Positions 1 through 64,000 of a DNA stretch of 64,000 nt are shown piece after piece. Location of the stretch: NCBI RefSeq assembly GCF_003574965.1, contig NZ_CP032317.1, positions 744,001 to 808,000 on the forward strand. The letters run 5' to 3'. The first letter of the stretch is position 1. Each line of letters opens with the position of its first letter. Source of the stretch: Hymenobacter oligotrophus (GTDB lineage Bacteria > Bacteroidota > Bacteroidia > Cytophagales > Hymenobacteraceae). A model generated the notes under the pieces. That model did not search any database. It was given only the letters and a program-made list of their open reading frames with translations, and was not told the DNA's origin. Position numbers and translations under genes: made by a program.

Positions 1-1
1 C

Positions 2-520
2 TACCACGGCCCCGAACAGCGCGAGCACGCCGCAGCCTTGCTGGCTCCGTTTTGCCAGGAGGTGTTCGTGTCGTGCCGGGCCGAGCAGGCGGCGGAGCTG
101 CCGGCTGGCCTGCAACCGCTGCCCGATCAGTTCCTCGACCTCGGGCCCATGGGCGGCATTCTGTCGGCGCTGCGCCACGACCCCAACGCCGCTTGGCTGG
201 TAGTAGCCTGCGACCTGCCGTTTCTCTCCAACGCCACCTTGCAGCACCTGGTGCAGCACCGCAACCCGGCTCGGGTAGCAACGGCATTCCGGAGCCCCGC
301 AAACGAGTTTCCGGAGCCGCTGATTACCATCTGGGAGCCAAGCAGCTACGGCGTGTTGCTGCAATTCCTGGCGATGGGTTACTCGTGCCCGCGAAAGGCG
401 CTCATCAACTCCGATGTGCAGGTGCTGCAAGCCCCCGCCCCGCAAGAGTTGCGCAACGTAAACACACCTACCGAGCGCGACGCGGCGCAGCAAGAGTTGC
501 TGAGCTCTCGCAAGCAATAA
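2..520 (+). CDS. mobA: MobA-like molybdenum cofactor guanylyltransferase, 5' end outside window
   Basis: Nucleotidyltransferase that in this family links GMP to molybdopterin to make the guanine-dinucleotide cofactor used by DMSO-reductase-type enzymes such as the YdeP-like protein at 14584. The frame is open from the window edge, so the N-terminal nucleotide-binding loop is missing. Visible family signs are LGPMGGILSAL, the metal-binding stretch VVACDLPFLS and a C-terminal NVNTPTE, matching the usual N-x-PED region. Stop TAA at 518-520. It lies at the edge of the molybdenum locus on the same strand as xdhC. MobA is preferred over MocA because of the GPMGG and ACDLPF motifs and because a separate MocA lies at 8299. 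Confidence 0.85.
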   Translation, partial: YHGPEQREHAAALLAPFCQEVFVSCRAEQAAELPAGLQPLPDQFLDLGPMGGILSALRHDPNAAWLVVACDLPFLSNATLQHLVQHRNPARVATAFRSPANEFPEPLITIWEPSSYGVLLQFLAMGYSCPRKALINSDVQVLQAPAPQELRNVNTPTERDAAQQELLSSRKQ

Positions 521-587
521 GTTTGGGAGGCTTCAGTGCGTCTTGCCCGCGGAGCAGTAGCTGCAATAGTAGAGCTGGGCAACGCAG

Positions 588-1010
588 TTAGCCCTCAATG
601 GCCTCAATGCCTTGCTCTTTTAGCCGCTGTAAGTTCGCTTTCATAGCGCTGAGCTGCTCTGGCGAGTGGCCTTGCCAATTGGTAACTTCCCCAACCACTC
701 GCAGCGGGTGTTGCGTGCGGTAGGATTTGGTCGGATTGCCCGGAAACTTCTTGTCCGTCAGGTTCGGGTCGTCTTCGAAAGGGCCGGTAGGCTCCACTAT
801 GTAAATGCGGCCGGGCCCGTCGCCTAGGGCAAGTTCAGCTCCCCAAGTGGCTGCGTCGAGGGTGGCAGTGAGGTACACGTACGCAGCCTTTTTGTGCTGC
901 CCATAGTTCGAGTTGAAGCCGGGCTGTATCAGGTCGCCTAGGTGCAGGTTGGCCTTGGTGCCGTGGTAGAAGGGCTGGTCGTTCAGGTCGTGGATAGCGG
1001 TTGTGCTCAT
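588..1010 (-). CDS. arr: NAD+-rifampin ADP-ribosyltransferase (Arr)
   Basis: Arr enzymes inactivate rifamycins by transferring ADP-ribose from NAD+ to the C23 hydroxyl. The 140-residue product has the family's near-invariant segments: FYHGTKANLHLGDLI, YVYLTATLDAATWGAELA, GRIYIVEPTGPFEDDPN, LTDKKFPGNPT and LRVVGEV. Known Arr proteins are about 140-150 residues, which favours the ATG at 1008-1010. In-frame ATGs at 1026-1028 (146 aa) and 1095-1097 (169 aa) are alternatives. It points away from xdhC and toward the 3' end of mobA, so it is its own unit inside the molybdenum locus. Resistance is inferred from family membership, not shown. Confidence 0.9.
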   Translation of the reverse strand: MSTTAIHDLNDQPFYHGTKANLHLGDLIQPGFNSNYGQHKKAAYVYLTATLDAATWGAELALGDGPGRIYIVEPTGPFEDDPNLTDKKFPGNPTKSYRTQHPLRVVGEVTNWQGHSPEQLSAMKANLQRLKEQGIEAIEG

Positions 1011-1316
1011 GCCCTCGTATTTGCTCATTTTGATTGTAGCCTTGGCTTCTGTTGCGCTTACGGATAACTGCTGACCAGCTGGCTTATATATGCCCAACGA
1101 CGGTGTTGATGCTTCAAGGCAAGCATATGTAACCCGGCTACCGCGCGTTATCTGCTACCTCCACACCTAGCGGGGAACCGTGCCCATGCTGCCTTGGTGC
1201 ACAACCGCTAGCCTTGGCCCGGCGTACTGCCCAAAGCCGCTTTCTTTACCAAGCTTATCATGGCAACAGGCACCCGCGGCGGGCTTTTGCCGGTATCTGT
1301 CGCTTTTTATCACCCG

Positions 1317-2537
1317 ATGACCGAACTCCAACGTCTGCTCGCTGCCTACGACGACTACCGTGCCGCCGGCCGCGCCTGCGCCCTGGCTACCGTGGTGGAG
1401 GTGGAGGGCTCGGCCTACCGCCGCCCCGGCGCCCGCATGCTAGTCGGCGACGACGGCCAGCTGACCGGTGCCATCAGCGGTGGCTGCCTCGAGGGCGACG
1501 CCCGCCAGCGCGCCCGGCAGGCCTTGCAGCAACAACGCCCCACGCTTGTTACCTACGACACCAGCGACGAAGACGACCCGCGCCACGGCCTCGGCCCCGG
1601 CTGCCAGGGAGTAGTGCGCATCCTGCTCGAGCCCCTCAATTTCGCCGACCTCGACAATCCCCTGGAGCTGCTGCGCGGTTTTGCCCTGCATCCCGAACCG
1701 GCCGTACTAGCCACGGTGTTCCGGTGCGCCGCCGGCCAGGCCGTAGCCGACCTAGGCCAACGCCTGCTGCTAGTGCCCGACGGACAGGTGCGCGGCTCGG
1801 CGCTCGATAATCTGCCCCTTACGGCCCAACTGCGCCACGACGCTGCTCAGGCCCTAATGCAGGATCAGTCGCTGATACGCGAGTACCCAGCACCGGCAGG
1901 CGGCACCGTACGCGTGATTCTGGAAGTGCTGCGCCCACCGTTGCGCCTTACCGTGTACGGCGCCGGCAACGATGCCCAGCCGCTCGTTCGGCTGGCGGCT
2001 TCCCTAGGTTGGCAAGTAAGCGTAGTAGATGGCCGGCCGCGCCAAGCCGCGCCGGAGCGCTTCCCCGATGCTGCCGAAGTGCGCGTGGTGCCGCTCGCTG
2101 AGGTACCCACGTTGCCGCTTTCAGCCGATTATGCCGTGCTGCTGACCCACAACTACGCCTACGATTTGGCCGTGCTGCAGCGCCTGCTCGATGCGCCCAC
2201 GAGCTATATTGGCCTGCTAGGCCCGCGAACCAAGGCTGCCCGCTTACTCGAGGAGCTAAACCAGGAGGTAACCGACGCCGAAATTCGTTTACAAGGTCGC
2301 CTCTATAGCCCCGTTGGCCTGAACCTAGGTGCCGAAACCCCGGAGGAAATTGCCTTGTCGATAGTGGCTGAGATACAAGCCGTGCGGCAAGGGCGGCCGG
2401 GCGGCATGCTCACCCACACCACCGACCCAATTCATGCCCGGCCAACCAACGTAGCCAGCCCCGATTCTGAGGAAGCTTCTGACAGCAAGGCCCGCTACCG
2501 CCACGTAGTGGTTACTGAACCAAGCTGCGGAGTGTAA
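1317..2537 (+). CDS. xdhC: XdhC/CoxI family molybdenum-enzyme maturation protein
   Basis: XdhC-family proteins bind molybdenum cofactor, support its sulfuration and deliver it to xanthine-oxidase-family enzymes, here probably the paoABC-like enzyme at 8939-12804. The 406-residue protein starts with the XdhC/CoxI domain (ALATVVEVEGSAYRRPGARM, GAISGGCLEGDA, HGLGPGCQG) and continues into a Rossmann-like XdhC_C domain (LTVYGAGNDAQPLVRLAA, later AVLLTHNYAYD and YIGLLGPRTK). The ATG at 1317 is chosen because the family begins close to the TELQRLLAAYD helix; an upstream in-frame ATG at 1260 would add an unmatched 19-residue tail. About 35 C-terminal residues after the XdhC_C domain look unstructured. 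Confidence 0.88.
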   Translation: MTELQRLLAAYDDYRAAGRACALATVVEVEGSAYRRPGARMLVGDDGQLTGAISGGCLEGDARQRARQALQQQRPTLVTYDTSDEDDPRHGLGPGCQGVVRILLEPLNFADLDNPLELLRGFALHPEPAVLATVFRCAAGQAVADLGQRLLLVPDGQVRGSALDNLPLTAQLRHDAAQALMQDQSLIREYPAPAGGTVRVILEVLRPPLRLTVYGAGNDAQPLVRLAASLGWQVSVVDGRPRQAAPERFPDAAEVRVVPLAEVPTLPLSADYAVLLTHNYAYDLAVLQRLLDAPTSYIGLLGPRTKAARLLEELNQEVTDAEIRLQGRLYSPVGLNLGAETPEEIALSIVAEIQAVRQGRPGGMLTHTTDPIHARPTNVASPDSEEASDSKARYRHVVVTEPSCGV

Positions 2538-2554
2538 CCTCAATTAAGATTGCT

Positions 2555-2573
2555 CGCCTGGTGTTACCAGGCG
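2555..2573. other. Short hairpin between xdhC and moaE
   Basis: Perfect 8-bp stem (CGCCTGGT / ACCAGGCG) with a 3-base loop, 18 bases after the xdhC stop and before the convergent moaE 3' end. No T-run follows on either strand, so a terminator role is only possible. Confidence 0.35.
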
Positions 2574-2623
2574 TAGTGGTGGTAGGAGGTAATGCCACTT
2601 GACCAACTCCTGCACGCATGCAC

Positions 2624-3040
2624 CTAGGGGTGCGCTGCTACCCACACGGTGCCATCCTCGTACTCCTCTTTTTTCCAGATTGGCACCACTTCTTTCAGCG
2701 TGTCGATGATGTACTGGCAGGCGGCAAACGACTCGGCGCGGTGCGGCGTCGAAACGGCCACTACCACGGCCACGTCGCCAATTTCGAGGGTGCCTTTGCG
2801 GTGTACCACGGCCACTTGCTGCAGCATCGGCCAACGCTTCTGAGCTTGCTCGGCCACGCGGCGAAGCTGGTGCACGGCCATGGCATCGTAGGCTTCGTAG
2901 TGCAGGCGCACCACGCGCCGGCCGGTACTTTGGTTGCGAATAGTACCGATAAAGGAGTTTACCGCGCCGGCGCCATCGGCTTGCACGGCCTGCAGTACTG
3001 CCGCAACGTCAATGGGCTGGTCGGTGAGCTGGATAAGCAT
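2624..3040 (-). CDS. moaE: Molybdopterin synthase catalytic subunit MoaE
   Basis: Large subunit of molybdopterin synthase. With thiocarboxylated MoaD it adds two sulfurs to cyclic pyranopterin monophosphate to give molybdopterin. The 138-residue length fits MoaE (about 140-150). Family signatures include GAVNSFIGTIRNQSTGR, LHYEAYDAMA, VVHRKGTLEIGDVAVVVAVS, HR..SFAACQYIID.LK and PIWKKE, where the lysines near the C-terminus are the active-site ones. It lies downstream of moaD on the same strand, with 109 bases between them containing an AT-rich repeat. Confidence 0.93.
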   Translation of the reverse strand: MLIQLTDQPIDVAAVLQAVQADGAGAVNSFIGTIRNQSTGRRVVRLHYEAYDAMAVHQLRRVAEQAQKRWPMLQQVAVVHRKGTLEIGDVAVVVAVSTPHRAESFAACQYIIDTLKEVVPIWKKEEYEDGTVWVAAHP

Positions 3041-3053
3041 GGGTGTTGAATTA

Positions 3054-3146
3054 CAAATTATAAACTAAAAATTATGAATTGATAAGAGACCCGGAGCGCA
3101 ACTGGTGAGCCCCAATTGTTAATTCATAATTATTAATTTTTAATTA
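3054..3146. repeat. AT-rich imperfect inverted repeat between moaD and moaE
   Basis: A markedly AT-rich island in GC-rich surroundings. The exact core AATTATGAATT (3070-3080) is repeated in inverted orientation as AATTCATAATT (3121-3131), with further imperfect pairing outside (TAAAAATTA / TTAATTTTTAA). It separates two genes that are normally co-transcribed. It resembles a dispersed intergenic repeat rather than a promoter; its function is not known. Confidence 0.6.
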
Positions 3147-3149
3147 GTA

Positions 3150-3392
3150 CTAGCCGCCACTCACGGGCGGAATCAGAGCTATTTCGTCGTGCTCCTGCAG
3201 CAGGGCGTCGGCGGGGGCGTACTCGTTGTTCACGGCTACGGCCAGGCTGCGGAGCTCACCTAGGGCCGGGTAGGTTTGGCGCAGCTGCTCGAGCAGCTGC
3301 TGCACCGATTGGCCGGGCTGCAGCGCAACCTCGAGCGTAGGCGCGCCAACGATTTCGCGGGTAATCCCGAACAGGGCAATGGATAAGTTCAT
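3150..3392 (-). CDS. moaD: Molybdopterin synthase sulfur carrier subunit MoaD
   Basis: Ubiquitin-fold sulfur carrier whose C-terminal glycine is adenylated by MoeB (7058), thiocarboxylated, and then used by MoaE. The 80-residue product ends in PPVSGG, giving the essential terminal Gly-Gly, and has VAVNNEYAPAD and LQEHDEIALIPP as in MoaD/ThiS proteins. The ATG at 3390-3392 gives the typical size and starts directly on the first beta strand (MNLSIALFG). An in-frame ATG nine codons upstream is less likely. It is the first gene of a moaD-moaE pair divergent from moaA. Confidence 0.92.
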   Translation of the reverse strand: MNLSIALFGITREIVGAPTLEVALQPGQSVQQLLEQLRQTYPALGELRSLAVAVNNEYAPADALLQEHDEIALIPPVSGG

Positions 3393-3517
3393 GAGGGCAA
3401 CGGAAGAAATGCGCGGCAAATGGCAAAGAAAAAGAACGGAAATGCCAGCTTTGCGTTTTTCTGACGCGGAGCGGACAAACCCAAGGCAACAGGGGGAGCG
3501 GCTCGTGCCTGTAGTAC

Positions 3518-4531
3518 ATGCCTAACTCTGCCACACCGGTGCTATACGACAACCACGGGCGTCCGCTCGAATACGTACGTGTGGCCGTTACCGACCGGTG
3601 CAACCTACGCTGCTTTTACTGCATGCCCGAAGAGGGCATCAACTACGTACCCCGGCAGGCGCTGCTAAGCTACGAAGAGCTGGAGCGCGTAGTGCGGGTG
3701 TTGGCGAGCTTAGGCGTGCGCAAAGTACGCCTAACCGGCGGCGAACCGTTTGTGCGCCGCGGGTTGCTCCCGTTTATCGAGCGCCTCAGCAGCATTGCCG
3801 GTATCGATAATATTGGTCTGACCACCAACGGTGTACTCACGGCGCCCCACGTGCCCGAGCTGGTGCGGCTGGGCGTGCGCTCCGTCAACCTCAGCTTGGA
3901 TACGCTTGATCGGGAACGGTTTCTGCGCATTACGCGCCGCGACGAGCTACCCCGAGTACTCGAAACATTCCAAGCCCTGCTGGCGGCTGGCATCCGCGTG
4001 AAGATCAACGCCGTGGTGATGGACGGCCAGAACATCGAAGACCTGGTGCCCTTGGCCGAGCTAACGCGCGAACTGCCCGTGGAGGTGCGCTTCATCGAGG
4101 AAATGCCCTTCAACGGCGGCAGCCACGCCACCCCGGCTTTGCTGCCCTGGAACCACGTGCGCATTCGCGAGCATTTGGCCGCGCATTTTGGCCAGTTGCT
4201 GCCGCAGAACTCTGCTCCGGGCGCTACCGCCACAAGCTACCTTGTGCCGGGCCACGCCGGGCGCCTTGGCATTATTGCGGCGTACTCGCGTACGTTTTGC
4301 GGCACCTGCAATCGCATCCGCCTCACGGCCGAAGGCGGCCTGAGAACCTGCCTCTACGACCAAGGCGTGCTCGATGTGCGGGCTTTATTGCGCGGTGGCG
4401 CTTCGGATGCCGAGCTGCGCGCGGCCCTCGCTAATGCCTTCCGGTACCGGGCAGCCAACGGCTTCGAGGCCGAGCAGCACCGCCCGGTGCACCAAATCAG
4501 CTTCGAGTCGATGTCGACGATAGGCGGCTAA
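3518..4531 (+). CDS. moaA: GTP 3',8-cyclase MoaA
   Basis: Radical SAM enzyme for the first step of cofactor synthesis, converting GTP to 3',8-cyclo-7,8-dihydro-GTP. The 337-residue protein carries the N-terminal SAM cluster C28-x3-C32-x2-C35 (TDRCNLRCFYCMPEEG), the glycine motif RLTGGEP, the C-terminal substrate cluster C261-x2-C264-x13-C278 (FCGTCNRIRL), and the terminal Gly-Gly that MoaA needs for activity (STIGG). All essential features are intact. It is divergent from moaDE with 125 bases between. The MoaC partner for the second step is not in this window. Confidence 0.96.
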   Translation: MPNSATPVLYDNHGRPLEYVRVAVTDRCNLRCFYCMPEEGINYVPRQALLSYEELERVVRVLASLGVRKVRLTGGEPFVRRGLLPFIERLSSIAGIDNIGLTTNGVLTAPHVPELVRLGVRSVNLSLDTLDRERFLRITRRDELPRVLETFQALLAAGIRVKINAVVMDGQNIEDLVPLAELTRELPVEVRFIEEMPFNGGSHATPALLPWNHVRIREHLAAHFGQLLPQNSAPGATATSYLVPGHAGRLGIIAAYSRTFCGTCNRIRLTAEGGLRTCLYDQGVLDVRALLRGGASDAELRAALANAFRYRAANGFEAEQHRPVHQISFESMSTIGG

Positions 4532-4571
4532 GCCAGCTGGGCAGCCTGCTATCAGTATCCCCGGGCCTAGG

Positions 4572-4760
4572 TCAGGAGGGCTGCTCGAGGCGGTGTAGCA
4601 CCTCATCCAGCGTAAGCTGCCCCAGGATAAACCGCGCCAGCAAGCGGCGCTCGTGCTTATCGGGGTCGAGGGCGGTTTGCCGAGCTACGCGCAATGCCCA
4701 CAACACCGCCCGTCGGCGTTGCTCAGCACTTTGCAAGGGGGGGGGGGATAGTTCGGGCAC
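4572..4760 (-). CDS. Small hypothetical protein with an 11-C tract near its start
   Basis: 62 residues, Arg/Leu-rich and probably all-helical, with no membrane segment. I do not recognise it with certainty. The C-terminal pattern DKHERRLLARFILGQLTLDE resembles the short VbhA-type antitoxin helix, which also has a '.RF..G.ltldE' pattern, but no Fic toxin is nearby. Codons 5-8 (Ser-Pro-Pro-Pro) are made from an uninterrupted 11-base C run (G run at 4737-4747 on the plus strand). Gain or loss of one base would shift the frame after residue 8. The stop codon directly abuts CCTAGG (4566-4571). Confidence 0.5.
   Translation of the reverse strand: MPELSPPPLQSAEQRRRAVLWALRVARQTALDPDKHERRLLARFILGQLTLDEVLHRLEQPS
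4737..4747. repeat. Homopolymer of 11 G
   Basis: Eleven consecutive G on the plus strand within the fifth to eighth codons of the small minus-strand gene at 4572-4760. Runs of this length are prone to slipped-strand change, so it may act as an on/off switch or may be a sequencing-length uncertainty. Confidence 0.9.
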
Positions 4761-4936
4761 ATTGCAAACTAAAAAGCCTAGCCCCTTGCCCGCAACCGAA
4801 AAAATACTGCTTTTAGCGAATACGAGTACGTATAGATAATTACGAATATACCTGCTTGATTAAGTAGTTATGCGGGCCTTAGCATGGCACGCATGAGCTT
4901 GGCAAGTTGTGCGTTATGTCATGTAAGTACCTCACT

Positions 4937-4969
4937 AAGCCTACGCGAACCAAAGTTTCGCGTAGGCTT
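4937..4969. terminator. 13-bp hairpin upstream of the 4995 hydrolase gene
   Basis: Perfect stem AAGCCTACGCGAA / TTCGCGTAGGCTT with a 7-base loop, followed by TTTACC, ending 25 bases before the hydrolase ATG. It has terminator shape, but no gene ends just upstream on the plus strand, so it could be an attenuator or the end of an unseen short transcript. Confidence 0.45.
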
Positions 4970-4994
4970 TACCGCACTATTTGCAGATGCTGCT

Positions 4995-5786
4995 ATGAAA
5001 GCATTGCTGATTACCCTAAGCGTAGCCGCGGGGCTTTACGCATTGGTGTGCTTACTGCTGTACTTCGGGCAAGAGCGCATGCTATTTTTTCCTGATAAGC
5101 TGCCCGCCAACTTCCGGTTTCCCTTCCGCAGCCGGTTTGAGGAACGCTGGGTTACCGCGCCCGATGGGGTTCGGTTGCACGGGCTGCTCTTCCGCGCCGC
5201 GGCACCCAAGGGCCTGGTGTTTTACCTGCACGGCAACGGCGGCGCCCTCGACAATTGGGGCTACGTGGCCGATGCTTACACGCGCTTGGGCTACGATGTG
5301 TTTATGCTCGATTACCGCGGCTACGGCAAAAGCCAGGGCCGCATCAGCAGCGAGCAGCAACTGCTCGAAGACGTACGGGCCGCCTACCGGCACGTGCTAG
5401 CCGAATACCCCGAAAACCGCACGGTTGTGCTGGGGTACTCGCTGGGCACTGGCCCGGCAGCTTGGTTGGCGGCCAACTACCAGCCCCGCCTGCTGATTTT
5501 GCAGGCGGCTTACTACAGCCTCGAGCGCGTGGCGCGGCACCATTTTCCGTGGGTGCCGGGCTTCTTGGTGCGCTACCCGCTGCGCACCTATCAGCTGCTG
5601 CCGCGCATCAAAGCGCCCATTGTGCTTTTCCACGGCGACCACGACGAAGTTGTGCCCTACACCTCGGCTACCGAGTTAAAGCCGCTGCTAAAGCCCCACG
5701 ATCAACTGATTACCCTAGCAAATGCTGGGCACAACGGCATTACCGATAACCCGAAGTACTTGCGCGTTCTGGCCGAGGTGCTGTAG
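4995..5786 (+). CDS. Membrane-anchored alpha/beta hydrolase (BEM46-like)
   Basis: 263-residue serine hydrolase of unknown substrate. One N-terminal membrane helix (about residues 3-24) probably anchors it, with the catalytic domain outside the inner membrane. Visible elements are LVFYLHGNGG (oxyanion loop), the nucleophile elbow GYSLGTG (Ser149), Asp217 in HGDHDEVVP and His246 in NAGHNGI, so the triad is complete. The ATG at 4995 sits just before the membrane helix; an earlier in-frame ATG at 4884 would add 37 unmatched residues spanning the hairpin. It is convergent with the molybdate transporter gene. Confidence 0.8.
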   Translation: MKALLITLSVAAGLYALVCLLLYFGQERMLFFPDKLPANFRFPFRSRFEERWVTAPDGVRLHGLLFRAAAPKGLVFYLHGNGGALDNWGYVADAYTRLGYDVFMLDYRGYGKSQGRISSEQQLLEDVRAAYRHVLAEYPENRTVVLGYSLGTGPAAWLAANYQPRLLILQAAYYSLERVARHHFPWVPGFLVRYPLRTYQLLPRIKAPIVLFHGDHDEVVPYTSATELKPLLKPHDQLITLANAGHNGITDNPKYLRVLAEVL

Positions 5787-5818
5787 CTAATTTGGGCATG
5801 GCCATACGCCGGCAGGCG

Positions 5819-6982
5819 CTACTTGCCCAAGCCTACCCAGCCCCGCTGCATGGCATAGTAAAGCGCCGTGCCCACCACCAAGCCAACCAAATAGCCATAG
5901 GGCAAACCACTGCACAGCAGGCCCACCAACAAAGCTACCAGCAGGTTGGCTTTCGAATCGGCGATATCGCGCAACAGCCCGGCTAGTGCCAAGGCTTCAA
6001 ACAACAAAATGACACCTAGGATGGGCAGCGGAAAAATCTGCACCACCTGCTGAAAACCCTGGCTGAAAAACAAACCCATCGTGAGGAACAAGCAGCCGTA
6101 GAGCACCGCCGAGCCGCCCGTGCGGGCTCCAAACGCGTAGTGGCCTACCAATCCGCCCGAGCCGTGGCACACCGGAAAGCCACCCAAAAAGGGGTTCACG
6201 ATATTCATGAGGGCGTAGGTGAAGCTGATTTGCCGCACGGTGATGTTCCGCTCCGGAAAGTGGTCGTGTAGCACCTGGCGGGTAGCCAGCACCGAGTTGC
6301 CCAACGACAAGGGTATTTGGGGCAGCGCCAGCAGCACCGCCCCGGTAAGAATATCGGCCGTGTTGGGCAGGTGCCAAGTGGGCAAGCGCAAGCCAAAGGC
6401 CTTTTGGGCCGTGGCCAAATCGAGTTTGAACAGCAGGGCATAGGCGGCACCTAGGGCAATAACCACCAACGCCGCCGGCCAGCGGCGGTTGCCTAGCAGC
6501 ACTACCGTAACCAGAAAGCCAGCCGCTGCCAGGGCGTAACCAGCGGCGCCGTCGGCGGGTACGTATTCCTTCAGGGCCAGTGTGGTAAGCTGCATGGCAA
6601 GCCCAAACTGAATGCCGCGCACTACGGGTTTGGGCACCAGCCGCGCCAGCGCATCAATCAGCCCCGTAACCGACAGCAGCAGCATGCCCAGCCCCACGGC
6701 TAACCCACCGCCCAAAATGGTGCGCTCCGGAAGTTTTTGGGCAATTACCAGCGCGGCAAACGCCTTCAGGGGCTGCACGGGCATGGGCAAGCCGTACCAC
6801 AACCCCGAGAAAACCTGCATCAGCCCGAACATGACCAGCACGCCCGCGCTATCGATGCCCGAGGCTGCAATAATGCCAATGAGCAGTGGCAGATCGGTGC
6901 CTAGGTCGCCGAAGGCCCCGGCCAGTTCGTTGCGGTCGAAACGCAGGCGGGGGCGCGATGGAGAAGTAGCGGTAAGCGGCAT
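5819..6982 (-). CDS. MOT1-type molybdate transporter (SulP-related)
   Basis: 387-residue polytopic membrane protein with about 10-12 hydrophobic segments. ELAGAFGDLGTDLPLL at the N-terminus and the conserved GLPMPVQPLKAFAALVIAQ are hallmarks of the MOT1/MFS_MOT1 family, which imports molybdate with high affinity in algae and plants and has bacterial relatives. The same pattern recurs in the second half (NPFLGGFPVCHGSGGLVGHYAFG). It is the last gene of the minus-strand run paoA-paoB-paoC-mocA-moeB, so molybdate uptake is strongly suggested by context. Sulfate transport is the main alternative. No modABC genes are present in the window. Confidence 0.82.
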   Translation of the reverse strand: MPLTATSPSRPRLRFDRNELAGAFGDLGTDLPLLIGIIAASGIDSAGVLVMFGLMQVFSGLWYGLPMPVQPLKAFAALVIAQKLPERTILGGGLAVGLGMLLLSVTGLIDALARLVPKPVVRGIQFGLAMQLTTLALKEYVPADGAAGYALAAAGFLVTVVLLGNRRWPAALVVIALGAAYALLFKLDLATAQKAFGLRLPTWHLPNTADILTGAVLLALPQIPLSLGNSVLATRQVLHDHFPERNITVRQISFTYALMNIVNPFLGGFPVCHGSGGLVGHYAFGARTGGSAVLYGCLFLTMGLFFSQGFQQVVQIFPLPILGVILLFEALALAGLLRDIADSKANLLVALLVGLLCSGLPYGYLVGLVVGTALYYAMQRGWVGLGK

Positions 6983-7057
6983 TGGGGCAAGTAAACGCGG
7001 GCGGGTAAGGGATTAATGAAACCGGATGTGCCAGAGCACGGCAAAAACAGCGGCCGG

Positions 7058-8164
7058 TTAGTACCTAGGCATCTGCTTGTCGACCTCGGTAGCCCAGGCA
7101 TCAATGCCGCCTTCGAGGTTAAGCAGGTTGCTGAACCCTTGCTGCTCGAGTTGCTGAATGGCGCGGGCGCTGCGGCCGCCACGGTGGCAATACACCACAA
7201 TATTGCCTTGGCGGGGCAGCATGGCTACGCCATCGGCAAGGTGCGAGAGGGGGAGCAGAGTGGCTTGGGGCAAGTGGCAAAGCTCGTACTCATCGGGCTC
7301 GCGCACATCGAGCATATAAGGCGCTTGGCCGGTTTGCAGCAGCTGCTGCAGCTCGCGCGGTTTGATGCTGCCCATAGTGGGGGCGCACACCTGCTGGTAG
7401 GCCGTAGCGTCGGCCGTATCGAGGTTGATGAGGCTGCGCTCGGGGTGCCGCGCGAAGCGCAAGGTGCGCGTTTGAAACGTGAGGGCATCTAGCACCCACA
7501 GGCGGCCGCTGAGCACGTTGCCTAGGTGCAAAATCACCTTCAGGGTTTCGAGGGCTTGCGTGGTGCCTACTACCCCGGGCAGCACGCCCAGTACGCCGGT
7601 AGTATCGCAGTTAGGGGCTTCGTGGGGGCCGGGCGGCTCCGGAAAAAGGCAGCGGTAGGTTGGGCCTCCTTGGTAGTTGAACACCGACACCTGCCCCTCG
7701 AACTTGTAAATAGCCCCCGAAATCAAGGGCTTGCCTAGGCTTACGCAAGCATCGTTGAGCAAGTACCGGGTGGCGAAGTTGTCGGAGCCGTCCACCACTA
7801 CATCGTAGGCGGCCACCAGCTCGCGCACGTTGCCGGGGCCCACGCGCAGGGTATGCACCTCGCGCAGCACCAGCGGGTTGAGGCGCTGCACCTCGCGGGC
7901 GGCCGTGGTGGCTTTGGGTTGTCCTAGGTCGGCGGGGCCGTAGAGGATTTGCCGTTGCAAGTTGCTGAGCTCCACCTGGTCGGCATCGGCAATGCCCAGG
8001 GTGCCCACACCTGCCGCGGCCAAGTATTGCAGCACGGGGCAGCCCAGGCCGCCGGCGCCCACCACCAGCACCCGGGCCGAGCGCAGGCGCAGTTGGCCGG
8101 CCTCGCCAATTTCGGGCAGTTGCAAGTGGCGGCGGTAGCGGTGGCGTTCGTCGGGAGTAAGCAC
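7058..8164 (-). CDS. moeB: MoeB/ThiF-type adenylyltransferase fused to a rhodanese domain
   Basis: E1-like enzyme that adenylates the C-terminal glycine of MoaD. The fused rhodanese domain can supply sulfur, the arrangement of eukaryotic MOCS3/Uba4. The 368-residue protein has GAGGLGCP (residues 36-43), SNLQRQ, DGSDNFATRYLLNDAC, the crossover region TTGVLGVLPGVVG, and a rhodanese domain from about residue 265 with Cys326 in the active loop (YCHRGGRSA). The paired CxxC zinc motifs usual in MoeB are not evident: the second site reads FARHPERS. It lies 134 bases downstream of mocA on the same strand. ThiF-type work on ThiS is possible, but the moaD context favours MoeB. Confidence 0.88.
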   Translation of the reverse strand: MLTPDERHRYRRHLQLPEIGEAGQLRLRSARVLVVGAGGLGCPVLQYLAAAGVGTLGIADADQVELSNLQRQILYGPADLGQPKATTAAREVQRLNPLVLREVHTLRVGPGNVRELVAAYDVVVDGSDNFATRYLLNDACVSLGKPLISGAIYKFEGQVSVFNYQGGPTYRCLFPEPPGPHEAPNCDTTGVLGVLPGVVGTTQALETLKVILHLGNVLSGRLWVLDALTFQTRTLRFARHPERSLINLDTADATAYQQVCAPTMGSIKPRELQQLLQTGQAPYMLDVREPDEYELCHLPQATLLPLSHLADGVAMLPRQGNIVVYCHRGGRSARAIQQLEQQGFSNLLNLEGGIDAWATEVDKQMPRY

Positions 8165-8298
8165 GGCAGCTAAGGCAGGTTTCTGCCGAATACGTGAGAA
8201 AACAAGGGTAAGCCAAGCAGCTCATTGGCCCGAAGGCCGGTGCACCCACCTAGGGCTGCACAGCGGCCAACACCCTCAGCAAAGGTAGAAACACGGCG

Positions 8299-8922
8299 CT
8301 AGCTGCTGGCGAGTAGCGCGGCGTACTGCTCGGGCGTATCGATATCGAGGGCGGCGGGGGCAAAGTCGATGGTTGCTACCTCCGGGCCTAGGTGCTCGAG
8401 CAGCTTTTTGGCGCCTTGCTGCGGTGGCAAGCTGGCCAAGCGCTGCCAATGGCTGCGGGCGAATACAGCGGGCACCCCAATGCTGCCCGCATACTGCGTG
8501 GCAACGGCGGGCGCAGCGCTATTGCGGTGCAAAGCAATGAGCTTGTGGAGCAAATCGGCGGTTACCAGCGGCTGGTCGCTCAGTAGCACCAGTACGCCGC
8601 TTAGCTGCTCCGTATGAGATTGTTGCTCAAGCGCCTGCAGACCAATCTTTAAAGTGCCGCCCATGCCTAGGGCCCAATCGGGGTTGTGCACGCCGATGAT
8701 GGGCAGACCCTTGACCTCATGAAGTAGCGGCTCGTGCAGATGGCCCGTAACGAGTACTATCGGCGCGCAGTCCGCGGCCACTGCCTGCTCCGCCACGCGG
8801 CGGAGCAGGGTAGTGCCTTGGTAGTTAAGCAGCTGTTTGGGCGTGCCCATGCGCGATGAGCTGCCGGCCGCCAGAATGATGGCCGCAACCGCATGCGGCG
8901 CCCTAGGTGAAAACTCGCTCAT
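8299..8922 (-). CDS. mocA: MocA-like molybdenum cofactor cytidylyltransferase
   Basis: Transfers CMP to molybdopterin, giving the cytosine-dinucleotide cofactor used by bacterial xanthine-oxidase-family enzymes, here the adjacent paoABC-like one. The 207-residue protein has AIILAAGSSSRMGTPKQLL (nucleotide-binding loop), GMGGTLKIGLQAL, LLSDQPLVTADLL, GVPAVFAR and IDTPEQY. MocA is preferred over MobA because of the AAGSSSRMGTPKQLL and GMG-type motifs and because it starts 16 bases after the paoC stop, implying co-transcription with its client. Confidence 0.88.
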   Translation of the reverse strand: MSEFSPRAPHAVAAIILAAGSSSRMGTPKQLLNYQGTTLLRRVAEQAVAADCAPIVLVTGHLHEPLLHEVKGLPIIGVHNPDWALGMGGTLKIGLQALEQQSHTEQLSGVLVLLSDQPLVTADLLHKLIALHRNSAAPAVATQYAGSIGVPAVFARSHWQRLASLPPQQGAKKLLEHLGPEVATIDFAPAALDIDTPEQYAALLASS

Positions 8923-8938
8923 GAAGTGGAAGGAGCCA

Positions 8939-11173
8939 TCAGATCAGCTTATCGGGCGTAATGGGCAGCTCGCGGATGCGCTTGCCGGTAGCGTTAAAGA
9001 TGGCGTTGGCAATGGCGGGGGCCACGCCGATGGTCGCAATTTCGCCGATGCCTTTAGTGCCCAGCGAGTTCACGTGCGGGTCGGGTTGGTTCACGAAGTA
9101 CACTTCCACGGCCGGCGCGTCGGCGTGCACGGGCACGTGGTATTCGGCCAGGTCTTTGGTTACGTAGCGGCCAAACCGGTCGTCTATCACGGCCGCTTCC
9201 GTAAGGGCCATGCCAATGCCGCCCACAGCGCCGCCTTTCATTTGGTTGCCGGCCGTTTTCTCGTTGATGATGGTACCCGCATCGGCGCACGACACCAGCT
9301 TGCTCACCCGCACCTCACCCGTGAGTTGATGTACCCGCACCTCAGCAAAATGCACCGAGAACGAATACATCGAGTACTCTCGGCCCTTGTCGCTGGGCTT
9401 GGCTTCTACGGTTACGGCCTGCCCGCCCGCTTGCTTCACCAGGTCGGTGTAGGTAACGCGGGCGGTAGCGTTGCCGGCCAGCGTAAGGTAGCCGTCGGCA
9501 AATGCCACGTCTTCCTTGCGGGCCGCGGCAAAGGCACCGTTGCCGGCAGCGGCCAGTTCGCGCAGCTTTTCCTTAAGGGCCAGGCAAGCTTCCTGCACGG
9601 CCGGGCCCACGGTATTCACAATAGCAGAGCCACCCTGCGTAGGAGCCCGTGCGAAATCGGAATTGCCCCATTCGAACCGAACCTTAGCGGGGGCCACGCC
9701 CAGCGTGTCAGCGGCAATTTGGGTCATGGCTGTGCCGGTGCCCGGGCCAATGTCGGTTACAGCGCTTTGCAGCACCACAGTGCCGTCGGGCAGCAGCTGG
9801 GCGGTGGCTTTGGAAGTGCCGCGGTGCGCTCCAAACGTGCCCACGCCCATGCCGTAGCCAATCAGCCAGTCGCCCTCGCTCAGGGAGCCGGGCTTGAGCT
9901 GCCGCTTGTTCCAGCCGATGCGCTCGGCTCCGGCCTGGTAGCACTCTTTCAGAAACTTGCTCGACCAAGGCTTGCCGTTTTCAGGGTCCTTATCGGTGTA
10001 GTTGCGCAGCCGAAACTCCAGCGGGTCGAGGTTCAGCAGGTAAGCCATTTCGTCCATGGCCGACTCCAGGGCAAAGGCGCCGGTAGCCTCGCCGGGGCCG
10101 CGCATCCAAATGGGCGAGCCGATATCGAGCGCCGCCAGCCGGTAGCGCGTCGTCATGTTCGGGGCCTGGTACATCATGCGCGTCTGGCCCAACGTCGCTT
10201 CGGTAAACTCCTCGTAGGTCGACGTCTGCCCAATGGCCTCGTGCGTAATGGCCGTGATTTTGCCATCCGGCGTGGCGCTCATCCCGATTTTCTGCCAGGT
10301 GTGAGGCCGGTAGCCCACCATCGTAAACATTTGCTCGCGGGTGAGCATCAGCTTTACCGGCCGGTTTACCACCTTGGCTGCGATAATGGCAGCCGACTCG
10401 TGCGGCCAGCTGTGCAGGCCGTTGCCGAAGGCGCCGCCCACGTAGGTGGCAATCACCTTCACGTTTTCCTCGGGCAAGCCCCATTCCCGGGCAAAGTCGC
10501 GGCGGGTGGCCATGGTGCCCTGGGTTTTGTCGTAGAGGGTAAGCCGGTCGGGCGCTTCCCAGTGCGCCGTGATGGACTGCATCTCGATGGGGTGATGCAC
10601 CTCTGTTGGAATCACGTACTCGGCTTCGAGTTTGAGCGCGCCGGTTTTGTAGGCATCCACTTGGCCGCGCTGGTAATCGGCTACCGGCGACTTGGGGTTC
10701 TTTTTGGCTTGGGTGGGCAAAAAGGCGTTCGGCTTGTTGGCCTCGAGGTTGGTCTGGTGCGCTTCCTGCGCGTACTGCGCCTTCACCAAACGCGCCGCGT
10801 AGCGGGCCCGCTCCCACGAATCGGCCACCACCACGGCAATGGGCTGGTCGTTGAAGCGGATTTTGTCGTCGGTAAACACGCGCAGGGCGCTGCCTACGGT
10901 TTGCGGCTGCGAGGGATCTTTGCCTACCGGCTTGTGGCCGGGCAACTTGGGCCCGTTTTGGTGGGTAATCACCGCCAGCACGCCAGGGGCGCGTTCAGCC
11001 GCTTTCGTGTCGATGCTGCTGAGGCGGCCTTTGGCAATGGTGCTGCCCACCAGCACGGCGTAGGCCATGTTCGGCAACTGGTACTCAGCCGAGTACTTGG
11101 CCGCACCGGTCACTTTCTGCCGGCCGTCCACCCGGTTCATCGGGGCTCCGATTTGCTTCTGTGGTGTATTCAT
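8939..11173 (-). CDS. paoC: Aldehyde/xanthine oxidoreductase molybdenum subunit (PaoC/YagR-like)
   Basis: Catalytic molybdopterin subunit of a three-subunit xanthine-oxidase-family enzyme, probably oxidising aldehydes in the periplasm. The 744 residues match the PaoC size. It opens with IGAPMNRVDGRQKVTGAAKYSAEY, typical of the family, has the glycine-rich AFGNGLHSW and MRGPGEATGAFALESAMDE segments, and near the C-terminus GTKGIGEIATIGVAPAIANAI, where the Glu of GIGE is the catalytic base. It has no signal peptide, so export would be with the Tat-tagged partner. It is separated from paoB by 12 bases. Not a single CCTAGG occurs in this gene. Confidence 0.9.
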   Translation of the reverse strand: MNTPQKQIGAPMNRVDGRQKVTGAAKYSAEYQLPNMAYAVLVGSTIAKGRLSSIDTKAAERAPGVLAVITHQNGPKLPGHKPVGKDPSQPQTVGSALRVFTDDKIRFNDQPIAVVVADSWERARYAARLVKAQYAQEAHQTNLEANKPNAFLPTQAKKNPKSPVADYQRGQVDAYKTGALKLEAEYVIPTEVHHPIEMQSITAHWEAPDRLTLYDKTQGTMATRRDFAREWGLPEENVKVIATYVGGAFGNGLHSWPHESAAIIAAKVVNRPVKLMLTREQMFTMVGYRPHTWQKIGMSATPDGKITAITHEAIGQTSTYEEFTEATLGQTRMMYQAPNMTTRYRLAALDIGSPIWMRGPGEATGAFALESAMDEMAYLLNLDPLEFRLRNYTDKDPENGKPWSSKFLKECYQAGAERIGWNKRQLKPGSLSEGDWLIGYGMGVGTFGAHRGTSKATAQLLPDGTVVLQSAVTDIGPGTGTAMTQIAADTLGVAPAKVRFEWGNSDFARAPTQGGSAIVNTVGPAVQEACLALKEKLRELAAAGNGAFAAARKEDVAFADGYLTLAGNATARVTYTDLVKQAGGQAVTVEAKPSDKGREYSMYSFSVHFAEVRVHQLTGEVRVSKLVSCADAGTIINEKTAGNQMKGGAVGGIGMALTEAAVIDDRFGRYVTKDLAEYHVPVHADAPAVEVYFVNQPDPHVNSLGTKGIGEIATIGVAPAIANAIFNATGKRIRELPITPDKLI

Positions 11174-11185
11174 CGAAAATCGGGG

Positions 11186-12166
11186 TTAGGCGGCAGCGGC
11201 GTTTTTCAGGGCCTGCACGATGGAATTCGGGCCCAGCTTCAGCTTATAAGCATTGTGCTTGAAGGCTTTGGCGCCGCGCATGGCTACCTCGGCCGCCTGC
11301 CGGAAGGTTTCGTCGGTGGCGGGTTTGCCCACCAGCGCCTTTTCAGCATCGGTGAGGCGCCAGGGTTTGTGGGCCACGCCGCCCATGGCAAGGCGCGCAT
11401 CTTTGATGGTGCTGCCGTCGAGCTGCAAAGCCGCAGCCACCGACACCAGGGCAAAAGCGTAGGAGGCCCGCTCGCGCACTTTCAGGTAGTGCACGTGGCG
11501 GGAAAAGGCGTTGTCGGGCACCTCCACGGCTGTTATCAGCTCGCCGGCACCTAGGGTGGTGTCGATGTGGGGCTGGTCGCCGGGCAGGCGGTGCAGCTCG
11601 GCAAACGGAATGCGCCGGTCGCCTTTGGGGCCGCTGATGAGCACGGTGGCATCGAGGGCAGCCAAGGCCACGCTCATGTCGGAGGGATGCACGGCAATGC
11701 ACTTGTCCGAAAAGCCGAAGATGGCGTGCATGCGGTTGAAGCCCTCGAGTGCGCCGCAGCCCGTGCCGGGTTCGCGCTTGTTGCAGGGCATGGCCGTGTC
11801 GTAGAAATACGGGCAACGCGTGCGTTGCAGCATGTTGCCGCCCACCGTGGCCATGTTGCGCAGCTGTGCCGAGGCGCCAGCATTGAGTGCCTGGGCCAGC
11901 AGCGGCAGTTTTTCGAGCACCAGCTTGTCCTCGGCTACGGCGCCGTTCAGCGCCAGGGCGCCAATCCGGATGTTGCCTTCCTGCCGTTCAATCTTGTCGA
12001 GCGGCAGCTTGTTGATATCGATGAGCTTTTGGGGCGCCATTACGCCGCGCTTCATCAGATCGAGCAGGTTGGTGCCGCCGGCAATAAACTGCGCGTTCGG
12101 GTCGCGGGCCAGGGCCTCGATAGCCGCCTTGGGCTTGCTGGCCCGCACGTATTGGAACTGGTTCAT
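11186..12166 (-). CDS. paoB: FAD subunit of the aldehyde oxidoreductase (PaoB/YagS-like)
   Basis: 326-residue FAD-binding subunit carrying electrons from the molybdenum site. AQFIAGGTNLLDLMKRG binds FAD, and LRNMATVGGNMLQRTRCPYF starts a cysteine-rich insertion. Cys118, Cys128, Cys137 and Cys156 are positioned like the ligands of the extra [4Fe-4S] cluster known in E. coli PaoB. The ATG at 12164-12166 overlaps the paoA stop by 4 bases, supporting this start and translational coupling. Upstream in-frame sequence lies inside paoA and is not used. Confidence 0.9.
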   Translation of the reverse strand: MNQFQYVRASKPKAAIEALARDPNAQFIAGGTNLLDLMKRGVMAPQKLIDINKLPLDKIERQEGNIRIGALALNGAVAEDKLVLEKLPLLAQALNAGASAQLRNMATVGGNMLQRTRCPYFYDTAMPCNKREPGTGCGALEGFNRMHAIFGFSDKCIAVHPSDMSVALAALDATVLISGPKGDRRIPFAELHRLPGDQPHIDTTLGAGELITAVEVPDNAFSRHVHYLKVRERASYAFALVSVAAALQLDGSTIKDARLAMGGVAHKPWRLTDAEKALVGKPATDETFRQAAEVAMRGAKAFKHNAYKLKLGPNSIVQALKNAAAA

Positions 12167-12804
12167 ACTCGCTGGCCTCCGTTTTTCACCTCCTGAATGG
12201 CCGCCACGATGTTGGTGTAGGCCCCGCAGCGGCAGATGTTGCCGCTCATGTACTCGCGTATTTCGCCTTCCGAATCGGCGTGCCCCTCGCGGATGCACGC
12301 CACCGCCGACATAATCTGGCCCGGCGTGCAGTACCCGCACTGAAAACCGTCGTGCTTAATAAACGCCTCCTGCATGGGGTGCAGCTTGTCGCCGCCCGGG
12401 GCCAGGCCCTCGATGGTGGTAACCTCTTTGCCGTCCTGCATCACGGCCAGCGTAAGGCAGCTGTTGATGCGCTTGCCATCGACGTGCACCGTGCAGGCAC
12501 CGCACTGGCCGTAGTCGCAGCCTTTTTTGGTGCCCGTAAGGTGTAGTTGCTCGCGCAGCAAATCGAGCAAGGTGGTGCGCGGCTCTACTTGCAGCTTGTA
12601 GCGCTTGCCATTCACGGCGAGTTTCAGCGGCACCTTCTCGAAAGCCGCGGCCACTTTCTCATCGAACTCGGCGGCGGCGGCGCGTACCACGGGCCCAGGC
12701 GTGAATGCAAGCGCCGTGAGCAGCGAGGATTGCTTCAGGAAGGTGCGGCGGGCCTGGCTGTGCTCGTCGTGGTCGAGCGAAAGTCCTGGTTGTTCGTCTG
12801 CCAT
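12163..12804 (-). CDS. paoA: [2Fe-2S] subunit with Tat signal (PaoA/YagT-like)
   Basis: 213-residue iron-sulfur subunit. A twin-arginine signal ([12 protein letters not shown], Arg19-Arg20, then a hydrophobic stretch) predicts export of the folded complex to the periplasm. The plant-type cluster is C96-x4-C101-x2-C104-x11-C116. The second, CO-dehydrogenase-type cluster uses C156-x2-C159 and C191-x-C193 (CGYCTPGQ and NICRCGAY). It is the first gene of the minus-strand run paoA-paoB-paoC-mocA-moeB-MOT1; its promoter should lie in the 339-base gap shared with fdhD. Confidence 0.92.
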
Positions 12805-13143
12805 GAGTTGATATTGAAGTGTCCCCGGCTGGGCAGGCCAGTAGGGTGGTCGAAGCGTAAGGTAGCCAAAACAGCGGCCCTAGGTGGCGGCAACGAGCGG
12901 TAGGCAAAGGACCTGGACTCGCCCGAGTGTAGTAGCCTGAAGCTAGTATGTACGGCTGAGAAAACAACTCGTTGGGGCGGTGCTGGCTGTTTCTTGAATA
13001 GCTGCTGGCATCTTGGGCAGGCGGCGGCCCTGCACCAATAATGTTACCTTGCCCGCAGGGTTCGGCCTTGCGTAAACCTAGGCTATAGCGGGCCAGATTT
13101 CCTCTGCCGCAACCTCCAGCCCACAACTGCTTACTTGCTCGTG
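12805..13143. other. Divergent intergenic region paoA / fdhD
   Basis: 339 bases between two divergent molybdenum-enzyme genes, expected to hold both promoters. I see no convincing -33/-7 pair, no inverted repeat long enough for an operator and no coding pattern. Two CCTAGG copies lie at 12879 and 13077. The Moco RNA motif was looked for by eye and not recognised. Confidence 0.5.
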
Positions 13144-14007
13144 ATGGATGTTTTTTTGCCGCCCACCAGCTACGAGTACGCCACCGTGCACAAGGTGGTA
13201 GGCGGCGCTATTGCCCCGGCTACCGATGTGCTGGCTGCCGAGGAGCCGCTGGAAATACGGGTGGGCTTTGGGCCGGCTGCTGCCCGCACGCACCGTACCC
13301 TGGCCATAACCATGCGCACCCCCGGCCACGACATGGAGTTGGCCGCTGGCTTCTTGCTCTCGGAGGGCATCATCAGGGGGCGTGCCGACCTGAACGGCCT
13401 GCTTTACTGCCCCGACGTGCAAAAGCCCGAAGAGCGCGAAAACGTAGTGCGGGCCGAGCTAGCTGCTTCCGTATCCCTCGATTTGCCTAGGTTGGAGCGG
13501 CACTTTTATACCTCCAGCAGCTGCGGCGTATGCGGCAAAACCAGCATCGAGGCAGTGCATGCGGCAGCCTGCCCAGTACTGCCTACCACTGGCCCCAGGG
13601 TAGCTGCCGAAATAATCCACGCCTTGCCCGAGCGGCAGCGCGCTGCGCAGGCCGTGTTCGAGCAAACGGGCGGCTTGCATGCGTCGGCGTTGTTCGATGC
13701 CCACGGCGAGTTGCTGCTGCTGCGCGAAGACGTAGGCCGCCACAATGCTTTGGATAAAGTAATCGGTGCCGCCTTGCTCGCCAACCAGCTGCCCCTGCAC
13801 CAACACGTGCTGCTGGTAAGTGGGCGTGCTTCCTTCGAGCTGGTGCAGAAGGCCGCCGTGGCGGGTATACCCGTGCTGGCTGCCGTGGGCGCCCCTAGTA
13901 GCTTGGCCGTGCAGGCGGCGCACAACTTTGGCATGACGCTGCTGGGCTTTGTGCGGCAGCAGCGCTTCAATATTTACACGCATCCGTGGAGAGTTGCTGG
14001 TATTTAG
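13144..14007 (+). CDS. fdhD: Formate dehydrogenase accessory sulfurtransferase FdhD
   Basis: Moves sulfur from a cysteine desulfurase to the bis-guanine molybdenum cofactor before insertion into formate-dehydrogenase-type enzymes. The 287-residue protein has the sulfur-carrying loop SSSCGVCGK (Cys127 and Cys130), PGHDMELAAGFLLSEGII, REDVGRHNALDKVIGAA and SGRASFELVQKAA, all diagnostic. The ATG at 13144 is preferred over an in-frame TTG three codons earlier. Its probable client is the YdeP/FdhF-type enzyme at 14584, so the three plus-strand genes 13144-17139 form one functional unit. Confidence 0.94.
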   Translation: MDVFLPPTSYEYATVHKVVGGAIAPATDVLAAEEPLEIRVGFGPAAARTHRTLAITMRTPGHDMELAAGFLLSEGIIRGRADLNGLLYCPDVQKPEERENVVRAELAASVSLDLPRLERHFYTSSSCGVCGKTSIEAVHAAACPVLPTTGPRVAAEIIHALPERQRAAQAVFEQTGGLHASALFDAHGELLLLREDVGRHNALDKVIGAALLANQLPLHQHVLLVSGRASFELVQKAAVAGIPVLAAVGAPSSLAVQAAHNFGMTLLGFVRQQRFNIYTHPWRVAGI

Positions 14008-14100
14008 TATTGAGTACTTGGTACTGAGTACCAGATTCAGGGAAGGAAAGAAAGCAGGAAGTGAAGCGGCCGCAACCCTGCGCGCCGATTACCATACGCC

Positions 14101-14135
14101 CTAGTACCTAGTACCTAGTACCTAATACCTAATCC
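14101..14135. repeat. Tandem 7-base repeat just before the 14142 start codon
   Basis: Five head-to-tail heptamers: CTAGTAC three times, CTAATAC and CTAATCC, ending 6 bases before the ATG of the small gene. A related, partly inverted stretch lies at 14006-14032 (GAGTACTTGGTACTGAGTACC). A similar fragment (ACTCAGTACCAAATACC) is found at 47530-47546, just before mutS2. Confidence 0.85.
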
Positions 14136-14141
14136 CTACGC

Positions 14142-14483
14142 ATGAAGCTCCGCCTCGAAGACAACACCTTGCGCTTGCGCCTCACCGATGAGGAAGTGCA
14201 GCAGTTTGCCCAAACCGGCCACCTGGCCTCGGCAGTGCCGCTGGCGCCCGGCCCCGATGGCCGCCTGACCTACGCCCTGCAAGTAGCCGACGACGACTCG
14301 ACGGCGGCCGAGCAAACCTTGCGGGTGGCTTACACGCCGGGTACGCTCTCGGTGCTGGTGCCGGCCTCGTTGGCGCAAAGCTGGCTTGCGCCCGACCAGA
14401 TTGGCCTAAGCGCTACCATGCGCCTGACCGACGGAAACGAATTGCGTATACTGGTAGAGAAGGATTTAGGCTGCCGGCACTAG
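14142..14483 (+). CDS. Small conserved-looking protein between fdhD and ydeP
   Basis: 113 residues, acidic, no signal peptide or membrane helix, opening with MKLRLEDNTLRLRLTDEEV. It reads like an alternating-strand domain followed by a helix. I recall similar short proteins beside formate-dehydrogenase accessory genes in Bacteroidota (a DUF7009-type family), but that name is from memory and uncertain. Its place between fdhD and a molybdenum oxidoreductase on the same strand suggests a role in maturing that enzyme. A tandem heptamer repeat occupies its ribosome-binding region. Confidence 0.7.
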   Translation: MKLRLEDNTLRLRLTDEEVQQFAQTGHLASAVPLAPGPDGRLTYALQVADDDSTAAEQTLRVAYTPGTLSVLVPASLAQSWLAPDQIGLSATMRLTDGNELRILVEKDLGCRH

Positions 14484-14583
14484 CGTAGTCAATCCAGTTC
14501 TCCGAGCATCAACCCAACGAAACATAGCCCGGCAATTGGCGGTTGCCTCCTAGGTGCCACCTTGGCTGCGGGTTACTTGAGCC

Positions 14584-17139
<2,556 letters not shown>

Positions 17140-17287
17140 GAGGCGATTTACTTCAGCAGCAAGGTATTATGCAACCGTTTGCACGTTGCCACGGCCCAAG
17201 CGCCTTGGTAACTGTTTGGCCGAAAAATCAGTAGGGGCATGTGGTTGCCGCCACAACTGATGAGTTCTGCGAAACAGTTACCCAATT

Positions 17288-18103
17288 ATGTCTGATACTT
17301 CTGCAAAACGCCTGGCCGGCCAGGTGGCGCTGATTACCGGCGCCAGCTCGGGCATTGGCCTAGGTGTGGCGCTGGCCATGGGGGCGGCGGGAGCCTCGGT
17401 GGTAGTAAACTACCGCTCCGATGCCGCGGCCGCCCAACAAGTGGTGGAGCAAATTCGGCGGGGTGGCAGCCAGGCCGTAGCCATTGAGGCCGATGTAAGC
17501 AAGGAAGACGAGGTGCAGGCCATGTTCCGGCAAGCCAAAGAGCACTTTGGTACGGTCCACATCCTGGTCAGCAACTCGGGCATTCAGCAAGATGCTCCGT
17601 TGATTGACATGACCCTGGAGCAGTGGCAACAGGTTATCGACGTAAACCTGACCGGACAGTTTTTGTGCGCCCGCGAGGCCGCCCGCGAGTTTATTCGGCG
17701 TGGCATCGAGCCGCGCTTGTCCAAAGCCGCCGGCAAAATCATTTGCATGAGCTCGGTGCACGAAACCATTCCATGGGCCGGGCACGCAAACTACGCCGCC
17801 TCCAAGGGTGGGCTGATGCTGCTGATGAAGTCGATGGCGCAGGAACTGGCCCACTACAAAATCCGGGTCAACAGCATTGCGCCGGGCGCTATTAAAACCC
17901 CTATCAACCAAGAGGCCTGGGAAACCCCCGAAGCGGCCGACCGGCTGCTCAAACTGATTCCGTACGGCCGCATCGGCGAGACGGAAGACATTGGAAAAGT
18001 GGCCGTTTGGCTGGCATCCGACGAAGCCGATTACGTACACGGAACTACCCTGTACGTGGATGGCGGCATGACCTTGTACCCCGGCTTTATTGGCAACGGG
18101 TAA
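17288..18103 (+). CDS. SDR oxidoreductase, glucose 1-dehydrogenase-like
   Basis: 271-residue classical short-chain dehydrogenase with a complete fold. [15 protein letters not shown] binds the dinucleotide; a basic residue (YRSD) after the second strand allows [12 protein letters not shown] matches the structural NNAG, with the unusual Ser-Gly variant. The active site is SSVHE plus YAASKGG (Tyr-x3-Lys), and the C-terminus is [13 protein letters not shown]. It resembles bacterial glucose 1-dehydrogenases. It is followed 80 bases later by the GH63-like glucosidase on the same strand, a pairing consistent with release and then oxidation of glucose, but that is inference. Confidence 0.85.
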
Positions 18104-18183
18104 GGCACCTAGGGCATAGGCGGCCGCGGGCCGCATCCCTCATCATACCCGCCCTTGCGCGGATATACTTTGCGACTACTTAC

Positions 18184-20865
18184 ATGACGCAGGAACAACT
18201 ACGTTTGGCCGATACCAAAGCGCAAACGGCGCACTGGCAGCGGTTTGGACCATACCTAACCGAACGCCAGTGGGGCACCGTACGCGAAGATTATAGTGCC
18301 GAAGGCAACGCCTGGGACCACATTACCCACGACATGGCCCGCAGCTACGCCTACCGCTGGGGCGAAGAGGGCATCGGCGGCATTTCGGACCACCGCCAGC
18401 TGCTGTGCTTTTCGGTGGCGCTCTGGAACGAGCAGGATGGCATTTTGAAGGAGCGGCTGTTTGGCCTCACCAACGGGCAAGGCAACCACGGCGAAGACGT
18501 GAAGGAGAGTTATTACTACCTCGACAACACGCCCTCGCACTCCTACATGAAGATGCTGTACAAGTATCCGCAGCAGGAGTATCCGTACGTGGAGCTGGTT
18601 GAGGAAAACGCCCGCCGCACCCGCCACGAGCCCGAATACGAGCTGCACGACACCGGCATCTTCGACGAAGGCCGCTACTTCGATGTGTTCATCGAGTACG
18701 CCAAAGCCGGCCCCGACGACATCCTCATACAGGTTACCGCCCACAACCGCGGCCCCGAGGCGGCGCCCTTGCGCTTGCTGCCGCAAGTGTGGTTTCGGAA
18801 CACCTGGGCCTGGGGCACCGACGATTACCGCCCCGCCATGCGCCAAGCCGCGCCCGGCGTGGTGCAAATCGACCACAAGGAGCTGGGAACCTACTGGCTG
18901 TACTGCGACGAAGCGCCCGAACTGCTGTTTTGCGACAACGACACCAACGGCGCCCGCCTCTACGACTTGGAGGCCACCGAGCTGTACTTCAAAGACGGCA
19001 TCAACGACTACGTGATAGATGGCAACGCCGAGGCCGTAAACCCTGCCCGCCAAGGCACCAAAGTAGCCGCCCACTACCGCACTACGGTAGGGCCGGGGAA
19101 AGCGCATACCGTGCGGCTGCGCCTCAGCACAACCGAACACCCGCAGCCCTTTGCCGATTTTGCCGAAGTGGTAGCAGCGCGCCTGCGCGAAGCCGACGCC
19201 TTTTACGCTGAGCTGCAAGAAAAACTGCCCGATGCCGACGCCCAAAACATTCAGCGCCAAGCCCTGGCCGGCATGCTCTGGAGCAAGCAGTTTTACTACT
19301 ACGACGTAGCCCAATGGCTCGAGGGCGACCCCGCCATGCTGGCCCCGCCCGCCGAGCGCCGCAACGGCCGCAACAACAACTGGCGCCACCTCTACAATGC
19401 CGACATCATCTCGATGCCCGACAAGTGGGAGTACCCGTGGTACGCCGCCTGGGATTTGGCCTTCCACTGCGTGCCCTTGGCTATGGTCGACCCGTACTTT
19501 GCCAAAGGCCAGCTGCGCCTGCTCACCCGCGACTGGTACATGCACCCCAACGGCCAGCTGCCTGCCTACGAGTGGAACCTGAGCGACGTGAACCCGCCCG
19601 TGCACGCCTGGGCCACTTGGCGCGTGTACAAGATGGACAAGAAGCAGAACGGCGGCGTGGGCGACCTGCACTTCCTCGAGTCGGTGTTTCACCGCCTCAC
19701 GCTCAACTTTACGTGGTGGGTAAACCGCAAAGACCGCAACAACCACAACATCTTCGAGGGCGGCTTCCTGGGGCTGGATAACATCGGCGTGTTCGACCGC
19801 TCGGCCCCGCTGCCCACCGGCGGCTACATCGAGCAGGCCGATGGCACCTCTTGGATGGCCATGTACGCGCTTAACCTGATGCGCATTGCGCTGGAGTTGG
19901 CCAAAACCAACCCCGTGTACCAGGATATTGCCAGCAAATTCTTCGAGCACTTCCTCTACATCGCCGAGGCCATGACCAAGGCCGGCGACGGTAGCTTTAA
20001 CCTCTGGGACGAGGACGACGAGTTCTTCTACGACGTGCTGCACCTGCCCGACGGCCAGCGTACCAAGCTGAAAGTACGCTCCATCGTGGGCTTGATTCCG
20101 CTGTTTGCCGTGGAGGTGCTCGACGAGGAACTGCTCGAGGCCATGCCCGATTTCACGCGCCGCCTGCGCTGGATGTTCGACAACCGCCCGCACCTGGCCG
20201 AGTTGGTCTCTAGGTGGCAAGAGCCGGGCAAAGGCGAACGGCACCTGTTGTCGCTGCTGCGGGGTCACCGCATGAAAAAGCTGCTCGAACGCATGCTCGA
20301 CGAAACGGAGTTTTTGTCGGAATACGGTATCCGGGCCCTTTCGTGCTGCCACCGCGACAACCCCTACGTGTTCCGCACGCTCGAGGCCGACTTCACCGTG
20401 ACGTACGTGCCGGGCGAGTCGGAATCGGACTTGTTTGGCGGCAACTCCAATTGGCGCGGGCCCATCTGGTTTCCTATCAACTACCTCATTATCGAGTCGT
20501 TGCAACGCTTCCACTTTTACTACGGCAAGGAGTTTCGGGTGGAATATCCCACCGGCTCGGGGCAACTCCACAACCTGCTCGAAGTGGCCACAGCGCTGGC
20601 CGGACGGCTGAACAAGCTTTTCCGGCGCGACGAAAACGGCTGCCGTCCCGCCCTCGGCAACTCCGAGTTGCTGCAGCACGACCCGCACTTCCGCGATTAC
20701 CTGCTTTTCCACGAGTACTTCCACGGCGACGACGGCCACGGCCTAGGTGCCAGCCACCAAACCGGCTGGACGGGCCTAATTGCGCGCCTGCTGCAAATGG
20801 ATCCTTCGCCTGAAACCACCCAAACCCACCAGCCCTCCGTGGCCAAAGGAGCCCTAGGTGGCTAG
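18184..20865 (+). CDS. GH63-like (MGH1) alpha-glucosidase family protein
   Basis: 893-residue cytoplasmic-looking glucosidase without signal peptide. It has an N-terminal beta-rich domain ([41 protein letters not shown]) and a C-terminal (alpha/alpha)6 barrel with [31 protein letters not shown] and [20 protein letters not shown], as in mannosyl-oligosaccharide-glucosidase-like proteins. Substrate may be an alpha-glucoside such as a compatible solute or glycogen fragment. The ATG at 18184 follows TATACTTTGCG, a possible -7 element at 18170. The last codons include CCTAGG (20853-20858). Confidence 0.82.
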
Positions 20866-20888
20866 CTTGCTTTCAGCATTTGTTAGCC

Positions 20889-20938
20889 CCCCAAAACCGA
20901 AGCCCGCCTTGATACCTGGGCGGGCTTCGGTTTTGGGG
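20889..20938. terminator. Strong bidirectional terminator
   Basis: Perfect 20-bp stem from CCCCAAAACCGAAGCCCGCC and its complement, loop of 10 bases. It lies between the 3' end of the glucosidase gene and the 3' end of the small minus-strand gene at 20949, so it can serve both. Confidence 0.85.
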
Positions 20939-20948
20939 CGTGGCGTTG

Positions 20949-21062
20949 TTACCGCTCGGTTTGCATTAGCTTGTTTAAGCGCGGCTGAATCAGCCAAATG
21001 CCCGCCGGAAATAACCACAGCAGCAGAAAGTCGGCTACAATCTTTGTGACAGTGGACGACAA
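20949..21062 (-). CDS. 37-residue putative membrane miniprotein
   Basis: Not recognised by name. The frame reads a single clear hydrophobic helix (residues about 8-26, IVADFLLLWLFPAGIWLI) followed by a short positively charged tail (QPRLNKLMQTER), a pattern of real single-pass miniproteins. There is no ATG: TTG at 21060-21062 is the best start, giving 37 residues, and an in-frame stop lies nine codons upstream of it. It ends 11 bases from the bidirectional terminator, exactly where a minus-strand gene should end. A second hydrophobic stretch is not seen. Confidence 0.45.
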   Translation of the reverse strand: MSSTVTKIVADFLLLWLFPAGIWLIQPRLNKLMQTER

Positions 21063-21191
21063 ATAAAGCTTAGTAAAAACAGATGCCAGTAATTAAGCTC
21101 AAGTAAGAAGCGCGCCATGCGAATTGCGTAGTGGAACTTGGATCAGCTTGTATAATAGCTACAAAAGCAATCCTTATTCGGCGGCCGGCGC

Positions 21192-21722
21192 CTAAAGCTG
21201 CGGCGGTAAGTAGCCGTTATTCAGTAACTCGCTGGGCGCAACACCCAGCTGATTCAAGAACCCGAGGCATTCGGCCTGAAGCTCCTGCAGGTTCCGCTGC
21301 CCTAGGTGGTCTTGTACTTCCACCTCCAAAAACTGCTCGCCGGTAGCAAAGAAATCGAGGTGAATTTTGATGTGCCCCAAACGGTAGATGCGGCGCGTTT
21401 TCTCGACGACACCTAGTACGGGGCGGCCGCCAAGTACCTGAGCCAGCAACTCCGGCGTAGGGTGCTGGTCGTAGCGGTACACTTGGGTGCGTTCGAGGCC
21501 GTGTTCGTCGGGAAGGCGCTCGTAGTGGATCAGGATGTGCTCGATGTTGCCTTCGCGCAGCTTGAGCTTGCCGCGCGAAGTGGCGTAGTATGTGTCGCGC
21601 TGGTGGTCGGTACCGATAAAGTGTGCCCCTAGGTGGCCAAGCCTCTCCGCAACAGAAGCTGCGTCGGGGCAGCGGGCCTTGGCTGAGAAATCCTGGTAAT
21701 GGGTGAGCTCATGACTGCACAT
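21192..21722 (-). CDS. CYTH-domain protein (class IV adenylate cyclase/thiamine triphosphatase-like)
   Basis: 176-residue protein of the CYTH fold, a beta tunnel that binds triphosphates. Family pattern residues appear in order: an N-terminal ELTHYQDFSAKA region (in place of the usual ExExK), QRDTYYATSRGKLKLREG, LIHYERL, VVEKTRRIYRLGHIKIHLD and EQFLEVEVQ. The layout (class IV cyclase CyaB-like) is clear, but whether it makes cAMP or hydrolyses a triphosphate cannot be told. No partner gene is adjacent. Confidence 0.8.
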   Translation of the reverse strand: MCSHELTHYQDFSAKARCPDAASVAERLGHLGAHFIGTDHQRDTYYATSRGKLKLREGNIEHILIHYERLPDEHGLERTQVYRYDQHPTPELLAQVLGGRPVLGVVEKTRRIYRLGHIKIHLDFFATGEQFLEVEVQDHLGQRNLQELQAECLGFLNQLGVAPSELLNNGYLPPQL

Positions 21723-21795
21723 TTGTTGGGAGGGGTTAACCCAAGGCTAGCGCTTAGGTAAATCGGCCCGAAGCGCTGCGGGTAAAGCTAAAAAC

Positions 21796-21826
21796 AAAAC
21801 GGCCGGGCTGATAGCCCGGCCGTTTT
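21796..21826. terminator. Terminator between CYTH and ankyrin genes
   Basis: Perfect 14-bp stem AAAACGGCCGGGCT / AGCCCGGCCGTTTT with a 3-base loop, 22 bases after the stop of the minus-strand ankyrin gene. On the minus strand the stem ends in TTTTGTTTTT, a good intrinsic terminator for that gene. Confidence 0.85.
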
Positions 21827-21848
21827 ATCAGCAGGAAGTAAGGTGGTG

Positions 21849-22301
21849 CTACTTCGATTTCTGCTCGATCAGGCTGATAACGTCTTTGTTGCCGCCGGTT
21901 TTGGCCGCGTTCAGGGCCGTGTTGCCTTGGCTGTCGGTGGCTTTGGGATCGGCGCCGCTGGCCAGCAGAAACTCCACCATGGCTTTGTCGCCTTTGGCGG
22001 CGGCAGCCATCAGGGCGGTTTCCTGACCGGCGTCTTTGGCGTTTACTTGCGCCTTATATTGCACGAGCTTCTTTACAATATCCAAATTGCCGTTGGTGAC
22101 GGCCGTAATCAGGTACGTGGTTTTGAAGCCGGGCATTACCTCGATGGCCGCGTTGGCATCGGCGCCGCCTTTCAGCAGGGTTTCCACGGCGGCAGCGTCG
22201 TTTTTCATCACTGCCTTAAACAAATCCTTGTTGGGGGCCTGGGCGGCGCTTGTAAACACCACGCCTAGCAGCAGGCCAAAAAAGAGCAGTAGTTTTTTCA
22301 T
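21849..22301 (-). CDS. Secreted ankyrin-repeat protein
   Basis: 150 residues. A signal peptide (MKKLLLFFGLLLGVVFTSAAQA) is followed by about four ankyrin repeats: KDLFKAVMKNDAAAVETLLKGGAD, a degenerate second repeat, GNLDIVKKLVQYKAQVNAKD, ETALMAAAAKGDKAMVEFLL and NTALNAAKTGG. Predicted periplasmic, probably a small protein-binding module; the partner is unknown. The ATG at 22299-22301 starts exactly at the signal peptide; an upstream in-frame ATG would add 20 unlikely residues. Confidence 0.85.
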   Translation of the reverse strand: MKKLLLFFGLLLGVVFTSAAQAPNKDLFKAVMKNDAAAVETLLKGGADANAAIEVMPGFKTTYLITAVTNGNLDIVKKLVQYKAQVNAKDAGQETALMAAAAKGDKAMVEFLLASGADPKATDSQGNTALNAAKTGGNKDVISLIEQKSK

Positions 22302-22501
22302 TGCAATAAGGTGGAGTGGGGCGGCGGAAGCCGTAAAAATACTACTTCTGCGCAACAGCACAATTCCTTATTTGCAACAGGCGTTTAACCGCCGGTGCTT
22401 CAGCTAAAAAAAGCAGCCCGGCTTGCGCTCTGGTTGCGCGAGCCGGCAACAAGCAAACAGGGTGCAGCCTAATTACCGCGGCCTGCTCCCTGCGAAAAAC
22501 C

Positions 22502-23545
22502 CTAGGTGCCGGAGGCCCTGCGGGCGGCCATGCGCCGGCCAATGGCTTGGGCAATTACGCTGGCCAGCAAAATTTGCAGCGCGTGGTAAAGCATGGTGGG
22601 CAGCAGCAGCACGCCCGTAGCGGCCGTGCCCGCAAACAGCACCTTGGCCATAACGGTACCGTGCACCAACGATTTTTTGGAGCCGCAAAACAAGGCGGTA
22701 ACCTGGTCTTCGGCCGAAAAGCCAAGCAGCTTGCTCAGGCCGATGATGACGGCGTACACCACGGCAAACAGCGCCACCATGGCTAGGGCCAGCAGCAGCA
22801 GGTCGGTGGGGCGAATGTGGCGGAACACGTTTTCGGCAAACGACTCGCAAAACGACGTATACACCATCAGCAGGATGATGCTCTGATCGAACAGCCGCAG
22901 GCCCTGCTTGTGGCGCTCGGCCCAAGCCCCGAAGCGGCCGTGCAGCAGCACGCCCAGCACCACGGGCAGCAACACCTGCAGGCCCAAATCGGCTGCCATG
23001 CCCCCTAGGTTTGGGCCGCCCGTGGCGCCGGTATGCAGCACCGCGCTTACCCACAGCGGCGTAAGCATAATGCCCAGCAAGCTGGAGATGCTGGCGTTGA
23101 AAATGGCCCCCGGCAAATTGCCGCCTGCGATGCTCACCATTACCACCGAAGTGGACACCGTGCTGGGCAACGTACAGAGGTAAAACACGCTGGCCCATAA
23201 CGTTTGGCCGGCCTCGCCGCCAAACCACGGGCGCACGGCCAGCGCCAGCAGCGGAAACACCCCGAACGTGATAAGCTGCACTACCGCATGGAGGCGCCAG
23301 TTGCGCATGCCGGCCTTCAGTTTTTCGGGGCTGAGGCGCAGGCCATACAGAAAGAAAATAGCCGCTACACCTAGGGTGGTAACGCGCCGCCACGGCACCG
23401 GGCTGCTGTTGCTGCCGATGCCGGGCGCCAGGTAGGCCAGCACCACCACGCCAATCAGCCCGAAGAAAAACCAATCGAGGCCGATGCGGCTGAGAAGCGT
23501 GCCTGAGCGGGTTGGCGGGCTAGCGGAAGCAGGGGCAGAGGGCAT
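22502..23545 (-). CDS. BASS/SBF-like transporter (bile acid:sodium symporter family)
   Basis: 347-residue membrane protein with about ten hydrophobic helices. IFFLYGLRLSPEKLKAGMRN, STVSTSVVMVSIAGGNLPGA and FCGSKKSLVHGTVMAKVLF match the SBF-like CPA transporter group (PF13593). Many relatives move organic anions or are linked to arsenite or pantoate transport; the substrate here is not predictable. The TAG stop codon is embedded in CCTAGG (22501-22506). Confidence 0.85.
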   Translation of the reverse strand: MPSAPASASPPTRSGTLLSRIGLDWFFFGLIGVVVLAYLAPGIGSNSSPVPWRRVTTLGVAAIFFLYGLRLSPEKLKAGMRNWRLHAVVQLITFGVFPLLALAVRPWFGGEAGQTLWASVFYLCTLPSTVSTSVVMVSIAGGNLPGAIFNASISSLLGIMLTPLWVSAVLHTGATGGPNLGGMAADLGLQVLLPVVLGVLLHGRFGAWAERHKQGLRLFDQSIILLMVYTSFCESFAENVFRHIRPTDLLLLALAMVALFAVVYAVIIGLSKLLGFSAEDQVTALFCGSKKSLVHGTVMAKVLFAGTAATGVLLLPTMLYHALQILLASVIAQAIGRRMAARRASGT

Positions 23546-23615
23546 AGCGAATAACCGGTAAGTGCCGGGCGCTGCAAGCTTACGCAGAACCTAGGCAAAC
23601 CGCTGCCAGCTGCCC

Positions 23616-23876
23616 CTATACCAACTGCCCGGTTACGCGCAAAATCAGCAGCACAATGGCCACCGCCAGCATGGCCAGAATAAGTAAGCTGGCCCATTTG
23701 GGGCGGCTGTAGGTGGGGTAGAGGCCCATAAGGGCAAAACCCGTGAACAAGGCCACGGAGCTTGCAATGCGCGGCCACGTGGTGCCGCCTTGCAAATTCA
23801 GGATCAGCGAAACGGCAATGGCGCCGGCAGCAAGCCAGTAGAGGTAGCGCGTGCGGGAGGCAGAGGAAAAGGCCAT
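23616..23876 (-). CDS. Small three-helix membrane protein
   Basis: 86 residues with three hydrophobic segments (about 13-30, 39-53 and 62-81): YLYWLAAGAIAVSLILNL, IASSVALFTGFALMGLY and LLILAMLAVAIVLLILRV. Not recognised. It lies 15 bases downstream of the CrtO-like gene on the same strand and probably shares its transcript. The ATG at 23874-23876 is preferred over one four codons upstream. Confidence 0.65.
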   Translation of the reverse strand: MAFSSASRTRYLYWLAAGAIAVSLILNLQGGTTWPRIASSVALFTGFALMGLYPTYSRPKWASLLILAMLAVAIVLLILRVTGQLV

Positions 23877-23891
23877 ACGGAGTAACAAATG

Positions 23892-24494
23892 CTAAAGCGA
23901 AGGATAGAGCTGCACCGCGCCGGGTTGCGCCCGCAGGCCCAGCCGGTGCAGGCGGGCACGGTGGTGGCGCTGCAGCACGATGGGGTAAAAATTGCCGAAC
24001 AAGTTGCCCACTGTGGCGCCGGCGGCCAAATCGTAGCGGCCTAGGTGCAGAAAGTACGGCAGCAGCAGCAATTGGGCTATTAAGGCCAGTAGGTGACACA
24101 TTTCGGCGCCTTGGGTATTGTCGAGCAATACGTGCAGCTGGGCCCGGCCGCCCCCGTAAAACGCCTGCCGGTGCCGCGGCTTGTGGTAATGGGCCCAGCA
24201 CAACAAGCGGCGCAGCCACTCAACGCGCAGGGTGCGGTAAAGCCGGCTGATGGTGCCGTGATTTACCGCGTTATAAAAGCCCGGCCCCGGCAGGCGGTGC
24301 AGCGGCACGGCCAGGCCCAGCATGCCAAACACCCCCGCCACTGCCGTGGTGCACGCAAACCCGCCCAGCCAAAACGCAGCGCCTACCGAGGGCTGCCCCG
24401 GGTGGTGCAGCAAGGCCTTGAGCAGGCTCCAGAGCGAGAGCAGCAACACGCCCGAAACGCACAGGTAAAACACGGATTTGCCAAGCTTGCTCAT
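23892..24494 (-). CDS. CrtO-like carotenoid acyltransferase family membrane protein
   Basis: 200-residue protein with four or five hydrophobic segments. The segment GNLFGNFYPIVLQRHHRARL closely follows the N..YPI.LQRYNR.R signature of glycosyl-4,4'-diaponeurosporenoate acyltransferase (CrtO) relatives. Members acylate sugar-linked carotenoids in staphylococci, and related proteins are common in pigmented Bacteroidota. No other carotenoid gene is in the window, so the substrate is uncertain. It is downstream of the DHA2 transporter, with a 29-base gap. Confidence 0.6.
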   Translation of the reverse strand: MSKLGKSVFYLCVSGVLLLSLWSLLKALLHHPGQPSVGAAFWLGGFACTTAVAGVFGMLGLAVPLHRLPGPGFYNAVNHGTISRLYRTLRVEWLRRLLCWAHYHKPRHRQAFYGGGRAQLHVLLDNTQGAEMCHLLALIAQLLLLPYFLHLGRYDLAAGATVGNLFGNFYPIVLQRHHRARLHRLGLRAQPGAVQLYPSL

Positions 24495-24523
24495 GTGTCG
24501 GAAGGATACGCCACGGCGTGGGC

Positions 24524-26116
24524 TTATTCGGCCAGCACCGGGGCCGCTGGGGCGTTGGTTTTGCGCAGCGGCAGCTCCGGAATCAGCAGGGTAGCGCCAA
24601 GGCCCAACACCACCAACCCCATGGTGATGCGGTAAATATTGTTGATAGCCACGACAAACGCCTTCCGCACCTCCGGCGCCAGTTGGCCGCCCGCAGGGGC
24701 CGCAACGGCGGGCAGGGCCGGGCCTTCGCTCACTACAACCTGCTTGGGCGAAGTTCGGCTGGTTGCTGCGGCTTGGGTGGGCAGCGTTTGGGCCAGTTGC
24801 AGGGTAAGCACGGTGCCCAGCAATGCCGCTGCCACCACGCCCCCAATTTGCCTAAAAAACTGGCTGGCCGAAGTGGCTTGCCCAATCAGGCGCGGCTCGG
24901 TAGCGTTTTGCACCGCCAGGGTGTAAAGCGGCATGCTGGGCCCCACGCCCACGCCGCACACAAACACGTAGAGCAGCACTTGCCAGTAAGTGGTACTGGC
25001 CGAGAGCGTCGTCATCAGCCAGAGGCCTACCAAAAGCAAGGCGCCGCCGGCCAGCATCCAGCGTTTGTACTGGCCGCCCCGCCTCGATACCATTTGCCCG
25101 GCCACGTTGGAGCCCGTTACCACACCTAGGGACAGCGGAATCAGGCTCATGCCCGCGCGCGTAGCCGAGGTGCCCAGCACGTTTACCATAAACAGCGGCT
25201 CGAAAATGATGATGCTCAGGAAGGTGCCGCCCAGCAGAAACAACGCTGCGTTGGCCGAGCGGAACACCGGGTTGCCAAACAGGCCGAAATCCAGAATGGG
25301 GTGTTCGGAGCGCACCGAGCGCAGCACAAATGTGGCCAATAGCAGGGACGCCGCGCCCAGCAAGCCCAGCGTGGTGGCCGAGGCCCACGGGTACGTTGCT
25401 TTGTTGAGCTGCAAGGCCACAATAAGCCCGCCTACTCCGCCAATCAGCAGCAAGGCAGCTGAAATATCGAGGCGGGTGCTGGCGCCGGTGGGGGGCAGCT
25501 TGGGCATGTTTTTCAGGATAAACCACAGGGCCACGGCACCTAGGGGCAGGTTCACGTAAAACACCAGCCGCCAGCCAGCCACGCCGGGCAACAGGTTGTC
25601 GCCTAGGTCGGTGAGCAGGCCGCCTAAAAAAGGACCCAGCACCGATGAAATGCCGAACACCGCGCCCACGTAGCCTTGGTACCGCCCGCGCTCGGCCGGC
25701 GGAAACAAATCGGCGATGATGATGAAAGCCAGGGCAAACAGCCCCGCGCCGCCAAATCCCTGCACCACCCGGAAAAAAATCAGCTGGCTCATGCCGTCGC
25801 CGAGCAACGGCAGCGGGCCAAACTCCCCGGCCAACCCGCACAGCGCCGAGCCGAGCAAAAACACCGATACGGCCACAATCTCGATGTTGCGCCGCGGAAA
25901 CGTATCGGCCAGTTTGCCATAAATAGGCACCAGCGCCGTGCTGGCAGCTAGGTAGGCCGTGGCCACCCACGTAAACCGCTCCAGCCCCTGCAAATCGGCC
26001 ACAATGCGAGGCAGCGCCGTCGACACGATGGTTTGATCGAGGGCGCCCAAAAACATGGCAATCAGGACGCCGGCCAGGGTAAGCATTCGGTCGCGGTGCG
26101 TAAGCGGGTGGTGCAT
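24524..26116 (-). CDS. DHA2-family MFS drug exporter (EmrB/QacA-like)
   Basis: 530-residue, about 14-helix proton-driven exporter. MFLGALDQTIVSTALPRIVADL with the acidic motif D1 (LDQTIV), YLAASTALVPIYGKLADTFPRR (motif A), FFRVVQGFGGAGLF (motif C region) and LGPFLGGLLTDLG are standard for EmrB/QacA. Substrates are usually lipophilic or cationic toxic compounds. The ATG at 26114-26116 gives a short cytoplasmic N-terminus; an in-frame upstream start would overlap the promoter region of the divergent TSUP gene. Confidence 0.88.
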   Translation of the reverse strand: MHHPLTHRDRMLTLAGVLIAMFLGALDQTIVSTALPRIVADLQGLERFTWVATAYLAASTALVPIYGKLADTFPRRNIEIVAVSVFLLGSALCGLAGEFGPLPLLGDGMSQLIFFRVVQGFGGAGLFALAFIIIADLFPPAERGRYQGYVGAVFGISSVLGPFLGGLLTDLGDNLLPGVAGWRLVFYVNLPLGAVALWFILKNMPKLPPTGASTRLDISAALLLIGGVGGLIVALQLNKATYPWASATTLGLLGAASLLLATFVLRSVRSEHPILDFGLFGNPVFRSANAALFLLGGTFLSIIIFEPLFMVNVLGTSATRAGMSLIPLSLGVVTGSNVAGQMVSRRGGQYKRWMLAGGALLLVGLWLMTTLSASTTYWQVLLYVFVCGVGVGPSMPLYTLAVQNATEPRLIGQATSASQFFRQIGGVVAAALLGTVLTLQLAQTLPTQAAATSRTSPKQVVVSEGPALPAVAAPAGGQLAPEVRKAFVVAINNIYRITMGLVVLGLGATLLIPELPLRKTNAPAAPVLAE

Positions 26117-26210
26117 TGGGCGTGGGGTTGCTGAAGCCTGGCATACGTAAAATACCCAGGTGGGAGTGCTACAACGACCGCTAAGAAGCATAATCGGCCC
26201 GACACACCGG

Positions 26211-26218
26211 CTATCTTT
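26211..26218 (+). promoter_or_regulatory. Possible -7 element of the TSUP gene
   Basis: TATCTTTA fits the Bacteroidota TAnnTTTG -7 consensus at seven of eight positions and lies 10 bases before the ATG at 26229. No good TTTG -33 element is visible at the expected distance. Confidence 0.45.
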
Positions 26219-26228
26219 ACGGCCTTTT

Positions 26229-27008
26229 ATGGAACACCTCGACGCTACGCTGGCGCTGCTTTGTGCCTTTGCTTTTCTGGCTGGTTTTGTTGACTCGATT
26301 GTGGGCGGCGGCGGGCTGATTCAGCTACCCGCCATGTTGCTGCTGCTCAAGGGCGTGCCGGTGCCCACGGTGCTCGGCACGGGCAAGGTGTCGTCGGTGG
26401 CCGGTACGGCGGCGGCGCTGCGGCGCTACGCGGGCCAAGTGCCCATTCGGTGGCAGGCAGTAGGGGCGGCGGCCGTTGCGGCTGGGGTGTTTTCGTTTCT
26501 GGGGGCGCGGGTGGTGTCGCTGCTGCCCTCGGAGCTGCTGCGGCCGCTGGTGCTGGGCTTGCTGGTAGTTATTGCCATCTACACCTTCTGGCGCAAAGAT
26601 TTCGGCTCCATTCATGCGCCGCGCCTTCCCGAAAGCCGCGAGCCATACTACGGCGTGCTCATCGGCGTGCTAATTGGGTTTTACGACGGGTTTTTCGGGC
26701 CCGGTACCGGCAGCTTTCTGCTGTTCGCCTTCGTCGGAGTTTTTGGCTACAACTTCCTGAGCGCGTCGGCCTCGGCCAAGGTGGTGAACGTGGCTACTAA
26801 CCTCACGGCCCTGGCTTATTTCGCCTACACCGGGCATATTCTGTGGCAAGTGGCCCTGCCCATGGCCGCCTGCAACATGCTGGGCTCCAGCCTAGGTGCC
26901 CGTACGGCGCTCAAGCAAGGGGTAGGCTTTGTGCGGGTGCTTTTCCTAGTGGTGGTCGGCGGCATCATTCTCAAGCTCGGCGCCGATACGTTCGGGCTGC
27001 ATTTCTGA
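26229..27008 (+). CDS. TSUP (TauE/SafE) family membrane transporter
   Basis: 259-residue protein with about eight hydrophobic helices in two repeats. FLAGFVDSIVGGGGLIQLPAM and GFYDGFFGPGTGSFLLFAFV are the paired TauE/SafE signatures. Members export or import small anions such as sulfite, sulfoacetate or organic sulfonates; the substrate here is unknown. The ATG at 26229 follows a TATCTTTA -7-like element. The TGA stop is directly followed by CCTAGG, then by a long inverted repeat. Confidence 0.85.
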   Translation: MEHLDATLALLCAFAFLAGFVDSIVGGGGLIQLPAMLLLLKGVPVPTVLGTGKVSSVAGTAAALRRYAGQVPIRWQAVGAAAVAAGVFSFLGARVVSLLPSELLRPLVLGLLVVIAIYTFWRKDFGSIHAPRLPESREPYYGVLIGVLIGFYDGFFGPGTGSFLLFAFVGVFGYNFLSASASAKVVNVATNLTALAYFAYTGHILWQVALPMAACNMLGSSLGARTALKQGVGFVRVLFLVVVGGIILKLGADTFGLHF

Positions 27009-27029
27009 CCTAGGGATGCAGCGCGGTGT

Positions 27030-27171
27030 AGCGCGGACTTTGGCTACGCCGACCTTCGGTTGTGGTCCGCGTCCCCGGATAGTAGCTTCTGCTACCTAGG
27101 TCGATTATCAGAGAAATGTATCTGGGGGCTGCGGACTACAACCGAAGGTCGGCGTTGCCACAGTCCGCGCT
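27030..27171. repeat. Long imperfect inverted repeat (MITE/REP-like)
   Basis: Left arm 27030-27075 and right arm 27124-27171 are reverse complements with only a few mismatches; both contain CCGACCTTCGGTTGT-type sequence and CAGTCCGCGCT/AGCGCGGACT ends. The 48-base spacer contains an inner hairpin (GTAGC TTCT GCTAC, 27082-27095) and CCTAGG at 27095. No coding sense is seen. It resembles a non-autonomous mobile or REP-like palindromic element placed between a TSUP gene and its terminator. Confidence 0.75.
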
Positions 27172-27180
27172 TCAACCAAA

Positions 27181-27220
27181 AAACCGGCCCGCCCCACCAA
27201 TTGGTGGGGCGGGCCGGTTT
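27181..27220. terminator. Perfect 40-bp palindromic bidirectional terminator
   Basis: Uninterrupted palindrome, 18-bp arms (AAACCGGCCCGCCCCACC) around AATT, located between the 3' ends of the convergent TSUP gene and the 27238 gene. The core ACCAATTGGT is shared with the palindrome at 62149-62200. Confidence 0.88.
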
Positions 27221-27237
27221 GCCTTGCTGTACCTGGG

Positions 27238-27726
27238 TTACTCCTCGCCGCGGCCGGGCGGCAGGCCGGGTACGGCATTGCCTTGGTTGCCCTGCACGCT
27301 CGGCACACCCATTTTCTTCTCGCGGGCTTTCTGGTACTTGTCGAACTGGGCAGCCGTGAGCACGTCCTTCAGCGCGGCCATGCGCGATTGGCCAATGTCT
27401 TCGATTATCACGTTGAGCTTGCGCAAGTCGGCGCGGTGCCGGATGCGGGCTTCCTCCACTTGCCGCACGCTGCGGATGTTTATCTGGCGCACTTTTTCTT
27501 CCTGCTGCGGGCTAAGGGCCAATGCTTGTTTCAGGCTTTGCGTAAGGCCGTTGGCTTGCGCTTCAATCTTGGCTTCGTCGGGCTTGGCGGCGGGAGCAGC
27601 GGTGCCGCGGGTTTTGGCGGTGGCATCGGCCGGTTTGGGCTTGGTGGCGGCCGTTTGGGCCCAGGCGGCGGGCGCGGTAGCCAGCAGCGCGGCGGTCAGC
27701 AAAATCGATTTCTTCGGGATGTTCAT
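27238..27726 (-). CDS. Secreted helical protein, Spy/CpxP-like
   Basis: 162 residues. A signal peptide (MNIPKKSILLTAALLATAPAAWA) is followed by an Ala/Lys/Pro-rich linker and then a charged helical domain: LKQALALSPQQEEKVRQINI, RADLRKLNVIIEDIGQSRMAALKDVLTAAQFDKYQKARE. The 'L..LT..Q...Y' layout resembles Spy/CpxP-type periplasmic proteins and the short DUF-type helical proteins common in Hymenobacter. The specific role is unknown. The ATG at 27724-27726 is chosen because it begins the signal peptide. Confidence 0.7.
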   Translation of the reverse strand: MNIPKKSILLTAALLATAPAAWAQTAATKPKPADATAKTRGTAAPAAKPDEAKIEAQANGLTQSLKQALALSPQQEEKVRQINIRSVRQVEEARIRHRADLRKLNVIIEDIGQSRMAALKDVLTAAQFDKYQKAREKKMGVPSVQGNQGNAVPGLPPGRGEE

Positions 27727-27908
27727 CTTGTTCGGTAGGCAAAGTGGCCAACGCATGGCGCAGGCGCTCGGCACTGCGAAAATAGCGTGCCAGAGTTCTA
27801 TTAGCAGCTGAACGCCGCACGCGCCGTAATTATTCCCGGGCCCGCGCAAGTTTGGCAATTGCCCTAGGTGCCTGTAACCTTTGGCGCCGGTTGGCAATAG
27901 AAGGAGGC

Positions 27909-28961
27909 ATGAAGCAACCATCCTCTCGCAATACGTGGCTAAAAGCCGTCGGCATAGGTGCCGCCGTGGCCGCCGCTGCCCTATGGGCCAACCGCCGCGG
28001 ATCATATGATTTGCGCGGCAAAGTAGTGCTGATTACGGGCGGCTCGCGCGGCCTTGGGCTGGTGCTGGCACGGCAGGCCGCCGCCGAAGGCGCCCGGGTG
28101 GCCATTTGCGCCCGCGACCCCGACGAGCTGGAGCGCGCCCGCAAAGAGCTGCTGGCCGAAGGCACCGAAATCCTGGCGTTGTCGCGCGACCTCAGCGACG
28201 AAACCGAGGTGCGCACCATGGTAGCCGAAGTGCGCAACGAACTGGGCCCTATTGATGTGCTCATCAATAACGCGGGCATCATCACGGGCGGCCCCTTGGA
28301 GCACATGGACGTGCGCGACTACCAGGAGTCGATGGACATCCACTTTTGGGCCGCGCTGCACGCCATGTACGCCGTGCTGCCCGACATGAAACGCCGCCGC
28401 GAGGGGCGCATCATCAACGTTGCCTCGGTGGGCGGCAAGGTAGCCGTGCCGCACCTGGCCCCGTATTGCGCCAGCAAGTTTGCGCTGGTGGGCTTGTCCG
28501 AAGGCTTTCGGGCCGAGTTGCTGCGCTACGGCGTATACGTTACCACCGTGTGCCCCGGCCTGATGCGCACCGGCTCGCCGCGCCAAGCCATCGTGAAGGG
28601 GCAGCACTTGCTCGAGTTTGCGTGGTTTATGGTGGCCGACTCGCTGCCGGTGCTCACCGTTAGCGCCGGCTACGCCGCCCGGCAAATCTGGAACGCCGCC
28701 CGCCGCGGCGATGCGGAGCTGATCCTGGGCATGCCGGCCAAACTCATTTCGTTGCTGCACGGCATTGCGCCCGGCACCGTAGCCAACGTGCTCAGCATGG
28801 CCAACCGCACCCTGCCCGGGCCCACCGGAGAGGAGGGCAACGAGCGGCGCCGCGGCTTCGAAAGCGAATCGGCCGTTACCCGCTCGTGGCTGACCACGCT
28901 CACGCGCAAAGCCGAGCGCGAAAACAACGAGCGCAACAACCACTCGCCGTACCCTGCCTAA
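27909..28961 (+). CDS. SDR family oxidoreductase with N-terminal membrane anchor
   Basis: 350 residues. A hydrophobic helix (about 12-28) precedes a classical SDR domain: VVLITGGSRGLGLVLARQ, INNAGIITGG, NVASVGG (Ser) and YCASKFAL (Tyr-x3-Lys). The CARDPDEL stretch, with Arg after the second strand, suggests NADP(H). After the core, a C-terminal extension of about 100 residues is longer than in ordinary SDRs and ends in a charged tail. The substrate is unknown. CCTAGG lies 2 bases after the stop (28964). Confidence 0.85.
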   Translation: MKQPSSRNTWLKAVGIGAAVAAAALWANRRGSYDLRGKVVLITGGSRGLGLVLARQAAAEGARVAICARDPDELERARKELLAEGTEILALSRDLSDETEVRTMVAEVRNELGPIDVLINNAGIITGGPLEHMDVRDYQESMDIHFWAALHAMYAVLPDMKRRREGRIINVASVGGKVAVPHLAPYCASKFALVGLSEGFRAELLRYGVYVTTVCPGLMRTGSPRQAIVKGQHLLEFAWFMVADSLPVLTVSAGYAARQIWNAARRGDAELILGMPAKLISLLHGIAPGTVANVLSMANRTLPGPTGEEGNERRRGFESESAVTRSWLTTLTRKAERENNERNNHSPYPA

Positions 28962-29039
28962 ACCCTAGGTGGGGCCGGCTTCGTAAAAAAAAGCCGGGCC
29001 GGCGTACCGAGCTATCGAAACTCTTCCCATCTTTACCGC

Positions 29040-29144
29040 ATGCACCTGTTCAGCCAGTCATACTATTATTATTACCCGACCTGCCAGCCCACCGGCTTCG
29101 GCAACGGTCGTGTATGTACGACGGCATCCGAGCAGACCTTGTAA
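29040..29144 (+). CDS. Tyrosine-codon leader peptide of phhA attenuator
   Basis: A 34-codon frame, ATG at 29040 and TAA at 29142-29144. Codons 8-12 are five consecutive tyrosine codons (TAC TAT TAT TAT TAC, 29061-29075), preceded by MHLFSQS and followed by PTCQPTGF. It lies between a CATCTTTA sequence (29028-29035, a weak match to the -7 consensus) and an intrinsic terminator at 29170, with phenylalanine 4-hydroxylase starting 88 bases after the leader stop. This is the arrangement of ribosome-mediated attenuation: stalling at tyrosine codons when charged tRNA-Tyr is scarce would favour read-through into the gene that makes tyrosine. Coding use is inferred. Confidence 0.7.
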   Translation: MHLFSQSYYYYYPTCQPTGFGNGRVCTTASEQTL

Positions 29145-29201
29145 CGTCTCCGCGAAACCGCTTCATACCGCCCCCGTCCGATAGCCGGACGGGGGCTTTT
29201 T
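29077..29201 (+). promoter_or_regulatory. Putative tyrosine-responsive transcription attenuator
   Basis: RNA elements seen after the tyrosine codons: stem CGACC-TGCC (29077-29085) with GGCA-AC-GGTCG (29100-29110); a small overlapping stem GTCGT/ACGAC (29107-29111 with 29118-29122); then the terminator stem at 29170-29196. A ribosome paused at 29061-29075 would mask the first stem. A GACGG/CCGTC pairing (29120-29124 with 29174-29178) could compete with the terminator, but it is only 5 bp, so the exact antiterminator is unresolved. Confidence 0.6.
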
Positions 29202-29206
29202 GTTTT
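29170..29206 (+). terminator. Leader terminator upstream of phenylalanine hydroxylase
   Basis: Perfect 11-bp GC-rich stem GCCCCCGTCCG / CGGACGGGGGC with a 5-base loop, followed by TTTTTGTTTTT. It lies 26 bases before the phhA ATG on the same strand and 26 bases after the leader stop codon, so it would block phhA unless bypassed. Confidence 0.88.
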
Positions 29207-29231
29207 TACCCCACTTCAAACCCTAGGTGCC

Positions 29232-29972
29232 ATGCAAGCCCTCCAACAACATTACGACCAGTACACCGCCGAAGACCGCCAAGTGTGGCAATTGCTCTTT
29301 GAGCGCCAGTTACAAGCCCTGCCCGGGCGCGCCGCCCCCGAGTTTATGGAAGGCCTGGCGCGCATTGGCTTCACGGCCGACCGCATCCCCGATTTTCGGC
29401 AGGTAAACCCGGTGCTGCGCCGCCTCACGGGCTGGGAGCTGGTGGCGGTGCCCGGCATCGTCGACGATGCCGTGTTCTTCGGGATGCTGGCTGCCAAGCA
29501 GTTTCCGGCCACCACGTGGTTGCGCAAGCTCTCGGAGCTCGATTACCTGGAAGAGCCCGACATGTTCCACGACGTGTTTGGCCACGTGCCGCTGCTTACC
29601 AACGCCGAGTTTTGCCGCTTTTTGCACCAGTTAGGCCACATTGGCCTGCGCCACGCCTCCGACCCAGCCGCCGTGGAGCTGCTGGCGCGCCTGTACTGGT
29701 TTACGGTTGAGTTCGGGCTGATTCGCGACGCGGGCAGCGGCGAGGCGCGCATTTACGGCGCGGGCATTTTGTCGTCGGCCGGCGAAACGCGCTACAGCCT
29801 CGGCGACGAGCCCACGCGCCTGCCTTTCGGCGTGGCAACCGTGCTCGATACCGCTTTTCGCAAAGACGAATTCCAGACCCAATACTTCGTGCTGGAGTCG
29901 CTCGATCAGCTGTACGCCACGCTGCCGCAGGTGCAGCAGCAGCTGCGCGAAGTCATTGTAGCGGAGTTGTAG
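29232..29972 (+). CDS. phhA: Phenylalanine 4-hydroxylase
   Basis: Tetrahydrobiopterin- or related-pterin-dependent iron enzyme converting phenylalanine to tyrosine. The 246-residue length fits bacterial enzymes of the catalytic-domain type without a regulatory ACT domain. Iron ligands are His113 and His118 in DMFHDVFGHVPLL and Glu160 in YWFTVEFGL. GILSSAGETRYSL and FRKDEFQTQYFVLES are also conserved. CCTAGG lies 4 bases before the ATG. A leader with five tyrosine codons and a terminator lies just upstream, and a CCTAGG-containing terminator just downstream, so the gene is a self-contained unit. Confidence 0.94.
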   Translation: MQALQQHYDQYTAEDRQVWQLLFERQLQALPGRAAPEFMEGLARIGFTADRIPDFRQVNPVLRRLTGWELVAVPGIVDDAVFFGMLAAKQFPATTWLRKLSELDYLEEPDMFHDVFGHVPLLTNAEFCRFLHQLGHIGLRHASDPAAVELLARLYWFTVEFGLIRDAGSGEARIYGAGILSSAGETRYSLGDEPTRLPFGVATVLDTAFRKDEFQTQYFVLESLDQLYATLPQVQQQLREVIVAEL

Positions 29973-30001
29973 TAGTCTGCCCGCCGCGGCGTAATCGTTC
30001 G

Positions 30002-30047
30002 CAACAAAAAGCCCCTAGGTGACCGAACACCTAGGGGCTTTTTGTTG
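30002..30047. terminator. Terminator formed by an inverted pair of CCTAGGTG
   Basis: Perfect 20-bp stem from CAACAAAAAGCCCCTAGGTG and its complement, loop ACCGAA, followed on the plus strand by CTTTTTGTTG. It ends phhA. Both arms contain the iterated word CCTAGGTG, as CCTAGGTG at 30014 and CACCTAGG at 30028. Confidence 0.92.
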
Positions 30048-30087
30048 TGGGTTGACACACGCGTTAAAATCGCCTGAAAAACAAAAA

Positions 30088-30112
30088 CGCCCGACCGCGG
30101 TGCGGTCGGGCG
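30088..30112 (-). terminator. Terminator of the 30156 lipoprotein gene
   Basis: Perfect 11-bp stem CGCCCGACCGC / GCGGTCGGGCG with loop GGT. On the minus strand it is followed by TTTTTGTTTTTC. A second small stem (CCCGTTGG / CCAACGGG, 30115-30135) lies just before it. Confidence 0.85.
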
Positions 30113-30155
30113 CCCCCGTTGGGTGGAGCCAACGGGACTTGGGAAATCGTTCGGC

Positions 30156-30656
30156 TTAGTGAGCGAAAGTGCTCACGTAAGTGGTAGCGTTGGCGCCTTC
30201 GCCTTCGGTTAGTTTCAGGCGGAGGGTGTTGGCCGATAGTTCTTCTACTGCAAACTTGCGCTCCGAATCACCTACCTTCACGGTGAGGGTCTTGGCGTCT
30301 TCGCTCAGGGTGTAAGAGCCAGACTTTTGCTGCTCTACCTGCGGGTTTGCTTTGGTGGCACCCTCGTCGAGCACGTAGCGGCCGTCGGTGGTGAACTGGG
30401 TGAGGTTGTCGCGCAGCGTGGATTTCATGTGCGCAAACATGCTTACGGTTACGGCCGCTTCAGCACCGGCCGGTGTCGATACGGTGGCAAGGTCCGTCAT
30501 TTGCCATTGTCCGGCTGCAAGTAATTGCTGCGGGGTCTGCTGCACCTGTGCTTCGGCTTTAGCGGTGGGCTGCGCTACTTCTTCCAACTCTTTCTCACAC
30601 GATGCCAGGCCAGTAAGGGCCAGCGCCAAGCTCAGGTAAACGGGCAGTTTCTTCAT
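30156..30656 (-). CDS. Lipocalin-like domain lipoprotein
   Basis: 166 residues. A lipoprotein signal (MKKLPVYLSLALALTGLASC, lipobox LASC) predicts membrane anchoring. The mature part has an early GQWQMTDLA motif and a strand-rich pattern (FTTDGRYVLDEG, SGSYTLSEDAKTLTVKVGD, LRLKLTEGE), as in the 'lipocalin-like' families frequent in Bacteroidota, which probably bind a small hydrophobic ligand. The ATG at 30654-30656 begins the signal. Upstream 30657-30954 is AT-rich and holds a palindrome TACAAT-TTTAT-ATTGTA (30854-30870), but no recognisable gene. Confidence 0.7.
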   Translation of the reverse strand: MKKLPVYLSLALALTGLASCEKELEEVAQPTAKAEAQVQQTPQQLLAAGQWQMTDLATVSTPAGAEAAVTVSMFAHMKSTLRDNLTQFTTDGRYVLDEGATKANPQVEQQKSGSYTLSEDAKTLTVKVGDSERKFAVEELSANTLRLKLTEGEGANATTYVSTFAH

Positions 30657-30891
30657 GAAAACAGGTAATGGGTTTGGTGAAGAAAAATGAGCAACTACAC
30701 TCAGGCTTTTTTGCATTCTATACACTTTCCAACTTCTCGCCTCAAGGGGTTTTGAGCACCCTTTGTCGCCGTTGACAATGCTAAACTAAAAAACGTTTTT
30801 CAGACTTTCGCGGAAAAAGTCAATAATTCAAACATTATGTTCGGAAAGTGCCATACAATTTTATATTGTACTTTATTACGTCCTTAAAATA

Positions 30892-30927
30892 CAAAAGCTG
30901 CCAGCGTAAAACGCTAAGCAGCTTTTG
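30892..30927 (-). terminator. Terminator of mutM
   Basis: Ten-bp outer stem CAAAAGCTGC / GCAGCTTTTG plus an inner AGCGT/ACGCT stem, 27 bases beyond the mutM stop on the minus strand; the strand continues TATTTTAAGG. Confidence 0.7.
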
Positions 30928-30954
30928 GTTAAAGGCGGTTTGTAAACTTGCGCC

Positions 30955-31770
30955 CTAGGTTTCTTTTTGGCACACGGGGCAGAAGTAGGTTGCCCGGCCG
31001 CCTACATACTTTTTTACTATTGTCGATTGGTCGGCCGGGCAGCGCTTATAATCGTCGGATTGGGGCACCGGGTAGGCGTCCCATTCGCGGGCATGTATGA
31101 TAAAAGAAAGAGGGAAGCGTTGGTAGCTGGCTTCGTGCTCGATGGCCGTGCGCAACACCAGCTGAATGGCCGCGTGCAAGCGGCTAACCTCGGCAGCGTT
31201 CAACGACGCCGCAATGCGCTCCGGATGAATGCCCGCCTGAAACAACACTTCGTCGACAATCCAATTGCCCAAGCCAGCGGCAAGGCGTTGGTCGAGCAGG
31301 GCGGGTTTCACCAGAGTTTTCCGGCGGCCCAACGCTGCTGTCAACTCTTCGGGGGAAAGGTCGAGGGCATCGGGCCCTAGGTGCTTTTCGCGTTGGTAGG
31401 CGGCCACGCTATCGGCCACCCGAATGCGGCCAAACTTGCGCGGATCGATGAATGCCACGCGCAGGCCGTCGGCCAGATGAAAGGCCACGCGCGTGAAGCG
31501 CGGCCGGTCGTGGTCGTCGCGGTAGGCGCCTACGTCTCCCGTCATGCCAAAATGCAACACCAGCACTTGCCCGGTCGAAAGCTCCAGAAAGCAGTTCTTG
31601 CCCAAGCGCTGCGTGGCCAACACGGTGGCGCCCACCAAGGCAGCGCGCAGCTCGGCTTCCTTGGTTACCAGCACGTGAGCATCGAGTACCTCCACGGCAG
31701 CAAGGCGCTGGCCCACCACGAGCGCATCGAGAAAACGGCGGTAGGTTTCGACTTCGGGTAATTCAGGCAT
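30955..31770 (-). CDS. mutM: Formamidopyrimidine-DNA glycosylase family protein (MutM/Fpg)
   Basis: 271-residue base-excision repair enzyme removing oxidised purines such as 8-oxoguanine and nicking the abasic site. The N-terminus MPELPEVETYRR gives catalytic Pro (after Met removal) and Glu; GKNCFLEL supplies the beta-lyase Lys region; DPRKFGRIRV and AGLGNWIVDEVLFQAGIHP are typical. The C-terminal zinc finger reads CPAD...CPVC, so the second of four usual cysteines is Asp. The TAG stop is embedded in CCTAGG (30954-30959). Nei-type specificity cannot be excluded. Confidence 0.88.
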   Translation of the reverse strand: MPELPEVETYRRFLDALVVGQRLAAVEVLDAHVLVTKEAELRAALVGATVLATQRLGKNCFLELSTGQVLVLHFGMTGDVGAYRDDHDRPRFTRVAFHLADGLRVAFIDPRKFGRIRVADSVAAYQREKHLGPDALDLSPEELTAALGRRKTLVKPALLDQRLAAGLGNWIVDEVLFQAGIHPERIAASLNAAEVSRLHAAIQLVLRTAIEHEASYQRFPLSFIIHAREWDAYPVPQSDDYKRCPADQSTIVKKYVGGRATYFCPVCQKET

Positions 31771-31870
31771 TTACAGCAAAGCGTAAAGATTAACCAACTG
31801 CAGCGGCGCGGCCCCGCCGCACAAGCTCGTCGGTACATAAACCCAGCCGTTGGCAGAACGTTCCGCAGTT

Positions 31871-31933
31871 AGTTGCCAGTTGCCAGTTATTGGTTGTTAG
31901 TTATCAGAGGATGACCAACTGGCAACTGGCAAC
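31871..31933. repeat. Inverted repeat between mutM and phzF-like gene
   Basis: An exact 17-base inverted repeat (GTTGCCAGTTGCCAGTT at 31872-31888 and its complement at 31917-31933), each arm itself a double GTTGCCA/TTGCCAG repeat. It is located just after the 3' end of the 31941 gene on the minus strand. No T-run, so it looks like a repeat element rather than a terminator. Confidence 0.7.
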
Positions 31934-31940
31934 CGACAAC

Positions 31941-32837
31941 TCACAGCTCTAACTGTCCCGCTACCAATACCGCCGCGGAGCCGCTTATCTGTACGGTTTC
32001 GATGGCTTCGCGGGGGCCCACCACGCGTACCTGCACGGTACCGGGGCGGTTCATCCAGTGGCCTTGTTCGGCCACAAACTCGGGGCCGGGCAGGTAATTG
32101 TGGTGCCAGAGGTACGCGGCCATAGCGCCGGTAGCCGAGCCCGTTACAGGGTCTTCGGTAATATCGGGCGGAGTGCCGAAGTGGCGCGCAAAGGTGCGGC
32201 CGGCCGGGGTAGCCCCGCCCAGGCAAAACAGGTGCGGGCTGAAAAAGTCGCTGCTGCTTCTGTACTTATTATAAGTGTTCGCATCAGGGGCTTGCGCGCG
32301 GCGAAGTGCTTCGTGGTTGCGCAGCAGTACCATGAGCTGCGGCGTGCCGGTGCTTACGGTTTGGATGGGCGCGCCGGGCAACACGTCGTCGGGCGTGAGG
32401 CCAAACAAGGGCATTACCGCGGCAGCATCGTGCACGGCCCCGAACACAGGGCGGCGCTGCGTCATGGTAACCTGCAGGGGCTGCGTAGGTGTGGGCGGCG
32501 TAATGTCAACGCCGATGGGGCCATCGCGCAGCTCAAATTGCATCGACACCGGGCCATTGGTTAGCGAAACCCGGCCGGCGTGCACCAGCGCAGCGGCCGT
32601 AGCAATGGTGGGGTGGCCCGCCAGGGGTATTTCTTCGGCCGGCGTAAAGTAGCGTACGGCTACCTCGGCCAGCGACGAGCGGCGCACAAACGCAGTTTCC
32701 GACTGGTTGAACTCACGCGCCAGCCGCTGCATGGTGTCGGCAGAAAGGTCGTCGGCATCGAGCACCACGGCGCAGGGGTTGCCGCCCATAGGCCGCGTGG
32801 TGAAAGCATCGACAAGCAAAAACGGATATGCGGGCAT
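31941..32837 (-). CDS. PhzF family isomerase-like protein
   Basis: 298-residue protein of the PhzF/diaminopimelate-epimerase fold. It begins MPAYPFLLVDAFTTRPMGGNPCAVVL, exactly the family start, followed by REFNQSETAFV (the catalytic Glu region), RYFTPAEEIPLAGHPTIATAAAL and EDPVTGSATGAMAAYLW. In phenazine producers PhzF isomerises a chorismate-derived acid, but most members, including those in Bacteroidota, have no known substrate and there are no phenazine genes here. The ATG at 32835-32837 is dictated by this N-terminus. Confidence 0.87.
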   Translation of the reverse strand: MPAYPFLLVDAFTTRPMGGNPCAVVLDADDLSADTMQRLAREFNQSETAFVRRSSLAEVAVRYFTPAEEIPLAGHPTIATAAALVHAGRVSLTNGPVSMQFELRDGPIGVDITPPTPTQPLQVTMTQRRPVFGAVHDAAAVMPLFGLTPDDVLPGAPIQTVSTGTPQLMVLLRNHEALRRAQAPDANTYNKYRSSSDFFSPHLFCLGGATPAGRTFARHFGTPPDITEDPVTGSATGAMAAYLWHHNYLPGPEFVAEQGHWMNRPGTVQVRVVGPREAIETVQISGSAAVLVAGQLEL

Positions 32838-32925
32838 GGTGAGGGCAGTTAGGGTAGGGCACAGCAATGATAAGCTTCGGGAAGCAAACCTAGGGGCGCG
32901 GGGCGTTGGCCGGGCCGCCAACAAA

Positions 32926-32956
32926 AAAGCCAGCCTCCTGAAAAGAAGCTGGCTTT
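32926..32956 (-). terminator. Terminator of the M48-like gene
   Basis: Nine-bp stem AAAGCCAGC / GCTGGCTTT with loop of 13 bases. On the minus strand it continues into TTTTTTGTTGG. It lies about 20 bases after the stop of the 32978 gene. Confidence 0.8.
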
Positions 32957-32977
32957 GAAAACGTTGGCTTAGCGCAC

Positions 32978-33865
32978 CTAGGAAGGATCGGTGAGGCGGC
33001 CAATTTGTTGGCCTTGGGGGTTGAAGATGCCGCCCTGCGCGCTCACATAGAGCATGCGCTGCTGCACATCCACCAACACGAAGGGGAAATCGGGGCTGGT
33101 GGAGCGTGTAAGGCGTCCCACAACGGCCGCCGTGCGCTCCTGCGAATCGAGCCGAACCACGTTGAGATTGCGGGTTACGTAAAGCGGGTCGTGGGGGCTG
33201 TTGCGGAAGGTAAGCTTGCCCAAGAAACCCGACGAGGCCGGTTGCACCACGGCTGGGCGCGGCGCGGCTGCCGCGCGGGTGGCTACGGCTACCGGCTGCG
33301 CCGAGGGTGCTGCCCCGCGTAGGCTGGCCATAATTTGCTGATTGGCCTGCTGCCAACCGCGCCCGATGGCCGTAAGGCGGGTGGGGCGGCCGGGGTGAGT
33401 GGGCGAGTCGTAGTCCTGGGCTACCATGGCCATGGCGGTTTGCGCTTCGGCCAGGCTGGCGCCCATCTTGCGCAGCACAAAACCCGAAAACTCATCGGCC
33501 TCCAGCTCGTCGGCGGGGTTGGAGCCGCCGGGCTTAAGGGTGTGGCCGTTGAGGTGGTGGCCCATTTCGTGGGCCAGTATGCTGATGCCGGCCCAGTCGG
33601 TGCGGCCCGCGCGGTTCACGGCGCCCACAAACTGAGGATTGTATAGCAGGAAGCGCTTGCCCCCGTACACCACGGCGGCGGCGTTTTCAACTTGGGTAGT
33701 GGCGCGCAACTCAAAGCGCGGCTTCAGGCCCACGACATCCGTGATTTCCCGCAGCACATCGCGCTGCGGGGCTGGCTGAGCAGCCATGGCCTGCCCGCCC
33801 GTAAGCAGGCTCCAGCCAAGGAGCACGCCCGAAATAAGGCGGCGAAAAATGCGGTTGTGGTTCAT
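32978..33865 (-). CDS. Secreted M48-like metallopeptidase
   Basis: 295 residues. A signal peptide (ending about GGQAMAAQ, residue 30) is followed by a gluzincin-like domain with HEMGH at residues 99-103 (ILAHEMGHHLNGH) and a downstream ELEADEFSGF, which supplies the third zinc ligand as in M48 peptidases. DYDSPTHPGRPTRLTAIGRGW resembles the usual TH/SHP region after the active site. The last 100 residues form a separate beta-rich tail. No membrane helix, so a periplasmic or secreted form. The TAG stop is inside CCTAGG (32977-32982). Confidence 0.82.
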   Translation of the reverse strand: MNHNRIFRRLISGVLLGWSLLTGGQAMAAQPAPQRDVLREITDVVGLKPRFELRATTQVENAAAVVYGGKRFLLYNPQFVGAVNRAGRTDWAGISILAHEMGHHLNGHTLKPGGSNPADELEADEFSGFVLRKMGASLAEAQTAMAMVAQDYDSPTHPGRPTRLTAIGRGWQQANQQIMASLRGAAPSAQPVAVATRAAAAPRPAVVQPASSGFLGKLTFRNSPHDPLYVTRNLNVVRLDSQERTAAVVGRLTRSTSPDFPFVLVDVQQRMLYVSAQGGIFNPQGQQIGRLTDPS

Positions 33866-34086
33866 GAAATAGTCCTTTAAGCCTTGGGCAGAGTAGTGCA
33901 ATTTTGCTGCCAGTTTTTAACCGCAGCGGCGTCGTGTAGTGCCTTGTTTATAACGCAGCAAGCCAGGTTTTTCGTTTGTTTCTGCTTAAAAAATTAAGCG
34001 TCGGAATTAAGCTGCCCGCGTAGCTGTTGGCTACCAATCGGAAACCTTGCTGGGGTATAATCCCGGACAAGTACAAAGCAGCACGT

Positions 34087-36162
34087 ATGACCAAACGCCG
34101 ACCGTTCGCTTTCCTGTTGTTTTCCTTGCTTGCAGCCGCAGGCACTGCTCAAGCACAAGAGACTTGCATGCTCGAGCCGGTTGCATTGAGCCGCCGGGCC
34201 ACCGAGGCCTCGCTTGTGGTGGAGGCGCGCATAGTGGGCCAGCAAGCCGTAGCCGACGCGGCAGGGCGCATCTTTACCGTTAGCCAACTCGAGGTTTACA
34301 AAGTGTTTCGGGGGCAGGTGCCGGCTGCCGGGGTGCAACTGGCCGAGCCCGGTGGCTCCCTAGGTTTGCGCCGCGAAGAAGTAAGCGGCACCGCCGGGCT
34401 AGAGGTGGGGCAGCAAGGCCTGTTTTTTCTGGAGGCCGACCCCGCGGCGCCCCGCCCGGGCGCGCTGCGGCTGTACGCCGGTCCGCAGGGCTTCGTGCGC
34501 TACGATGCCGCTACCCACGTGGCCGCAGAGCCGTTTGGGCGCTACAACTCCATCGAAAACGATTTGTACCCGGCCGTGGAGCGCCTTACCGGGCGGCGTT
34601 TTCAGGAACTGCGGCGCAACGCCGAGCTGAGCACGCCCACGGTGGTGGCGCGCGGCACGGCGGCACCTGCCATTAGCAGCTTTTCGCCGGCCATCTTGTC
34701 GGCGGGCACGGGGGAGGTACTTACCATCCAAGGTTCGGGTTTTGGCAGTACGCGGGGCACCGGCCGGGTCGAGTTTCCGAACGCCGACCAGGGGGGCAGC
34801 TCGCGCGTAGCCGCCAACAGCACGGATTACGTGTCGTGGTCGGACACCAAAATTGAGGTGCGGGTGCCCTCGAGCGCCAACGGCGGCGGAGCCGGTTCGG
34901 GTAAATTTGTGGTGTATGCCGAAGGCGGCGCCAGCGCCACCAGCGCCACCAGTCTTAGCATTGTTTTCTCCTACAGCAACATCGGCAGTACGCCAGCGCG
35001 CGCCCGTCTCATCAACAAAGACAAGCAAGGCGGCTACACGCTTCAGTACAACGCCACGTTTGGCGACCGGCCGGCAGCCCGTTCGTCGTTTGAGCGTGCC
35101 CTAGGTACCTGGGCCGCCGCTACCCGCGTGAACCGCCGGATGGGCAGCTTTGCAACCACCACCACGGCCGCCTCCGATGGGGTGAACGTAATTCGCTTCG
35201 ATGTGGGCACTGAGCTGCCAGCAGGCGTGCTGGGCCGCACCACCTCGTACTACAGCGGCTGCTCCACGGGGGGCGTTACGTATTGGTCGGTGGCCGAAAC
35301 CGACTTCACGTTCAACGACGACACGAACTGGAACTTCGCCGCCACGGCGCCCTCGTCGTCGCAATACGATTTCGAAAGCGTTGCCCTGCACGAGCAAGGC
35401 CACGCGCACCAATTGGGGCACATCATTCGGCCGGGCGCGGTAATGCACTACGCCATTGCCAACGGGCAGCAGTCGCGCACGCTCAGCGCTGAAAGCGACA
35501 TTGCCGGCGGCCTCAGCGTCGTGGATTTCAGCCTGAAAAGCCCTAACCCTTGCGACTTTGCCCTGATTCAGCTGCTGCAAGCGGCCGCGCCGTTGCCCGT
35601 GGAGCTGGTTGGGTTTGCGGCCCGTTACGAGCCCACCCTGCCGGGTACGCGCCTTAACTGGGCCACGGCCAGCGAGCTGAAAAGCAGCTACTTTGCTGTG
35701 CAAGCCGCCGACGAAGCCAATGCCGCTACCTGGCAGGAGGTGGCTCGCGTAAGCGCCGCCGGGCAAAGCAGCATCCGCCGCACCTACGAGGCCACCGACG
35801 CGCGCGCCCTAGGTACCGGGCAGGTGCGCTACTACCGCCTGCGTCAGGTGGATACCGATGGTTCGGAGCATTTTTCTGCCCCCGTAGTGGTGGCGGGCCT
35901 GGGTGCCGTTGCGGAGCTGCAAGCTTTCCCGATCCCGGCAACGGATGTGCTGCAGGTGCAGGGGCCGTTGGCCTCGGCTACCTCCGGCGTGCGCATTGTG
36001 CTGCTTGATGCGGCGGGCCGTTTGGTGAAAGAACTGCGCCTGCCGGCAGGCGCCAGCTCGGTCCAACTGCCCGTAGCCGAGCTGCGCAACGGCCTCTACA
36101 CGCTGCAATGGCAATCCGATGGCAGCAAACCCCTGAGCCGGCGCGTACTAGTGCAGCACTAG
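34087..36162 (+). CDS. Secreted matrixin-like zinc metalloprotease with IPT/TIG domain and T9SS sorting tail
   Basis: 691 residues. Signal peptide (MTKRRPFAFLLFSLLAAAGTAQAQ), an N-terminal beta domain, an IPT/TIG domain from about residue 192 (AISSFSPAILSAGTGEVLTIQGSGFG), then a protease domain with HEQGHAHQLGH at residues 435-445, the metzincin HExxHxxGxxH pattern with Gln in the variable place, and a later methionine (AVMHYAI). From about residue 505 (LPVELVGFAARYE) comes the region typical of type IX-secreted proteins, ending LRNGLYTLQWQSDG...SRRVLVQH, a type A sorting domain. Export across the outer membrane is therefore predicted. Transcribed alone. Confidence 0.85.
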   Translation: MTKRRPFAFLLFSLLAAAGTAQAQETCMLEPVALSRRATEASLVVEARIVGQQAVADAAGRIFTVSQLEVYKVFRGQVPAAGVQLAEPGGSLGLRREEVSGTAGLEVGQQGLFFLEADPAAPRPGALRLYAGPQGFVRYDAATHVAAEPFGRYNSIENDLYPAVERLTGRRFQELRRNAELSTPTVVARGTAAPAISSFSPAILSAGTGEVLTIQGSGFGSTRGTGRVEFPNADQGGSSRVAANSTDYVSWSDTKIEVRVPSSANGGGAGSGKFVVYAEGGASATSATSLSIVFSYSNIGSTPARARLINKDKQGGYTLQYNATFGDRPAARSSFERALGTWAAATRVNRRMGSFATTTTAASDGVNVIRFDVGTELPAGVLGRTTSYYSGCSTGGVTYWSVAETDFTFNDDTNWNFAATAPSSSQYDFESVALHEQGHAHQLGHIIRPGAVMHYAIANGQQSRTLSAESDIAGGLSVVDFSLKSPNPCDFALIQLLQAAAPLPVELVGFAARYEPTLPGTRLNWATASELKSSYFAVQAADEANAATWQEVARVSAAGQSSIRRTYEATDARALGTGQVRYYRLRQVDTDGSEHFSAPVVVAGLGAVAELQAFPIPATDVLQVQGPLASATSGVRIVLLDAAGRLVKELRLPAGASSVQLPVAELRNGLYTLQWQSDGSKPLSRRVLVQH

Positions 36163-36184
36163 TAGCATCCGAAGTTCGATAAAC

Positions 36185-36222
36185 CCGAAGCCCCGCCATG
36201 GTGAACCTTGGCGGGGCTTCGG
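36185..36222 (+). terminator. Terminator of the matrixin-like gene
   Basis: Perfect 14-bp stem CCGAAGCCCCGCCA / TGGCGGGGCTTCGG, loop of 10 bases, then CTTTGTTTTC, 22 bases after the stop. The remaining sequence to 36451 contains no recognisable gene; CCTAGG occurs at 36310. Confidence 0.85.
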
Positions 36223-36451
36223 CTTTGTTTTCGGGAGTAATCAGCGTGCTTAGTTATTCCGCACCTGCACGAGCGACGAACAGCTTGGGTGGGTAATAAA
36301 GAGTGTTTTCCTAGGTCGCGAAACAGCTGCAATGGCGCAGCAGCTCGCCGGCATGATGCGCCCGCTTTTACATGGAAGCAAGCCGGGGCAAAGCCGTTTC
36401 GTGCTAGTTAGCTGGTAGCACCAACTACCCCTTAATTAATGGGCTGAACAC

Positions 36452-38239
36452 CTAGGCAGGTTGCTTTTGAACCGGGGCGGCGGGGCGTTGCCGCTCGCCT
36501 ATTTGCTGGCGCCACATGGCGTAGTACAAGCCTTTGCCTTCGAGTAGCTCGTCGTGGCGGCCGGCCTCCACCACGCGCCCGCGCTCCAGCACAAAAATGT
36601 GGTCGGCGTGCAATATGGTGCTCAGGCGGTGGGCAATAAGGATGGTGAGGTGCTGGCGCGTGGCCGACAGCTCGCGCACCGTCCGGCTGATTTCCTCTTC
36701 GGTGAGCGAGTCGAGGGCCGAAGTGGCCTCGTCGAACACGAGCAGCGTGGGGTGGCGCAGCAGAGCCCGCGCGATGCTCAGGCGCTGCTTTTCGCCGCCC
36801 GAAACCTTCACGCCGCCTTCGCCAATCACGGTGTCGAGGCCCAGGGGCGCGCGGCGCAGCAACGAGTCGGCAGCGGCCTGGTGCAGGGCGCGCAGGCATT
36901 CCTCGTCGGTGGCGTGCGGGGCCACAAAGCGCAAATTGTCGCGGATGGTACCGGCAAACAGCTGTGCATCCTGCGTCACGAAACCGATTTGCTCGCGCAA
37001 GGCATCGAGGTCGAGGTCGGTGCCGGGCACGTCGTTGTACAATATGCGGCCTTGGGCGGGCGCGTACAGGCCTACCAGCAGCTTTACGAGGGTGGTTTTG
37101 CCCGAACCCGATGGCCCCACAAACGCCACGGTTTGGCCCAGCTCGGCGCGGAAAGAAATGCCGTCGAGCGCGGCGGTGCTGGCCGATGCGTGCTGGAATT
37201 GTACTTGCTCGAACTCCAGGGTGCGCAGCTGCCCAATCGACCTAGGCGCGGCGGGTTTGGCCTCGCGGGGCGTGTCGAGGATTTGCTGAAAATTGGCTAG
37301 CGAGGCTTCGGTTTCGCGGTAGATGTTGATGATGTTGCCCAGCTCCTGCAAAGGCCCGAAAATGAAGAACGAGTAGATGAACAGCGAGAAGAATTCGCCC
37401 ACCGTAATGCGCCCGTCGAACACGAGGTACAGCATCAGCAGCAAAATGCCGTTGCGCAGCAGGTTTACGCACGTGCCCTGCACAAACGCCAAGGAGCGGA
37501 TGTAGCGCACTTTTTTCAGCTCCAGCGCCAAAATGCGGCCGGTGGTGTCGTTCAGGCGTTTGGTTTCTTGCTGCGCCAAGCCCAGGCTCTTCACCAGCTC
37601 GATGTTGCGCAGGCTCTCGGTGGTGGAGCCCGCCAGCGCCGTGGTTTCGGCCACGATGGTTTTCTGGATTACCTTGATTTTTTTGCTGAGCACCGACGAC
37701 AAAATGCCCAGTACCGGAATCGTGATAAAGTAAATGGGAGCAATGAGCCAGTACACCGAAATGGCGTACACCACCACGAAGATGATGCCCACCAACGAGG
37801 TAAACAGCACGTTTACGAACGACGAAATCAGCCGCTCCACATCGGTGCGCACCTTTTGCAACTTGCCTAGGGTTTCGCCCGAGCGCTGATCCTCAAATAT
37901 TTGGTACGGCAGGTCGAGCGAGTGCCGCAGGCCATCGGAGTACAGCTGCGCACCTAGGCGCTGCGTGATGACGTTGACGTAGTAATCCTGAAAGTTTTTG
38001 GCGATGCGCGACACCATGGCCACGCCCATGGCCGCCAAAATCAGCACGCCGGCGCCTTCCATAAAGCCCGTGGCGCCCAAATCGTGCTTGCGGCCCGCGG
38101 GCAACACCACGTACTGGTCGATTACCTTCCGGAAGATCCACGGATCGAGCAGCGAGAAAATTTGGTTGACGGCCGCCAGCAGCAAGGCCAGCGCCAGCAG
38201 GCCCCAGTACTGGCGCAAGTACCCATACAATAGTTTCAT
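36452..38239 (-). CDS. ABC exporter, half-transporter (permease plus ATPase)
   Basis: 595-residue MsbA/MDR-like half-transporter, working as a dimer. About six membrane helices occupy residues 10-310. The ATPase follows with Walker A GPSGSGKT, Q-loop region IGFVTQDAQLF, signature VSGGEKQRLS, Walker B LLVFDEATSALD and the switch His in LIAHRLSTI. Lipid or drug export is likely, but the substrate is not known. The ATG at 38237-38239 precedes KLLYGYLRQYWGLL. The TAG stop lies inside CCTAGG (36451-36456). Confidence 0.9.
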   Translation of the reverse strand: MKLLYGYLRQYWGLLALALLLAAVNQIFSLLDPWIFRKVIDQYVVLPAGRKHDLGATGFMEGAGVLILAAMGVAMVSRIAKNFQDYYVNVITQRLGAQLYSDGLRHSLDLPYQIFEDQRSGETLGKLQKVRTDVERLISSFVNVLFTSLVGIIFVVVYAISVYWLIAPIYFITIPVLGILSSVLSKKIKVIQKTIVAETTALAGSTTESLRNIELVKSLGLAQQETKRLNDTTGRILALELKKVRYIRSLAFVQGTCVNLLRNGILLLMLYLVFDGRITVGEFFSLFIYSFFIFGPLQELGNIINIYRETEASLANFQQILDTPREAKPAAPRSIGQLRTLEFEQVQFQHASASTAALDGISFRAELGQTVAFVGPSGSGKTTLVKLLVGLYAPAQGRILYNDVPGTDLDLDALREQIGFVTQDAQLFAGTIRDNLRFVAPHATDEECLRALHQAAADSLLRRAPLGLDTVIGEGGVKVSGGEKQRLSIARALLRHPTLLVFDEATSALDSLTEEEISRTVRELSATRQHLTILIAHRLSTILHADHIFVLERGRVVEAGRHDELLEGKGLYYAMWRQQIGERQRPAAPVQKQPA

Positions 38240-38305
38240 GCGGCGGAAGGTAGGAGGAAAGACGCCTAACAACCACTGCGCATGCGGTAAGTTTCGGGGC
38301 CTGGG

Positions 38306-38635
38306 TTAAGGCTGCGTGCCGGCGTCCTGTATTTCGGGCCGGGCATCGGGGGCCACGTCGGCAAAAGCCTGCTGCACGCGGGCATTGGGCTTGCTGAGCA
38401 CCAGCCTAACCGAGCGCCGACCTAGGCGCTTTTGGTAGCGCAGCAGCAGCTCGCGGGCTGCAGTGGGCATGTGGTGCAACCGGCTGCAGTCAACCCAAAC
38501 GCTGGTTTTGCCGCTGCGCCACGCTTGTTGCAAGCAGCGCGCCAAGGTGTCGGCGGCGGTGCCGTTCGCCGATACAGGGCTTTCGGTAAGCATCAGAACG
38601 TACCGATCAGGCAGAATTTCGTGGTGCACATCCAT
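38306..38635 (-). CDS. STAS-like small protein
   Basis: 109 residues without signal or membrane helix. The pattern TSVWVDCSRLHHMPTAARELLL followed by VRLVLSKPNARVQQAFADV fits a STAS-type (anti-sigma-factor antagonist-like) fold: a beta strand, 'D.S.L....S' loop and helix, but with Pro-Thr instead of the phosphorylatable Ser. Function unknown; no partner kinase adjacent. The ATG at 38633-38635 is chosen because upstream in-frame codons read like non-coding sequence. Confidence 0.5.
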   Translation of the reverse strand: MDVHHEILPDRYVLMLTESPVSANGTAADTLARCLQQAWRSGKTSVWVDCSRLHHMPTAARELLLRYQKRLGRRSVRLVLSKPNARVQQAFADVAPDARPEIQDAGTQP

Positions 38636-39061
38636 GGCAAAGCGCAGCGTTTGGGGTGCTGCCGCGCTGTTATACGCGCCTAGGTGCCGAAAGGGTAGAG
38701 CAGGGGCAGTCAGCAATCGGCCATGCATAACATCAGGCAAGCGGCCGAGGTTGAGGCGCCGGGCCAAAATACGTATTTCACGCCGGCCAAAATCCGTATC
38801 AGTGCTGGGCAGGCCGGGTTTTGGGGCGCGTTACTTTGTGAAAGTGGGCTGCCTGTCAAATGCGGCAACTGGTACGACTTCAGGTGTGGTGTCGTGCCAA
38901 GGCAGGCGGCCCGCTTTTTTTGCGCGGCACCTAGGCGCAGCCGCGGGCTCGTTGCCGCGCAGCTGCCGGTAAATGCCCCGCGGCCGCCGCGGCAAGGCAA
39001 AATTTTCGCTTTGAGAATCAGTTTCATCAGGCTGCCGACGAGTTTTTTTTGAACAGGGCTA
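38636..39061. other. Intergenic stretch without recognised gene
   Basis: About 430 bases before the tRNA promoter. Possible frames on both strands have irregular composition and no recognisable motif. CCTAGG copies lie at 38679 and 38930, and a GC-rich CCGCGGCCGCCGCGG segment near 38980. Confidence 0.5.
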
Positions 39062-39091
39062 TTGCCTTGAAAAACCGGCCGGCTATCTTTG
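39062..39091 (+). promoter_or_regulatory. Bacteroidota-type promoter of tRNA-Glu
   Basis: A TTG -33 element (39062-39064) and a perfect TATCTTTG -7 element (39084-39091) are separated by 19 bases, matching the TTTG-N19-TAnnTTTG consensus. The tRNA begins 39 bases after the -7 element. Confidence 0.8.
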
Positions 39092-39130
39092 CATCATCAA
39101 ACGACACCGGCGCTGCGCAAGCAACTAACT

Positions 39131-39202
39131 GGTCCGTTCGTCTAGGGGTTAGGACTGCAGATTTTCATTCTGCCAACAGGGGTTCGATTCCCCTACGGAC
39201 TA
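39131..39202 (+). tRNA. tRNA-Glu (anticodon TTC)
   Basis: 72 bases fold as a cloverleaf: acceptor GGTCCGT with ACGGACT, D arm GTC/GAC, anticodon stem GCAGA/TCTGC with loop TTTTCAT giving anticodon TTC, and T arm AGGGG/CCCCT around TTCGATT. The CCA end is not encoded. A strong promoter lies upstream and a terminator at 39228 follows. Confidence 0.97.
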
Positions 39203-39227
39203 CACCGCTTGTCGTTTGAAACTTTCG

Positions 39228-39258
39228 AAACCCGCCCGGTACCGCACCGGGCGGGTTT
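39228..39258 (+). terminator. Terminator after tRNA-Glu
   Basis: Stem AAACCCGCCCGGT / ACCGGGCGGGTTT (13 bp) with a 5-base loop, followed by TTTGCTTTT. It separates the tRNA from gapA. Confidence 0.88.
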
Positions 39259-39328
39259 TTTGCTTTTCCCCCGCAGGCGTGTACCTTCGCCGCGCATTCT
39301 CACTCTGGCCCGGCGCGCGGGCCACTAA

Positions 39329-40351
<1,023 letters not shown>

Positions 40352-40370
40352 TTTGCCCTAACACCTTTTT

Positions 40371-40408
40371 GCAACGCCCGCTCCGCCACCCGGCGGGGCG
40401 GGCGTTGC
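40371..40408 (+). terminator. Terminator of gapA
   Basis: Outer stem GCAACGCCCGC / GCGGGCGTTGC (11 bp) with an inner CCGCC/GGCGG stem, 19 bases after the gapA stop. No long T-run follows. Confidence 0.7.
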
Positions 40409-40451
40409 TGCGTGTGGCGCTGGCCGCCTACTTCGCGTAACTTGCCCCGCC

Positions 40452-41354
40452 ATGACGCCCGACTGCCGCCGCCTGTGTTTTATTTTTAACCCGATTTCGG
40501 GCACCAACCGGCGCTTCGATTTGCCGGGTTTGCTGAGCCGGCAATTGGGCAACACACCCGGTCTGTACTACGAAGTTCAGCCCACGCACTACGCCGGCCA
40601 CGCCGAGGAACTGGCCCGCACGGCAGCCGCCAACGGCTTTGGCGTGGTGGTGGCCGTGGGCGGCGACGGTACCGTGAACGAAGTGGGCCGCGGGTTGCTA
40701 GGTACAGGCGTGGCCATGGGCGTGCTGCCCCGCGGCTCGGGCAACGGCCTGGCACGGCACCTAGGCATTCCGCTGGGCATGGCCGCGGCCGTGAGCTTGC
40801 TGCGCCAGCCGCGCGTGCTGCCCATTGATGTGGGGCGACTCAACGGCAAACCGTTTTTTTGCACGGCGGGCCTAGGCTTCGATGCCCACGTGAGCCGCTG
40901 CTTTGCCGCGGCGGGCACACGCGGCTTGGCTACTTACGTGCGCGTGGCTTTGCGCGAGTACGGCCGCTACCGCGCCACCCCTGTGCAAATCGAGGTGAAC
41001 GGACAACTGCTGCGCACCACTTGCTACGTACTGGCCTTCGCCAACGCGGCCCAGTACGGCAACAACGCCTATATTGCTCCGCTGGCCAACATCCGCGACG
41101 GGTTGTTGGATATGTGCCTGATCGACGAAATGCCGCTTAGCCGGGCGCTGCGCGTGGCTTACGGGCTGGCGGCCGGCGACCTGCCTACCTCCGGCGCGGC
41201 CGCTTACCACACCACCCATACCGTGCGCGTGCGCAGCGAGCAACCGCTGGGTTTTCACCTCGATGGCGACTTCGCCGGCGAAGCCACCGACGTATCCGTA
41301 GCCCTCGAGCCCCAAGCCCTGCCAGTGGTGGTGGGCCATTCGTTTACGCAATAG
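40452..41354 (+). CDS. Diacylglycerol/sphingosine kinase-like lipid kinase (YegS/LCB5 family)
   Basis: 300-residue soluble lipid kinase. IFNPISGTN, the nucleotide motif VGGDGTVNEV (residues 69-78), LPRGSGNGLARHLGIP (92-107) and TAGLGFDAHVSR identify the family, and the C-terminal FHLDGDFAGEATDVSVALEP returns to the N-terminal domain. It phosphorylates a lipid head group, but which one is unknown; relatives in Bacteroidota act on diacylglycerol or sphingoid bases. It includes two CTA-GGC Leu-Gly pairs in CCTAGG context. Confidence 0.88.
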   Translation: MTPDCRRLCFIFNPISGTNRRFDLPGLLSRQLGNTPGLYYEVQPTHYAGHAEELARTAAANGFGVVVAVGGDGTVNEVGRGLLGTGVAMGVLPRGSGNGLARHLGIPLGMAAAVSLLRQPRVLPIDVGRLNGKPFFCTAGLGFDAHVSRCFAAAGTRGLATYVRVALREYGRYRATPVQIEVNGQLLRTTCYVLAFANAAQYGNNAYIAPLANIRDGLLDMCLIDEMPLSRALRVAYGLAAGDLPTSGAAAYHTTHTVRVRSEQPLGFHLDGDFAGEATDVSVALEPQALPVVVGHSFTQ

Positions 41355-41409
41355 CACCTAGGCCCAGCACCGCGGCCAGGGCCCGATAACGCATACATTC
41401 GCACTTACC

Positions 41410-41757
41410 ATGGCAAAAAACCACCGCAACCGCGACGGGGTGGTGTACTCCACCAACCCCGAATTTGAGTACCAAGACCAAGACGCCGGCACCGACGCCC
41501 AAACCCCGCCGCCGCAGCAACAGCAGCTGCGCGTGCAGCTCGACCGCAAGCAGCGCGGCGGCAAGCAAGTAACGCTGATTACCGGCTTTATAGGCCGCGA
41601 CGAAGACCTGCAAGCCCTAGGTAAACTTCTGAAAACCAAGTGCGGAGTGGGCGGCAACGCCAAAGACGGCGAAATCCTGATTCAGGGCGACTTTCGCGAC
41701 AAAGTGCTGGCCGAACTCATTGCCCAGGGCTACAAAGCCAAAAAAATCGGCGGCTAG
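41410..41757 (+). CDS. SUI1/eIF1-family translation factor
   Basis: 115 residues. A polar, proline/glutamine-rich N-terminus of about 40 residues precedes a SUI1 domain: [41 protein letters not shown] and [20 protein letters not shown]. Bacterial members (YciH type) resemble eukaryotic eIF1 and may affect start-codon selection. It is 55 bases after the lipid kinase on the same strand, possibly one transcript. Confidence 0.9.
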
Positions 41758-41906
41758 GTGCACGGACACGTCTGGAGCGGCAAGGCCAACGTATAGCCAC
41801 CACCTGACCTTCGCCTCGATGAACCCTTGCCATGCTCTGCCTAGGTGCGGCAGCTCCGATCTGCCCGCGCCACATGCTGCGGTAACCACCCAAACCCGCT
41901 GCGCAC

Positions 41907-42305
41907 ATGAGTAGCCGCTTCGAACTCATTGAGGGCTACGTACGCGGTCTGGCGCAGTGGCTGAAGCTCGGCGTGGAGGCCGTGGGCGCGGGCGTTATCG
42001 GTATTGGCGTGGTGGTGGCCTTGGTGCGGCTGGTGCCCATGCTGCTGCGCCGGCGCGGAGCCAATTTTACGGCTGTGCGCCTGCTGCTCGCGCGGTACCT
42101 GGCTTTGGCGTTGGAGTTTCAGCTCGGCGCCGACATCCTCTCTACGGCTATTGCGCCAACCTGGGAGCAAATCGGGCAGTTGGGCGCCATTGCCGTCATC
42201 CGAACGGTGCTCAATTATTTCCTGTCGAAGGAAATGCGCGAGGAGCAAGCCTCGGTGGCCGAAGAAATTGTGGATCAAAAAAGCCAATCGGGTTTGGCTC
42301 CCTGA
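41907..42305 (+). CDS. DUF1622 family membrane protein
   Basis: 132 residues with two or three hydrophobic helices: VGAGVIGIGVVVALVRLVPM, ARYLALALEFQLGADILSTA and IGQLGAIAVIRTVLNYFL. The ordering LEFQLGADIL...I..IAVIRT.LNYFL..E is the DUF1622 pattern. Function unknown; such proteins are found near transport or ion-stress genes in many bacteria. It ends in a polar cytoplasmic tail. Confidence 0.85.
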   Translation: MSSRFELIEGYVRGLAQWLKLGVEAVGAGVIGIGVVVALVRLVPMLLRRRGANFTAVRLLLARYLALALEFQLGADILSTAIAPTWEQIGQLGAIAVIRTVLNYFLSKEMREEQASVAEEIVDQKSQSGLAP

Positions 42306-42355
42306 TGCTACGGCAGGCGCCCCAAGCTGCACCCTCTCCTGCTACGGAACACCGC

Positions 42356-43117
42356 CTAGGTGCTTGGGTACTGGCCGGGCCGCTGCAGGTAAGCAAGCGC
42401 CCGAGCAACGTCTTCGGGGGTATCGATACCGATGGTTTCGAGGGCGGTTTCGGCCGTCCGGATGCGAAAACCGTGTGTTAGCCAGCGCAGTTGCTCCAGC
42501 GACTCGGCCAGCTCGAGCGGGGCCGGCGCCAGCTGCGTAAGCTGCTGCAGCACGGCCGGGCGGTAGGCGTACAAGCCAATGTGCCGCAGGTAAGGGTGGT
42601 GCTGCAGCCACTGCTCCTGCGGGTGCTGGCGCAGGTAAGGAACAGGGTGCCGGCTGAAGTACAGCGCCTCGGCCTGGGCCCCGAGCACTACCTTGGGCAG
42701 GTGCGGGCTAAGCAACTCTTCGAGGTTGAGCACGGGCTTTACGAGCGTGGCGATTTGCGTGTTAGCATCGGCAAAAAGGGCAAGCAGGGCGTTGATTTGC
42801 GCGGCGTGCACAAACGGCTCGTCGCCCTGAATGTTTACCACGCAATCGGCCGGGGTGCCTAGGTGCTGGTAGGCCTCCCACACGCGGTCGGTGCCGCTGG
42901 GGTGGTCGGGGTTGGTTAGCACGGCCTCGCCGCCAAAACCCAGCACGTGCTTCCGGATGCGCTCGTCGTCGGTGGCCACTACCACGCGGCTGAGGTTGGC
43001 TTGCCGGGCCTGCTCCACCACGCGCTGTATCATCGATTTGCCGCCTAGGTCGATGAGAGGTTTGCCGGGCAGGCGGGTAGAGGCGTATCGGGCCGGGATA
43101 ATGCCGATGCTGTGCAT
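42356..43117 (-). CDS. kdsB: 3-deoxy-manno-octulosonate cytidylyltransferase
   Basis: Activates KDO as CMP-KDO for lipid A/LPS core synthesis. The 253-residue protein has the complete pattern: IGIIPARYASTRLPGKPLIDL, VVVATDDERI, LTNPDHPSGTDRVWEA, VVNIQGDEPFV and IGIDTPEDVARAL. No neighbouring kds gene. It implies a Gram-negative outer membrane with KDO. The TAG stop is embedded in CCTAGG (42355-42360). Confidence 0.96.
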   Translation of the reverse strand: MHSIGIIPARYASTRLPGKPLIDLGGKSMIQRVVEQARQANLSRVVVATDDERIRKHVLGFGGEAVLTNPDHPSGTDRVWEAYQHLGTPADCVVNIQGDEPFVHAAQINALLALFADANTQIATLVKPVLNLEELLSPHLPKVVLGAQAEALYFSRHPVPYLRQHPQEQWLQHHPYLRHIGLYAYRPAVLQQLTQLAPAPLELAESLEQLRWLTHGFRIRTAETALETIGIDTPEDVARALAYLQRPGQYPST

Positions 43118-43235
43118 AAGGGTGCTGATATTCAGAAGTGAGCCCCGGGCAAGCTAGCGGCAGCCGCCGAACTTGCCAAGCGCGGTAAAATTGGCACGAT
43201 CATAGACAAAATCCCGCTCAGCAGGCATAATTCCG

Positions 43236-43243
43236 TATCTTTC
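43236..43243 (+). promoter_or_regulatory. Possible -7 element of the LysM gene
   Basis: TATCTTTC matches seven of eight positions of the TAnnTTTG consensus, 76 bases before the ATG at 43320. No TTTG -33 element is clear at the expected spacing. Confidence 0.4.
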
Positions 43244-43319
43244 GCCAGCGTAGTCACTCGTGGGCAACGCCTTACCCCGTCGAATTAAACTGCCCTTGGT
43301 GCAGTACGACACCCTCCTT

Positions 43320-44360
43320 ATGAGCCGAATTTCGCATACTCTCTCCGCCTTCTTTTTACTCTGCCTGCCTGTTGCTGCTTTAGCAAACCCTGTGCTGCCG
43401 CCCGATTCGGTGGGCGTGGTTACGCGTCAGAACAAAACCTACGTACGCCACCGGGTAACCGCCGGCGAAACCCTTTACGGGTTGGCCCGCCGCTACCGCG
43501 TGAGCGTTGAGGACATCATGGAAGCCAACCCGAGCATCAAGGGCGCGCTGGTTTCGGGGCAGGAGGTGTTGGTGCCGCGCGTGCGGGCCCTGGTGCCGGC
43601 AACGGCGCCCAAAGCCGCCGCGGCCACCACTACCGGAACCGAGGCTCCCACCGCCGCGGCCCGCAGCCTGCCCACCGATGCCAAGGGCAACCGCGTGTAC
43701 AAAGTGCAGCCGGGCCAAACGCTGTTTGCCATTTCGCGCAAGTTTGGCGTGGCGCCCGCGGCGTTGCAGCGCTACAACAAGCTAGCCACCAACGGCGGCG
43801 TTAAGGTGGGCCAAACCCTAATTATCGTGCCCGCTGGCGGCGCTGCTGCGGCCGCCGAGCCGGCAGTGGCTGCTGCTAAGCCCGTGCCCACGCCGCCCAC
43901 CGCCCGCCCCGAGCGCGACGATGAGACCGAGAAAGAGCGCGCCAAGGAACGCGAGCGGGAAGCCGACCGCGAAAAAGAACGCGAAGCTGCCAAAACCAAG
44001 GAGGCCGAAGCCACGCGCGAGAAGGATGTAGCGCCTCCCAGCCCCACCGCCACGCCCGCCGACGAGCCCACGCGCGCCAGCGAGGTTGTGCGCAAGGTTA
44101 CCGAAAGCGGCCTGGCCGCGGTAATCGAGGGCGGGAACTCCGAAAAATACCTCGCCCTGCACAAAACCGCGCCGGTGGGCACCATCATGATGGTGCGCAA
44201 CATCATGAACGGCCAGGTGGTGTACGTGCGTGTAATTGGCAAACTGCCCGACACCGGCGACAACTCCACGGTGCTTATTCGTCTTTCGAAAAAAGCTGTG
44301 GCCAAGCTGAATACGCCCGATCAGCGCTTCCGCGTCGAAACCTCGTATTTGCCCGATTAA
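43320..44360 (+). CDS. LysM-repeat protein with RlpA-like C-terminal barrel
   Basis: 346 residues. Signal peptide (to about ALA, residue 21); LysM 1 at about 43-85 (VTAGETLYGLARRYRVSVEDIM), LysM 2 at about 122-166 (VQPGQTLFAISRKFGV); then a highly charged Glu/Lys/Arg linker (about 195-240, ERAKEREREADREKEREA), and a C-terminal double-psi barrel (HKTAPVGTIMMVRN, VYVRVIGKLPDTGDNSTVLIRLSKKA) as in RlpA-type septal-ring and lytic proteins. It is predicted to bind peptidoglycan in the periplasm. The ATG at 43320 is where the signal starts. Confidence 0.85.
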   Translation: MSRISHTLSAFFLLCLPVAALANPVLPPDSVGVVTRQNKTYVRHRVTAGETLYGLARRYRVSVEDIMEANPSIKGALVSGQEVLVPRVRALVPATAPKAAAATTTGTEAPTAAARSLPTDAKGNRVYKVQPGQTLFAISRKFGVAPAALQRYNKLATNGGVKVGQTLIIVPAGGAAAAAEPAVAAAKPVPTPPTARPERDDETEKERAKEREREADREKEREAAKTKEAEATREKDVAPPSPTATPADEPTRASEVVRKVTESGLAAVIEGGNSEKYLALHKTAPVGTIMMVRNIMNGQVVYVRVIGKLPDTGDNSTVLIRLSKKAVAKLNTPDQRFRVETSYLPD

Positions 44361-44402
44361 GCTGCTGCGGTTTACTGCCGCACCCGAAGGTTCGTATTTT
44401 AT

Positions 44403-44428
44403 GTAAGCCCGACCTTTGTCGGGCTTAC
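44403..44428 (+). terminator. Terminator of the LysM gene
   Basis: Perfect 11-bp stem GTAAGCCCGAC / GTCGGGCTTAC, loop of 4 bases, followed by TGCTTTTTT, about 40 bases after the stop. Confidence 0.88.
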
Positions 44429-44449
44429 TGCTTTTTTACCCGTTGCCCC

Positions 44450-45208
44450 GTGACGCCCGACCAACTTCAAGCCCTGCTCAACGACCGATACGAACGGTAC
44501 AACCAGCCCTCGTTTATCGCCCCCGATCCGATAAGTCTGCCGCACCGCTTCAGCCGGCAGCAGGATATCGAAATCAGCGGGCTGTTTGCGGCGTTGCTGG
44601 CCTGGGGCAAGCGGAGCATTATTCTGAAAAAGGGCCACGAACTGCTGGAGCGGATGGACAACGCGCCGTACGATTTCATCCGAAACCACCACGACGACGA
44701 CCTCCGTGGCCTGGAACGCTTTTGTCACCGCACGTTTTGCGACACCGACCTGCTGTACTTCGTGCATTGGTTGCGCTGGTACTACCAGCAGCACGACTCG
44801 TTGGAGGATGCCTTTTTGAGCGGCAACACGCAGCGCGAACGGCTGATTAACTTCCACAATCTGTTTTTCAGCCTGCCCGATGCGCCCGAGCGCACCCGCA
44901 AGCACGTGGCTACGCCGGCGCGCAACTCGGCTTGCAAACGCCTGAACATGTACCTGCGCTGGATGGTGCGCCGCGATGCCCGCGGCGTTGATTTCGGTTT
45001 GTGGCAACACCTTTCGCCCGCCGACTTGGTGTGCCCCTGCGATGTGCACGTGGAGCGCGTAGCGCGCCGCCTGGGTTTGCTGCACCGCAAACAGCTCGAT
45101 TGGCAGGCTGCCGCCGAGCTCACCGATAATCTGCGCCAACTCGACCCCGCCGACCCCGTGAAGTACGATTTCGCGCTATTTGGCCTAGGTATCGAGGAGA
45201 ATTTTTAA
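44450..45208 (+). CDS. TIGR02757/DUF2400 family protein
   Basis: 252-residue conserved protein of unknown function. The all-helical pattern with QQDIEISGLFAALLAWGKR, SACKRLNMYLRWMVRRD, LVCPCDVHVERVARRLGLL and DPVKYDFALFGLGI matches TIGR02757, and the helix-hairpin-like layout recalls DNA-glycosylase folds; an RNA or DNA role is only a guess. The start is GTG at 44450 (no ATG gives the same N-terminus), 22 bases after a terminator. Confidence 0.85.
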   Translation: MTPDQLQALLNDRYERYNQPSFIAPDPISLPHRFSRQQDIEISGLFAALLAWGKRSIILKKGHELLERMDNAPYDFIRNHHDDDLRGLERFCHRTFCDTDLLYFVHWLRWYYQQHDSLEDAFLSGNTQRERLINFHNLFFSLPDAPERTRKHVATPARNSACKRLNMYLRWMVRRDARGVDFGLWQHLSPADLVCPCDVHVERVARRLGLLHRKQLDWQAAAELTDNLRQLDPADPVKYDFALFGLGIEENF

Positions 45209-45223
45209 GCGGGGCAGCCAGGG

Positions 45224-46027
45224 TTAATTTTGTCGCGCGTTCAGAAAACGCTCCATGGCCGAAATGGTGGCTACGGGCGCGCTCAGGTGCGGGTAGTGCC
45301 CGCTCGTATTCAGCACGGCTAATTGGCTGGAGGCCAAGTGCTGGTGCAGATACTCGCCCACGGCTACCGGCACAATAAAGTCGTCGGCCGATTGCAAAAT
45401 CAGCGAAGGCACCTGCACTTTGGGCAGCTCGGCCCGCGTGTCGCTCAAAAACGTAACGCGCCCGAATTGCGCGGCCACCGCCGGATTGAGGCACAAGAAG
45501 TTGCTGATGAGCTCTTCGGTGAGTTCGGGCCGGTCGAGGTTGCCCATAACCTGCGGCGCCAGCGAACTGCTCCAAGCCTTGAAGTCGCTGCTCAAAAAGG
45601 CTAGCAAATCTTCCACTTCCTCGCGCTCGAAGCCCCCGATGTAATTGCTGTCGTTGATATACCTAGGCGAAGCTCCGATGAGTACCAGCTTGGCAAAAAG
45701 CTCGGGGCGTTGAATGGCGGCCAGCACGCTGATGATGCCGCCCACGGAGTGCCCCACGCACACTACTTCGGTGAGTTGCAAGGCCTCCAACACCTCCAGC
45801 AAATCGGAGGCGTAGCGCTCAAGGTTGTCGTAGCGGTTGAGGTCGTAGGCTTCCGGGTCCGACTGGCCGGCCCCTACGTGGTCGAGCAGCACCAAACGGT
45901 AACTGCTGGAAAAAGCAGGGGCCACAAACCGCCAGGCCTGCGTGTCGCAGCCAAAACCGTGTACAAAAACCATAGCCCGGCTGCCGCTGCCGAAGGTGAC
46001 AACGTTGTTGCGCTTAAGAATATTCAT
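45224..46027 (-). CDS. RsbQ/KAI2-like alpha/beta hydrolase
   Basis: 267-residue hydrolase resembling Bacillus RsbQ and plant KAI2/DAD2. It starts MNILKRNNVVTFGSG and has VFVHGFGCDTQAWRFVAPAF, LLDHVGAGQSD, GHSVGGIISVLAAI (Ser94), SADDFIVPV (Asp) and SGHYPHLSAP (His). In Bacillus RsbQ supplies a signal to the PAS phosphatase RsbP; no such partner is next to it here. The ATG at 46025-46027 is chosen because relatives begin with the same short strand. Confidence 0.85.
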   Translation of the reverse strand: MNILKRNNVVTFGSGSRAMVFVHGFGCDTQAWRFVAPAFSSSYRLVLLDHVGAGQSDPEAYDLNRYDNLERYASDLLEVLEALQLTEVVCVGHSVGGIISVLAAIQRPELFAKLVLIGASPRYINDSNYIGGFEREEVEDLLAFLSSDFKAWSSSLAPQVMGNLDRPELTEELISNFLCLNPAVAAQFGRVTFLSDTRAELPKVQVPSLILQSADDFIVPVAVGEYLHQHLASSQLAVLNTSGHYPHLSAPVATISAMERFLNARQN

Positions 46028-46184
46028 GGGTATCGGTAATAGGATAGTTAGATGATAACGCAATTAAAGTACCATAAACCGGCAATATTGCAAGGCCGAC
46101 AACGCGACCTATATATAACTGCCCAGCGGGGCAATGGTTGCGGTTGGTCGCTTGCCCAATTTACAACTGCTTATTCTTCTGGCT

Positions 46185-46922
46185 ATGACATCGACGGCCG
46201 TTGCTACCGAGGCGTTGGTTTGCGAGTGCCGCATTACGCGGCCCCTGTTGCTGTACGCTAGCATTACCGGGCTGGCGTTGGCTTTTCTGCTAGGGTTGGT
46301 AGGGGTGATGCTGCTGAGCGGTGCCTTTAGCCAAACCGGCGAAACCGACCTAGGGCCCGGTTTGCTGGTGTTGCTCGTGGCCTTGCCGGGTTTGGTGCTG
46401 ATGTGGCGGCTCTTGCTGCGCGCGCAGCCGCAATACCAGGCGACGTTAGCGGGCGGGGTGCTCGAGCTGGTGCCGTTGGGCCGCGCTGCCCGCCAGAACG
46501 CTTCAGCATATCGTATTGAGTTGAGTAACATCAGCGGCTACGTACGCACGTACCAAGCCAATGCCCTGTTTTTGCGCTTGCACCTCGCCGGCAAGCAAGT
46601 GCTGCGCCTCGTGGCCGAACCACGGCCCGTGCGGCTTCCTGCCGAGGCACCTTGGGTAGGCCTGGAGGCAGTTGCCGATCAGCTTATTGCGCAGCTGCAC
46701 GCAGGGCAAGGTGCGGGGGCCAGTCTCGAGCGTCCGAATTTTTTTCAGGGAGTAGTGGGCCATGTGCTGGCCGGGTTCTGCGCCGTGGGTTTTCTGTTGG
46801 GCATCGGGCTGTTGCTAGCCCCGGGTGTAGACTGGACGCAGGGCTCGCGCTTGCTCGTGTTCAGCTCGATGTACCTAAGCGTGTACGCGGCCAACCGGCG
46901 CAAAACGGCCGCGCGGCCGTAG
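46185..46922 (+). CDS. Membrane protein of unknown function
   Basis: 245 residues with four hydrophobic helices, two near the N-terminus (LLLYASITGLALAFLLGLVGVMLL and GLLVLLVALPGLVLMW) and two at the end, around a soluble central domain rich in strands. Not recognised. The layout resembles PH-domain-like membrane proteins (YdbT/YcxB type). It is followed after six bases by a second membrane protein of similar design, suggesting a two-gene unit. An in-frame ATG at 46134 is an alternative start. Confidence 0.6.
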   Translation: MTSTAVATEALVCECRITRPLLLYASITGLALAFLLGLVGVMLLSGAFSQTGETDLGPGLLVLLVALPGLVLMWRLLLRAQPQYQATLAGGVLELVPLGRAARQNASAYRIELSNISGYVRTYQANALFLRLHLAGKQVLRLVAEPRPVRLPAEAPWVGLEAVADQLIAQLHAGQGAGASLERPNFFQGVVGHVLAGFCAVGFLLGIGLLLAPGVDWTQGSRLLVFSSMYLSVYAANRRKTAARP

Positions 46923-46928
46923 TTTCGC

Positions 46929-47393
46929 GTGGCAGATAACCAAGTATTTGATATGCAGGCAGCCAACCAAGTTTACCAGGTTACATTTCACAACTCCACG
47001 CTGTGGTGGGTAGCAACCATCGGCGGGGCGGTGTTGGGCATGGTAGTGGCCAATGCGGCGGGCATCGAGGTGAGCGGCTGGGCCCAAACGGCGCTGTTTG
47101 CGGCGGTAGTGGCGGCAGCCGTTTTCCTTGGCTTCAGGCTGGCCCGCAGCAAAGGCCGAATAGAGCTTACGCCCACCGAAATACGCCTGACCCGCGACTC
47201 GCAACCGGCCAAAGTTATCCAACGCGCCGACGTGGAGAGCTGCGCCGCCCGCATTTCCGACGACGGCTACGCCAAGCTGCTGCTGCGCCTGCGCAACGGG
47301 CAGCGCGCCAAAATTGTGCTGGCGCACAGCAGCGGCAACACCACTTTTGACGAGCTGGCCGAGGCCCTAGGTGCTGATATGTCGCGCGTGTAG
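46929..47393 (+). CDS. Membrane protein of unknown function, paired with the upstream gene
   Basis: 154 residues with two adjacent hydrophobic helices (STLWWVATIGGAVLGMVVAN and TALFAAVVAAAVFLGFRLA) and a C-terminal strand-rich domain, a PH-like layout. Not recognised. The start is GTG at 46929, or ATG at 46953 giving 146 residues. The distance of 6 bases to the upstream gene argues for co-transcription. Confidence 0.55.
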   Translation: MADNQVFDMQAANQVYQVTFHNSTLWWVATIGGAVLGMVVANAAGIEVSGWAQTALFAAVVAAAVFLGFRLARSKGRIELTPTEIRLTRDSQPAKVIQRADVESCAARISDDGYAKLLLRLRNGQRAKIVLAHSSGNTTFDELAEALGADMSRV

Positions 47394-47548
47394 CGGCAGC
47401 CGGCGGCAACAGGCCCGCCCACTTTGCGGGCGCCATCGTATAGCTTTGGCTGAATCTTTCGGGCCGCCGGCCTGTTAAGGAAGGCTGCCGGAGCCCAGCG
47501 CTGCCGGCTTGTATTTCTGACTACGGACTACTCAGTACCAAATACCTT

Positions 47549-49966
47549 TTGATTTACCCCCAAACTTTCGAGCAGAAAATCGGCTTTCAGCAAGTGCGCG
47601 AACTGCTGGCCGAGCTGTGCCTCAGCGCCCTAGGTCGGAACTACGTGCAGAAGATGCAGTTTCAGCCGCGGGCCGACGAGCTTACCAAGCTGCTGCTGCA
47701 AACCGACGAGTTTCGGCAACTGCTGCACAGCGGCGCCGATTTTCCCAGCCAATACTACCACGATGTAACCCCGCATTTGCTGCGGGCGCAGCTGCCGGGT
47801 GCGTTTTTGGAGGCCGGGGCTTTTTACGAGCTAAAAATGTCGTTGCGCACCATTCGGGAGGCGCTAACCTTTTTTACGCAAGCCCCCGAAGGCACGTACC
47901 CCACGCTGCGCCTGCTGGGCATTGGCGTGCAAGCCGACCGCAACCTGCTGGCCGCCATGGACAAAGTGGTGGACGACGAGGGCCACGTGCGCGACGACGC
48001 CTCGCCCTTGCTGCGCCAGATCCGGCAGGAGCTGATCAGCCGCCAAGGGATTTTGCGCCGCCAGATTGCCGACGTGTTGCGCAAAGCCCGCTCCGAAGGC
48101 TGGACGCCCGAAGGCGCCGAGCCCACCATCCGGGGTGGCCGCTTGGTGCTGCCCATCGTGGCCGAGCACAAGCGCCGCATCAAGGGCCTGATCCACGACG
48201 AATCGGCCACGGGCCAAACGGTGTACATCGAGCCGGAGGCGGTGTTCGAGCTGAACAACGACATCAAAGACCTCGAAAATGCCTGGCACCGCGAGCTGGT
48301 GCGCATCCTCACGGCCCTCACCGATCAGCTGCGACCGCACATCCCCGATTTGCGCCGGGCCTACCATTTCCTAGGTCTGCTCGACTTCATCCGGGCCAAG
48401 GCCCGCTTTGCCCGGCAGCTCGAGGCCACCTTGCCCAAGCTAAGCCCGCGCCCTTTGCTGCGCTGGCAGGCGGCCCGCCACCCCTTGCTCTACCTCAACT
48501 TCAAGGAGCAGGGCCGCGAGGTAGTGCCGCTCGATCTGGAGCTCAACGCCGAGCAGCGCATCCTCATCATTTCGGGCCCGAACGCCGGCGGTAAGTCGGT
48601 GGCCATGAAAACGGCAGGCTTGCTGCAATACATGCTGCAGTGCGGCCTGCTGATTCCGGTGGAAGACGGGTCGGAGGCGGGCGTGTTCGACGACATTTTC
48701 CTCGACATCGGCGACGAGCAAAGCCTGGAAAACGACCTGAGCACGTACTCCTCGCACCTCACCCACATGAAGCAGTTTTTGCTGCTTGCAGGCAAGCGCA
48801 GCCTCGTGCTCATCGACGAGTTTGGCACCGGCACCGAGCCCGTGCTGGGCGGCGCCATTGCCGAGGCCGTGCTGAGCGAGCTGAACCGCGCGCGGGCGTT
48901 TGGCGTCATCACCACGCACTACACCAACCTGAAAAACCTGGCTGAGCGCACGCCCGGCCTCGTGAACGGCGCCATGCGCTACGACCCCAAGCACCTGCAG
49001 CCGCTCTACCGCCTGGAGATTGGCAAGCCGGGCTCGTCGTTTGCCTTGGAAATTGCCCGCAAAATCGGCCTGCCCAAGACCATCGTGGAGCGGGCCTCGC
49101 AATTGGTGGGCAAGGAGAAAGTGCGCTACGACCGCCTGCTGGAAGAGCTGGAAGCCGAAAAGGCGGAGCTTGAAAAGCGCAGCGCCGAAGCCGAGAAAAA
49201 CGAGCGTCGCATGAAAAAAGCGGCGCAGGAGTATCAGGACCTGAAAAACCACCTCGAGGAAACCCGGCAGGAGGTAATCCGCGAAGCCAAGCAAAAAGCC
49301 AAGCTGCTGCTGAAGGACACCAACGCGCAAATCGAGGCCACCATCAGCGAAATCCGGACGGCGCAGGCCGAAAAGGAGCAAACCAAAGCAGCCCGCCAAA
49401 AGCTCGACACGTTTGTGCAGAAAGAGCTGAAGCTGGAAGCCCCGAAACCGCGTGCGCACCGCGAAGTGGCCGACCCCAATGCCCTAAAGCCCGGCGACAA
49501 AGTGGCTTTGATAGGGCAGGAGGGCCACGGCGAGCTGGTGAGCCTGAAAGGGAAAACGGCTGAGGTACTGTTTGGCGGCTTGAAAACGCTGGTGAAGGTA
49601 ACGCAGTTGGAAAAACTGACACGCTCCGAAATTCGGGAGCGGGAAAAGGAGGCTGCGCGCAAAGCTCCCGCCACCGAAGCCCGCGCCACCGGCGGCATGG
49701 ACGTAACGGGCCGCATGGCCGGCTTCAGCACCACGCTCGATTTGCGCGGCGAGCGGGCCGAAGACGCCCTCCAGCGCATCATGAACTACGTCGACGATGC
49801 CGTGATGCTGGGCGTGCCCGAGCTGAAGTTTATTCACGGCCGCGGCAACGGGGTGCTGCGCCAGGTGGTGCGCGACTACCTGCGCTCGGTGCGGGCCGTG
49901 GCTAGCGTGGCCGACGAACACGCCGACCGCGGCGGCGACGGCGTGACGGTAGCCGTGCTGAAGTAA
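47549..49966 (+). CDS. mutS2: MutS2 family endonuclease/ATPase
   Basis: 805-residue MutS2, which suppresses homologous recombination and may act in ribosome rescue. The MutS core contains the Walker A sequence ISGPNAGGKSVAMKT at about residue 340, the LTHMKQFLLLAGKRSLVLIDEFGTGTEP Walker B region, and a coiled coil from about 530 to 630 (EELEAEKAELEKRSAEAEKNERR). The C-terminal Smr domain ends with LDLRGERAEDALQRIMNYVDDAV and FIHGRGNGVLRQVVRDYLR. The TTG start at 47549 begins IYPQTFEQKIGF, the usual N-terminus, and no ATG precedes it in frame nearby. Tandem-repeat-like sequence lies directly upstream. Confidence 0.94.
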   Translation: MIYPQTFEQKIGFQQVRELLAELCLSALGRNYVQKMQFQPRADELTKLLLQTDEFRQLLHSGADFPSQYYHDVTPHLLRAQLPGAFLEAGAFYELKMSLRTIREALTFFTQAPEGTYPTLRLLGIGVQADRNLLAAMDKVVDDEGHVRDDASPLLRQIRQELISRQGILRRQIADVLRKARSEGWTPEGAEPTIRGGRLVLPIVAEHKRRIKGLIHDESATGQTVYIEPEAVFELNNDIKDLENAWHRELVRILTALTDQLRPHIPDLRRAYHFLGLLDFIRAKARFARQLEATLPKLSPRPLLRWQAARHPLLYLNFKEQGREVVPLDLELNAEQRILIISGPNAGGKSVAMKTAGLLQYMLQCGLLIPVEDGSEAGVFDDIFLDIGDEQSLENDLSTYSSHLTHMKQFLLLAGKRSLVLIDEFGTGTEPVLGGAIAEAVLSELNRARAFGVITTHYTNLKNLAERTPGLVNGAMRYDPKHLQPLYRLEIGKPGSSFALEIARKIGLPKTIVERASQLVGKEKVRYDRLLEELEAEKAELEKRSAEAEKNERRMKKAAQEYQDLKNHLEETRQEVIREAKQKAKLLLKDTNAQIEATISEIRTAQAEKEQTKAARQKLDTFVQKELKLEAPKPRAHREVADPNALKPGDKVALIGQEGHGELVSLKGKTAEVLFGGLKTLVKVTQLEKLTRSEIREREKEAARKAPATEARATGGMDVTGRMAGFSTTLDLRGERAEDALQRIMNYVDDAVMLGVPELKFIHGRGNGVLRQVVRDYLRSVRAVASVADEHADRGGDGVTVAVLK

Positions 49967-49978
49967 CACTATTAAATG

Positions 49979-50014
49979 AAAAAAGGCGGCTCCTGTGCAG
50001 GGGCCGCCTTTTTT
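49979..50014. terminator. Bidirectional terminator after mutS2
   Basis: Stem AAAAAAGGCGGC / GCCGCCTTTTTT (12 bp) closing on a GGGGCC/TCC region. It lies between the convergent 3' ends of mutS2 and the 50034 gene, with a T-run on both strands. Confidence 0.88.
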
Positions 50015-50033
50015 ACGTTGCCGGTTTAAGGCC

Positions 50034-51011
50034 TTATTTTCTGGTTTTAGATACCACGCGGTTTTTCGAATCCGTAATCATGGGCACGGCTTCCGACACG
50101 GAGGTGCCCCGGGCGTTCGTCGACGACACGCGCACGTAGTACACCGTGGAGGGCTCCAGGTTGGTGAGCGTGAGCACGTGGTTCATGGTTTGGGCGTCGT
50201 CGGTAACCACGGTGCCCAGCTTGGAGGTGGTGCCGTACTCCACTTTGGTGTTGCCGGGGTTGGCCGTGGTAAAGTGCACCGTGAAGCTGTTTTTGCCGAT
50301 TTCGGTAGGCACGGGCGTACCCACGATGCTGGGCCGGCCGCCGTCGATTTCCATGTCCGATTTCAGGCGGGGAAGCAGCTGGTAGCCCGTGGGCGTGCCG
50401 GTGGGCGAGTGCTGCCCGATCAGCCCCACCAGATCGAAGCGGTTTTCGGGCAGCGGCTTGCCCACCAGGCCTTCGGCCCCAGCCGAGGCGCCGTTGATGC
50501 GCACCAGCGCACCGGCCTGCCCGTTGATAAGGTAATTCATGTTGCCGGCCAGCTCGGCCGTGAGCGGCGTTCCGCCGGTGGTGGTAAGCGTGGTTACGCC
50601 CGTAATTTTCACCAGCCGGCCCTCGTGGGCCTCGTTGAACACGGTGTTCAGCGCGGCTACCGGCACCTCCACCATGCGCACGCGGCGCTTCGAGCCCAGC
50701 TTGGTAACGGCCGTAACGGGGTCGATTTCCAGCAGGCCGTTGTAGTTTTTGATTGTGCCCGAGAGCTGCACGCTGTCGCCGGCCACCAAGGTGGTGTACT
50801 CGGGCAGCTTGGTGCTGTACGCCGCAATGCCGGCGTCTTTGTCCTGGATGTAGCGTATCGCGCCCAACTCCGCACCGTTGGCCACCACGCCGCGAATGGT
50901 AACCGATGCCCCTGGCCCAGCCGCGCGCGCGGCCGAAATGGAAACTACTGATTGAGCGGCGGCAAAGGAGCTGCCACCGAGCAGCAGTGCCAAAAGCGTA
51001 AACGTTTTCAT
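50034..51011 (-). CDS. Secreted OB-fold/fibronectin type III protein
   Basis: 325 residues. Signal peptide (MKTFTLLALLLGGSSFAAAQ); then a beta-rich part with SVTIRGVVANGAELGAIRYI and AGDSVQLSGTIKNYNGLLEI, an OB-fold pattern seen in DUF5689/YhcR-like proteins; and a C-terminal fibronectin type III domain (GKNSFTVHFTTANPGNTKVEYGTT, LEPSTVYYVRVSSTN). No catalytic residues recognised; probably a surface-binding or periplasmic protein. It does not have an evident T9SS tail. Confidence 0.7.
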   Translation of the reverse strand: MKTFTLLALLLGGSSFAAAQSVVSISAARAAGPGASVTIRGVVANGAELGAIRYIQDKDAGIAAYSTKLPEYTTLVAGDSVQLSGTIKNYNGLLEIDPVTAVTKLGSKRRVRMVEVPVAALNTVFNEAHEGRLVKITGVTTLTTTGGTPLTAELAGNMNYLINGQAGALVRINGASAGAEGLVGKPLPENRFDLVGLIGQHSPTGTPTGYQLLPRLKSDMEIDGGRPSIVGTPVPTEIGKNSFTVHFTTANPGNTKVEYGTTSKLGTVVTDDAQTMNHVLTLTNLEPSTVYYVRVSSTNARGTSVSEAVPMITDSKNRVVSKTRK

Positions 51012-51169
51012 GTGTAGTTGCAAAGGGGCTATTGAGGGGTTGGCAAAACGAAGGTTAAATATCTGTACTTTCTCTTACAGTTTTACTTATTCCAAGCGCT
51101 TAACATTCAAATAACACCGACGCCCTAGGTGCTCGAGGGGCAGCCGGGCGGCCACAGGCCCACCCAGGC

Positions 51170-52195
51170 CTACAGAATATTTACCTCGGGGTGTAGCTCA
51201 ATGCCAAACTTTTCGCGCACCGAAGCAATGATTTGCTGGGCTAGCGCGTGCACCTCGGCGCCCTTGGCGCCGCCTAGGTTCACGAGCACCAGGGCCTGCT
51301 TGTCGTGCACGCCGTGGGCACCGGCGCGGTGGCCTTTCCAGCCGCATTGCTCAATCAGCCAGCCGGCGGGCACTTTTACGCCGCCGGGCACGGTGTAGCC
51401 CGGCATATCGGGGTAGGTGGCTTTGAGGGTATCGAACTTTTGCTGCGAGACTTCGGGGTTTTTAAAGAAAGAGCCGGCGTTGCCAATTTCCTTGGGGTCG
51501 GGCAGCTTGCTGCGGCGGATGCTGATAACGGCCTGGCTTACCTGCTGCGGCGTGGGCTCGTCGGTGATGCCCATGTCTTCGAGCGTGGCCCGAATGGCCC
51601 CGTACGATACGTTGGGCTGGTGGCGGCGGTGCAGGCGCAGCACCACGCTTGTTACGATGTACTGATTTTTGAGGGGCCCCTTGAACACCGATTCGCGGTA
51701 GCCGAAACCGCACTCCTCGCGCGAGAAGCGGCGCAGCTGCCCGGTGGCAATTTCCATGGCCTCGAGGTGGTCGAAGGCGTCTTTCAGCTCCACGCCGTAC
51801 GCCCCGATGTTTTGGAGCGGCGCGGCGCCCACCGTGCCGGGTATCAGCGAGAGGTTCTCGATGCCGGCCAAACCTTCGCTCAGCGTAAACTCTACCAACC
51901 CGTGCCACGATTCGCCCGCGCCGGACCGCACCAGAGCATTTTCGCCGTCGGCCTCCAGGGTTGTTTCGAGCCCGCGGATTTCGTTTTTCAGCACCACGCC
52001 TTCGAAGTCGCGGGTGAAGAGCAGGTTGGAGCCGCCGCCCAGCACCAGCTTTTCGGCTTGCTGCACCTCGGGCAGCTGCAACAAGGCGCGCAGCTCTTCG
52101 GCGCTGCCAAAAGTGGCGAAGTAGCGCGCTGTTACATCGATACCGAAAGTGTTGTAGGGCAAAAGCGAAACGTGGTGCTGAAGCTGGGCCGACAT
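51170..52195 (-). CDS. murB: UDP-N-acetylenolpyruvoylglucosamine reductase MurB
   Basis: NADPH/FAD enzyme completing UDP-MurNAc synthesis for peptidoglycan. The 341 residues fit the E. coli-type (type I) enzyme. LPYNTFGID, VLGGGSNLLFTRDFEGVVL (FAD binding), IPGTVGAAPLQNIGAYGVEL, GYRESVFKG and the C-terminal NAGSFFKNP are conserved; the proton-donor Ser lies in GSFFKNP, and the late Glu is in the C-terminal GIELHPEV. Single gene, minus strand. The murB C-terminus ends near CCTAGG at 51124. Confidence 0.95.
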   Translation of the reverse strand: MSAQLQHHVSLLPYNTFGIDVTARYFATFGSAEELRALLQLPEVQQAEKLVLGGGSNLLFTRDFEGVVLKNEIRGLETTLEADGENALVRSGAGESWHGLVEFTLSEGLAGIENLSLIPGTVGAAPLQNIGAYGVELKDAFDHLEAMEIATGQLRRFSREECGFGYRESVFKGPLKNQYIVTSVVLRLHRRHQPNVSYGAIRATLEDMGITDEPTPQQVSQAVISIRRSKLPDPKEIGNAGSFFKNPEVSQQKFDTLKATYPDMPGYTVPGGVKVPAGWLIEQCGWKGHRAGAHGVHDKQALVLVNLGGAKGAEVHALAQQIIASVREKFGIELHPEVNIL

Positions 52196-52254
52196 ACGGA
52201 GGAATAAGAATGCTATGGCAAAGGTAGTGCAACGCGTCCGGGAGCAACCGAAAA

Positions 52255-52292
52255 CGGCGGCGCCCGCCCCAAATGGGGGCGGGCGCCGCCGT
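52255..52292. terminator. Stable GC-rich hairpin between murB and FucP-like gene
   Basis: A 17-bp stem (CGGCGGCGCCCGCCCC with GGGGCGGGCGCCGCCG) around AAATG. It is close to the 3' end of the minus-strand sugar transporter gene at 52315, and on that strand is followed by TTTTCGG; a terminator is plausible. Confidence 0.75.
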
Positions 52293-52314
52293 ACAGAATA
52301 CCGGTCCTAGGTGG

Positions 52315-53724
52315 CTAGCGCACCCGGTAGCCGCGGAGCGCGTAGTACAGCAGGTAGGCGTAGCAAAGCGCGGGCAGCAAAAACGCCACGCGCAAACCGC
52401 CGCCGTAGGTAGCCAACAGGCCCATGAGCAGCGGCACCACCGCGCCGCCCACAATGGCCATAATCAGGTACGAGGAGCCTTGCTTGGTAAACGGTCCTAG
52501 GCCCTTGATGGCCAGCGGGAAGATAACCGGCCACATAATGGAGTTCATCAGGCCGCAAAGCACAATCAGCCACAAGGCGGTTTCGCCCTGGGTGGCAATA
52601 GAGGCCAGCACGAAGGCCACGGCCGCGGCGCACACCGCAACCAAAGCTTTGCGGTCGTTGATGCGGGTGAGCAGCGGAATGCCTACCACCCGGCCCACCA
52701 ACGAGCCAAACCAGTACGAGGCCACCATTACGGCCCCCACGGCTTTGGTGAAACCGGCGGTGGTGTCGATGGGCGCTGGCGGCTGGCCGAGCAGCACGGC
52801 AATGAAGTTGGTGGCCACGTTGAGGCCGCGCACAAGGCTTTGGGTAAAATCACTCAGCTGCGTGATGCCTTGGGCTTCGCCGTAACGGATTAGGAACGAG
52901 CCGAGGCCCACCTCCACGCCCACGTACAAAAAGATAGCCACCACACCTAGGGCCAAGTGCGGAAAGGCAAGGGCCGAGCGCCGGCCGCTGGCGGCAGCCG
53001 CTGCGTCGGCGGGGCTTGCCTCATCGGCTTGCATGCCCTCGATTTCGGGGAGCTTTAGCAGGAAGAACACACCGGCCAACAGCGTTAGGAACACGGCCAG
53101 GCCAATGTACGGGGCCTTTACCAGGGTGGCTTCTTCGGCTAGGCGCTGCGCTTCGGGCAACGACGCCAAGCGAGCTTTGAGTGCCACCGAGCCGCCAAAC
53201 AGCAGCATGCCGCCGAGCAGCGGCGACAACGTGCCTCCGAAGTTGTTGGCCACGCCCACAACGCTCACGCGGCTGGCAGCACGACTGGCCGGGCCCAGCA
53301 CCGAAACGTAGGGGTTGGCGGCCACTTGCAGCAGCGTAACGCCAGCACCCAACACGCTCAGGCCCAGCAAAAACACGCCGAAAGTGCGCGTATTGGCGGC
53401 CGGCACAAACAGCAGCGCGCCCGCGGCCATCACCAGCAAGCCCACCACAATGCCGCGCTTATAGCCCAGGCGCTCCAGCACCCGGCCCGCCGGCAACGAC
53501 ATCAGAAAGTAGGCCCCAAAAAACGCGAACTGCACCAACGACGACTGCAAGTCGGTGAGCTGGCACACGTCCTTGAGGTAGGGCATCAGCACGTCGTTGA
53601 AGTTCGTGACGGCCCCGAACAGGAAAAACAACGAGGTCATGGCCGCCATGGGCAGCGCATAGCTGCGCGTGGTGGCCGGGCCGGCAGTGGGTGGGGGAGT
53701 AGCCTGCGAAACGGGAGTCGCCAT
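52315..53724 (-). CDS. FucP/GluP-like sugar MFS transporter
   Basis: 469-residue MFS protein with about 12 helices, related to L-fucose and glucose/galactose symporters: SLFFLFGAVTNFNDVLMPYLKDV, QSSLVQFAFFGAYFLMSLPAG, LQVAANPYVSVLG (the NPY motif typical of FucP-type) and EVGLGSFLIRYGEAQGI. Such proteins import hexoses with protons. No sugar-catabolic gene is adjacent. Stop 52315-52317; CCTAGG lies 3 bases after it (52306-52311). Confidence 0.88.
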   Translation of the reverse strand: MATPVSQATPPPTAGPATTRSYALPMAAMTSLFFLFGAVTNFNDVLMPYLKDVCQLTDLQSSLVQFAFFGAYFLMSLPAGRVLERLGYKRGIVVGLLVMAAGALLFVPAANTRTFGVFLLGLSVLGAGVTLLQVAANPYVSVLGPASRAASRVSVVGVANNFGGTLSPLLGGMLLFGGSVALKARLASLPEAQRLAEEATLVKAPYIGLAVFLTLLAGVFFLLKLPEIEGMQADEASPADAAAAASGRRSALAFPHLALGVVAIFLYVGVEVGLGSFLIRYGEAQGITQLSDFTQSLVRGLNVATNFIAVLLGQPPAPIDTTAGFTKAVGAVMVASYWFGSLVGRVVGIPLLTRINDRKALVAVCAAAVAFVLASIATQGETALWLIVLCGLMNSIMWPVIFPLAIKGLGPFTKQGSSYLIMAIVGGAVVPLLMGLLATYGGGLRVAFLLPALCYAYLLYYALRGYRVR

Positions 53725-53799
53725 GGGAAAGTGGAGCTGACGGGAAAGGGAGGCGCTAAAGATAGAAAAAGGAGCACGCGGGCCCCGCGGCCGGCGCGC

Positions 53800-54819
53800 C
53801 TACAGCGGGTACTTTTGGCGCAGCTGCTTGTAGCCGGGGTATTCCGTCAGGTCGGTTATCGACTCGAACATGCTCACGAGCGTGCGCACAAGTTCGGGGT
53901 CGGTGGTGCGCATGGCCCGGGGCTCCGTTACGCTCTCGAGGTTGTACTGACCTAGGAAGGTAACCATGGCCCGGTAGGGGTTGGCGGCTTTGCTATCGAC
54001 ACAGAGAAAAAGCTGCAGCGGCAACGACAGCAAGGTAAGGCACGGGGGTACCTGGGCTTGCTTTTGTTCGTCGTGCTCGGCAAACAGCTCGAACGACTCC
54101 CGGATTTGCCGCAGCGTGGTAAGGTGCAGGTTGACGTGCTCCTGCCACACCGCCTCGGTAAGCGGCTCGTTGCCCCGAAACTGCATCCACAGACCTAGGA
54201 TGTAATGGTAGTACAGCATGTTCGACGAGGCCGGCGGGTAATGCGCCTGGGTTTCGTCGACGGCCAGCGTGGCCAGGTAAAACTCGCGCGTATCGTGCGA
54301 GCGGAGCAACAGCTGCTCGTGTATCTGGCCGGTGATGCCGCGCATTTCGCCTTGGTTGAGCGGCGGCACGTGGTATTTGGCGTAAAACGTGCCGATGGAA
54401 GCCGTCGGGACCATTACACCCAGAAACTCGGCCCCGGCCGATTCGGCCAGAAAGTCGCGGATTTCCTTCTGAATATTGGCAAAGCCCTTAAACAGCTCGC
54501 GGGTGGAGTCGGAAATGGTGGTTACGGCCATCCGGATCTGCTCCTCGGCCTGGTAGCTGCTGGCTACCAAGCGGCGCGTTTCCTCGGCCATTTGGTGCAT
54601 TTGCACCAAGGTTTCGTCGGTTTTGCGCGAGGCCGCATCGGCTGCCAGCCAGCTCTGAAAAGCCACAAACAAGCCCAAGAACGAGGCCACACTGCCAATA
54701 ATGGAATACTCTACCCCAAGGCTTCGGGCAAACACCACGCCCGCCACGGTTAGCACCACGAAGAGCACCAAGTAAAACAGCCGGCTTTTGTTGGGGTCGA
54801 AAAAGAAGGGCTTTTGCAT
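53800..54819 (-). CDS. Two-helix membrane protein with coiled coil
   Basis: 339 residues. Two hydrophobic helices near the N-terminus (RLFYLVLFVVLTVAGVVFA and IIGSVASFLGLFVAFQSWLA) are followed by a helical, coiled-coil-like stretch (about 65-125: DETLVQMHQMAEETRRLVAS, STRELFKGFANIQKEIRDFL), then a soluble domain with many aromatic residues. Not recognised. It resembles membrane-tethered sensor-like proteins of unknown function. The soluble C-terminal part has no motif that allows a call. Confidence 0.6.
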   Translation of the reverse strand: MQKPFFFDPNKSRLFYLVLFVVLTVAGVVFARSLGVEYSIIGSVASFLGLFVAFQSWLAADAASRKTDETLVQMHQMAEETRRLVASSYQAEEQIRMAVTTISDSTRELFKGFANIQKEIRDFLAESAGAEFLGVMVPTASIGTFYAKYHVPPLNQGEMRGITGQIHEQLLLRSHDTREFYLATLAVDETQAHYPPASSNMLYYHYILGLWMQFRGNEPLTEAVWQEHVNLHLTTLRQIRESFELFAEHDEQKQAQVPPCLTLLSLPLQLFLCVDSKAANPYRAMVTFLGQYNLESVTEPRAMRTTDPELVRTLVSMFESITDLTEYPGYKQLRQKYPL

Positions 54820-54845
54820 ATCGGCACAAAATATAGCCTGCCCTG

Positions 54846-55256
54846 CTACCGATTCTGCCCTAGGTCAAGATCTTTCTGCGGGCGCGTGTACCACCAGGCC
54901 CAGGCAATGAGTACGCCCTGCAGCGGCAAGCGCGCCCACAGCACCCATTGCGGGAGGCCCAAGCCGCCGCCCGGTAGGCGGGCCATGTACATATTGGCCG
55001 GAAAAACCGCTACCAGCAGCGCCACCAGCCCCCAGGCAGCCAGGCGCCTGGTAAGCCGGGGCAGCAGCAACAAGCCCAAACCTATTTCGGCCGCGCCGCT
55101 AATGCCCACCAGTGCCTCCGGCGCCGGCAGTTGTGGCGGCACGATGCGAACAAACGGCTTGGGGTTGGTGAAATGAAAAATGCCTGCCGTAACGAACAGC
55201 GCCGATAAGCCCAGCAGGCCCAGGCGTCCCAGGCGAGAGGTAAAAGAAAAGATCAT
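54846..55256 (-). CDS. DoxX-like small membrane protein
   Basis: 136 residues with four hydrophobic helices. LFVTAGIFHFTNPKPFVRIVPP and the central GAAEIGLGLLLL are typical of the DoxX-like families, in which members are small quinone-related or unknown membrane proteins. The ATG at 55254-55256 is chosen because upstream in-frame codons lack sense. The stop codon lies 13 bases from CCTAGG (54859). Confidence 0.75.
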   Translation of the reverse strand: MIFSFTSRLGRLGLLGLSALFVTAGIFHFTNPKPFVRIVPPQLPAPEALVGISGAAEIGLGLLLLPRLTRRLAAWGLVALLVAVFPANMYMARLPGGGLGLPQWVLWARLPLQGVLIAWAWWYTRPQKDLDLGQNR

Positions 55257-55374
55257 GATAGTGGAAAAACCGGTTTGGCCAGCGCGGCAGAAACCCTGCT
55301 GCTTACGCACGTTTTTAGCTTTTTGATAGTTTGTTTAGCTTAGAACTACCGCCAAACAGACGTATTTTTACCGA

Positions 55375-57624
55375 ATGTTATTTGCTACCGAACCCCTCGC
55401 ACCTACGCTCGATTCGGCTCGCCGCGTGCTCAAGCAGTACTACGGCTACGACTCGTTCCGGCCCATGCAGCAGGACATCATCCAGAGCATCCTAGGAGGG
55501 CGCGATACGGTGGTGCTGATGCCCACGGGCGGGGGCAAATCGGTGTGCTTTCAGGTGCCGGCCATGGTGCAAGAGGGCGTGTGCGTGGTGGTGTCGCCGC
55601 TGATTGCCCTGATGAAGGACCAGGTGGAAGCTCTGAAAGCCAACGGCATAGCGGCCGCTTGCATCAACAGCAGCGTTGGCCAGGCCGAGCAAAACAGCAT
55701 TGGGCGGGCGTGCCAGGCCGGCGCGCTTAAGCTGCTGTACGTATCGCCCGAAAAGCTCCTCTCCGAAGGTTTTCTGAGCTTTCTGAAACGCATTCAGGTG
55801 AGCATGTTTGCCATCGACGAGGCGCACTGCATTTCGTCGTGGGGCCACGATTTCCGGCCCGAATACACGCAACTGCGGGTGCTGCGCGAGCAATTTCCGG
55901 AGGTGCCCATTATTGCCCTTACGGCCACCGCCGACCGCCTTACCCAGCGCGACATTCAGCAGCAACTGCGCCTGAACGACCCGCAGGTGTTCTTGTCGTC
56001 GTTCGATAGGCCCAATTTGTCGCTGAACGTGCGCCCGGGCCAGGACCGCGTAAACGGCATCATCAACTACGTGAAGCAGCGGCCCACCGAGCCGGGTATT
56101 GTGTATTGCCTTTCGCGCAAGCAGTGCGAAACCCTAGCGGGCAAGCTCAAGGAAAAAGGCTTTAGGGCCGGCTTTTACCACGCCGGCATGACGGACCGCG
56201 CCCGCTCCGAGGTGCAGGAGCAGTTTCTGCGCGACGACCTGCAGATCATTTGCGCCACGGTGGCCTTCGGCATGGGCATCGACAAGAGCAACGTGCGCTG
56301 GGTGATTCACTACAACCTGCCCAAAAACATCGAGGGCTACTACCAGGAAATCGGCCGTGGTGGCCGCGACGGCGCCCCCGCCGAGGCCGTGCTGTTTTAC
56401 AGCTACGCCGACGTGGCCCAGCTGCGCGACATGATTACCAAGGACGCCGACCCGCGCCTGGCCCAGCTGAACACCACCAAGCTCGAGCGCATGCAGCAGT
56501 TTGCCGAAGCGGCCTCGTGCCGCCGCCGCATTTTGCTGGCGTACTTCGGCGAGGTGCTCGACAAAGACTGCGGCAACTGCGACATTTGCCGCAACCCGCC
56601 CGTTACCTTCGACGGTACCGAGCTGGCGCAGAAGGCGTTGTCGGCGGTGGCGCGCACCCGCGAGCAGGCCCCGCTTACGCTCATAGCCGACGTGCTGCTG
56701 GGGCGCCGCAACCAAGCCGTTATTGGCCGCGGCTACGACCAGATCAAGACCTTCGGGGCCGGGGCCAACCTCTCGTTTCTTGACTGGCAAAGCTACCTGC
56801 ACCAGCTCCTCAACGACGGGCTCCTGTACATTGCCTACGAGCAAGGCTACGCCCTGAAGCTCACCGACCTAGGCTGGCAAGTACTGAAGGGCGAGCGGAA
56901 GCAGCAGCTCAAGCAATTTCAGGTGCCGGCCAAGGCCGAAAAAGCGCCCAAGGGCCGCGCCGCCAAAGCCGCTGCCGGGCCACGCTTGGTGTCGGTTACC
57001 GACGACCTCTTCGACCGCCTGCGCCAGCTGCGCAAACGCATTGCCGACCAGCAGGGCGTGCCGCCGTACGTGGTGTTTTCGGATACCACGCTGCAGGAAA
57101 TGGCCGTTGAGCGGCCGCGCACCCGCACGGCCATGCTGGCCATTTCGGGCGTGGGCATGAAGAAGTTCGAAACCTACGGCGAGCAATTTATCCAGCTCAT
57201 CAACGAGTTGGCCGGTGCTCCCTCGCCCGACGACGTGCCCGACCTAGGCGCCGACGACGATGTATCGGCAGCGCCCAAAAAGCGGCCCGCGCCGGGCAGC
57301 ACTTTCGTCGACTCCTGGAAGCTCCACCGCCAGGGGCTGTCGGTGGAGCAAGTGGCCGAGCAGCGGGGCTTGTCGCCGAGCACCGTGAAGTCGCACCTCG
57401 AAACGCTGTACGAAAAAGGCTACCAGCTGCGCACCGAGGAGTTCCTGACCATGGACGACTTCGCCCAGATCAAAATGGCAGCCCAGGAGCTGGGCCCTGA
57501 GCTGCGCCTGCGCGACCTATTCGACCACCTGCGCGAGCGGTACGACTACTTTCAGCTGCGCCTTGCCCTGATTTACGACAAGCGCATGCGCGGCGAGCTG
57601 CCCACGCAACCTGTTGATGCCTAG
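55375..57624 (+). CDS. recQ: ATP-dependent DNA helicase RecQ
   Basis: 749-residue 3'-to-5' DNA helicase for recombination and fork repair. Walker A TGGGKS (51-56), DEAH near 148, motif IV-VI (GMGIDKSNVRWVIHYNLPKN, QEIGRGGRDG), zinc site Cys382, Cys399, Cys402, Cys405 (CGNCDIC), a winged RQC region, an HRDC domain about 540-620, and a further C-terminal helix-turn-helix (QGLSVEQVAEQRGLSPSTVKSHL) near 645-680 that extends beyond E. coli RecQ. The TAG stop lies inside CCTAGG (57620-57625). It is divergent from the DoxX-like gene, 118 bases away. Confidence 0.96.
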   Translation: MLFATEPLAPTLDSARRVLKQYYGYDSFRPMQQDIIQSILGGRDTVVLMPTGGGKSVCFQVPAMVQEGVCVVVSPLIALMKDQVEALKANGIAAACINSSVGQAEQNSIGRACQAGALKLLYVSPEKLLSEGFLSFLKRIQVSMFAIDEAHCISSWGHDFRPEYTQLRVLREQFPEVPIIALTATADRLTQRDIQQQLRLNDPQVFLSSFDRPNLSLNVRPGQDRVNGIINYVKQRPTEPGIVYCLSRKQCETLAGKLKEKGFRAGFYHAGMTDRARSEVQEQFLRDDLQIICATVAFGMGIDKSNVRWVIHYNLPKNIEGYYQEIGRGGRDGAPAEAVLFYSYADVAQLRDMITKDADPRLAQLNTTKLERMQQFAEAASCRRRILLAYFGEVLDKDCGNCDICRNPPVTFDGTELAQKALSAVARTREQAPLTLIADVLLGRRNQAVIGRGYDQIKTFGAGANLSFLDWQSYLHQLLNDGLLYIAYEQGYALKLTDLGWQVLKGERKQQLKQFQVPAKAEKAPKGRAAKAAAGPRLVSVTDDLFDRLRQLRKRIADQQGVPPYVVFSDTTLQEMAVERPRTRTAMLAISGVGMKKFETYGEQFIQLINELAGAPSPDDVPDLGADDDVSAAPKKRPAPGSTFVDSWKLHRQGLSVEQVAEQRGLSPSTVKSHLETLYEKGYQLRTEEFLTMDDFAQIKMAAQELGPELRLRDLFDHLRERYDYFQLRLALIYDKRMRGELPTQPVDA

Positions 57625-57670
57625 GTTGTTCTAGTGCAACGACTGTTTGGCAAGGTACGCCCAAGTGCCC

Positions 57671-57705
57671 AAGCCAAGCGGACTTATCCTGAGTCTGCTT
57701 GGCTT
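57671..57705 (+). terminator. Terminator of recQ
   Basis: Fourteen-bp stem AAGCCAAGCGGACT / AGTCTGCTTGGCTT with one G-T pair, followed by GTTTTGTT, 47 bases after the recQ stop. The rest of the 313-base gap to 57938 shows CCTAGG at 57806 but no gene. Confidence 0.85.
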
Positions 57706-57937
57706 GTTTTGTTATTTACCGGCCGCAACGGCAACCTTCGTTGGCATCGGTTGAAAGTCAGCAAGTTAGGTGCAAATGCTCTTCGGTTTCAGGTGCAACT
57801 TGGCACCTAGGGCAAGGGTATGGGTCGGGCCATCAGCTGCCGAAAAGCCGGAATATGCACCACGAAATATATTTCCGGAGCGCACGTTTCAGCTAGGCAA
57901 ATTGCTACTTTGTACAATCAAGCCGTTGCAATTCTTC

Positions 57938-58642
57938 ATGCCTAGGTTTTCGCCCGTCCGCCGCGCTTTGCAGATTCTCATCGGCTTGGCCGTGCTAGTG
58001 TTTGCCGGGCGCATGTTGGTGCTCACGGTGCCGTACCTAGGTTTGGAGCCGGGCATTGGTTTTCTCACCACCAAATCGGCCGAAACCAACGGCAACCTGC
58101 TGTTTCGAATCGGTTTTTACGTGCACATCACCACCAGTTTGGTGGCTTTGCTGGCCGGCCTGCCGCAGTTTTTTCCGCGCCTGATGCAGCGCCGCCGGGC
58201 CCTGCACCGCCGGTTGGGCCAGGTGTATGTCGTTACCATACTGGCTTTGGCGGCGCCTTCGGGCCTGATATTGGCGCACTACGCCAACGGCGGGCTGGTA
58301 GCCCAAGTGGGCTTTACGCTGCAGTGCGTGGTGTGGTGGCTGGCCACGTGGCAAGCCTACCGGCTGGCCCGCCGCGGGCAGTGGCAGCTGCACACCGACT
58401 GGATGGTGCGCTGCTACGCCGTAACGCTGGCCGCCCTCAGCCTGCGTCTCGAAAGCTACGGCATGTACTACTTGTTCGGTACCAAGCCCATCGAAACCTA
58501 CCTCACCGTAACGTGGCTTTCCTGGACGGGCAATTTGCTGGTGGCCGAAGTGCTGGTGCAAGCCGGCGTGGCCAAGCGCCTGTTGCGCGATTTTGCTTCT
58601 CCCAAACCCAACCTCCAAGCACAGCCTGCTGTACCCGCATGA
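57938..58642 (+). CDS. DUF2306 family membrane protein
   Basis: 234 residues with about six hydrophobic helices; the first at about 11-28, others around residues 60-80, 100-115, 125-145, 155-175 and 190-205. GFYVHITTSLVALLAGLPQFF, RRRALHRRLGQVYVVTIL and HTDWMVRCYAVTLAALSLR are the DUF2306 pattern (a histidine-rich, possibly haem-linked four-helix domain). Function unknown. The first three codons ATG CCT AGG place CCTAGG directly after the start. The stop overlaps the start of the next gene by 4 bases. Confidence 0.82.
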   Translation: MPRFSPVRRALQILIGLAVLVFAGRMLVLTVPYLGLEPGIGFLTTKSAETNGNLLFRIGFYVHITTSLVALLAGLPQFFPRLMQRRRALHRRLGQVYVVTILALAAPSGLILAHYANGGLVAQVGFTLQCVVWWLATWQAYRLARRGQWQLHTDWMVRCYAVTLAALSLRLESYGMYYLFGTKPIETYLTVTWLSWTGNLLVAEVLVQAGVAKRLLRDFASPKPNLQAQPAVPA

Positions 58643-59496
58643 AAACCTCTGTGTACCTCCTTGTCGTGGCGGGCTTGTGCCTGGGTGCCTGCCAGCGCCA
58701 GCCCGAAGCCAGCCGCCCCGTGGCGGCAACCAAGCGCGCCCAGGCCGCCCCCGCGCCGGCCGGCGTGGCCACCAGCAATAAAAAAGCTGCGCCAACCGAG
58801 GCCGCCGCGCAACCGGCACCCGCGCTTACGCCCGAAATGCAGGCCTTTCTGCGCGAGCACGACCTAACCGAGGTGTGGTGCACCGCCACGGCCGAGGGTC
58901 CCGCGGCCTACCCCAACAACGGCTTTTTCGGCCCGGAGCGCTACCGCATCGAGATGGTGTTCCTGGAAATGCACCGCGACGAGCAGCGCCCCGAGCTGAT
59001 GCACGTGCGCGGCAAAAGCCGCTACAAGAAAATCATCACGCCGTTTGAGGGCACGCTTACCATCAGCGAAATCCATGACCTCAAAGCCGACCCCGAAATC
59101 TTAATTCGCGAGGGCAACCCGGCCTACTCGGTGGTGGGGCGCTTTGAGCTGCGCGAAGACCCAACCACCAAAGGCGCTGGCGTGTACCGCGGCCAGTTTG
59201 GGCTCGATTTTCAGCTTGATACCGACGAAGGTTTGGTACTCGTCGATTCGGGCGAGCAACTGGCGGCGCGCGCGGCGGGTACGCTGTTCAAGGGCGAGTG
59301 GGTGAGCAACAAAACCGGCAACCGCAAGCCCATTTTGTGGGGCCAGGATTTTACGGCCATTGGCAACGAAATTCTGGAAGAGTTCAGCGTGGGCATGCGC
59401 GAGGTACAGATCAACCCGAAATACGCCAAGCTTGGCTGGGACTCCTACTGGGAAAACGACGAATGGTGGGTGGATGCCAAGGTGGCTCGCCTTTAG
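58639..59496 (+). CDS. Lipoprotein of unknown function
   Basis: 285 residues. Lipoprotein signal with lipobox LGAC (Cys18), then an Ala/Pro-rich linker to about residue 60, then a soluble domain with EVWCTATAEGPAA, FFGPERYRIEMVFLEMH, GRFELREDPTTKGAGVYRGQF and PKYAKLGWDSYWENDEWW. Not recognised. The start overlaps the DUF2306 stop (ATGA), so the two are translationally coupled. A partial degenerated relative of its C-terminal third lies immediately downstream. Confidence 0.7.
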   Translation: MKTSVYLLVVAGLCLGACQRQPEASRPVAATKRAQAAPAPAGVATSNKKAAPTEAAAQPAPALTPEMQAFLREHDLTEVWCTATAEGPAAYPNNGFFGPERYRIEMVFLEMHRDEQRPELMHVRGKSRYKKIITPFEGTLTISEIHDLKADPEILIREGNPAYSVVGRFELREDPTTKGAGVYRGQFGLDFQLDTDEGLVLVDSGEQLAARAAGTLFKGEWVSNKTGNRKPILWGQDFTAIGNEILEEFSVGMREVQINPKYAKLGWDSYWENDEWWVDAKVARL

Positions 59497-59603
59497 CAGT
59501 GGCCATCCGGAACTCTTGGGGAGGTGAACTGGACGTAACTCCGAGCGATTGAGCCAGCCGATACGGCTTTCAGCCGCGTTACGCCCAAAGGGCCTGACCT
59601 TAG

Positions 59604-59984
59604 CGCGAGCTGCCCTGGCACGCGCTAACCGGCACGTTTTGGCTGCAGGAAGAAGGTGCGGGCGGCGGACGTATTGCCGGCACGGTGGCCGCCGATTTCC
59701 TTTTCGATGAGGAGGGCGAGCTTCAGCTAATCAACCGGTTTGCCCACGCGCATGCCAAAGGGGCGGGCGTGCTCTACGAGGGCCGCTGGCGAGCTGCTTC
59801 CGGTAGCAAATCGCGCCCGGTTAAGTGGGGCGCTGATTTTATGAGGCACGCGGCGTACATCAACACCGATTTCCAGGCGGGCGAGCGAACGTGGCGTATC
59901 AGCCCGCGCTACCAAAAGCGCGGCTGGGCTGCTTTCTGGCAAAACGACGAGTGGTGGGCCGAGCCGGTGGCGCCGCGTATTTAA
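59604..59984 (+). pseudogene. Truncated paralogue of the upstream lipoprotein gene
   Basis: An open frame of 126 codons with no ATG, preceded by an in-frame TAG at 59601. It aligns to the C-terminal third of the lipoprotein: GTFWLQEE with GRFELRED, AADFLFDEEGELQL with GLDFQLDTDEGLVL, VKWGADF with ILWGQDF, and AFWQNDEWW with SYWENDEWW. The 5' part of the copy is absent. It is best read as a decayed tandem duplicate, but a short product from GTG at 59685 (99 residues) is possible. Confidence 0.7.
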
Positions 59985-60015
59985 CCTATTGGGAAAGCCG
60001 GTTTTTTGGAAAAAC

Positions 60016-60039
60016 TTTTGGCTAATTGAATTAGTAAAA
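60016..60039. promoter_or_regulatory. Candidate operator dyad upstream of the S24 regulator
   Basis: TTTT-GG-CTAATT-G-AATTAG-TA-AAAA: near-perfect dyad around one central base, in an AT-rich stretch 74 bases before the regulator ATG. Its size and position suit autoregulation by an XRE-type dimer; the promoter itself is not clear. Confidence 0.5.
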
Positions 60040-60113
60040 GCCATTCTCTGTTGCTACCTTCACGAGCCGGCAAGCCACTGAGGGCGAATTCTGTTAGCCG
60101 GCCACCCCGCCCC

Positions 60114-60944
60114 ATGATCAACACGAACCTTAAATTCTGGCGCCGCGAACTGGGCCTCACCCAAGCGCAGCTAGCAGATAAACTCAGCATCAAACGCTCC
60201 CTCATCGGTGCGTACGAAGAAGGCCGCGCCGAGCCCAAGCTCACTACTTTGGTGAAGATGGCCCGCCTGTTTGGCATTTCGCTGGATGCGCTGGTAACTA
60301 CCGACTTCTCGAAGAAGCGCCAGGCCGCCGCCGTAATGCGCCAGCTGCAAAACGTGCCCGCCCTAGGTGCCGACGGCGCCGATGTGGCCACCGTGGCCGA
60401 GAAAACCAAAGGCGACAACCTGCGCGTGCTCGCGTTTACGGTTGACCAGGACCAAAACGAGAACATCGAGCTGGTGCCCCTAAAGGCCTCGGCCGGTTAC
60501 CTGAACGGTTACGCCGACCAGGAATTTATCGAAGAGCTGCCCAAGTTCCGGCTGCCCATGCTGGGCCAGAACGGCACCTTCCGCGCGTTCGAAATTTCGG
60601 GCGACTCGATGCTGCCCATTGCCTCGGGTACCGTGATTGTGGGCCGCTACGTGGCCGACTGGAACGAGGTGAAAGACGGCACGCCTTGCATTGTGGTTAG
60701 CAAAAAAGAGGGCATCGTATTTAAGCGCGTGTACAACCGCCTGAAGGAAGCCGCCTCGCTCACGCTGCACTCCGACAACCCCGTGTACTCGCCCTACGAA
60801 ATTGACGTGGAGGACGTGCTCGAAATTTGGGAAGCCAAGAGCTACATCAGCAGCACGTTCCCGATTGCCGACCTTTCGCTAAACCGTTTGGCCAGCATCG
60901 TGCTCGACCTGCAAAAGCAGGTGACCACCATGAAGAAAGCTTAA
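60114..60944 (+). CDS. XRE-type HTH regulator with S24 (LexA/CI-like) peptidase domain
   Basis: 276-residue repressor-like protein. HTH at about 7-60 (RELGLTQAQLADKLSIKRSL and YEEGRAEPKLTTLVKMARLF); then a linker; then an S24 domain with a possible autocleavage Ala127-Gly128 (KASAGYLNGYAD), catalytic Ser165 in GDSMLP and Lys204 in VFKRVYN. Such proteins self-cleave on RecA filaments or other signals, or may have lost this. The C-terminus has an extra helix (LASIVLDLQKQVTTMK). ATG at 60114 chosen because it precedes NLKFWRRELGLTQ. An AT-rich dyad lies upstream. Confidence 0.87.
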   Translation: MINTNLKFWRRELGLTQAQLADKLSIKRSLIGAYEEGRAEPKLTTLVKMARLFGISLDALVTTDFSKKRQAAAVMRQLQNVPALGADGADVATVAEKTKGDNLRVLAFTVDQDQNENIELVPLKASAGYLNGYADQEFIEELPKFRLPMLGQNGTFRAFEISGDSMLPIASGTVIVGRYVADWNEVKDGTPCIVVSKKEGIVFKRVYNRLKEAASLTLHSDNPVYSPYEIDVEDVLEIWEAKSYISSTFPIADLSLNRLASIVLDLQKQVTTMKKA

Positions 60945-61001
60945 GTACGGATTCAGGCGGATATCTCTTATTCCGCTGATTTTGTGGACGTAACCGTACA
61001 T

Positions 61002-61027
61002 GCAGCCCGGCCGTTTGGTCGGGCTGC
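61002..61027 (+). terminator. Terminator of the S24 regulator gene
   Basis: Eleven-bp stem GCAGCCCGGCC / GGTCGGGCTGC with one G-T pair and a 4-base loop, 57 bases after the stop, followed by TTGCGTTT. Confidence 0.75.
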
Positions 61028-61349
61028 TTGCGTTTGGGGCGGGCCTTAGGTGGCCGGTGCGCTGCCCAGGTAAGGCAAGCCACGCCCTAGGTCTTAGGGG
61101 CATTGGCGAAGCACAGCACCTAGGCAGGAACCTTCGATTGGCTGATGATGCGCATTATGCGGATGGGTTTGGGTACTCTGGTAGCTAAGCAACTAAGCCG
61201 AGGCGCAATTGCCTGGGCCACGAAATCCGCCGAATCCGAACAATCTGCCCCAATCCGCGGTCTAACTTTAGCCTGCCGAGCCGCGTATGCGGGGCAGCTT
61301 ATATTGCATCCTCACCACACCCCCTGACACCCCAAGCCCGACCACGACC
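61028..61349. other. Intergenic stretch before pirin gene
   Basis: No recognisable gene. Two CCTAGG copies lie at 61086 and 61119. An AATCCGCCGAATCCG-type segment near 61225 is an imperfect inverted copy of CGGATTCAGGCGGAT near 60950, on the far side of the terminator. The pirin promoter should be here, but I do not see a good -7/-33 pair. Confidence 0.5.
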
Positions 61350-62069
61350 ATGCTCACTTACATTCCGGCTACCGAACGCTACCACGCCCAGCCCGTTGCC
61401 TGGCTCAGCAGTTTCCATTTGTTCAGCTTTGCCGAGTACTACGACCCCAAGAACATGCACTTCGGGCCGTTGCGCGTGTTCAACGACGATACGGTGGCGC
61501 CGAACGCGGGCTTTCCGCAGCACCCGCACCACGAGATGGAAATCGTGAGCATTGTGCTGGAGGGCGAGATTACGCACGAGGACACGATGGGCAACAAAAC
61601 CACCATCAAGGCCGGCGAGGTGCAGCGCATGACGGCTGGCACCGGCCTGGCCCACTCCGAGTACAACCGCACCGATAAGCCCCTGCGCTTTTACCAGCTG
61701 TGGTTTATCCCGAACATGAAGAGCCTCTCGCCGAGCTACGAGCAGAAGGATATCGATTTCCTGGACAGCAAAAACGAGCTGATTCCGCTGGTATCGGGCC
61801 AAAAGGTGTTGGAAGACGTGGTGTACATCAACTCGAACAGCACCATTTACTGGAGCAACCTGCGCGCCGAAAAGGAAATCGAGTTCAAGACCTTTCCCAT
61901 CCGCAACACCTTCATTTACCTGAAAGAAGGCAGCATCTTCGTGAACGGCACCGAAATGGGCCCCGGCGACCAGGTGCGCTCCACCGACGAGCACGTAATT
62001 CACATCCGGGCCGAGCGCGACGCCCAGTTCATCCTTATCGACCTGCCCGCCGCCGAAGCCAATTATTAA
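61350..62069 (+). CDS. Pirin family protein
   Basis: 239-residue bicupin. Metal-binding region GFPQHPHHEMEIVSIVLEGEITHEDTMGN carries the His-x-His-His-x-Glu ligands, followed by GEVQRMTAGTGLAHSEYN. The second cupin half (IYWSNLRAEKEIEF...YLKEGSIFVNG) is complete but lacks metal ligands. Some pirins act as quercetinases or redox-linked regulators; the role here is not known. The ATG at 61350 gives the normal start MLTYIPATERY. Transcribed alone. Confidence 0.92.
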   Translation: MLTYIPATERYHAQPVAWLSSFHLFSFAEYYDPKNMHFGPLRVFNDDTVAPNAGFPQHPHHEMEIVSIVLEGEITHEDTMGNKTTIKAGEVQRMTAGTGLAHSEYNRTDKPLRFYQLWFIPNMKSLSPSYEQKDIDFLDSKNELIPLVSGQKVLEDVVYINSNSTIYWSNLRAEKEIEFKTFPIRNTFIYLKEGSIFVNGTEMGPGDQVRSTDEHVIHIRAERDAQFILIDLPAAEANY

Positions 62070-62148
62070 TTGCCGGGCTACCTAGGGAAAAACACGTGAC
62101 GCCTGATGCCGGTGAGCAACGCCAGCTAGCCAGCCGCTCGCAAACCCA

Positions 62149-62200
62149 CCAAAACAAAGCGCGGGCGCAACCAATTGGTTGCGCCCGCGCTTTGTTTTGG
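62149..62200. terminator. Perfect 52-bp palindromic bidirectional terminator
   Basis: Uninterrupted palindrome with 24-bp arms (CCAAAACAAAGCGCGGGCGC then AACC) around AATT, between the convergent pirin and M2 peptidase genes. Its core ACCAATTGGT is identical to that of the palindrome at 27181-27220. Confidence 0.88.
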
Positions 62201-62211
62201 CAATGCCGCAA

Positions 62212-64000
62212 TTACATCGTGTATTTGCGGCCCTTGTTTTGCTGCTTGAGGTACGTCATCAGCGGCTCGAAATAGGCTACCATGGCGCGGGCCGAGAGGT
62301 CTTCGCCGGTTTTCTCGCGGAGGAGCTGGCGCCAGTCGGCGGAGGCGCCGGGGTACATGATGTCGTGCAGGAACTTGCCAACTTCCTTGTTGCCGTAGTA
62401 GTTCGTAGCGTGCGGGTCCTGCTTCAGGATGTTGCGCGAAATGTGGTCGTGCAGCTGGAACAGGATGACGTAGCTAAGGGCGTAATCGTAGTACTGCGCC
62501 GGGTCGTCGTTGATGTGGGTTTTGGTGGCCGGGTCGAGGTATTGCTCGCCGCGGTTGGTGGGCGGTACAATGCCTTGGTACTGCTTGGCCAGCTCCCACC
62601 AGCGGGCGTTCAGCTGGTCTTGCGAGAGGTTGTCGGCATAGAAGCTGTTTTCCCACTCGCTCATTACGCCCGAAGCAAACGGAATGAATACCACGTAGTT
62701 GAGCGCCTCCTTCAGCAAAGTTTGCGTTTCGTTGGTCTGGGTTTTAGCATCCACCAAGCCTAGGCCCGCCAAGAAAGGTTTTTGCGTGGCGGCCAAGCCC
62801 ATCAGCGAGCCCATGGCCTCGTGGTAGCCGCGGTTGGCGCCGCCCCGCAGCAGCACCGGCACATCGGGGTTGGTGTAGGAGAGGTAATAGTAAATGTGGC
62901 CAAGCTCGTGGTGGGTGGTTTCGTACCACTCGGTGTTCGGCTCCACGCTCATCAGGCTGCGCACGTCCTGGTTCAGGTCCATGTGCCAGGCCGAGGCGTG
63001 GTTGTTTTTCTTGTAGTTGGCGCCGGCTGGCAGCGGGTAGAGGCTGCTTTTTTCGTAGAAACTTTTGGGCAGGGCCGGGAAGCCCAAGCTCTGGTAGAAG
63101 CGCTCGGCCTGCTGCACCTGCCACTCGGCGCCTTTCTTCTGCAAGGCGGCGTCCAGGTTCAGCCCTTTTACATCAACCATGGCGCTCCAGTCCTGGCCCC
63201 AGCGGTTGGGCAGCCAGTGGGCGGGCAAGTAGTCGGGCACCTGCTTTTGGCCGTATTTTTTGGCCAGCTCGTAGCGGGCGTAGGTGTGCAGCTCGCGGTA
63301 GAGCGGGCGCAGCTCGGTGTTGATTTTGCGCACCAGGGCCATCATCTCCTCACGCGTCATGCCATAATCGGAGGCCTGGTAGGTGAAGTAGTCGGGGTAA
63401 CCTAGGGCTTTTACCACCTGGTTGCGCAGGGTGCGCAGGTTCAGCAAGCCCTCCTTGAGCGTGGGGCCAACGGCTTTCGATGCTTCCCACGCAGCGAGGC
63501 GGCGCTGCGGGTTTTTCTCGTCGCGCAGCACGCGGTCGAGGTCGTTGGTAGTTACCGACTTGCCGTTGTACTTGTAATCGTAGCCGTAGAGCGTCTCCGT
63601 CTGCTGGGTTTCGGCTTTGATGCGGCGCTTCACCACATCGGCCACGGTTTGGGGCGAGCCGGCCGCGTTGTACAGCGCGGTTTGCAGCTGCTTTACCTGA
63701 ATCGGCGTCAGGTCGGCTTTGTGCTCGAGCAGTTCGCGCAGCCGGTTGATGTTTTCGACCGAACCAGTAAAGGCCGCCAAGGCTTCGTTGGCGCGGGCCG
63801 TGGCGGCGGCGTTGGTGGTGTCGCCGGCCACAATGCGGGTGTTGGAGCGCCACTCGGCCTCAGCCGATTGCGTGTAAAGCTGCTGGTACTTCGCCGAATA
63901 CGCTTGCAGAAACTGATCGGCCTGCTCGCGCCAGTTTACCGGGGCTGGGGCCGTAGCCGCCGGTGCCGTTTCGGTAGCCGTAGCCGCCGCGGGGGCCGAG
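62212..64000 (-). CDS. M2 family metallopeptidase (angiotensin-converting-enzyme-like), 5' end outside window
   Basis: At least 595 residues are visible; the start and probable signal peptide lie beyond the right edge. The first visible part is an Ala/Pro/Thr-rich linker. The catalytic domain includes HHELGH (zinc His and catalytic Glu), LLRGGANRGYHEAMGSLM with the third ligand Glu, and DPAQYYDYALSYVILFQLHDHI and YYGNKEVGKFLHDIM as in ACE. Family members are dipeptidyl carboxypeptidases; bacterial versions are secreted or periplasmic. All zinc residues seen are intact. Confidence 0.92.
   Translation of the reverse strand, partial: SAPAAATATETAPAATAPAPVNWREQADQFLQAYSAKYQQLYTQSAEAEWRSNTRIVAGDTTNAAATARANEALAAFTGSVENINRLRELLEHKADLTPIQVKQLQTALYNAAGSPQTVADVVKRRIKAETQQTETLYGYDYKYNGKSVTTNDLDRVLRDEKNPQRRLAAWEASKAVGPTLKEGLLNLRTLRNQVVKALGYPDYFTYQASDYGMTREEMMALVRKINTELRPLYRELHTYARYELAKKYGQKQVPDYLPAHWLPNRWGQDWSAMVDVKGLNLDAALQKKGAEWQVQQAERFYQSLGFPALPKSFYEKSSLYPLPAGANYKKNNHASAWHMDLNQDVRSLMSVEPNTEWYETTHHELGHIYYYLSYTNPDVPVLLRGGANRGYHEAMGSLMGLAATQKPFLAGLGLVDAKTQTNETQTLLKEALNYVVFIPFASGVMSEWENSFYADNLSQDQLNARWWELAKQYQGIVPPTNRGEQYLDPATKTHINDDPAQYYDYALSYVILFQLHDHISRNILKQDPHATNYYGNKEVGKFLHDIMYPGASADWRQLLREKTGEDLSARAMVAYFEPLMTYLKQQNKGRKYTM

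Follow-up and report, generated by a model that had tools for sequence, protein, structure and literature searches.

The locus raises the question of why a gene for phenylalanine 4-hydroxylase (phhA), an enzyme usually classed as catabolic in bacteria, should be preceded by a short reading frame with a run of tyrosine codons and by a terminator. The reading that we favor, with a probability of about 0.88, is that these elements form a tyrosine-specific, ribosome-mediated transcription attenuator of phhA, with PhhA serving tyrosine synthesis from phenylalanine. No expression data stand behind it, and translation, stalling, read-through, the response to tRNA-Tyr, enzyme activity, and flux are inferred. 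Positions refer to the window, which is the whole stretch of 64,000 nucleotides that was analyzed, and the features of the locus all lie on its forward (+) strand.

The leader ORF (29040-29144) begins with ATG at 29040, ends with a stop codon at 29142-29144, and encodes the peptide MHLFSQSYYYYYPTCQPTGFGNGRVCTTASEQTL in 34 codons. Codons 8-12, TAC TAT TAT TAT TAC (29061-29075), form the run of five consecutive tyrosine codons, which is enriched in relatives and is the presumed sensor; the coordinates and the reading frame given in the original prediction are correct. The strong intrinsic terminator claimed 3′ of the leader is present as a hairpin of 11 pairs, 10 of them G-C (29170-29196, -25.4 kcal/mol), followed by a T-rich tract, TTTTTGTTTTT (29197-29207). 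RNA folding, proposed earlier as a check on the leader region, yields a structure far more stable than shuffles, as 29030-29215 folds at -63 kcal/mol versus -45.8 kcal/mol (sd 4.3) for shuffled sequences (z -4.0).

The regulated gene, phhA (29232-29972), encodes a protein of 246 aa, and its annotation as phenylalanine 4-hydroxylase stands. PhhA matches PF00351 in a profile search and scores 281.7 bits against the TIGR01267 phenylalanine 4-monooxygenase equivalog, above the curated cut-off of 264.75. Its top PDB matches are phenylalanine-4-hydroxylases, e.g. 3tk2 and 1ltu, which we take to be Chromobacterium proteins. The nearest named locus is that of Solirubrum puertoriconensis, with a PhhA 95% identical. 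An Rfam search of 28900-29400 produced six matches up to E 5, all far below gathering scores, so no known RNA family was accepted for the leader region; a T-box riboswitch was rejected too, none being among those matches.

Conservation of the Tyr run and the terminator in related genomes was one of the two checks on which the earlier claim had been made to depend, and both are kept. In the genus sample, leader and terminator are present in all 8 genomes, the number of Tyr codons in a row being 3 to 5. In a family sample of 160 genomes, 85 have what we call type-1 phhA (best E ≤1e-80), and all 85 upstream regions were read. The Tyr leader precedes 81 of these genes (14/14, 41/41 and 26/30). Among the 67 carriers of the latter two sets, a terminator follows the leader in 66 by script and in the last one, L249, by eye; the terminator finder used for the family set, the named loci, and the swap test described below tolerates bulged hairpins. 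Among non-type-1 copies, none of 20 inspected has a Tyr-rich ORF, and leader ORFs of other types with terminators are visible there.

The four type-1 genes without the leader are of three kinds. G540 and G542, with near-identical upstream regions, have neither a Tyr ORF nor a terminator; G466 has a transposase-like frame upstream; G560 has a paralogue-type leader and was probably misclassified as type 1 by the score threshold. The Tyr leader is also missing in Hymenobacter sp. IS2118 (L170). L170, L229, L231 and L232 are orthologues whose Tyr leader was lost, with a transposase-like frame adjoining one; TyrA is retained in the three with a tested genome (G466, G540 and G542).

The leader recurs across the class. 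When the relatives and class samples were pooled, 40 of 77 hydroxylase genes proved to have an ORF ahead of them in which 3 or more of 6 codons are Tyr; one such ORF starts with GTG. Of the 108 class genomes that matched a hydroxylase, 52 are represented by these 77 genes, and the 56 left out have mostly remote homologues of ~590 aa. Among 80 named loci, a set that overlaps with the 77 genes, 31 have a Tyr leader, with L176 a doubtful case. The leader is carried by Solirubrum, Hymenobacter, Pontibacter, Fulvivirga, Marivirga and Roseivirga, among others; it is missing, outside the family, from L017, L018, L023, L024, L028 and L030. In several class genomes phhA lies closely 3′ of another reading frame.

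Incidentally, five genomes of genus g5 (G530, G534, G538, G545 and G553) have tandem hydroxylase gene pairs, with the Tyr leader between the genes, on the downstream one. Within the window organism's own genome, TAYTAYTAYTAY is found at four separate places, one being the phhA leader. The other three were rejected as leaders: L057 and L059 lie in long frames, and L058 lies in a short frame with no start codon before the run.

The role of the enzyme was approached through gene losses, with TyrA taken as a PF02153 match above 100 bits in the family sample. TyrA is missing from 35 of the 85 genomes with type-1 phhA and from 4 of the 75 without it (Fisher p 7.6e-8, uncorrected for descent); with G560, where TyrA is present, reassigned, the numbers are 35/84 and 4/76. 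The TyrA-less carriers are spread over genera g1 (4), g3 (23), g5 (6) and g6 (2), where TyrA-less non-carriers number 0 (g1 having no non-carrier), 0, 1 and 0, respectively. The other three TyrA-less non-carriers comprise two g2 genomes in which no hydroxylase was matched and a g4 genome of 78% completeness. All four type-1 genomes without the leader keep TyrA. In the class sample, 21 of 22 Tyr-leader genomes first met there have no TyrA above 75 bits; because only 94 of 395 class genomes pass the TyrA cut-off at all, this class-wide link was set aside and the family was used.

These losses are observed directly, and they extend in some genomes to prephenate dehydratase (PDT). In the window organism's own genome (completeness 99.97%), profiles for TyrA (PF02153), PDT (PF00800) and homogentisate dioxygenase (HgmA) gave no match, so its tyrosine is probably made from acquired phenylalanine. 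Chorismate synthase is present, and trpA, trpB and trpF were recognized in translations. The other TyrA-less genus members (G003, G005 and G007) likewise have no PF00800 match, and the same holds for G021, G022, G026 and G034 and for some genomes without the Tyr leader, e.g. G028, which keeps TyrA. Four genomes with the leader (G025, G043, G048 and G051) have lost TyrA and kept PDT, so phenylalanine can be made there and then hydroxylated. The simplest reading is that the window organism requires phenylalanine and makes tyrosine from it; an unknown dehydratase would change this. PhhA is then probably its main route to tyrosine, with enzyme activity and flux inferred. G008 and G013, of genus g2 in the same family, have no TyrA, PDT or hydroxylase match and apparently need both phenylalanine and tyrosine.

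A biosynthetic role had been suggested for this hydroxylase in the original prediction, and the pattern of losses and the matches missing from the own genome favor it, as do published fitness data from another member of the Bacteroidota, Echinicola vietnamensis, which support such a role for its phenylalanine hydroxylase (PAH) (PMC7311316). It can still be conceived that the regulation is as described while PhhA remains mainly catabolic, with phenylalanine drained via tyrosine and a shortage of tyrosine signaling room for flux. TyrA is kept in 50 of the 85 family genomes with type-1 phhA, so the hydroxylase route is often redundant, which suits this alternative. On the other hand, a sensor of product starvation has the wrong sign for a catabolic gene, the TyrA losses are concentrated in type-1 phhA genomes, and besides the absence of an HgmA match in the own genome there is only one weak match (22.3 bits) in the 160 family genomes, although the sensitivity of the HgmA model for Bacteroidota is unchecked. 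We consider a mainly catabolic PhhA unlikely.

Enrichment of Tyr runs was examined with upstream regions of up to 320 nt each from 157 loci, reduced to 134 by removing near-identical ones. An ATG ORF of 8-60 codons was counted as having a Tyr run when 4 or more of 6 codons were Tyr. Such runs are found in 42 of the 134 non-redundant regions, versus 0.15 on average and at most 1 over 20 rounds of dinucleotide shuffling, and versus 1 on the opposite strand. Leu runs, the next commonest, occur in 4 loci versus 4.4 in shuffles, and the next amino acids above shuffles are His (3 vs 0.05), Ala (3 vs 0.25), Ile (3 vs 1.15) and Thr (2 vs 0.35). Across genera the leader peptides share little beyond Tyr; within the genus the peptide after the Tyr run is well conserved.

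The terminator could act in response to something other than Tyr charging, such as general translation speed or a drug, or the control could be translational. The ermC leader senses a general slow-down (PMC2965389), and leaders of hydroxylase paralogues have no codon run, so leaders in this enzyme family can do without one. Against such a signal, Tyr alone among the 20 amino acids stands out, in 42 loci, and there is little else that the peptides have in common across genera. A non-tyrosine signal or translational control is therefore quite improbable, and we keep to tyrosine as the presumed signal.

Leaders of other compositions were also noted. In Algoriphagus, Litoribacter and similar genomes, phhA leaders mix His and Tyr codons (MNPTPRTYIHHSHYYLQ in L062, MNQTYHSYSHYHTSFWG in L157 and MNQTYHSYSHHHTSFWG in L140; also L064, L127 with a GTG start, L130, L135, L142, L143, L145, L152, L161 and L175). 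This may be drift from Tyr to His codons, or both may be sensed. The carrier count above is conservative because most mixed leaders miss the Tyr-run criterion. A different kind of phhA leader, with a terminator and no Tyr run, is found in another lineage, in L009 and L011 (MAEAHSFAKSDVIKFKFLYKLI) and, as a shorter related ORF, in L122.

For the attenuator, an alternative to the terminator is required, and the original prediction had not identified one. By folding, a hairpin of segments 1 and 2 (29077-29110) starts directly 3′ of the last Tyr codon. Segment 2 (29092-29116), the antiterminator strand, can form a duplex with segment 3 (29164-29188), its partner according to the duplex and the genus alignment, which overlaps the 5′ arm, the loop, and part of the 3′ arm of the terminator hairpin (3:4). 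The 2:3 duplex has an energy of -28.3 kcal/mol, compared with -25.4 kcal/mol for the terminator, and still -15.9 kcal/mol when the RNA reaches only to 29182. When the RNA up to 29086 is covered and the 3′ arm of the terminator is absent, the best fold contains the 2:3 pairing; when segment 1 is free and the 3′ arm is absent, it contains the 1:2 hairpin. Once the whole terminator is available, it is the lowest-energy fold whether segment 1 is covered or free. The choice must therefore be kinetic and be made during transcription. Known attenuators also decide during transcription.

In a swap test over 50 non-redundant loci, the duplex between a leader and its own terminator averaged -13.74 kcal/mol, compared with -10.95 kcal/mol (sd 0.35) for permuted combinations, and 0 of 5000 permutations were as low. 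Forty of the 50 loci lie below their own mean swapped value, and 22 beat 95% of shuffles. The window locus is not one of these 22: 36% of its shuffled segments pair as well with the terminator arm, because the region is very G+C rich. Thus, an antiterminator exclusive with the terminator is supported by the locus set as a whole, not by the window's own duplex. The test kept L012 despite a wrongly assigned terminator there (distance from stop to terminator of -25). The attenuator interpretation in the original prediction is supported.

The alignment of nine genus sequences bears on each structure. For 2:3, 94.7% of cells are paired, compared with 32-45% when the strands are slid; no compensatory change was found in these nine sequences, an alignment too shallow for covariation, and the pair 29105:29176 is broken in 6 of the 9. 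The inner 10 pairs of the 1:2 hairpin are kept except for one cell, and its outer three pairs are not conserved. In the terminator, two pairs show compensatory changes within the genus.

Over the 50 loci, the median distance from the last Tyr codon to the beginning of the antiterminator strand is 12 nt, and that from the end of the strand to the stop codon is 11.5 nt. For a ribosome on the stop codon, a footprint from 18 nt before to 14 nt after that codon was assumed from general knowledge. Because this footprint meets the antiterminator strand in 36 of the 50 loci, a ribosome in that position may directly obstruct the antiterminator in many relatives.

The leader-terminator pairing counts against the ORF being a functional small Tyr-rich protein, with the terminator as the ordinary end of the ORF or of the upstream dehydrogenase gene. 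The conserved peptide after the Tyr run would agree with such a protein within the genus. Across genera, however, the peptide is unconserved beyond Tyr and stays with phhA, and the 3′ part of the ORF pairs with its own terminator, leaving a small protein scarcely credible. A chance ORF in a G+C-rich spacer, conceivable where 91 mechanical ORFs of at least 25 codons overlap 26000-33000, is refuted by the enrichment of Tyr runs over shuffles and by the conservation of the leader among the family orthologues.

The transcript start could only be predicted. A simple sigma-70 promoter scan of 28500-30500 found none, which has no evidence value in Bacteroidota. A Bacteroidota -7-like box, CATCTTTA (29028-29035), ends four bases before the leader ATG. 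A TAnnTTTG box with at least 5 of 6 positions, ending 4-6 nt before the in-frame leader ATG, occurs in 29 of the 50 loci, compared with 2.2 loci on average and at most 7 with shuffled flanks. The window box has the right spacing and only 4 of the 6 consensus positions, so it is not among the 29; several other genus members have CATCTTTG, with 5 of 6. In Flavobacterium psychrophilum the box occupies -12 to -5 counted from the start site, and leaderless mRNAs make up 5.5% (PMC9723704); in Bacteroides thetaiotaomicron ~3.7% of 5′ UTRs are under 10 nt (PMC7366714). A gap of 4 between box and ATG would place the AUG at +1, and from the 4-6 nt spacing in 29 of 50 loci the leader transcripts are probably leaderless, an inference from promoter-box spacing alone with the start site unmapped. 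Leaderless leader peptides occur in other phyla. If the box is right, the window's leader AUG is at or next to the 5′ end of the transcript.

Taken together, regulation by the tyrosine attenuator would proceed as follows. RNAP would start on the leader AUG or right beside it, with a ribosome entering the leader immediately. When charged tRNA-Tyr is scarce, the ribosome would stall on the Tyr codons and cover segment 1, leaving segment 2 to pair with segment 3; no terminator would form, and phhA would be transcribed. When tRNA-Tyr is charged, the ribosome would read on, segment 2 would be held in the 1:2 hairpin or covered, and with segment 2 unavailable the terminator would form and stop transcription. 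The PhhA made under scarcity is presumed to serve tyrosine synthesis from phenylalanine. The leader, its conservation and the alternative pairing (by energy and swap test) are observed; the promoter position, stalling and read-through are inferred. The arrangement is real and conserved, and it probably functions as a tyrosine attenuator of a biosynthetic phenylalanine hydroxylase.

The mechanism itself is classical. The attenuators of E. coli pheA and pheST have a terminator and an antiterminator, and the phhA attenuator would work like the phe and his attenuators; it shares most of their sequence-level features, with the 1:2 hairpin seen by folding and incompletely conserved, and with the dependence on tRNA charging inferred. 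T-boxes are induced by uncharged tRNA, which they bind directly, without a leader peptide. As with the Phe attenuators of E. coli pheA (pheL) and pheST, an upstream leader peptide is present and the charged tRNA of the pathway product would control (PMC11802643). They differ from the phhA attenuator in sensing Phe instead of Tyr and in controlling a chorismate-branch enzyme or a synthetase instead of an O2-dependent hydroxylase, as well as in phylum and in the probable leaderless start here. The closest aromatic case found is the AroR leader of the Corynebacterium glutamicum aroF operon, an aromatic leader that carries Phe-Tyr-Phe ahead of a gene for aromatic biosynthesis. It is reported to answer to limitation of Phe, not Tyr (PMC11802643), whereas the run in the phhA leader is of Tyr. 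Tyrosine T-boxes share control for tyrosine at the RNA level, and a 2005 survey placed tyrosine under T-boxes and phenylalanine under attenuators (PMC1262725).

Within the phylum, F. psychrophilum was described as giving 'strong clues' that leader peptides attenuate operons for amino-acid biosynthesis; the main text of that paper, supplements excluded, mentions neither tyrosine nor phenylalanine (PMC9723704). A 2005 study of TyrA predicted attenuators of tyrA operons, one of them in B. thetaiotaomicron, and names no phhA attenuator in its available part (PMC1173090). The main text of Naville and Gautheret 2010 (PMC2965389) contains no word beginning with Bacteroid or tyrosine. PAH serving tyrosine biosynthesis in bacteria was itself proposed before, with no leader or attenuator described in the accessible part of that paper (PMC7311316), so the new part is its control. 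The claim that no tyrosine attenuator of phhA had been described in Bacteroidota holds for the open-access papers searched, where none was found; subscription papers and supplements were outside the scope. What is new is thus the amino acid, the target, the phylum, the probable leaderless start, and the link to TyrA loss.

A product-starvation switch in many Bacteroidia would mean that the hydroxylase is often tyrosine-building in Bacteroidota. It helps explain how TyrA, and in some lineages also prephenate dehydratase, could be lost, and it predicts a supply of tyrosine from phenylalanine in organisms that a TyrA search alone would call tyrosine auxotrophs. It is also a concrete example of attenuation by leader peptides, probably starting leaderless, in a phylum not relying on Shine-Dalgarno sequences, which are absent in flavobacteria (PMC9723704). 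More tentatively, and at slightly less than even odds in our judgment, the window organism and those relatives that have neither TyrA nor PDT could be animal-like, obliged to take up phenylalanine and making tyrosine from it. The Tyr attenuator that switches the enzyme would on this view be old in Bacteroidia, would lie at the extreme 5′ end of a leaderless transcript, and would be a hallmark of biosynthetic PAH genes. If that were true, the leader would tell whether a bacterial PAH is anabolic or catabolic.

A second hydroxylase, 43% identical, is encoded at L228:6034-6771 (-), near trpF-trpB-trpA and a DAHP-synthase-like gene, names that come from reading translations. It has its own leader ORF, MLHQSIKCNFTLYVQPIHGAGVVPLHVRK, and a terminator, without a codon run (upstream region in L031). 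Such run-less leaders precede paralogues in other genera as well (L025-L027, L029 and L039-L046).

Finally, CCTAGG occurs 99 times in the whole window versus 14 expected (maximum 22 in 100 shuffles), e.g. at 28964, 29222, 30014 and 30030. The motif is extended on one side, as CCTAGGT or ACCTAGG, and just 3 copies have both flanks. CCTAGG is present in L002, L003/L107 and L228, with zero in the other eight loci counted (L108-L111, L114, L117, L144 and L174). It is apparently a dispersed short motif peculiar to the Solirubrum-like clade, and HIP1 of cyanobacteria is a comparable dispersed motif.
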